Below are positions 1 to 21,992 of a stretch of 21,992 nt of DNA, piece by piece (the stretch's first letter is position 1; every line of letters begins with the position of its first letter). Below the pieces are notes generated by a model. It ran no database searches, was not told the DNA's origin, and worked only from the letters and a program-made list of their open reading frames with translations. Made by a program: the position numbers and the translations under genes. The stretch is from a virus. The stretch lies in the IMG/VR virus record IMGVR_UViG_3300027749_004509, positions 1-21,992 of that record; one strand, given 5' to 3'.

Positions 1-1244
1 TTGATTTTTTCTTGTTTTGATGTTGAGTGTTCTGTAAACAAACGTGTAGCGTATGCTAAGTTTGAGTTGAATACCGCAACCTCATTCAATTTATTTCTGA
101 AGATGTTTAATGCTTTTCTGTATTCTTCATTCTTTTCTCTAAGAACTTGTACTTCATTTGTACTACTTTCTTTAAGTGCCATGTTAAATGCCGAGCCAGT
201 TCTTAGTTTTGGTAAACCACCTTTTCTACCTGCTCTACTACCTGCACCTAATGTACGTACACCTTCTTTGGTTTCCGCTTTTTTCACAGGAACTTGTTTG
301 TTTGTTCCAAGTTTAGCTTGTTCCTTATATTCAAATTTTGCTTTACCCGTACCAACCGCTTTAGGACCTTGTTTCATTTTTGTTTTGAAACCTGTTCCTT
401 GATTTGGTTTTTTTGAGTAAACTTTTACGTTAGGACCTTTTCCCATTCCAACTCCTTTTGGTTTGATTGTTTTCTTACCTAATTTAGATTCAAACATGTT
501 ATCCATGTCTTCTTCGTCTTCATCGTCAAATGAGATTTCGTCTTCGTCTTCTTCTTCGTCTTCGTCTTCGTCTTCATCGTCAAATGAGATTTCGTAAACA
601 ACTTGGTCAGTGCCAGCATCTCCTGTCATTTCTTCTTCCTCGTCAAATTCTTCTGAGTTAAAATCCATGTCTTCGTCTAACTCCATATCAGAGTCGTCCT
701 CGTTAAAAACTTTTTCAACGATGTCATGGATAGAATCAGATTCGTAAAACTCTTCTTCATCGTCCCACATGTCTTCTTCGCTTTCTCCAACAATCATATA
801 TTCTTTGTTTGCTTGAGTATCCTTAAGATTAATATTACCGCCAGCATCTTTCGTTACTACGATATTATCATCAGGTCCCATCAATTGGAATACACGAAGA
901 ACTTCTTCGTCTGATTTGTTAGTTAAGTCGATAGGTTCTGCCATGTCATCATCTGCCGTGTCATCATCTGCCGTGTCATCATCTGCCATGTCATCTTCCA
1001 TGTCATCGTCTTCAACGTCTGTATCTTGGTTATCAGCATCCATATCCATGTTACCCATGTCCATATTTGCATCGTCTTCAACCTCGTCATTTGATTCTTG
1101 TTCAAATAGAGATTCTTTTACCAATTCTTTGATTTCTTGCGACATTGTTGAAGCAAGTATTCCTTTTGCATTTTCGGCAACCGCTTCTTCCAAATTTTTC
1201 ATTTGAATGATTGCATCTTCTACTAATGATTTTTCTTTTGCCAT
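1..1244 (-). CDS. Acidic prohead scaffold/core-like protein (gp22 position), 3' end outside window
   Basis: The reading frame begins at ATG 1244 (MAKEKSLVEDAIIQ) and stays open to the window edge, giving about 414 residues without a stop. The N-terminal part is predicted helical. It is followed by a very long Asp/Glu-rich stretch with tandem ADDD(T/M) units and two copies of EISFDDEDE. Next comes a basic Lys/Gly-rich segment, and then a helical region ending in NLAYATRLFTEHSTSKQEKI. It lies directly downstream of the prohead protease, the place of the T4 scaffold gp22, and the charged, helical composition suits an internal scaffold that is cleaved and expelled during head maturation. A terminator and two TATTTAT(A/T) motifs before it suggest its own promoter and high expression. 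The open frame is certain; the scaffold role is inferred from position and composition. Confidence 0.72.
   Translation of the reverse strand, partial: MAKEKSLVEDAIIQMKNLEEAVAENAKGILASTMSQEIKELVKESLFEQESNDEVEDDANMDMGNMDMDADNQDTDVEDDDMEDDMADDDTADDDTADDDMAEPIDLTNKSDEEVLRVFQLMGPDDNIVVTKDAGGNINLKDTQANKEYMIVGESEEDMWDDEEEFYESDSIHDIVEKVFNEDDSDMELDEDMDFNSEEFDEEEEMTGDAGTDQVVYEISFDDEDEDEDEEEDEDEISFDDEDEEDMDNMFESKLGKKTIKPKGVGMGKGPNVKVYSKKPNQGTGFKTKMKQGPKAVGTGKAKFEYKEQAKLGTNKQVPVKKAETKEGVRTLGAGSRAGRKGGLPKLRTGSAFNMALKESSTNEVQVLREKNEEYRKALNIFRNKLNEVAVFNSNLAYATRLFTEHSTSKQEKI
512..594 (-). repeat. Two 29-bp direct repeats in the acidic region of the scaffold-like gene
   Basis: Bases 512-540 and 566-594 are identical and encode the EISFDDEDE unit twice. 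The 25 bases between them are a GAC/GAA-type acidic microsatellite. Such repeats can expand or contract by slippage without shifting the frame of the acidic tract. Confidence 0.85.
940..999 (-). repeat. 15-bp tandem repeat (about 4 copies)
   Basis: The unit gccRtgtcatcatct is repeated at 940-954, 955-969 and 970-984, with a degenerate fourth copy at 985-999. On the minus strand it encodes the pentapeptide ADDD(T/M) in tandem, inside the scaffold-like gene. Confidence 0.9.
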
Positions 1245-1265
1245 TGTGAGTTTTATATTTTTATA

Positions 1266-1273
1266 TATAAATA
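1266..1273 (-). promoter_or_regulatory. TATTTATA late-type motif before scaffold-like gene
   Basis: The sense (minus) strand reads TATTTATA, 21 bases before ATG 1244. A related copy, TATTTATT, lies at 1332-1339, between the terminator and this site. The motif recurs before most virion genes of the window; its promoter role is inferred. Confidence 0.55.
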
Positions 1274-1331
1274 TTACCAATTGTGAAAAAAGTTTAACTT
1301 AACCTAATTCCAATCGGTTTATTTATTACTT

Positions 1332-1339
1332 AATAAATA
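1332..1339 (-). promoter_or_regulatory. Second late-type motif (TATTTATT) before scaffold-like gene
   Basis: TATTTATT on the minus strand lies just downstream of the 1362-1388 terminator and 87 bases before the scaffold-like start. It differs by one base from the common element. It would give a longer leader than the copy at 1266-1273. Confidence 0.35.
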
Positions 1340-1361
1340 TCTCCCATTTGACAAAAAATAA

Positions 1362-1388
1362 AAAAGGAGACCTTTTGGGTCTCCTTTT
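1362..1388 (-). terminator. Rho-independent terminator after the 71-aa gene
   Basis: A perfect 11-bp stem (AAAAGGAGACC against GGTCTCCTTTT) with a 5-base loop is followed on the minus strand by a T-rich tract at 1361-1353. It sits 22 bases after the stop of the 1625-1410 gene. It separates the protease unit from the scaffold-like gene. Confidence 0.85.
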
Positions 1389-1409
1389 AATTTATTATTG
1401 AAATTTAAT

Positions 1410-1625
1410 TTACTCTATCACTTCATCAATTTTACTTTCAACAATTGCCGTAATTCTCCAATCTTGGGTATACGCCTCGAAAATCTTAGTTACTTTCGCC
1501 TCAACATCAGTTGGTGTGAATCCGTTTACTAATTTTTCTTCTCTCAATTTTTTAACTTTTCCTGTTTCAGAATCTACTGAATCAATTGTAACTTTCGCTA
1601 CGAAATACTTTTCTCCTTGTTCCAT
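1410..1625 (-). CDS. Small protein resembling DUF4494-type Bacteroidota/phage proteins, 71 aa
   Basis: The gene encodes a 71-residue soluble protein starting MEQGEKYFVAKVTIDS. The pattern K-Y-F-V-A-K-V-T-I, then KVKKLREEKLVNGFTPTDVEAKV, then a short Ile-rich end, resembles the small DUF4494-type proteins common in Bacteroidota and their phages; this is from memory of the family pattern and is tentative. It starts 14 bases after the prohead protease stop, so the two are probably cotranscribed, and a strong terminator follows it. It sits between the protease and the scaffold-like gene, where T4 has nothing of this kind. No catalytic motif is visible and its function is unknown. Confidence 0.7.
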   Translation of the reverse strand: MEQGEKYFVAKVTIDSVDSETGKVKKLREEKLVNGFTPTDVEAKVTKIFEAYTQDWRITAIVESKIDEVIE

Positions 1626-1639
1626 GTTTAATAATTTTT

Positions 1640-2365
1640 TTATCTGTTTCCTAAATAATCGTTCAATTTCTTCATTAAGTCAAGCGATTTATTTCCTGAA
1701 TCTCCAACATGTCTTTCTACCGACATTCTTTTTTCTTCTTCAATGTTCTCTTCAAAATTACCTTTATCTTCTTTATTTAAGAAAAGATATGCTCCTGGTG
1801 TTGATGGTGAAGATACTAAATCAAAACAGATTAATTCAAAATCGTCTTGTACTTCATTCTGTTCACCAATCTTTTTTAAAGACCCAACACCTCTTGATGA
1901 GATACCAAGGGTTACACCTTGTCTTAAGTAGTTTGCCGCCATATCTCCTTTAGTCGATACAATTCCTCTTTCGTGGAATCCTGGACTTGTCAATAATTTT
2001 AGTTTACCCATCAATGTATCTCCTTCCCACCAAACATCCGTAATTAAATGAGACACTCGGTCTAAATCAATTAGTGAAGATTCGGGGTGATTTAATTCGG
2101 ATAAAGAGGTACCTTTTTGAATTAGTTTTTTATAATTGTCCGCCTCTCTTTTAAGGATACGTTCAGGATATATTCTACCGTTTCTATTAGGTGTATTGTA
2201 TTTTTGTAAAACCGCATAAAACTCAAATGGTTTAGAATGGTCCAACATATTCGTTGATTCTAATATGTAAGAATTTTGTTCACTTTTTGGTGAAATGTAT
2301 CCTGCGTCATACTCGACTAATATCCCTTTACCTGACTCACCAGGTTTTATAATTTTTAGATTCAT
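1640..2365 (-). CDS. Prohead core protease, T4 gp21-like
   Basis: A 241-residue serine protease-like protein expected to cleave scaffold and capsid precursors inside the prohead. Recognisable elements are NTPNRNGRIYP (residues 57-67), the catalytic His in ELNHPE (His93), the serine region LGISSRGVG (Ser156/Ser157) and DLVSSPS (from Asp182), likely the third catalytic position. These match the gp21-type phage prohead protease pattern, and the length is close to T4 gp21. Residues 200-241 form a charged tail that could be a self-cleaved targeting region. The neighbours support the call: portal upstream and scaffold-like gene downstream. A TATTTATA motif lies 13 bases before the ATG, just past the preceding stop codon. 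Confidence 0.92.
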   Translation of the reverse strand: MNLKIIKPGESGKGILVEYDAGYISPKSEQNSYILESTNMLDHSKPFEFYAVLQKYNTPNRNGRIYPERILKREADNYKKLIQKGTSLSELNHPESSLIDLDRVSHLITDVWWEGDTLMGKLKLLTSPGFHERGIVSTKGDMAANYLRQGVTLGISSRGVGSLKKIGEQNEVQDDFELICFDLVSSPSTPGAYLFLNKEDKGNFEENIEEEKRMSVERHVGDSGNKSLDLMKKLNDYLGNR

Positions 2366-2378
2366 CTTTAATTTTAAT

Positions 2379-2386
2379 TATAAATA
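2379..2386 (-). promoter_or_regulatory. TATTTATA late-type motif before prohead protease
   Basis: The sense strand reads AATATTTATAATT, with TATTTATA exactly 13 bases before ATG 2365. It abuts the stop codon of the 156-aa gene that ends at 2387. Confidence 0.6.
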
Positions 2387-2857
2387 TTAAAGATTGTCTA
2401 TTTGTGTTACTAATTCTTTTCTTTTACCGTTTTTAGTTGGGTAAAACTTAAAGTACTCGTGTTCATTAAAACTTTGTTGTAGAATGTCTTTTGTCATTTT
2501 TTTCAGAGAATCCCGTAATCTAACTGATTTGAAGTCTGTATCTTGTTCTTTTAGGTAAATGTTAATTTCTAAATTTAAGAATGATTTTTTTCCTGTTGAT
2601 AATCCGCTTGACCGTAAATCTAAATCAACAATAAAGTTGTCGTCAAATAAGTACCTGTCAATACTACTATGTACAATGTGTTTTATTGCTCGACTTAGGT
2701 TTAAAACAACTCTGTTCCAATTCTCGGTGTTTTTTATTGGTTCTACCCATGTTTGAAGATTTAAATAAAGTGATTTAAAGTTTATTGAGTCTACCGTGCC
2801 ATATACGACTTTTGTAGACTTGAATCCTTGGATTTGTGAGGTTTTCCCCTTTTTCAT
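2387..2857 (-). CDS. Uncharacterised phage protein, 156 aa
   Basis: I do not recognise this family. The protein is 156 residues with a basic start (MKKGKTSQIQGFKSTK), an aromatic, hydrophobic middle (LYLNLQTWVEPIKNTENW, then LSRAIKHIVHSSIDRYLFDD) and alternating strands such as FLNLEINIYLKE. No signal peptide or membrane segment is apparent. It lies between portal and protease, where T4 keeps the small core proteins gp67 and gp68, so a head-assembly role is possible from position only. It starts 95 bases from the divergent bS21 gene. The space between them holds no TATTTATA on its side, unlike most minus-strand genes here, so its promoter is unclear. Confidence 0.75.
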   Translation of the reverse strand: MKKGKTSQIQGFKSTKVVYGTVDSINFKSLYLNLQTWVEPIKNTENWNRVVLNLSRAIKHIVHSSIDRYLFDDNFIVDLDLRSSGLSTGKKSFLNLEINIYLKEQDTDFKSVRLRDSLKKMTKDILQQSFNEHEYFKFYPTKNGKRKELVTQIDNL

Positions 2858-2898
2858 TAATTTCCATATTTTTATAGTTTATTTTCCAAAAAAATAGG

Positions 2899-2906
2899 TA
2901 TATTTG
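2899..2906 (+). promoter_or_regulatory. Host-type -7 promoter element (TATATTTG) before bS21
   Basis: TATATTTG fits the Bacteroidota sigma-A -7 consensus TAnnTTTG. It lies 46 bases before the bS21 ATG. No clear -33 TTTG is present at the usual distance; the sequence there is the weak TTTATTTTCC. It points to early or host-polymerase expression, unlike the neighbouring virion genes. Confidence 0.5.
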
Positions 2907-2933
2907 TTCCAATAGTCAAAATAAATTAAAATG

Positions 2934-2938
2934 AGGAG
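2934..2938 (+). promoter_or_regulatory. Shine-Dalgarno-like AGGAG before bS21
   Basis: AGGAG (within GAGGAGAT) lies 14 bases before ATG 2953, longer than the usual spacing. Shine-Dalgarno sites are nearly absent elsewhere in the window. In Bacteroidota, bS21 helps to hide the anti-Shine-Dalgarno end of 16S rRNA, and a Shine-Dalgarno on the rpsU message has been proposed to allow autoregulation. The site also lies inside a 5-codon frame (ATG 2931 to TAG 2946). Confidence 0.4.
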
Positions 2939-2952
2939 ATATTTGTAGTTAT

Positions 2953-3144
2953 ATGCTAATAATCAAAGTAGAAAAGGGAAACATCGAAAGAGCCCTAAAA
3001 ATGTACAAAAGTAAGGTCATCAAAACAAGACAAATGTCTGAATTAAATGAACGTAAAACCTTTGTTAAAGATTCTGTGAAGAATAGAGAAATGATGAAGA
3101 AAGCAAAATACGTTCAACAGAAGTACAAATCTAACGAGGATTAA
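2953..3144 (+). CDS. rpsU: Phage-encoded 30S ribosomal protein bS21
   Basis: The 63-residue protein starts MLIIKVEKGNIERALKMYKSK and is rich in Lys and Arg, with the bS21 layout of a short beta strand, a (D/E)xALxxxKxK helix, an ELNERKTFVKDS turn and a long basic helix. It resembles flavobacterial bS21 in length and in the MLII start. bS21 sits at the 30S platform by the 16S rRNA 3' end and affects mRNA choice; phage copies have been described in large freshwater phages. It is the only plus-strand gene in the left 16.6 kb, with its own host-type -7 element and an AGGAG. It converges on the 238-aa gene with a 4-base stop overlap. The likely role is to alter or occupy host ribosomes in favour of phage messages (inference). 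Confidence 0.88.
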   Translation: MLIIKVEKGNIERALKMYKSKVIKTRQMSELNERKTFVKDSVKNREMMKKAKYVQQKYKSNED

Positions 3145-3857
3145 AGAGTTTCTTTAAGATTCTTTAATTTAAAGTAAGATAGTTTGTCATACTTTTCTGA
3201 TTCAACCTTTTCAATTGTTTCGGTAATTCTATTTAATGTACCGATATCAGAACCCTCTTGTAGGGTTTTTAGTTTTACAATTACCTCTCCTTTAATTGAA
3301 TCAAAATTTTCTTTTAATACAGAATCGTCTGTAGATAAAAATTTCATTAAATCTTTCTTTTCAGATTCGTCTAATCCATTGATATAACTTGAAATTGTTT
3401 TATTAGCAACACTTACCATTGTGGTTAGTGGTAATTTTATAATTTCCTTACTAATTGGTTTAGGTACCATTAAAGATTCTTTAATCAATTTTTTACTTTT
3501 GATTTTAGACTCGATAGTTAATACATCCGTAGAAAATAACCCGTCAACAGTTTCGTATAGGTTTTCTGATTTAACGTTGTTCACCCAAGTCTTTAAATTA
3601 TTTAAATCGGAAGGTTTAATTTTGTTAATAGAATTTTCATACATAGTAACACACTCGTGTATGTAGTCATAAACTGTATTCTCCTTTAAACCTTTTTTAG
3701 AACTTAATTCATCGTACAAATAAAATATTTTACTAATATTTTTATTTTCCAATACTAATTTTTTAAAATTCTTTAACTCATCTTTAAAAGTATCGTTAGA
3801 ATATGATTCTAATAAAACTTTTTCTATTTTAGATTTTAATATACCAAACTTAATCAT
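3141..3857 (-). CDS. Uncharacterised protein downstream of portal, 238 aa
   Basis: This 238-residue, Lys/Glu/Ser-rich and mostly helical protein starts MIKFGILKSKIEKVLLES and ends with a run of amphipathic helices (LNRITETIEKVESEKYDKL). No enzyme motif, signal peptide or membrane segment is visible. It directly follows the portal gene, 22 bases away, with a TATTTATA motif 14 bases before its ATG. In T4, gp67 and gp68, small proteins of the prohead core, follow the portal. The helical, charged composition would suit a core or chaperone-like role, but that rests on position only. Its stop overlaps the bS21 stop by 4 bases on the other strand. Confidence 0.78.
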   Translation of the reverse strand: MIKFGILKSKIEKVLLESYSNDTFKDELKNFKKLVLENKNISKIFYLYDELSSKKGLKENTVYDYIHECVTMYENSINKIKPSDLNNLKTWVNNVKSENLYETVDGLFSTDVLTIESKIKSKKLIKESLMVPKPISKEIIKLPLTTMVSVANKTISSYINGLDESEKKDLMKFLSTDDSVLKENFDSIKGEVIVKLKTLQEGSDIGTLNRITETIEKVESEKYDKLSYFKLKNLKETL

Positions 3858-3871
3858 TTTCGTTTTTTTAT

Positions 3872-3879
3872 TATAAATA
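3872..3879 (-). promoter_or_regulatory. TATTTATA late-type motif before the 238-aa gene
   Basis: The sense strand reads GATATTTATAATAAAAAAACG, with TATTTATA 14 bases before ATG 3857. It lies directly after the portal stop codon. Confidence 0.6.
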
Positions 3880-5709
3880 TCAATCTTTTAGAAGTTTACT
3901 CAGTTGAGCCTCCATTTCTCCTAAAGAATTTTTTCCTTTGGATAAATCAATATACGAGTCTTCGTCCGTTAATGAGTTTGATTCTAATAGAATTTTTAAG
4001 TTATCTCTTTTAAATGATTCAGGAGTTACTCCCGCATCTCCACCTGGTTCAGGTCCTGAGGGTGGTGGTGGAGGTGGCATTGATTCTCCTCCTCCTTCAC
4101 CACCTCCAGGAGGTGGTGGTGGGGCTCCTCCCGCGTTTGCCGTTGACCCTGATTTGTTACCATATAATTTGTCAACATTGTCAAAGATACCTGAATGAGT
4201 AATGATTGTTGCGGTATTTGTTAACTCAGCACCAACCGCTTTCTCAATACGTTGTTGTTGTAAATCAAGTTTAATTTCTTCATCAGAGAATCCTAACACA
4301 TGTTTTTTCGCCCACGATACTGACACAGGTGCAATACCTTCGATGGCGGTAACCGCATCTTTGTAAAGTAAAATCTTCTCTTTCCATAAATCGACTTTTA
4401 ATAAATCCGCTTGAGATGATGGATTTGTTAAACCTAATGTAAAGTTCGATAACTCGTCCTCAAACCCTAATAGGAATAAGTGAATGATTGCGATTTTATT
4501 CATTTCGGCAATCATACATTTTTGAATTCTATTGATAGTTCTTGCAAAACGAATATCCATTAACGATAAGTTTTTGCCATCACCAACAATTTCCTCAAAA
4601 CCTAAAAAGGCTTTAGGAACACGTAACGCGGTTAATAATTTCTTTTGGATGTACTCAATATCGGCAATTTCCGATAAGTTCTGAGCTCCTGGTAATGTAT
4701 CGATAGGATTTGCTTGTGCAGGGTCACGAACAGGAATAAAATAATCTTGGTCAACCGCCATTTGGTTGAAACGTAAATCAACATTACCTGTTTTAGAGTC
4801 CACAACTTGGTCTCTTTTAAATTTGTTTGCAACACGTTGTACATACGCCTCAACATCTTTATCATCCATGTTACCAACAAATACTTTGAACACTCTTCTT
4901 TCAGGTGCTCTTGATGTTCTATAAATTAACATCGCATCTTCAGATAACAATAATTGTTTCCAAATACGTCTTGCCTTCTCTAACATGGAAGTACCGTATG
5001 GAAGTTTTCTATCATCACCTAATAATCTAAAGTGGGCTATTTCCCATGAATTGAATTCCATATCCTTAGCCTTCCATTTAAATCTTAAACCTTTATTTTC
5101 AATAGGTTCATCGATGTTTTGTTTTGCCGCTTGAGCTGGCATACCTCTCTCTAAACGTTCAATTTCAATGTTTGGTAATTGCATACAACCAACAATACCC
5201 TTATCTGAATCTAATTTTAAATAAACAAAATTGTCTCCGTACTTACAAGTATTTCTTACCCACATAGGTAAGTTTGTGTTGATATCTAACACATTATTAA
5301 ATAAATCGGTTAGTATTGATTTGATTCTTTTTGATTCGGAATAGATTTGTAACATATATCCATTCTCATCCACTGTTGTGGATTCTTCACCATAAATGTC
5401 TAACGCCGCAGAAATTTCGGGAGTATATTCCATAGATTCGTAATCGTAAAATGATGCCAATCTTGTTGGTTCGTAATAAACCGATTGGGTATACATGTTA
5501 CTTTCAATCTTTGTCCATTGATTGGCTAAGTAATAAGTTTGTTGAGCTTGTAATAACTCTTTGTCGTATTCTTGTTTAGAAGTAGTCTTTAATAAGTCTT
5601 TTCTATCGAACTTATATGTTGGGTAATCTTGGTTTAACAGGGCGTTAGGACCAAATGCGTGAGATAATCTCTGCCATACTGTTAAATTACCGTTATTATT
5701 ATTTTCCAT
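3880..5709 (-). CDS. Portal vertex protein, T4 gp20-like
   Basis: This 609-residue protein is expected to form the 12-subunit ring at one capsid vertex through which DNA is packaged and the tail attaches. Typical gp20-type segments are present: YTPEISAALDIYGEES (residues 95-110), LPMWVRNTCKYGDNFVYL (147-164), an SRAPERRVFKV segment in the middle, and GDGKNLSLMDIRFARTINR near residue 390. It is somewhat longer than T4 gp20, partly from a C-terminal insert of about 40 residues made almost entirely of Pro and Gly runs, followed by a charged helical tail. The order terminase, portal, protease and scaffold supports the call. A TATTTATT motif lies 23 bases before the ATG. Confidence 0.93.
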   Translation of the reverse strand: MENNNNGNLTVWQRLSHAFGPNALLNQDYPTYKFDRKDLLKTTSKQEYDKELLQAQQTYYLANQWTKIESNMYTQSVYYEPTRLASFYDYESMEYTPEISAALDIYGEESTTVDENGYMLQIYSESKRIKSILTDLFNNVLDINTNLPMWVRNTCKYGDNFVYLKLDSDKGIVGCMQLPNIEIERLERGMPAQAAKQNIDEPIENKGLRFKWKAKDMEFNSWEIAHFRLLGDDRKLPYGTSMLEKARRIWKQLLLSEDAMLIYRTSRAPERRVFKVFVGNMDDKDVEAYVQRVANKFKRDQVVDSKTGNVDLRFNQMAVDQDYFIPVRDPAQANPIDTLPGAQNLSEIADIEYIQKKLLTALRVPKAFLGFEEIVGDGKNLSLMDIRFARTINRIQKCMIAEMNKIAIIHLFLLGFEDELSNFTLGLTNPSSQADLLKVDLWKEKILLYKDAVTAIEGIAPVSVSWAKKHVLGFSDEEIKLDLQQQRIEKAVGAELTNTATIITHSGIFDNVDKLYGNKSGSTANAGGAPPPPPGGGEGGGESMPPPPPPSGPEPGGDAGVTPESFKRDNLKILLESNSLTDEDSYIDLSKGKNSLGEMEAQLSKLLKD

Positions 5710-5732
5710 GTGAGTATTTTAATTCTTTCTAC

Positions 5733-5740
5733 AATAAATA
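5733..5740 (-). promoter_or_regulatory. Late-type motif variant TATTTATT before portal
   Basis: The sense strand reads CGTATATTTATTGTAG, 23 bases before ATG 5709. It differs from TATTTATA in the last base. The 76-base gap between the 67-aa gene and portal holds nothing else I can identify. Confidence 0.45.
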
Positions 5741-5785
5741 TACGAAAGGTTTAAAGTAACTGAAGCGTTCTGGTTTTTAATCCTA

Positions 5786-5989
5786 TTAAGGACACGGAAC
5801 CTCTAATAAACATGTTTGATTATAGTTAATCACATATATTTCATACGTTCCAAAATAATTATCATTTTCATAACTATATGGTAGTAAAACGGTCCCTATA
5901 TTAATAACTCCTCCCGTACAAGGATAGAAAGTTATATTGGCAAGTTCCCCAATATAATTTACCGTTAATATATCTAAAATTATACTCAT
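5786..5989 (-). CDS. Small uncharacterised beta-rich protein, 67 aa
   Basis: The 67-residue protein starts MSIILDILTVNYIGELANITFYPC and ends with CLLEVPCP. It is rich in Ile, Tyr, Thr and Asn, looks like all beta strand, and has three cysteines. The Gly-Gly-x-Ile-Asn-Ile-Gly-Thr then Pro-Tyr-Ser-Tyr pattern recalls small structural proteins of Bacteroidota phages, but I cannot name a family. Its ATG overlaps the stop of the 211-aa gene by one base (TAATG), so translation is probably coupled. It is likely a minor virion component made with that protein. Confidence 0.65.
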   Translation of the reverse strand: MSIILDILTVNYIGELANITFYPCTGGVINIGTVLLPYSYENDNYFGTYEIYVINYNQTCLLEVPCP

Positions 5990-6624
5990 TAATAAATTTT
6001 ATTTAAAATGAATATATCTGAATAGATTGAGTTTAATACACTGTTACTACTAAACTGTACGGTAACATTTAAAGTATTTGAGACGGTTGTGTCAAATGTC
6101 GTGTTATTAACTGAGTTAAATGCAAACCCTTCTGGTTGACCTGTTGATTGTCTTTCATTATGATACGCACCCAAAGTAACAATTTCGGCGTTTCCAGCGG
6201 TCCCAAGTTTTCTAATCGTAAAGTTTGATGATAATTGCCAAACATCGTTTGTTGAAGCTCTCATATTTTGAGCTAAACTATCCACAAGTAAAACAGACCC
6301 CGATTTAATTCTAATTCTTATATCATCATTACCTTTAGAAGATATTAAACCTGCAAAATCGGCTCTAAAACTATCACCTATTTTAAATCCATTAGCGGGT
6401 ACTGTTAGTGTACCAACACCACCACCAATTAATGTTGACTCAACAGTTGTTGCACTTACAACAACACTATTACCTGTTTGAGCGTACAGACCAAATACTG
6501 TTGCAAAAGGCGTTAATACACTATTTTTTATTTTATATGTCGTCCCTGCTTGCTCAACCACAAACTCGGCGTTTTGTGTTATTGCGGTTAATTCGGGTAA
6601 TGAGGATATCGGTAGATTTGGCAT
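5989..6624 (-). CDS. Putative virion surface/fibre-like protein, 211 aa
   Basis: The protein starts MPNLPISSLPELTAITQNAEFVVEQAGTTYKI. Short N-terminal modules of the form ISxLPxLTxxxxxAxFVVxxxGxTxKI are common at the start of phage fibre, decoration and other surface proteins. The remaining 160 residues are Ser/Thr/Asn/Val-rich beta sequence resembling a jelly-roll-type trimeric head: VGTLTVPANGFKIGDSF, then LNVTVQFSSNS. No enzyme motif is seen. A TATTTATA motif lies exactly 13 bases before the ATG. It sits with the 480-aa Thr/Pro-rich protein between terminase and portal, where T4 has tail sheath and tube. A surface or host-contact role is inferred. Confidence 0.7.
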   Translation of the reverse strand: MPNLPISSLPELTAITQNAEFVVEQAGTTYKIKNSVLTPFATVFGLYAQTGNSVVVSATTVESTLIGGGVGTLTVPANGFKIGDSFRADFAGLISSKGNDDIRIRIKSGSVLLVDSLAQNMRASTNDVWQLSSNFTIRKLGTAGNAEIVTLGAYHNERQSTGQPEGFAFNSVNNTTFDTTVSNTLNVTVQFSSNSVLNSIYSDIFILNKIY

Positions 6625-6637
6625 TTTCTTTTTAGTT

Positions 6638-6645
6638 TATAAATA
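6638..6645 (-). promoter_or_regulatory. TATTTATA late-type motif before the 211-aa gene
   Basis: The sense strand reads CTATTTATAAACTAAAAAG, with the motif exactly 13 bases before ATG 6624. It lies 2 bases after the stop of the 480-aa gene. Confidence 0.6.
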
Positions 6646-6647
6646 GT

Positions 6648-8090
6648 TTAGGTTATAATAATTTTTGACCCATCAGACTGTAACACAAAGAATCCGTTTG
6701 CTTGTAATAAGAATCTTGTTGGGTCCGTTGGGGTTGGTGTCATAGTGTGAGTAGGTGTAGGTGTTGGAGTTTTAGTACTTGTTACCGTTGGTGTTACTGT
6801 TTGTGTTGGTGTTACACTTGGTGTTGGGGTTACTGTTTGAGTAGGGGTGATTGTTGGTGTTGGGGTTGGCGGATTAAGGGGGTCAATCATCTCAACATAC
6901 AGTAGGTCATTTCCACCAATACTTTGAGTTAAATAATATGTTTCAGTTCCTGGGTCACTTCCTGTGAATCCACTCATTAAGACTCCATTTTCATAAACAT
7001 TAATATTATAATAAACTCCACCTGAAATACTAAACGTCATATAATCTCCCGCAATATTTGAGTTTAAGAAACCATTCCCACTTTGACCATTTGTTAACGG
7101 ATAAGCGAAATTAAATGAGGAACTAAAGTTGGTAACAATTGATGCCATTGAACATCCATCAGTATCGAAATTACTAATTAAAAAGTTTCTATATGGTGTC
7201 GGTGTAGGTGTTTTAGTTGGTGTTGGCGTCGGAGTTTTAGTGTTTGTCGGAGTAATCGTATGTGTTGGAGTTATAGTTGGTGTTGGAGTAATTGTTTCGG
7301 TGGGTGTTGGTGTGATGGTTGATGTTGGGGTTATAGTTGGCGTAACAGTTGGTGTTGGGGTTGGCGGATTAAGGGGGTCAAGGACCTCAACATATAATAA
7401 ATCATTTCCTCCAATACTTTGGGTTAAATAATAAGTTTCAGTATACGGAGGAACTCCTGTATAACCACTCATTAATATTCCGTTTTCATAAACATTAATA
7501 CTATAATTTAACCCTCCCGTTATACCAATACTTAAGGAATCCCCAACCGTATTTGTTGATAAGAATCCATTACCACTTTCTCCATTATTGATAGGGTACG
7601 TGATATTAAAAACTGAACTAAAACTAGACGATACGGATGTTACTGTGGACCCGTCAGTATCATAATTAACAATTAAAAAGTTTCTATATGGTGTTGGTGT
7701 TGGGGTCGGAGTAGTGGTTGTTGTAGGTGTTGGGGTTGGTGTCGGATAATAAACACTATAAGTAAAATCACACGTTAACGGTGTTGGCGTCGGAGTAGTA
7801 CTTGGGGTAATAGTAGTGGTTACCGTTGGCGTTGGTGTTGTTGTTACCGTTGGTGTTATAGTGGTGGTCACTGTTGGAGTAGTAGTTACCGTTGGTGTTA
7901 TAGTCGTAGTTACTGTTGGTGTTGGTGTGTTAGAAGGTGTTTGTGACGGTCTTGGAACTCTGTTTCTTTGTTCATCAACCTGTAACTTATAACCTGTAAA
8001 CGCCTTAACAGTGAAAATACCTTGTCCTGGAACATTTAACTTGCTACCCGCGAATAAATTACCTGATTTTTTTCTTAAATTCCTACCCAT
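6648..8090 (-). CDS. Thr/Pro-rich surface protein with two copies of a beta domain, 480 aa
   Basis: I place the start at ATG 8090 (MGRNLRKKSGNLFAGSKLN); an upstream start at 8123 would overlap terminase and lose the usual promoter position. The layout is: a basic, structured N-terminus (1-45), a Thr/Pro linker (50-135), domain copy A (about 135-243), a second Thr/Pro linker (244-298), domain copy B (about 300-408), a third linker (409-456), and a short C-terminal tag ending FLLQANGFFVLQSDGSKIIIT. The two domains share TPYRNFLI, DTDG, INVYENG(I/V)LMSG and SIGGNDLLYVE. The linkers resemble mucin-like or surface-exposed spacers. It is probably a fibre or decoration protein reaching out from the virion; the exact location is unknown. 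Confidence 0.75.
   Translation of the reverse strand: MGRNLRKKSGNLFAGSKLNVPGQGIFTVKAFTGYKLQVDEQRNRVPRPSQTPSNTPTPTVTTTITPTVTTTPTVTTTITPTVTTTPTPTVTTTITPSTTPTPTPLTCDFTYSVYYPTPTPTPTTTTTPTPTPTPYRNFLIVNYDTDGSTVTSVSSSFSSVFNITYPINNGESGNGFLSTNTVGDSLSIGITGGLNYSINVYENGILMSGYTGVPPYTETYYLTQSIGGNDLLYVEVLDPLNPPTPTPTVTPTITPTSTITPTPTETITPTPTITPTHTITPTNTKTPTPTPTKTPTPTPYRNFLISNFDTDGCSMASIVTNFSSSFNFAYPLTNGQSGNGFLNSNIAGDYMTFSISGGVYYNINVYENGVLMSGFTGSDPGTETYYLTQSIGGNDLLYVEMIDPLNPPTPTPTITPTQTVTPTPSVTPTQTVTPTVTSTKTPTPTPTHTMTPTPTDPTRFLLQANGFFVLQSDGSKIIIT
6867..7193 (-). repeat. Domain copy B of the intragenic duplication
   Basis: About 109 codons, from TPYRNFLISNFDTDG to YVEMIDPLNPP, repeat the domain at 7362-7688 with many substitutions but the same length. 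The 3' ends of the two units are nearly identical in DNA. Confidence 0.85.
7362..7688 (-). repeat. Domain copy A of the intragenic duplication
   Basis: This is the first copy of the same beta domain, from PYRNFLIVNYDTDG to YVEVLDPLNPP. Thr/Pro simple repeats flank both copies, which would make unequal crossing-over easy. Confidence 0.85.
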
Positions 8091-8093
8091 AAT

Positions 8094-8101
8094 TATAAAT
8101 A
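8094..8101 (-). promoter_or_regulatory. TATTTATA late-type motif before the 480-aa gene
   Basis: The sense strand reads TAATATTTATAATTATG, so the motif is only 3 bases before ATG 8090 and abuts the terminase stop. If it is a promoter, the transcript would be leaderless or begin inside the gene. It may instead act in read-through RNA. Confidence 0.4.
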
Positions 8102-9868
8102 TTAACGACCACCAAATAACCATCCGTATTTCGCATATTCCTCACGACCGACATTACTATTTGAAAATTGGTTGGTTCTTTCTGTCCCATAAGGTATTAC
8201 AGGATTGAATTCGATTTGTTTACTAGCGGAGTGGTTATTATTAACCGACCAAGAATCTAACATTGCCTTAGTGTGTTCAGTTACTTTAGTTAAATTACTA
8301 AAAGATGATTCGGCAACATATGTCGCCATAGCAACAGACATAATTAAATCGTCATGGTGACCCTTTTGATGGTCAGGTCTACCACTGATATAAATAAACG
8401 TATTCATTTCATTATAGAGTCTCGCACTATAGATTTTAAAATCATGCCTCATTACCTCTTCAAAGGACGCAATGATTTGAACTCGTTTATTGTTAAAATT
8501 TATTCCAGGAATTTTTTCTAATGCTTTAGGGTCGTACTTCCATTTGTTTGCACTATCCACACCGTCAACATAAAGATTCTTATATCCCATTTCCTGCATC
8601 TTTCTTGCAGTTGAAACTCCCATACCTCCTGTGATATCAATTACAACAAAACAAGAATACATATTAGCCCATTTATAACAAATTTCGGCCATTGTATCAG
8701 GTGGTAATTTACCAACGTATTCTGCAACTTGTTCTCTCGTATCAAAATCGATTATTTGGAATGAACTAAAATCCTCGCTATCACCACGACTGACATCGAC
8801 ACCCATAACATACTTGTGACCAATAACAGGTTCTTTCCATATCCATAAGGCGTTACCCATCATTTTGGTTTGTGGTTCAGTTAACATATTTTCACGAATC
8901 TTCTCCAATAATAATGAATCAAATACGTTATCACCTGAACCTAAAAAATTACACTCTAACTCTTGTGATACTTTTCTCTTATCGTATTTAAGTTTTTTAA
9001 CCATCCCCTCAAACCAAGATGAACAAGGTTTATAACCCTCGTCCATAATCTCTCTGAGTTTAGTATAGTCTCTATCATCAAATGAAATTCCACCCCAACT
9101 TACAATATTCTCTTTATCATATTCTTCTTTGTTTAACAAATAATGAATAATATTATCTGTCTTAACAAGATATAAATCTTTAGTATATCTTGGGTCTCTA
9201 TACCAAAACATTTCAGTGATTTTAAAATCGTTCATATTTCTTAATGCTTGGTCATAGATTTCGTAATAAATTGCATCATAACCATTCGGTGTTGAGACAA
9301 CAATTACTTTACCCCCTGTAGATAGGGACGCCATACATGCTGACCAAAAATCACTGTCGGCCTCGATAAAGGCCGCCTCATCAAATATTAATATTGTTGG
9401 TGTAAATCCACGTAAAGCATCCTTTGAGGTTGCCACCGCTTTAACTTCACATCCGTTAGTTAGTTTATAATGTTTTTGAGAGTTTTTATCAACTGAGAAC
9501 CCCGCATTAGTCCATGATGGCCATTGGTTAACAAACGCTTTAATTTTATTTGCCATCTCAAGTGAGGTGTCCAACTTGTTTGCAATAATTAGAATTTTCT
9601 CAGGTCGTTCTTTTTTGGCGAAAACTAATTTTTTTGATGCCCATCCTGCGGTTACAGTGGTAACCCCTGCCTGACGGTATTTTAATGCGATATTTTCATT
9701 ATAGTTCTCATAATCCTCTAACAATGAAATTTGGTCAGGGAATAATTCCAATGGAACGTATTTTGATACTGTGTTATCGTATGTTTGTAAGTATGTTCTT
9801 AACGCATAAGGTGTGTCCCTCATACATTTTACATACTCCATTAATAACTGTTCTTTTGTTAAAGTCAT
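8102..9868 (-). CDS. Terminase large subunit, T4 gp17-like
   Basis: This 588-residue DNA-packaging motor has an N-terminal ATPase and a C-terminal nuclease. In the ATPase, the P-loop region reads KYRQAGVTT (63-71) with no Lys at the usual GK(T/S) position. Walker B is TILIFDE (158-164), followed by the coupling motif VVSTPNG (190-196). The RNase H-like nuclease shows GVDVSRGDSEDFSSF with Asp358, VVIDITGG with Asp411, and HHDDLIMS with Asp506/Asp507. Length and domain order match gp17. A terminator lies upstream of the gene and a TATTTATA motif 13 bases before its ATG. No small terminase gene is recognisable in the window. Confidence 0.95.
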   Translation of the reverse strand: MTLTKEQLLMEYVKCMRDTPYALRTYLQTYDNTVSKYVPLELFPDQISLLEDYENYNENIALKYRQAGVTTVTAGWASKKLVFAKKERPEKILIIANKLDTSLEMANKIKAFVNQWPSWTNAGFSVDKNSQKHYKLTNGCEVKAVATSKDALRGFTPTILIFDEAAFIEADSDFWSACMASLSTGGKVIVVSTPNGYDAIYYEIYDQALRNMNDFKITEMFWYRDPRYTKDLYLVKTDNIIHYLLNKEEYDKENIVSWGGISFDDRDYTKLREIMDEGYKPCSSWFEGMVKKLKYDKRKVSQELECNFLGSGDNVFDSLLLEKIRENMLTEPQTKMMGNALWIWKEPVIGHKYVMGVDVSRGDSEDFSSFQIIDFDTREQVAEYVGKLPPDTMAEICYKWANMYSCFVVIDITGGMGVSTARKMQEMGYKNLYVDGVDSANKWKYDPKALEKIPGINFNNKRVQIIASFEEVMRHDFKIYSARLYNEMNTFIYISGRPDHQKGHHDDLIMSVAMATYVAESSFSNLTKVTEHTKAMLDSWSVNNNHSASKQIEFNPVIPYGTERTNQFSNSNVGREEYAKYGWLFGGR

Positions 9869-9881
9869 AAAACCATTTTTA

Positions 9882-9889
9882 TATAAATA
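9882..9889 (-). promoter_or_regulatory. TATTTATA late-type motif before terminase
   Basis: The sense strand reads GATATTTATATAAAAATGG, with the motif exactly 13 bases before ATG 9868. It lies just after the terminator that closes the upstream four-gene unit. Confidence 0.65.
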
Positions 9890-9892
9890 TCA

Positions 9893-9924
9893 AAACCCCC
9901 ATTTAAATTAATAAATGAGGGTTT
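9893..9924 (-). terminator. Rho-independent terminator closing the four-gene unit
   Basis: A 12-bp stem with one mismatch (AAACCCTCATTT against AAATGGGGGTTT, minus strand) and an 8-base loop is followed by TTTTGATATTT. It lies 20 bases after the stop of the 446-aa gene and just before the terminase promoter motif. Confidence 0.75.
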
Positions 9925-9944
9925 ATATAAATCTAATCTTTATT

Positions 9945-11285
9945 TTATAAACCTAAAGAAGATAAATCAATGTCATCTAAGTCATCTTCATCATCGTCAT
10001 TAGACATACTATCTTCGTAATCTTGTTTCTTCAAATCCTTAACAATTTCATCAACCATTCTTTGGATAAATTGAGTCCCTTGAGGGTCACCATTTAAAAT
10101 CAATTTTGCAACTCTAAAAAATTCTTTAGCGTCCAATTTAGAGAATCTCATGAAAAGGTAATGTTGGATATGTTTCATGTCATCTTCGAATAATTCCATC
10201 GGATATGTTGCGACAAATTTCTCCCAAAATACAGGACCTAATCTTGAATCCCAAATCTCCGCAGGTAATGTGTCTTCAGCATTCATAACCAATTCTTGTT
10301 GTTTTGGGTCATCAGGTAAACCATGTGTACCAAATACCTCATAAACACCTTTTACTAATTCGTGAATAAGTAATGGGAATGTTGCCGCTCTTGCTTTAAC
10401 TGTTGGTGGGTCAGTTTCTTCATCAACCTCACTTTGACCCATTTGTCCACCACCTGAACCTGCCATACCTTCCATATCAGGATATATCCAATACATGTGT
10501 TCCATTAATGATTGTGTTACACCGTAAAGGTTTAACAATTGTGGGTCTAATCTATTTAATTCTTCACCAACCAAAACATACATATGACCACCTTTAAACG
10601 CCGCCCCTTGTATTAATGAGTTAATGAATCTTCTTTTTGCTTTTTCTAAATTGAATTGTTCAAACGCATCTGCAAAATTTAACAAATCTTCAGTGTGTTC
10701 TTCCGCCTCTTTAAACGCATCTTCAACTTCATCTTCTTCAGGTTCTTGAGGTTCTGTTCTCATACCTTCAGCGGCGCCCATACCACCATGAACCAATTTA
10801 GCATCAAACTGTAACGCTCCCTTAGGAATTCCAAGTTCTTTCTTAACTAAATCAATCGCTAAATTTTCAAGGTATTCTTTGTTTTGACTTTCTATTCTTG
10901 AGATTTGTTGTAAACCTCCCATAGCCATACCCATAAGGTTCATTAAAGGATTTCTACCTTGTAATGGAGCGGTATTACCTAAATAACGTCTAACCTTGTC
11001 TACAGAGTCTTTAAATCGTTTTGATGAGACAACCTCAATAAAGTCTTTATCTCCACCTGGTATCGCAGGATGTTCGTGATATGGAGTTTCTTTTGAAGTA
11101 ATTTTTCTTTCAATCCCAGGTTCCATTCTTTCGGGTCCTTCGTAATCAATCGGTGCCTCTTTTAAACTTGATTTAATTTCAGTTAAAAGAGAACGTTCTC
11201 TATTTGTTAAACCTTCAGATAAAGATTTTCTCTCTAACTGTCTTTTGGTTCTTAGTATTTTTTCCATTTTTAAATTCAGGCCCAT
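9945..11285 (-). CDS. Uncharacterised conserved-type phage protein, 446 aa
   Basis: I do not recognise a named family. The protein is 446 residues. It has a helical N-terminus rich in Arg and Lys, a Gly/Met-rich segment near 105-125 (NPLMNLMGMAMGGLQQ), an acidic stretch near 180-200, and a well-ordered central region with FNLEKAKRRFINSLIQGAAFKGG. Then come a Gly-rich loop, aromatic helices (LGPVFWEKFVATYPMELFEDD) and an extremely acidic tail (SNDDDEDDLDDIDLSSLGL). The ordered core with charged ends suits a virion-internal or assembly protein. ATG 11285 is one base from the preceding stop; an in-frame ATG at 11267 (MEKILRTKRQLERK) is an equally good start. It is the last gene of a tight four-gene unit upstream of terminase. 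Confidence 0.75.
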   Translation of the reverse strand: MGLNLKMEKILRTKRQLERKSLSEGLTNRERSLLTEIKSSLKEAPIDYEGPERMEPGIERKITSKETPYHEHPAIPGGDKDFIEVVSSKRFKDSVDKVRRYLGNTAPLQGRNPLMNLMGMAMGGLQQISRIESQNKEYLENLAIDLVKKELGIPKGALQFDAKLVHGGMGAAEGMRTEPQEPEEDEVEDAFKEAEEHTEDLLNFADAFEQFNLEKAKRRFINSLIQGAAFKGGHMYVLVGEELNRLDPQLLNLYGVTQSLMEHMYWIYPDMEGMAGSGGGQMGQSEVDEETDPPTVKARAATFPLLIHELVKGVYEVFGTHGLPDDPKQQELVMNAEDTLPAEIWDSRLGPVFWEKFVATYPMELFEDDMKHIQHYLFMRFSKLDAKEFFRVAKLILNGDPQGTQFIQRMVDEIVKDLKKQDYEDSMSNDDDEDDLDDIDLSSLGL

Positions 11286-11286
11286 A

Positions 11287-12267
11287 TTATTTTAATTTAA
11301 TTCCTATTGATTTAAATGATAACCAACTTGGTAATTTTCCTTTAGACGCCTTAGGTGCCTTAGCAGGACCTGGTTTAGGACTATAAGGTGTTCCAGGTTT
11401 AGTTGGTTTCGTTATTGGTTCTTTTGTTTTTGGTTTAGGAGGTGCGACCTCTTGTTCGTCAACTTCGTGTTTGTGGGCCTTTGGAGCCTTTGCAGGACCT
11501 GGCTTAGGACTATAAGGAGTTCCACGTTCTTTCTCTTTTGTTTTTTCCTTTTCCTTAGTTCTTTCTTTTTCCTTAGTTCCTTGTTCAGACACTAAAGATA
11601 AGAAATCTTTTTTAGACATCTTAGGCGTAATGTGCTTTTCAACCAACTTCATGATTTTTCTTTCAAGTTCACTTTCACCCATACTACCAATACTTGGTGA
11701 GATTTGGTTTAGGTTCTTTTTCGTTAAACCTGCGGCGGTACTTGCGATTTTTTTATAATAGTCTCCCATATCAAATGTTTCTTTTGTTTCTTTTTTATTT
11801 TCAGGTATTTTTTTAAAATTTGTTTTCTCGGCAAATTCTTCCGCCATTTTACACCATTTTTTTTGTTCTTTGGTTTTACCATCACCACATTTTGCGAAAA
11901 AATATTTTTGTTGTTTTTTTGATTCAAACTTTTCTTGGAGTTCTTTATCTTCCATCATCCCCATACCATCGGCGCTTGCGTCAGGGTCATTAACAACATT
12001 TAATGTCGAACCTTCTTCCATTGGAGTTACGGTAACTGTATTATCTGATGGATTCTTCTTAACCGCATAACCTTTACCACTTGGGTTATCAGGAATTGTT
12101 CCACCATTTGGGCCAACCTTATAACCTGGTTTAGGTGGTAGTGGGGTTACTTGTTCAGATAATCTACTATGTAACGCATTTATTTGTCCCTCATTCAAAT
12201 CAGAAAGAAGCGAACCACTAAATCCGTGGTTAATTAATTGAAGTATTTTTCTATTATTAGTTTTCAT
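11287..12267 (-). CDS. Lys/Pro-rich repeat-containing protein, 326 aa
   Basis: The family is unknown. The protein starts MKTNNRKILQLINHGFSGSLLSDL, followed by a Pro/Gly segment, then a compact charged region with two Cys (KYFFAKCGDGKTKEQKKWCKM). A helical part near 190-225 precedes a low-complexity C-terminus of (T)KEKER units. The unit GTPYSPKPGPAKAPKA occurs twice near the end. The basic, proline-rich tail could bind DNA or act as a flexible internal segment; this is inference from composition. It overlaps the upstream 136-aa gene by 11 bases and is one base from the downstream gene, so the unit is very likely cotranscribed and translationally coupled. Confidence 0.72.
   Translation of the reverse strand: MKTNNRKILQLINHGFSGSLLSDLNEGQINALHSRLSEQVTPLPPKPGYKVGPNGGTIPDNPSGKGYAVKKNPSDNTVTVTPMEEGSTLNVVNDPDASADGMGMMEDKELQEKFESKKQQKYFFAKCGDGKTKEQKKWCKMAEEFAEKTNFKKIPENKKETKETFDMGDYYKKIASTAAGLTKKNLNQISPSIGSMGESELERKIMKLVEKHITPKMSKKDFLSLVSEQGTKEKERTKEKEKTKEKERGTPYSPKPGPAKAPKAHKHEVDEQEVAPPKPKTKEPITKPTKPGTPYSPKPGPAKAPKASKGKLPSWLSFKSIGIKLK
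11336..11527 (-). repeat. Two direct repeats encoding GTPYSPKPGPAKAPKA
   Basis: Related segments of about 50 bases near 11347-11396 and 11477-11526 encode the same 16-residue proline-rich unit in the 326-aa protein. They differ by several silent changes, so the peptide rather than the DNA seems to be kept. Confidence 0.8.
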
Positions 12268-12667
12268 AAACTACTTTTTTTTCGAATTCAAGAACTATGT
12301 CCCTTTCATACAATTTATTTTTAACCGATTCCTCAGTTTCTCCGAATCTAAATACTAATCTTTTGTTTACCTCAAAATTAGTAGTTTCGGTTTCGTTCTC
12401 CCAAGATAAGGCAATAACTCCATCAATTGCGTCTATCATTGAAAAATAATCCGAATTTTGTATTACCGATAAAGTTATTTCATCGTTTTTCAAAACCCCA
12501 ACTTTATTTATGTGTTCCAAATCAGGTGGTAATGGGTATCCGTTAGACGGTTTAGATTCCCAGGAATCTCCCCAAATACTTTCCAATCCTATAGAGAAGA
12601 TAAATTCGTAAATATTATCTCCTTTATAGTTTGGACCTAATTCGTTTACATAAATTAAATAACTCAT
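12257..12667 (-). CDS. Uncharacterised protein, 136 aa
   Basis: The 136-residue protein starts MSYLIYVNELGPNYKGDNIYEFIFS. It looks like a compact alpha/beta fold: IWGDSWESKPSNGYPLPPD in a loop, strands such as EITLSVIQNS and VIALSWENE, and a C-terminal helix (EESVKNKLYERDIVLEFEKK). It is acidic and soluble, without a signal peptide, and no catalytic motif is visible. Its ATG overlaps the stop of the upstream 449-aa gene by 4 bases (ATGA), and its end overlaps the next gene by 11 bases. That makes it part of the four-gene unit read toward terminase. Its function is unknown. Confidence 0.75.
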   Translation of the reverse strand: MSYLIYVNELGPNYKGDNIYEFIFSIGLESIWGDSWESKPSNGYPLPPDLEHINKVGVLKNDEITLSVIQNSDYFSMIDAIDGVIALSWENETETTNFEVNKRLVFRFGETEESVKNKLYERDIVLEFEKKVVYEN

Positions 12668-14013
12668 AGAATACTACCTTTAGGTGTAACTCTAAGTGTT
12701 TTATTGTTATATTCAAATACTAAGTTACTATTTTTATTCTTACCTAAAAGTTTTGCCTTTGGGTATTTTGTAATAATTTTAGTTGATGAAATTTCTTGTG
12801 AAACACTTTCAGATAAACTTTTAATTCTTTGAGCTGTTTTTTTGTTTTTATCCGACTCAGTTAATTGTTTTTTCTTTTTTTCTTCAGTTAAAACTCTTTC
12901 TCTTTCGTCAATTTTAAAATATTTTTTTAAGATGTTATCCACTTTAGATTCTGAGAACATTCCCTCAATCATTTCTTCCATACGAATTGCATGGTCGTCA
13001 GATAGTCTATGGTCATCTCCGCTTTTTCTAATTTTTCTAGCTCCTCTTGGATTGTGTCTTGGGTATTCTTCAATATCTTCTTGTTCGTCCATATCAAATA
13101 TGTCTTTAACAAACGCCTCAGGGTCCTCAATATCACTATCATGTCCTGTAAAATCCTCAGCCATTTCTCCATCAGGTGATGCTGGTGGTTCGGTTTCCAT
13201 TCCTTCTTCACCCATTCCTTCTTCACCCATTCCTTCTTCACCCATTCCTTCTTCTTCACCGTCAAATTTAGATATAATTTCTTCTTTGTCTTCTTCTTCT
13301 AACGAATTTAAATCAAGTGCTGATAACACAGAATTAATCACGTATTTAGTATCGTTAGATGTCATTTTGTTTTCCTCATCAGATGAAAAAACTCTTAGTT
13401 TTTGAGCCAATTTACCTGTTAATTTTTGAATGGTTTTTAATGTTACAGGTTCATCTTCTTGACCTTCCTCGTCACCCATGTCGTCTTCCATTCCCATGTC
13501 GTCTTCCATTCCCATATCGCCTTCAGGAGATGGTGTGGGAGCTGGTGATGGTGCGGGGGCAGGTGCGGGAGCAGGTGCGGGAGCAGGTGCGGGAGCAGGT
13601 GCGGGTGCCGCTTGTTCGTCAGTAGGCATTTTTAAATAATATTTCTCCTCATTATTCTCATTTTCATTAAATAATGATAAGTTTTTACCATATCCTTCAG
13701 ATACATTAATTTCTTTAATAATTAAATTTAACCTTTTTAACGCTTGAGAGTATGATGAATAATATTTTCTATTTTTCATAGGGTCAAGATACTCTTGAGT
13801 CGACTCATTAATACCTTTTTTAATTACGTATCCGTTTTTTTCTTTAACGATATTATAGGTGTTGCCATCAGACAATACTTTTTTAAATTCGTTAGATTTA
13901 TCTTCATTAATAGGTTGAGGAATATTTTCATTATATCTTGATATCTCAATCATACGTTTAATCTTATCCATACCTTGTAGTTTTTCACTACCAATCGGTT
14001 TTAAATTTCCCAT
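12664..14013 (-). CDS. Acidic protein with Ala-Pro and Met-Gly-Glu-Glu-Gly repeats, 449 aa
   Basis: The family is unknown. The layout is: an ordered N-terminus (about 1-130) with KVLSDGNTYNIVKEKNGYVIKKG and YYSSYSQALKRLNLIIKEIN, an Ala-Pro stretch of about 25 residues, acidic MGMEDD units, a helical part (VTLKTIQKLTGKLAQKLRVF), tandem MGEEG repeats, an acidic region, and a basic C-terminus (KTLRVTPKGSIL). The alternation of acidic and basic segments recalls the scaffold-like gene at 1-1244, but the sequences differ. It opens the four-gene unit behind a TATTTATA motif 30 bases before the ATG. A structural or assembly role is likely from context; nothing catalytic is seen. Confidence 0.75.
   Translation of the reverse strand: MGNLKPIGSEKLQGMDKIKRMIEISRYNENIPQPINEDKSNEFKKVLSDGNTYNIVKEKNGYVIKKGINESTQEYLDPMKNRKYYSSYSQALKRLNLIIKEINVSEGYGKNLSLFNENENNEEKYYLKMPTDEQAAPAPAPAPAPAPAPAPAPAPSPAPTPSPEGDMGMEDDMGMEDDMGDEEGQEDEPVTLKTIQKLTGKLAQKLRVFSSDEENKMTSNDTKYVINSVLSALDLNSLEEEDKEEIISKFDGEEEGMGEEGMGEEGMGEEGMETEPPASPDGEMAEDFTGHDSDIEDPEAFVKDIFDMDEQEDIEEYPRHNPRGARKIRKSGDDHRLSDDHAIRMEEMIEGMFSESKVDNILKKYFKIDERERVLTEEKKKKQLTESDKNKKTAQRIKSLSESVSQEISSTKIITKYPKAKLLGKNKNSNLVFEYNNKTLRVTPKGSIL
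13197..13256 (-). repeat. 15-bp tandem repeat encoding MGEEG
   Basis: Four successive units of ccattccttcttcac encode MGEEG in tandem on the minus strand. Three units are exact and the last is altered. Confidence 0.9.
13540..13610 (-). repeat. 12-bp tandem repeat encoding Ala-Pro
   Basis: The unit aggtgcgggagc is repeated from 13561 to about 13604, with related sequence before it. It encodes APAP units on the minus strand. The tract is GC-rich against a strongly AT-rich background. Confidence 0.9.
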
Positions 14014-14043
14014 TTTGATGTTTTTTTTTTAAATTATTTTATA

Positions 14044-14051
14044 TATAAATA
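14044..14051 (-). promoter_or_regulatory. TATTTATA late-type motif before the four-gene unit
   Basis: The sense strand reads ATATATTTATATATAAAAT, with the motif 30 bases before ATG 14013. A T-rich leader with an A9-type run precedes the start. No terminator is visible in the rest of the 82-base gap. Confidence 0.55.
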
Positions 14052-14095
14052 TATCGATTAACACAATTCGTACGTCATTAGTTTTAAAAATAAGG

Positions 14096-16036
14096 TTACG
14101 CATATATTTTAGGTGGTGTTACGTCATCTTTTGATAAAACTTTAGCGACTAAATCTCCTGTGCCCCAAGTTTTTAGTGATTCACATTTACTTAATTTGTC
14201 TGAACCAATATCATTTTTTAACCCATTAGTTATACATGTATAATACGGTAACAATAATGTTTTAACGGTTGCCTCAATACCATAATTAGGCGTCGAATAA
14301 TTTTTAACCCCTACTTTATTGTAATCTGACATTCCTGAATCTTTACTTAACTTAAATGTTGTATTAAATGGGTTGTTTGTCGCTTTACCTCCTTCTCCCT
14401 TTCTCCAAGCATAAAAGAATTTTAAATTTTCCTCAGTAATTGGTGCTCCAACTCCCGTTAAAATTGCGGTGTAAAAATCCTTATCGTTACCAACATTAAT
14501 TTTGTCAAAATCTGAGGTAGTTTGAATTTTACTTAAATCGGTATCTTTAAATCCTTTTTCGGTCAATAACTCAAACAATTTTGTTAAGTCTTCTTCAGAT
14601 AATTTACCATCGGAAGTCACACCATTATCGGATTCGAATGACCTAACCGCCATTTCAGTTTCAGGCCCAAATAAACCATCAACACCCCATTTAGGCAGTG
14701 AATAACCTAAAAACTGTAATGCGGTTTGTATCTTTTCAACATCCTTATCATAAGGGATTTTTGAGTTTGGTTTTTTTAAGTTCACAAATTCTTTTCCTGA
14801 TTTTGAGATTGTGTCTAAATCCGATAAAAATGTTTCCCCTGTTTCTTTTGATGGTGTTTGAGCACTCTCTTTTGAACCTGTAAATATTTGGTCAGAATTG
14901 ACTAAAAGTTCTTTTAAGTGGTGTCCCCTGGGTAACCCTATATGTACGTGAGTAATATCTGGATGGTCTAACCATTCCGAAATTGCCCCAATATAGTCAC
15001 CAACTTTAACAACGTCCCCTTTTTGTAATTTAACATCTTTTAAATGTGTGTAAAAAATGTCAGGAAATTCCCCTGACCCTTTGATTGATACTTGAGTACC
15101 AAATATTTTACCTGAGTTTTTACCCGTATCTCTAATTTCACGAACAACTCCTTCAGTGTAAGAATTTACGACCGTTCCTGGAGGTGAAAATATATCCCAA
15201 GCATTATCGGACTCCCAATTACCAAGAGCTCTTCCACCATGGTTTTTTGGACCATTTTCTAAGTCAGTTTTAAAAGTTCCTCCAATATTTGTTGTGGATT
15301 CCTTAATTGATAATTTTTTATCGGTATATTCATTTTCAAAATCAAATAATTTTTGGATATACCCGTTTCTTCTTAAAACTTTAAATACCAAATTTTCATC
15401 TGAATATTCACCATCTTTTTCCAATCCGCAAGTTCTATACTTCTTAATTTTATCTTTATATTTTTGGATTAATTTTTTAGCATCGTCAAGAGGTTCATCT
15501 TGAGCGTTTTCAATCGCCCCATCAATAATCTCCATCCATTTGGTTGCCTTATTCTTAATTAAGTTAGTGTCAACCTCAACATTTTCTTTTTTAGGTTTAT
15601 TTGTCCATTCGTCATGTAATACAGAATAGACCCCACTACTAAAATGTGCTTCAGACTCGTTTTGTACATATAACTCCACCTCATAACCGTATATCGTTAT
15701 GTTATGGTTATCATTATACATTGTTTTTTTTAGGGTGAATAACTCAGTGTATAACGGTAATTGTGATTCTGAAAATTGGTTGAAGTCTGCTAAGATATGT
15801 AAATCAATGTCTGAAAAGGTTGACCAATTATAGTTTGCCAAAGACCCTGTCATAATTATATCTGACACAACAACATCGACTTTAAGGAATTCTATAAATT
15901 CGTAGGCAATATCAAGAAGACGACCCCTAACTGTAGGGTTCATCGTTTTTTCGTCATTTCCTGACGATTTCCAAATCTTTGGATTTAATTCATCCTTTAA
16001 ATGAAAACTGTTTAAAATGTTTTTTAGGTTACTCAT
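14096..16036 (-). CDS. Nucleotidyltransferase-like domain fused to M23, peptidoglycan-binding and lysozyme-like domains, 646 aa
   Basis: ATG 16036 (MSNLKNILNS) is chosen over an adjacent TTG at 16039. Domain 1 (about 15-240) carries the nucleotidyltransferase signature TGSLANYNWSTFSDIDLHIL (63-82), with Asp76 and Asp78. Domain 2 (265-375) is M23-like: NAWDIFSPPGTVV (Asp281), FYTHLKD (His331), LQKGDVVKVGDYIG and THVHIG (His363/His365). Domain 3 (430-490) is a peptidoglycan-binding repeat with KIQTALQFLGY and VDGLFGPETEMAVRSF. Domain 4 (515-635) is lysozyme-like: FYAWRKGEGGKATNNPFNTT (541-560), with Glu548 a candidate catalytic acid. It probably cuts or holds the cell wall during infection as part of the virion. 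There is no signal peptide or holin nearby, which argues against a plain lysis enzyme. The role of domain 1 is unknown. Confidence 0.85.
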   Translation of the reverse strand: MSNLKNILNSFHLKDELNPKIWKSSGNDEKTMNPTVRGRLLDIAYEFIEFLKVDVVVSDIIMTGSLANYNWSTFSDIDLHILADFNQFSESQLPLYTELFTLKKTMYNDNHNITIYGYEVELYVQNESEAHFSSGVYSVLHDEWTNKPKKENVEVDTNLIKNKATKWMEIIDGAIENAQDEPLDDAKKLIQKYKDKIKKYRTCGLEKDGEYSDENLVFKVLRRNGYIQKLFDFENEYTDKKLSIKESTTNIGGTFKTDLENGPKNHGGRALGNWESDNAWDIFSPPGTVVNSYTEGVVREIRDTGKNSGKIFGTQVSIKGSGEFPDIFYTHLKDVKLQKGDVVKVGDYIGAISEWLDHPDITHVHIGLPRGHHLKELLVNSDQIFTGSKESAQTPSKETGETFLSDLDTISKSGKEFVNLKKPNSKIPYDKDVEKIQTALQFLGYSLPKWGVDGLFGPETEMAVRSFESDNGVTSDGKLSEEDLTKLFELLTEKGFKDTDLSKIQTTSDFDKINVGNDKDFYTAILTGVGAPITEENLKFFYAWRKGEGGKATNNPFNTTFKLSKDSGMSDYNKVGVKNYSTPNYGIEATVKTLLLPYYTCITNGLKNDIGSDKLSKCESLKTWGTGDLVAKVLSKDDVTPPKIYA

Positions 16037-16040
16037 CAAA

Positions 16041-16048
16041 AATAAATA
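16041..16048 (-). promoter_or_regulatory. Late-type motif variant TATTTATT before the hydrolase fusion gene
   Basis: The sense strand reads CAAATATTTATTTTTGATG, with the motif only 4 bases before ATG 16036. As at 8094-8101, this spacing would leave little or no leader if it is a promoter. Confidence 0.35.
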
Positions 16049-16066
16049 TTTGAGTAATCCGATTTG

Positions 16067-16309
16067 TTACAGTTTTTTATATTTAAATGTTTTAGCAATC
16101 TTAATGCTGAAGAATTTTCCTTGTGATTCGGACATTCTAAACTGAGTATACAATTGATGAGGGACCTCATCGTATTCATATTTCATACCGTTTTTAAACT
16201 CAATTATTAGTTTTTTACTTTCGGTATCATATTCCGTTTTCGTTAGATTGCTTGAATCTATTTCATTAATAATCTTCGTCCCGATTATCTGTTCTTTTTT
16301 TATTGCCAT
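16067..16309 (-). CDS. KTSC-domain protein, 80 aa
   Basis: The 80-residue protein has the KTSC pattern: IDSSNL near the start, YDTESKKLIIEFKNGMKYEYDEVPHQLYTQFRMSESQGKFFSIKI, and a short basic end (FKYKKL). KTSC domains are small beta domains found alone in many phages and fused to Lys-tRNA synthetase in some bacteria; their biochemical role is not established. Its ATG lies 44 bases inside the 113-aa gene, in another frame, so the two are surely cotranscribed and perhaps translationally coupled. The gap to the downstream hydrolase gene is about 30 bases. Confidence 0.85.
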   Translation of the reverse strand: MAIKKEQIIGTKIINEIDSSNLTKTEYDTESKKLIIEFKNGMKYEYDEVPHQLYTQFRMSESQGKFFSIKIAKTFKYKKL

Positions 16310-16607
16310 TTTCTAAAGGTATTTCTATATCGATTAAACTCATTTTATCTTCAAGATACTTAACAAATTCATTATGGTCAATAGCAGGAAAGAAACCTTT
16401 TAATTCTTGAAATAATTTTGTATGTAAAGAACTAAATCTTTGAAAGTTTCTCATGATATCATTTGGGTAGTAAGGTGGTCTCTCCAAGTCTTGTTGAGTC
16501 CACCCCTCCCTTTGAAAGGCTCTCCGTAAATTACGGTAAGTTTCCAATAGGTCCTCATCAGCCCTTAAAGTTGTAATGTACTTTGTATAATGTTTCATCA
16601 TATCCAT
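16266..16607 (-). CDS. Small uncharacterised helical protein, 113 aa
   Basis: I do not recognise this family. The protein is 113 residues, begins MDMMKHYTKYITTLRADEDLL, is mainly helical, and includes REGWTQQDLERPPYYPNDIMRNFQRF in the middle and a basic, acidic-ended tail (KKRTDNRDEDY). Three in-frame ATG codons, at 16607, 16601 and 16598, are possible starts. The third places the start 12 bases after the TATTTATA motif, close to the 13-base spacing seen at other genes, and may be the real one. The last 44 bases overlap the KTSC gene. It diverges from the clp gene, which starts 70 bases away on the other strand. Confidence 0.7.
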   Translation of the reverse strand: MDMMKHYTKYITTLRADEDLLETYRNLRRAFQREGWTQQDLERPPYYPNDIMRNFQRFSSLHTKLFQELKGFFPAIDHNEFVKYLEDKMSLIDIEIPLENGNKKRTDNRDEDY

Positions 16608-16610
16608 ACT

Positions 16611-16618
16611 TATAAATA
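16611..16618 (-). promoter_or_regulatory. TATTTATA late-type motif before the 113-aa gene
   Basis: The sense strand reads CCTTATATTTATAAGTATGG. The motif is 3 bases before ATG 16607 and 12 before ATG 16598. It shares the 69-base divergent gap with the clp promoter. Confidence 0.5.
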
Positions 16619-16632
16619 TAAGGTTGTTTGAG

Positions 16633-16662
16633 TTGAAATTACCAAATTAAAGATTATATTTT
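16633..16662 (+). promoter_or_regulatory. Host-type promoter before clp
   Basis: TTG at 16633-16635 and TATATTTT at 16655-16662 are separated by 19 bases. This matches the Bacteroidota promoter layout (-33 TTG or TTTG, -7 TAnnTTTG) except for the last base of the -7 element. It lies 14 bases before the clp ATG. Confidence 0.45.
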
Positions 16663-16676
16663 AAAAAAACACTTAC

Positions 16677-18716
16677 ATGATAGAATCAAAAGATAGTAGC
16701 GGACCTAATAAAGATAAAGGAAGTAGTGGTGATTCTGCCACACCTGTTTTAGACAACTTTAGTAGAGACCTAATTAAATTAGCCGAAGAAGGTAAATTAG
16801 ACCCTGTGATTGGACGAGAAAGAGAAATAACAAGAATTGCTCAAATCCTTTCAAGACGGAAAAAAAACAACCCAATCATTATTGGTGAGCCAGGTTGTGG
16901 TAAAACTGCAATTGTTGAAGGTTTGGCGATTAAAATTTTTAACGGAGACTGCCCAAGAAATTTAATGGACAAACGAATATTATCTTTAGATATGACCTCG
17001 ATAGTTGCTGGTACAAAATATCGTGGTCAATTTGAAGAACGTATGAAAGTAATTATTGAGGAATTACAAAACGCTCCAAGTATCATTATTTTTATTGATG
17101 AAATACACACCATTGTTGGTGCAGGTAATTCGTCAGGTTCAATGGACGCATCTAATATCTTTAAACCCGCTCTTGCTCGAGGAGAAATCCAATGTATTGG
17201 GGCAACGACTTTAGACGAGTATCGTAAGAATTTTGAAAAAGACGGAGCTTTAGAAAGACGATTCCAAAAGGTAATTGTTGATTCAGCAACAAAAGAAGAA
17301 ACGATTCAAATTCTACAACACAGTAAAGAGAGATACGAAAATTACCATAAAGTAAAATACTCTGACGAAATTTTATCACTATGTGTTGATTTGGCAGAAC
17401 GATATATCACAGATAGAGAATTCCCTGATAAAGCGTTTGACATTATTGATGAAGTCGGGGCAAGAAGTCAGGTTGAGGTGAAAATGCCCGAAATTATTGA
17501 AAGACTAAAAGAACAGGCTCATGATATTAAACAAGAAAAACTTGATGTCGTTAAAAAACAAAACTATGAAGAGGCGGCAAGTCTAAGAGATAAGGAACGA
17601 AGAATTTTAGATAAATTAGATTTGGAAAAGAAAAAATTCGAGTCTGAGTTACAAACTCAAAAGAAAGAAGTGACTGTTGAGTTGGTGTACGAAGTCGTTT
17701 CAAATATGACTAAGATTCCACTGTCTAAATTAAATGCTAATGAGACACAATTATTGGCCAAGTTAGACGAAAGGTTGGGTAGTAAAGTTATTGGTCAATC
17801 TGAAGCAGTATCAAGAATTGCAAAGTCTATTCGAAGAAATAGATTGGGTATTAAAGACCCTAACAAACCAATTGGTTCATTCATTTTCTTGGGGTCAACA
17901 GGTGTCGGTAAAACACATTTGGCGAAACAATTGGCTAAAGAAATGTTTGGTAGCGAAGAAAATTTGATTAGAATGGATATGTCAGAATTCCAAGAAAAGC
18001 ATACCATATCTCGTTTAATCGGAGCACCTCCAGGATATGTTGGTTATGATGAAGGCGGACAATTAACTGAACAGGTTAAAAATAAACCTTATTCTGTAAT
18101 CTTATTTGATGAGATTGAGAAGGCAAATAAAGACATTTTCTCAACGTTGTTACAAGTGTTGGATGATGGTCATATTACTGACGGATTAGGTAGAAAAATT
18201 AATTTCAAAAATTGTGTAATCATTATGACTTCAAATATTGGGGTTAAAAAACTAGAAGACTTTGGGACAGGTGTTGGATTTAAATCTTCAACAAATACTT
18301 ATGTCGAGGAAGAATATAAACGAGACATGTTGAAAAAGGAACTTAAAAAATTCTTCGCACCTGAATTCTTAAACAGAATTGATGAGGTCGTTATCTTCAA
18401 CACACTAAAACGAGATGAGGTTAAACAAATCGTTAAATTAGAAATGGACAAACTTTGTGAAAGATTAGTTAAGTTAAAATATAACATAACTTACGATGAA
18501 TCCGTATTGGAGTTAATTTCAGAAGTTGGTTTTGATGAGACCTATGGTGCAAGACCACTGAAGAGAGCAATCCAAGACAAAGTCGAGGATTTTATTTCCG
18601 AAGAAGTTTTAAAGGGAACTGTTCTTGAGGATGTTAGTTATGTTCTATATGTCGACAATACCGATGTTAAACTAAAGACAGTTAAAAAGACTAAAAAGAA
18701 AAAAGGGGAAAATTAA
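16677..18716 (+). CDS. ClpA/ClpC-type AAA+ unfoldase without N-domain
   Basis: The 679-residue protein has two AAA+ modules. In the first, Walker A is GEPGCGKT (70-77), the pore loop GTKYRG (112-117), Walker B IIIFIDE (136-142) and the Arg-finger region ALERRF (191-196). A UVR-like coiled coil follows (NYEEAASLRDKERRI, 296-310). In the second, Walker A is GSTGVGKT (406-413), the pore loop GYVGYDEG (453-460), Walker B VILFDE (474-479), then FLNRIDE (564-570) and sensor-2 GARPLKR (624-630). VGF at 533-535 lies where ClpC and ClpA carry the loop that docks to ClpP. The family's N-terminal adaptor-binding repeats are absent, replaced by about 25 Ser/Gly/Lys residues; typical ClpC is about 800 residues. 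No clpP gene is present here, so a host ClpP is the likely partner. It sits alone on the plus strand with its own promoter and terminator. Confidence 0.95.
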   Translation: MIESKDSSGPNKDKGSSGDSATPVLDNFSRDLIKLAEEGKLDPVIGREREITRIAQILSRRKKNNPIIIGEPGCGKTAIVEGLAIKIFNGDCPRNLMDKRILSLDMTSIVAGTKYRGQFEERMKVIIEELQNAPSIIIFIDEIHTIVGAGNSSGSMDASNIFKPALARGEIQCIGATTLDEYRKNFEKDGALERRFQKVIVDSATKEETIQILQHSKERYENYHKVKYSDEILSLCVDLAERYITDREFPDKAFDIIDEVGARSQVEVKMPEIIERLKEQAHDIKQEKLDVVKKQNYEEAASLRDKERRILDKLDLEKKKFESELQTQKKEVTVELVYEVVSNMTKIPLSKLNANETQLLAKLDERLGSKVIGQSEAVSRIAKSIRRNRLGIKDPNKPIGSFIFLGSTGVGKTHLAKQLAKEMFGSEENLIRMDMSEFQEKHTISRLIGAPPGYVGYDEGGQLTEQVKNKPYSVILFDEIEKANKDIFSTLLQVLDDGHITDGLGRKINFKNCVIIMTSNIGVKKLEDFGTGVGFKSSTNTYVEEEYKRDMLKKELKKFFAPEFLNRIDEVVIFNTLKRDEVKQIVKLEMDKLCERLVKLKYNITYDESVLELISEVGFDETYGARPLKRAIQDKVEDFISEEVLKGTVLEDVSYVLYVDNTDVKLKTVKKTKKKKGEN

Positions 18717-18730
18717 TTCCCCTTTTTTTT
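18699..18730. terminator. Bidirectional terminator between clp and the peptidase gene
   Basis: A 12-bp stem (AAAAAAGGGGAA against TTCCCCTTTTTT) closes a 6-base loop that holds the clp stop codon. A T-run follows on the plus strand and, by symmetry, on the minus strand. It serves both convergent genes, which are 12 bases apart. Confidence 0.9.
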
Positions 18731-19556
18731 AATCAAATAGTGTGTAACTATTTTTTGGTTTAGGTGTAAAGGAATGTTTTGTATATCCCAATTTCTCAAT
18801 CATTTTTTTACCTATTTCGATTCCACTGTAAACATCTTCGATAACAACATATTCGTTTGGTGTGTGGTAGTTGTAGTACCCGATAGCAAAATTGATACAC
18901 GAAAAATCAAAAAGTTGTTTTAACGCATATACGTCAGTATAAGGGTGAGATTGGTATTTTTGTCTTTTCTCAAATCCTTCAGTTAACACCTCATCACAAG
19001 ATGTGAAAAATTCTGTACCTCTGTCAAATAATTGAACCCCCATACAAAATTCGGAAACCATCCAATTGCCAGGTGCGTCAAATTGAATTGCGTACCCAAC
19101 ATTTGTGAAGAATGTTTTATCGGCCTTTCTTGACCCATGACAACCTGTTTCTTCGGATACAAAGAACGCCGCCTTTAAGTTAGGAAGTTCTTTCAATAAC
19201 TCTAAACAAGCATAGATACCACATTTGTCATCACCACCAATCCCTGTTGGGTTACCCTTGTCATTATACGCCTTTAAAGACGGTTTCATCTCATTCTGAG
19301 CGTTTGGTAGTAATCCCTCACGAATATTGATTGTGTCAATATTATGTACGGTATCGGTGTGAGCAACAACACATGGAAAATATTCGATATTTTCATCAGT
19401 TTGTTTTGTTGCGTAAATGTTAAACATTCCATCAACAAAAAACGGGATATTGTTTTCAGATAACCAATTGGTTATAAACTTAACCATTTGTTCTTCTTGG
19501 TACGTTTTGGATGGAACGGACAAAACACTCTTTAAAAGTTCGTAGTCTCTTTGCAT
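18729..19556 (-). CDS. M20/M28-like zinc peptidase (PepT-like), 275 aa
   Basis: The protein has the metal-site motifs of the dinuclear zinc exopeptidases: VVAHTDTV (His66, Asp68), GIGGDDKCG (Asp109/Asp110), FVSEETGCHGS (Glu135/Glu136), QFDAPG (Asp160) and YHTPNEYV (His231). The GGDDK, EETG and HTPNEY set is closest to PepT and other M20 di- or tripeptidases, or to related M28/M42 enzymes. At 275 residues it is shorter than typical M20 enzymes of about 400, probably lacking the lid or dimerisation domain. It would release residues from small peptides in the cytoplasm. The gene follows the 470-aa gene by 9 bases, so they are likely cotranscribed, and it shares a terminator with clp. Such peptidases are unusual in phages. 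Confidence 0.85.
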   Translation of the reverse strand: MQRDYELLKSVLSVPSKTYQEEQMVKFITNWLSENNIPFFVDGMFNIYATKQTDENIEYFPCVVAHTDTVHNIDTINIREGLLPNAQNEMKPSLKAYNDKGNPTGIGGDDKCGIYACLELLKELPNLKAAFFVSEETGCHGSRKADKTFFTNVGYAIQFDAPGNWMVSEFCMGVQLFDRGTEFFTSCDEVLTEGFEKRQKYQSHPYTDVYALKQLFDFSCINFAIGYYNYHTPNEYVVIEDVYSGIEIGKKMIEKLGYTKHSFTPKPKNSYTLFD

Positions 19557-19565
19557 AACACAAAG

Positions 19566-20978
19566 TTAAGCTTTTTTTCGGAAGTTCAAGATTTTATTTT
19601 CAAATAATTCAGGATTATGTAGAAAATTTCGGAATTCTTCAAGAGTATAACTCCTTACTTCGGATTGACTTCCTTGTTTTAATCCTGATTTATAGTAAGT
19701 TAAATATATTTTATTAGTTGTAGGGTCTAATTTTGTAACTCGAAATCCTTCGGTGTTAGTTCCTCTTTTTAAATCATAATATCTATTTAAATCATAATGT
19801 GATAAAACCTCATCAACCATTTTTCTAAATTTAATTAGATTTGGGTACTTATTACTATCCTCAATTTCTTCTAATATTTTTTCTAACTCATACTTTGCGT
19901 TTCTATTGACGGAATCGATATCAAATTCTCTACTACCATACTCGTATATATATTCCTCATATGGACCAACTGACATCGTATGTCCAATCTTTGATAACAT
20001 CCCTTTTAAGTCCACATGTCTTTCTTTCGAAATATTGTACATACCCAACAAGACATTAACGGTTGTTACATATGTGTAGAAACATCCTGACTTGGCAAAT
20101 AACCCGTAATTTTGGAATGGTTCACATAACTCTTCTCTTATTTCCTCTTCAGCGGCTTTTTGCATTCCCGAATCCTTTTCATGTGAGTAATCATCAATAA
20201 TATTCTCAGTTTGTCTACTAAAAGTGTCTCTCAATAGTACTGAGGCCTCCTTATATTGGTCATCATCATTAAGTTCGGCAAGATTGGGTTTAATATAAAT
20301 TAAAATTTGTTTAATTATCGCAATGTTTTCCTCATTAAGGTCCCTCATTAAATAACCCTCATCCCAATCCTGATATCCCATATCACTATGGTAGAAACCA
20401 ATAGAGTCGTAATGATATGAACTAAATAATGCCTTTAAAAACCATAAATCCCCTTCACCTAAATCAAATAATTTAAAATAATCTTCATGGTCATCAAATT
20501 TAAGTGTGACCATACTTTTACCAGGGTTGTTCTTGTTAAATTTGAACCCCCTAATTAAATCATCAATATTGGCTAATTTATACTCATCAATATCTTCCCC
20601 ACCACTAATTCTCTTTAATATGTTATAGGTACTACTAACACCAATCAAGTCGTAAATTTTGTCAGTAATTTCAGGGAATTTCTCAAGAATATCCGTCATT
20701 GTTAAATCATCGTTATTATAATTAAAAAATTCTATTAGTCCTCGATGTGGTTTGTGAATTAAATATGATAATGTTGGGGTAAGATAATCACCTTCTTTAT
20801 CGACAATAATATAATTGTCTGCATCACGATATCTATTATAATATTTAGAAAAAAATGGAGGACCAAAGTATTTTGCAGACTCCAAAGTGTTACATTTCAA
20901 TAACATAACCTTATCATCTTGATAGAAGATTTGACTACCGTCATAAGCTTCGTTTTTGTTTTCCTCTGTCTCTGCCAT
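19566..20978 (-). CDS. Uncharacterised protein, 470 aa
   Basis: I place the start at ATG 20978 (MAETEENKNEAYDGSQIFYQ). A TTG at 21044 would add 22 residues but would run through the tmRNA promoter and lose the late-type motif spacing. The protein is 470 residues, acidic and Tyr/Asp-rich. The N-terminal part, KVMLLKCNTLESAKYFGPPF and then YIIVDKEGDYL, weakly resembles a domain often found in phage proteins in which a Trp-Cys pair follows the YFG region; that pair is missing here. The rest is helical with no motif I recognise. The gene is cotranscribed with the peptidase gene 9 bases downstream and diverges from the tmRNA. Its function is unknown. Confidence 0.72.
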   Translation of the reverse strand: MAETEENKNEAYDGSQIFYQDDKVMLLKCNTLESAKYFGPPFFSKYYNRYRDADNYIIVDKEGDYLTPTLSYLIHKPHRGLIEFFNYNNDDLTMTDILEKFPEITDKIYDLIGVSSTYNILKRISGGEDIDEYKLANIDDLIRGFKFNKNNPGKSMVTLKFDDHEDYFKLFDLGEGDLWFLKALFSSYHYDSIGFYHSDMGYQDWDEGYLMRDLNEENIAIIKQILIYIKPNLAELNDDDQYKEASVLLRDTFSRQTENIIDDYSHEKDSGMQKAAEEEIREELCEPFQNYGLFAKSGCFYTYVTTVNVLLGMYNISKERHVDLKGMLSKIGHTMSVGPYEEYIYEYGSREFDIDSVNRNAKYELEKILEEIEDSNKYPNLIKFRKMVDEVLSHYDLNRYYDLKRGTNTEGFRVTKLDPTTNKIYLTYYKSGLKQGSQSEVRSYTLEEFRNFLHNPELFENKILNFRKKA

Positions 20979-20988
20979 ATTTATATCA

Positions 20989-20996
20989 AATAAATA
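20989..20996 (-). promoter_or_regulatory. Late-type motif variant TATTTATT before the 470-aa gene
   Basis: The sense strand reads AAGTATTTATTTGATATAAATATGG, with the motif 10 bases before ATG 20978. It supports the choice of this ATG over the upstream TTG. Confidence 0.45.
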
Positions 20997-21006
20997 CTTT
21001 AAAAAA

Positions 21007-21036
21007 TTGTTATTGTCGGATTTATTCGTATATTTG
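21007..21036 (+). promoter_or_regulatory. Host-type promoter of the tmRNA gene
   Basis: TTG at 21007-21009 and TATATTTG at 21029-21036 are separated by 19 bases, a full match to the Bacteroidota -33/-7 layout. The -7 element ends 25 bases before the tmRNA 5' end, leaving a short leader for RNase P to remove. Confidence 0.7.
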
Positions 21037-21061
21037 TAAAACAATAGTTCTTTAACATTAT

Positions 21062-21475
21062 GGGGGTAAATTGGAATTGACTGACATAGTTGGTTATTCG
21101 GGGCATGTCAAGGCTGAGCTAACCTTGTAAAACTGGTTCAAATCGATACACGGCAACGTTATCAACAAACTTTCTGCAGTAGGATTAATCCGTACTGAGG
21201 AAAGTGTTTCAGTAGCCTAAGGCGAAAAAAACAACGGGTGGATAGACTTATACCTAGGAACAGAACGGTCTTCATGGTGTGACATCTACCATAAAAGGTG
21301 TAAACTCTAACCAATCAGAGGATAATCAGATGGTAGAGGGTAAGTTCTCAGTAAACCGAACTGTATAATAAGGGAACTGTGGGATTTCGGATTGTTAGAT
21401 TAAACAATGACCTAAACATGTAGTCCTTAATAATCGTTATGAACAACTACGAGGGTTCGAGTCCCTCTATCTCCT
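21062..21475 (+). ncRNA. ssrA: Transfer-messenger RNA (tmRNA)
   Basis: The 5' end GGGGGTA pairs with TATCTCC at 21468-21474, with G-U pairs, to form the acceptor stem. GAGGG-TTCGAGT-CCCTC at 21451-21467 is the T arm. GACCTAAACATGTAGT before it matches the conserved GACUAAGCAUGUAGU block of bacterial tmRNA. Upstream, GCATGTCAAGG and CCTTGTAAAACTGGTTC match the first pseudoknot region. The tag frame most likely starts at GGC 21152, preceded by TACAC where bacterial tmRNAs have UAGUC. It encodes GNVINKLSAVGLIRTEESVS-VA and stops at TAA 21218-21220. CCA is not encoded. tmRNA with SmpB rescues stalled ribosomes and marks the product for proteolysis. Its 414 bases make it somewhat long for the family. 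Confidence 0.93.
21152..21220 (+). other. tmRNA tag reading frame, 22 codons plus stop (proposed)
   Basis: GGC as resume codon fits Bacteroidota tmRNAs, whose tags begin with Gly. The -5 to -1 bases TACAC agree with the conserved U-A-x-x-C. The 22-residue peptide ends VSVA rather than the usual ALAA. The alternative frame from GCA 21153 gives only ATLSTNFLQ before TAG and has a worse context. Confidence 0.6.
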
Positions 21476-21485
21476 CATTTAACAT

Positions 21486-21533
21486 TTTTGTTCTTTTACT
21501 ATATTTTGAAATATTTATAGTAAAAGAACAAAA
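21486..21533 (+). promoter_or_regulatory. Perfect 18-bp inverted repeat over the homing endonuclease start
   Basis: The left arm, 21486-21503 (TTTTGTTCTTTTACTATA), is an exact complement of the right arm, 21516-21533, with a 12-base loop. The right arm includes the A of the start codon. No T-run follows, so it does not look like a normal terminator for the tmRNA, although it may mark the 3' end of that transcript. Confidence 0.8.
21512..21519 (+). promoter_or_regulatory. TATTTATA late-type motif before the homing endonuclease gene
   Basis: TATTTATA lies exactly 13 bases before ATG 21533, in the loop and first bases of the right arm of the inverted repeat. It is the plus-strand example of the motif seen before the minus-strand virion genes. 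Confidence 0.6.
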
Positions 21534-21992
21534 TGCCAAGAAAAAAACCTAATTTCCACTATATCTATAAAACCATTTGTAATTTTAATCAAAAATACTA
21601 TATCGGAATGCACAGCACATCTAATTTAGAGGATGGGTATATGGGTAGTGGTAAAAGATTAAGATATTCAATAAGAAAGTATGGTAAGGATAACCACACT
21701 AAAATTATTATAGAGTTTTTACCTAACAGAGAATCATTAAAAGAACGTGAAATTGAAATTGTTAATTCGGATTTATTATTAGATGAAAATTGTATAAATC
21801 TTAAAACAGGTGGTTATGGTGGAGGGAAATTTTATTCTGAAGAACATAAATTAAAATGTTCTAAATCCGGTAATGAAATGTTTTTAAAAAAAATGCAAGA
21901 TGAGGAGTATCGGAAAGAGTTTTCGAAAAAATTAAGTAATGCTTATAAAAAACAAGTTCTTGAAGGTAAACGAGAAAAAAAATATTTTTACG
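21533..21992 (+). CDS. GIY-YIG homing endonuclease, 3' end outside window
   Basis: The frame opens at ATG 21533 (MPRKKPNFHYIYKTICNFNQ) and is still open at the window end, 153 residues in. The catalytic module shows YIYK, then KYYIGMHSTSNLEDGYMGSG, LRYSIRKYGKDNH, KEREIEIVNSD with the conserved Glu, and NLKTGGYGGG. The segment after it, FYSEEHKLKCSKSGNEMF and then YRKEFSKKLSNAYKKQ, resembles the short NUMOD3-type DNA-binding repeats of phage homing enzymes. Such enzymes cut a target site and copy their own gene into it. It is free-standing, 58 bases after the tmRNA. Its start codon lies at the edge of a perfect inverted repeat, pointing to tight translational control. Confidence 0.9.
   Translation, partial: MPRKKPNFHYIYKTICNFNQKYYIGMHSTSNLEDGYMGSGKRLRYSIRKYGKDNHTKIIIEFLPNRESLKEREIEIVNSDLLLDENCINLKTGGYGGGKFYSEEHKLKCSKSGNEMFLKKMQDEEYRKEFSKKLSNAYKKQVLEGKREKKYFY

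Follow-up and report, generated by a model that had tools for sequence, protein, structure and literature searches.

Genes for ribosomal protein bS21 have been described before in phages of several kinds, and the closest described systems are those of Chen et al. (2022; PMC9723584), who reported 47 Bacteroidetes phage genomes with bS21 reversed inside the same gene block as considered here. In that study, lake metatranscriptomes showed bS21 to be expressed along with the capsid genes; substitution in the ribosome was proposed, and packaging of the phage protein was raised as a possibility. The main text of that paper makes no mention of a promoter, ribosome-binding site, leader or autoregulation. 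The bS21 of Pelagibacter phage HTVC008M, likewise phage-encoded but from a different phage and host group, and likened here by description only, is reported to enter E. coli ribosomes (Mizuno et al. 2019, PMC6375957, as cited in PMC9723584). In Flavobacterium johnsoniae, rpsU carries an extended Shine-Dalgarno (SD) sequence, which ribosomes devoid of bS21 read best, resulting in autoregulation of bS21 (McNutt et al. 2023, PMC9976891). The same authors speculated that such phages might turn a protease on host bS21.

The window analysed here, i.e. the whole stretch of 21,992 nucleotides of viral DNA (IMG/VR record IMGVR_UViG_3300027749_004509), contains a plus-strand bS21 gene that breaks a minus-strand head block, as had been predicted from the sequence. 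The genes around it are the following:

1640-2365, minus strand: prohead protease
2387-2857, minus strand: gp156, the divergent neighbour, a conserved head-block protein at the position of T4 gene 68
2953-3144, plus strand: phage bS21 gene, 63 residues, ATG start (PF01165; PDB 7jil_z; 79 collinear loci)
3141-3857, minus strand: gp238, the convergent neighbour, with a stop codon overlapping that of bS21 in 156/156 loci
3880-5709, minus strand: portal

The gene thus lies among the portal, prohead protease and terminase genes of a phage that is T4-like and of the Bacteroidota. As in clades a-e of Chen et al., two hypothetical genes flank bS21, and TerL, portal, protease and MCP are encoded on the other strand; the main observation, a reversed bS21 in the head block, is thus already known from that work. 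The genomes of Chen et al. are 293-331 kb without integrase, and a relative of 322 kb was found here, while the window itself is a 22-kb fragment. All 79 collinear viral loci show the same gene order including the reversed bS21, with genes missing only at contig ends. Similarly, bS21 adjoins gp156 in 76 of the 80 loci with gp156, and in the other four gp156 starts less than 100 bases from a contig end.

Other arrangements exist in related head blocks. In Microcystis phage Mel-JY01 (PP395634.1), with a portal 41% identical to that of the window, RpsU is also found in a T4-like head block (rpsU at 10557-10784), but there it shares its strand with the genes around it and follows the protease, and the protein has 75 residues and is of a different bS21 type. 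Hence, there is more than one way in which T4-like head blocks accommodate bS21. A related head block, with a portal 37% identical, is also present in Flavobacterium phage immuto_2-6A; in this phage no bS21 is annotated in the interval from portal to MCP.

The 63-residue product is a true bS21. It matches the Pfam profile PF01165 with 39.4 bits (curated cut-off 27) over profile positions 2-54 of 55, i.e. nearly its full length, and the nearest solved structure is that of F. johnsoniae bS21 (7jil_z, E 5.9e-9). No non-ribosomal family matched above its cut-off in Pfam and PHROGs searches, a finding that would have spoken against the original prediction; PHROGs gave no match for bS21, gp156 or gp238. 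The N-terminus, MLIIKV, is of the flavobacterial type as predicted. The window bS21 is 46% identical to that of F. johnsoniae, and its identity to the bS21 of any host compared does not exceed 49%. Alignment with Flavobacterium bS21, which had been suggested as a check, covered 48 distinct phage and 45 Flavobacterium proteins. The aromatic residue at position 54 (Tyr54 in F. johnsoniae numbering), which marks the Bacteroidia type, is kept in 48/48 phage proteins (38 Tyr, 10 His; Tyr in the window). In contrast, positions 21, 23 and 24 separate all 48 phage from all 45 host proteins, and position 28 does so for 44 of the 45 host proteins, the phage residues being S, V, I and Q at 21, 23, 24 and 28 without exception; the sequences behind these counts are related rather than independent. 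The fixed changes R21S, F23V, D24I, G27R/K and T28Q are concentrated in the N-terminal helix and the turn that follows, the part near the incoming mRNA, while the basic C-terminal half and the rRNA-side residues are kept as in ribosomal bS21. The phages of Chen et al. also have a Bacteroidetes-type bS21 with an aromatic residue at 54 and N-terminal divergence, and their diverged sites match ours at 21, 23, the acidic site (24 here, Asp25 in the paper) and 28.

In a tree of 105 bS21 proteins, the phage sequences form one clade (100/100) near Flavobacterium with a long stem, and the deeper branching is unsure as the alignment has only 64 columns. A first protein scan of genome contigs gave no bacterial relative of the phage bS21. 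The bS21 of one Bacteroidota genome, with Lys at the usual Gly27, groups beside the phage clade (support 93/86), and might possibly represent a relative of the donor. Mean amino-acid identity of bS21 between relatives is 0.67, compared to 0.45 at four-fold sites, indicating that the phage gene is under purifying selection.

Several short elements could be identified in the leader between gp156 and bS21, and one beyond the bS21 stop codon:

2877-2885, no strand given: GTTTATTTT block; GTTTAT invariant in 60/60 distinct leaders
2889-2896, minus strand: TATTTTTT, -7-like element of gp156; TA at a fixed N20 from TTTG in 60/60 leaders
2899-2906, plus strand: TATATTTG, -7-like element of bS21; TAHHTTTG in 29/60 leaders
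2914-2921: AGTCAAAA block; GTCAAA invariant in 60/60 leaders; minus strand TTTTGACT is the putative -33 element of gp156
2933-2938, plus strand: GAGGAG, a weak SD-like run 14 nt from the ATG
3249-3269, plus strand: terminator-like hairpin inside gp238, on the bS21 strand, about 105 nt past the bS21 stop

All 60 distinct leaders share GTTTAT, a TA and, always 18 nt from this TA, GTCAAA, in contrast to an identity of 0.446 at four-fold sites of bS21. The best-conserved promoter-like geometry is TTTG-N20-TA, which runs on the minus strand towards gp156 (60/60); it has the spacing of host-type promoters, and its -7 element is without the usual final G. If this minus-strand promoter is right, GTTTATTTT would be the start region of the gp156 transcript. 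In the 322-kb relative (G013), two upstream motif classes were seen, host-type TTTG-N19/20-TATCTTTG and late-type ATATTTATAA. The host-type pattern TTTG-N19/20-TAnnTTTG occurs there at 13 sites against about 0.2 expected, and ATATTTAT in 42 upstream regions against 6 expected; the late-type ATATTTAT[AT] was found in 38 of 168 upstream regions (5.1 expected), and in 5 of 11 in the window (0.15 expected).

The bS21 leader fits neither class well. The original prediction gave bS21 a host-type promoter of its own, and TATATTTG indeed fits the -7 consensus TAHHTTTG, but TTTG is absent at 19-20 nt upstream of it, the spacing taken from the 322-kb relative (TAGT or AGTT is found instead), and fewer than half of the leaders have the consensus, so that a separate host-type promoter for bS21 is at best weakly indicated. 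The accompanying claim that the neighbours, and not bS21, carry the late motif holds for the enrichment upstream of other genes, but not for gp156, where ATATTTAT[AT] precedes the gene in 2/60 leaders. Overlapping divergent promoters for gp156 and bS21 appear to be the best reading of this leader, and the two genes are probably transcribed in opposite directions from one strongly conserved region of about 45 bp that they share. Three other candidates were rejected: an TATTTATA-type late promoter for bS21 (ATATTTAT[AT] in 7/60 leaders only), GATATTTGTA directly 5' of the ATG as promoter (lost in several clades and too near the start codon), and AGTCAAAA as a phage-wide element (not enriched, with 2 found in the window against 2.2 expected). 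A combination of AGTCAAAA and either TATATTT or GTTTATT is found roughly once in each record, 5' of bS21; TATATTT was not found in leaders of the clade of the 322-kb relative.

At the 3' end, the overlap of the bS21 and gp238 stop codons takes the form TTAA or CTAA, and the two transcripts must therefore overlap if both genes are transcribed to their ends. This agrees with the predicted antisense read-through as far as gp238 is concerned. The predicted reach into the portal gene is unlikely in the window clade because of the hairpin at 3249-3269. A conserved terminator beyond the bS21 stop was considered and dismissed, as only 11/60 loci have one, and this particular hairpin is confined to the window clade.

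The clearest difference from the host gene is found in the translation signals. SD energy was calculated for the pairing between the 16S tail and the 25 nt that precede the start codon (with RNAduplex, not the published program), using a 14-nt tail from the established 16S sequence, whose core (...GGATCACCTCCTTT) could be located in one of three Bacteroidota genomes; energies below -13 kcal/mol were taken as extended SD. All 80 Flavobacterium rpsU leaders (17 distinct sequences) have an extended SD, with energies from -18.4 to -22.8 kcal/mol, whereas none of the 60 distinct phage bS21 leaders does (median -2.2, minimum -10.3 kcal/mol), a contrast that was unchanged with three anti-SD strings. 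Six of the 60, including the window, have SD-like runs between -8 and -10.3 kcal/mol; the window leader, at -8.6 kcal/mol due to GAGGAG, falls short of an extended SD, and this run is not kept in the closest sister phages. The phage host is inferred and the contrast is set against Flavobacterium rpsU; as only 7 of 14 scored rpsU loci from the wider phylum are below -13 kcal/mol (two of the 14 being probably mis-called), it depends on a Flavobacterium-like host. Compared to Flavobacterium rpsU (PMC9976891), the phage gene thus encodes a homologous protein, both probably sequestering the anti-SD, but has neither the host leader sequence nor an extended SD, and carries fixed changes at 21, 23, 24, 27 and 28. 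In the passages searched of PMC9723584 and PMC9976891 the SD contrast is not reported (most subscription journals and all preprints lay outside the scope of the search); this contrast, the leader blocks and the stop-codon overlap appear to be new, and together they allow a specific test. That Flavobacterium rpsU always has a very strong SD and the phage gene never bears on why many aquatic phages carry bS21.

We propose, with somewhat better than even confidence, that the phage gene encodes a bS21 that takes the place of the host protein in the 30S subunit while capsids are being produced, keeping the anti-SD hidden and escaping the feedback on rpsU. Incorporation, displacement of host bS21 and escape from feedback, like the promoter assignment above, are inferred from sequence comparison. 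Given that the phage proteins retain the aromatic residue at 54 and the basic C-terminal half, and that phage messages are poor in SD sequences, the 16S 3' tail is probably sequestered as before, and messages without SD would continue to be used. Translation of host rpsU depends on bS21-lacking ribosomes via its extended SD; the phage leaders are without it, so the phage bS21 genes appear free of this autoregulatory feedback. As ribosomes fill up, host rpsU should shut down while synthesis of phage bS21 should not, and this one-sided shutdown would shift the ribosome pool to the phage bS21 form. That the phage protein is such a feedback-free competitor, which once in ribosomes shuts off host rpsU and so converts the pool, is put forward tentatively, as a possibility falling clearly short of probable. 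If the phage message does ignore bS21 feedback, this would be a specific phage route to remodel ribosomes of Bacteroidota, where bS21 gates the anti-SD.

The strongest alternative follows Chen et al. (2022): hybrid ribosomes would prefer phage messages via the altered N-terminal helix, with the escape from feedback being incidental. The fixed N-terminal differences between the 48 phage and 45 host proteins fit this, as does the published expression of bS21 with capsid genes (PMC9723584), but beyond SD poverty, which the host shares, no phage-specific feature of the start region was found. We regard it as a live rival only slightly short of probable, and selection of messages could act together with feedback escape. 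A non-ribosomal role, with bS21 now a head or packaged protein and therefore located in the head block, would account for this location and for the conserved order, and some phage genomes carry a head-block bS21 in another position and orientation; it is nevertheless unlikely, given that the rRNA-side residues and the aromatic residue at 54 are conserved as in ribosomal bS21 and that family searches pointed to a ribosomal protein only. Least likely is a release of the 16S tail by phage bS21 that would open SD-led messages to translation: bS21 does gate the anti-SD in Bacteroidia (PMC9976891), but the aromatic residue at 54 is retained in 48/48 phage proteins, and the genes of the 322-kb relative are SD-poor, with 9/359 below -8 kcal/mol against 31 in a mock region. 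These genome-wide energies likewise give no support to SD-driven phage translation. The original suggestion that bS21 alters message choice via the anti-SD is therefore reasonable in the link that it draws, the residue at 54 being kept, while the SD poverty of phage genes speaks against an exposed anti-SD.

The flanking proteins were also modelled. For gp156 a confident alpha/beta model was obtained (pTM 0.80), and a PDB fold search with it gave no match at E<=0.001; its one clear structural relative is an uncharacterised myovirus protein, A0A8S5L9A5 (Foldseek E 2e-10). The gp238 model (pTM 0.49) was too weak for a fold search. Elsewhere in the window, a small DUF4494 protein (1410-1625, minus strand) is encoded between the prohead protease and an acidic scaffold-like gene. 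A protein of 647 residues (14096-16039, minus strand) combines an M23 peptidase with a peptidoglycan-binding domain, and its N-terminus is nucleotidyltransferase-like, albeit below the Pfam cut-off. Finally, a ClpB/ClpC-like AAA ATPase (phrog_4871; 16677-18716) is also encoded on the plus strand among minus-strand genes.

Follow-up and report, generated by a model that had tools for sequence, protein, structure and literature searches.

A SegB-type homing endonuclease gene apparently inserted behind a phage tmRNA, with a leader that resembles the hairpin and late-promoter switch of T4

In phage T4, segB lies between the genes for tRNA-Ile and tRNA-Arg, and a hairpin combined with a predicted late promoter has been described for this gene, as well as beside I-TevI, mobE and others (PMC2988022), such control being called 'implicated' for segB in a second paper (PMC3014915). 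The T4 segB leader, GAACATAAATACTC.../...GAGATATTTATGTTC, pairs across the ATG and has a CATAAATA motif in its 5' arm (z -6.0), and the start region is predicted to be only 9% open in the long RNA. In I-TevI, I-TevII and I-TevIII of the T4 introns and in Aeh1 mobE, as would be the case at the locus described here, the start is hidden in a hairpin of the read-through RNA, and a middle or late promoter in or near this hairpin gives an RNA devoid of the 5' arm (PMC2988022). However, those genes are intron-borne or of the HNH type, whereas the gene studied here is a free-standing GIY-YIG gene behind a structural RNA gene. The same logic of hairpin-silenced early RNA and embedded late promoters is found in T4 genes e and soc (PMC3014915, PMC2988022), which are functional phage genes and not mobile elements. 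According to a recent report, SegB homologues co-locate with tRNA genes in phages of several phyla, Bacteroidota included, and SegB of T6 cuts inside tRNA genes at RAWTSGAAC (PMC13096335, 2026). We read the complement of this site as the tRNA T loop, which would explain an insertion behind any tRNA-like 3' end. The word 'hairpin' is absent from the main text of that report, and tmRNA is not mentioned in its available part.

The DNA analysed, hereafter called the window, is the whole stretch of 21,992 nucleotides, a 22-kb fragment of a T4-like phage carrying a portal gene (gp20), a prohead protease gene (gp21) and a T4-type terminase gene. The named relatives of its portal protein, Flavobacterium phages among them, are at most ~41% identical to it, and a blastn search of the region against named phages returned no match. 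The tmRNA gene was recognised by its Rfam profile but was not called by ARAGORN in the window; tmRNA homologues are present in dozens of related contigs. Upstream, the TAnnTTTG element of the Bacteroidota-type promoter is conserved, with small shifts, across nearly all listed relatives. The features of the locus are collected in Table 1.

Table 1. Features at the tmRNA-endonuclease junction (positions in the window)
Feature	Position	Strand	Remarks
Bacteroidota (host-type) tmRNA promoter, TTG-N19-TATATTTG	21014-21040 (approximate)	+	TAnnTTTG near -33 relative to the 5' end of the tmRNA
tmRNA gene	21062-21478	+	Rfam RF00023, 76.6 bits, E 2e-28; insertion host of the endonuclease gene
Hairpin 5' arm, TTTTGTTCTTTTACTATA	21486-21503	+	Missing from an RNA begun at the internal late motif
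Late-promoter-like motif, TATTTATA	21512-21519	+	Lies partly in the loop and partly in the 3' arm (first 4 nt); spaced 13 nt from the ATG that follows
Hairpin 3' arm, TATAGTAAAAGAACAAAA	21516-21533	+	Its last base, 21533, is also the first base of the endonuclease ATG
Putative late transcription start	21523-21527	+	About 4-7 nt past the motif, from motif spacing and relatives' genes
SegB-type GIY-YIG homing endonuclease gene	21533-21992	+	Incomplete; the record ends within it

The endonuclease, whose closest full copy (L003) has 226 amino acids, matches the profile phrog_314 with an E value of 3.5e-32, while its match to the Pfam GIY-YIG family (E 4.9e-4, 20.8 bits) falls just under the cut-off of 22.6. 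Six T4 proteins matched it, the best being SegB (39% identity, E 5e-31). Its initiator methionine is invariant in alignment A1. Both the homology, with its GIY-YIG domain, and the location at a tRNA-type gene are those of the SegB-like class.

Because the window endonuclease gene runs off the record end, its insertion was deduced from relatives (L003 and others, in which the homing endonuclease gene, or HEG, is up to 100% identical over the overlap). In the closest relative that has no HEG (L086), as in many others, a GC-rich stem with a T tract follows the tmRNA within about 20 nt. In the relatives that carry the HEG behind a tmRNA, the same terminator is found a few bases after the HEG stop codon. 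The HEG and its leader therefore entered between the tmRNA and its terminator, and a transcript begun at the tmRNA promoter cannot avoid crossing the endonuclease gene, with no terminator between the two, as in the T4-type controlled genes. Judged by these junctions, the AT-rich hairpin is part of the HEG cassette and not of the tmRNA.

The two arms of the hairpin are complementary at 18/18 positions and are separated by a loop of 12 nt. When the whole window was shuffled 200 times with dinucleotides preserved, and loops of up to 60 were allowed, the longest perfect inverted repeat per shuffle averaged 10.8, with a maximum of 14 and none of 18 or more; a chance origin is excluded. As RNA, the 48-mer folds with -18.9 kcal/mol (z -7.6), and with flanks the energy is -19.8 kcal/mol (z -6.2), in which case one bulge lengthens the stem (CAUUUUUG/CAAAAUG) and the start codon itself is predicted to pair. 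In such folds the start already opens once the 5' end of the RNA passes ~21495.

The 8-mer TATTTATA is the most enriched one upstream of the ORFs of the window, with 6 occurrences seen in the -30 to -16 region and 0.07 expected. It lies on the coding strand before genes of the head and packaging block, 13-14 nt before their ATGs, the distance being 13 nt at four places (the endonuclease included) and 14 nt at one. In nine related records, 75 matches to TATTTATA-N11-15-ATG were counted against 18 for the reversed pattern, frequently in the form TATTTATAnTAAAA, and in some related genes only 3-4 nt separate the motif from the ATG. The set of genes downstream suggests that the motif is a late one, and we put it forward as the motif of late promoters in this group of T4-like phages, which probably infect Bacteroidota. 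TATTTATA is also the reverse complement of TATAAATA, but an antisense T4-type promoter was rejected because TATTTATA on the coding strand precedes late genes in the window and TATAAATA never does, none having been found between -30 and -16 of the window ORFs. A second TATTTATA is present at 20978-20985 (+), about 80 nt upstream of the tmRNA and aimed at it, where it overlaps the start of a convergent gene; it could drive late read-through of the tmRNA or be due to chance. In another contig (G002, that of L021), the motif that ranks first upstream of ORFs is the host-type TATCTTTG, with TATTTATA beside it, and thus both promoter classes can be read within one phage.

The sequence-only reading had proposed that a perfect inverted repeat of 18 bp closes with the first base of the endonuclease start codon, that this start is hidden in RNA reading through from the tmRNA promoter, and that a late-type motif lies inside the hairpin. 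The repeat was confirmed by its coordinates and by the shuffles, and the motif has the spacing found at head and packaging genes. The hiding of the start agrees with the predicted fold and with the position of the terminator behind the endonuclease gene; of the two transcript forms, the long one was predicted to be closed and the short one open, as had been anticipated.

Taken together, these data suggest that a SegB-type free-standing HEG has been inserted at the tmRNA 3' end, before the tmRNA terminator, and that it brought its own timing leader. RNA from the host-type tmRNA promoter would read on, hold both arms, fold and hide the start, so that no enzyme would be made. Late in infection, a polymerase with phage late specificity would start at TATTTATA within the hairpin, and the resulting RNA, beginning ~8 nt before the ATG and lacking the 5' arm, would be translated. 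The benefit would be that less nuclease is made during the early, tmRNA-driven phase. We give this reading as a whole, insertion and timing switch together, a probability of roughly 0.8, and the hairpin/late-promoter switch in itself is strongly supported at the sequence level: the insertion, the lack of an intervening terminator, the motif and its position, the predicted fold and the co-variation of the arms described below all point to it. From these we infer the transcription start, its lateness, the translational silencing and the benefit. As in the T4-type class, the hairpin is predicted to cover the translation start in the read-through RNA, and the motif is so placed that an RNA started from it would lose the 5' arm.

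Relatives of the endonuclease were searched in viral contigs, and the best 80 of 102 matches to the window enzyme and the best 80 of 589 matches to an alignment were retained. They yielded 66 distinct leaders, which are not phylogenetically independent. All but one (L076) sit directly behind a tmRNA or a tRNA of one of many isotypes, the tRNA-type neighbour being recognised by its T-arm sequence where ARAGORN calls no gene; at least six besides that of the window are behind tmRNAs. The ATG is usually found 33-59 nt past the end of the tRNA or tmRNA. Compared with shuffles, the read-through RNA of these leaders folds with a median z of -5.1 (below -2 in 61/66 and below -3 in 54/66), and at least two of the three start-codon bases are paired in 55 of the 66. 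The exception that is not directly behind a tRNA, L076, has a z of +0.3. Weak or no start hairpins were found with the same pipeline in the distant SegB relatives L073, L077-L079, L081 and L162, and L082 has a z of -3.7. Averaged over the region from -8 to +3, the predicted openness has a median of 0.17 for the long RNA and of 0.78 for a short RNA starting 5 nt past the motif (p 3.5e-12, 66 leaders), although its shortness is bound to make the latter look more open.

Two or three designs can be distinguished among these leaders. In the first, that of the window, the motif lies in the loop and the 3' arm; in the second (e.g. L040, L197, L206), it belongs to the 5' arm and has the start codon and codons 2-3 as its pairing partners; and in the third (e.g. 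L017, L051), a mere 3-4 nt lie between motif and ATG, which would suit an RNA with almost no leader. In place of this motif, some members have in the loop TATAAATA, exact or nearly so (L026, L261), or GATATATA (L048, L057, L060).

The location of the hairpin directly behind the tRNA or tmRNA end in all related leaders but one would also fit an RNA-processing signal, such as a site of entry for RNase III or RNase E, whose main role would be to free the tmRNA or tRNA 3' end while destroying the endonuclease start. A long AU-rich duplex could be cut in this way, and the T4 segB mRNA has been reported to be processed by RNase E (PMC2988022). However, processing explains neither why the stem centres on the start codon and matches synonymous changes in codons 2-3, nor why a late motif lies within it at the spacing of late genes, and no such structure follows the tmRNA in the closest relative that lacks the HEG. 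We consider it unlikely that processing is the main role, but it can coexist with that of a switch.

That the pairing itself is maintained is indicated by a swap test, in which the 5' arms were re-paired with the 3' arms of other leaders. Duplexes of own arms, taken to position +3, had an average of -9.9 kcal/mol compared to -4.2 +/- 0.3 kcal/mol for permuted partners, and the best of 20,000 permutations reached -5.3 kcal/mol. With the codons included, the values were -17.8 kcal/mol for own arms and -8.5 +/- 0.4 kcal/mol for random re-pairing, the best permutation again falling far short. At the codon level, the Ala2 codons GCA, GCC, GCU and GCG face T, G, A and C (or T), respectively, in the 5' arm, and the Arg3 codons AGA and AGG face mostly T and C, but these partners were taken from each sequence's own fold and therefore lean towards pairing, a bias that the swap test alone avoids. 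The matching of synonymous Ala2 and Arg3 changes by the 5' arm may thus be taken as support rather than proof. In the close clade of the window, pairing is kept in 98% of the cells; the changes comprise a single compensatory pair (L074), three cases of G-U and two broken cells. The pair score was reached by 91/500 shuffles, the arms being nearly invariant and offering too little variation for a test. Leaders of the second type, aligned with MAFFT, gave no RNAalifold consensus because the stem registers slip between sequences, and the swap test was used instead. The sequence-only reading was to be given up if the arms of relatives drifted without compensation; by the swap test, they co-vary. 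In L074 (2501-2680), the endonuclease is shortened to 59 amino acids and its leader hairpin is kept, with a compensatory change from U-A to C-G.

Arms that are perfect while their sequences turn over rapidly between relatives could also be produced by template switching or quasi-palindrome correction during mutation, with no selection on structure. We regard this as very improbable, since the structure is confined to endonuclease leaders, no hairpin being found in 21 other genes of these AT-rich phages that have the motif at the same distance (0/21 with z < -3), and since its position relative to the ATG is fixed in several architectures.

Equally improbable is that the dyad serves mainly as a DNA operator for the endonuclease or another regulator, with the RNA pairing being secondary. 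I-TevI does repress its own late promoter through an overlapping operator (PMC2988022), and autorepression of this kind has been shown for I-TevI only; furthermore, a conserved CTTTTTTGTAC element precedes the hairpin in most relatives. However, unlike a conserved binding site, the arms vary widely among relatives with their complementarity kept. Between the tRNA or tmRNA end and the hairpin, nearly all relatives (e.g. L036, L044) have a conserved element of approximately CTTTTTTGTACYTT, of which positions 21483-21493 of the window are a diverged form. Its pairing partner is often formed by codons 2-5 of the endonuclease gene, which are rich in A, and its conservation may mean that it is a DNA-binding site as well. 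Finally, that the inverted repeat, 8 nt behind the tmRNA, is the tmRNA terminator was rejected as highly improbable, as its stem is AT-rich rather than GC-rich, no T tract follows it on either strand, and the real terminator, with both features, comes after the stop codon of the HEG, or directly after the tmRNA in relatives that lack the HEG.

The hairpin/late-promoter switch is thus best compared with that of T4 segB. Both loci have a homologous enzyme, a position directly behind a tRNA-type gene, a stem over the start codon and a late-type motif in the hairpin. They differ in the site, which is a tRNA in T4 and a tmRNA here, in the motif, which is TATAAATA-like and in the 5' arm in T4 and is TATTTATA in the loop and 3' arm here, and in the sequences of the arms, which are not the same; the T4 stem contains a Shine-Dalgarno-like AGGAG, of which no counterpart can be seen at the present locus. 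Of the earlier interpretation, the switch itself is well supported, in view of the spacing, the terminator, the folds and the co-variation, whereas the independent use of a timing device that had been suggested is not supported, as the closest T4 homologue, itself behind a tRNA, has such a hairpin and late motif. By its sequence, the element is of the SegB type with a T4-type switch. For segB, the arrangement had been published before. What is added here is a tmRNA as the insertion site, a late motif that differs from that of T4, and the breadth of the device together with the lineage-specific matching of its arms.

It seems probable, albeit less so than the reading of the window itself, that a large environmental family of SegB-type endonucleases behind tRNA and tmRNA genes carries a built-in RNA timer that evolves anew, the hairpin being rebuilt in each lineage to fit its own start and codons and to hold the late motif of the phage (TATTTATA, TATAAATA or GATATATA). 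If so, a self-contained cassette would enable the element to parasitise tRNA-like operons of any kind without being expressed early. What was a curiosity of T4 (segB, I-TevI) takes on the look of a rule for the family, replicated dozens of times in nature, tmRNA hosts included, and with comparative evidence for selection on the hairpin itself, and the question of why selfish nucleases must be late is made directly testable.

The host gene of the insertion has features of its own. Its tag frame, from about 21151, is unusually long and conserved, (G)NVINKLSAVGLIRTEESVSVA*, and the consensus across 25 distinct related phage tmRNAs is roughly (G)NVL[DN]KMA-x-[IV]GLIRE[DE]AAVVA*, unlike usual tmRNA tags, which end in ...YALAA. 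Near the tmRNA, 16677-18716 (+) encodes a Clp-type AAA+ ATPase and 18729-19556 (-) an M20-type peptidase, and the M20 gene and the tmRNA remain neighbours in dozens of related contigs; a link between the tag and a protease is possible. Further upstream, an ORF at 14096-16039 (-) is a seeming fusion of a phage domain of unknown function (phrog_36119) with metallo-endopeptidase-like and endolysin-like stretches.
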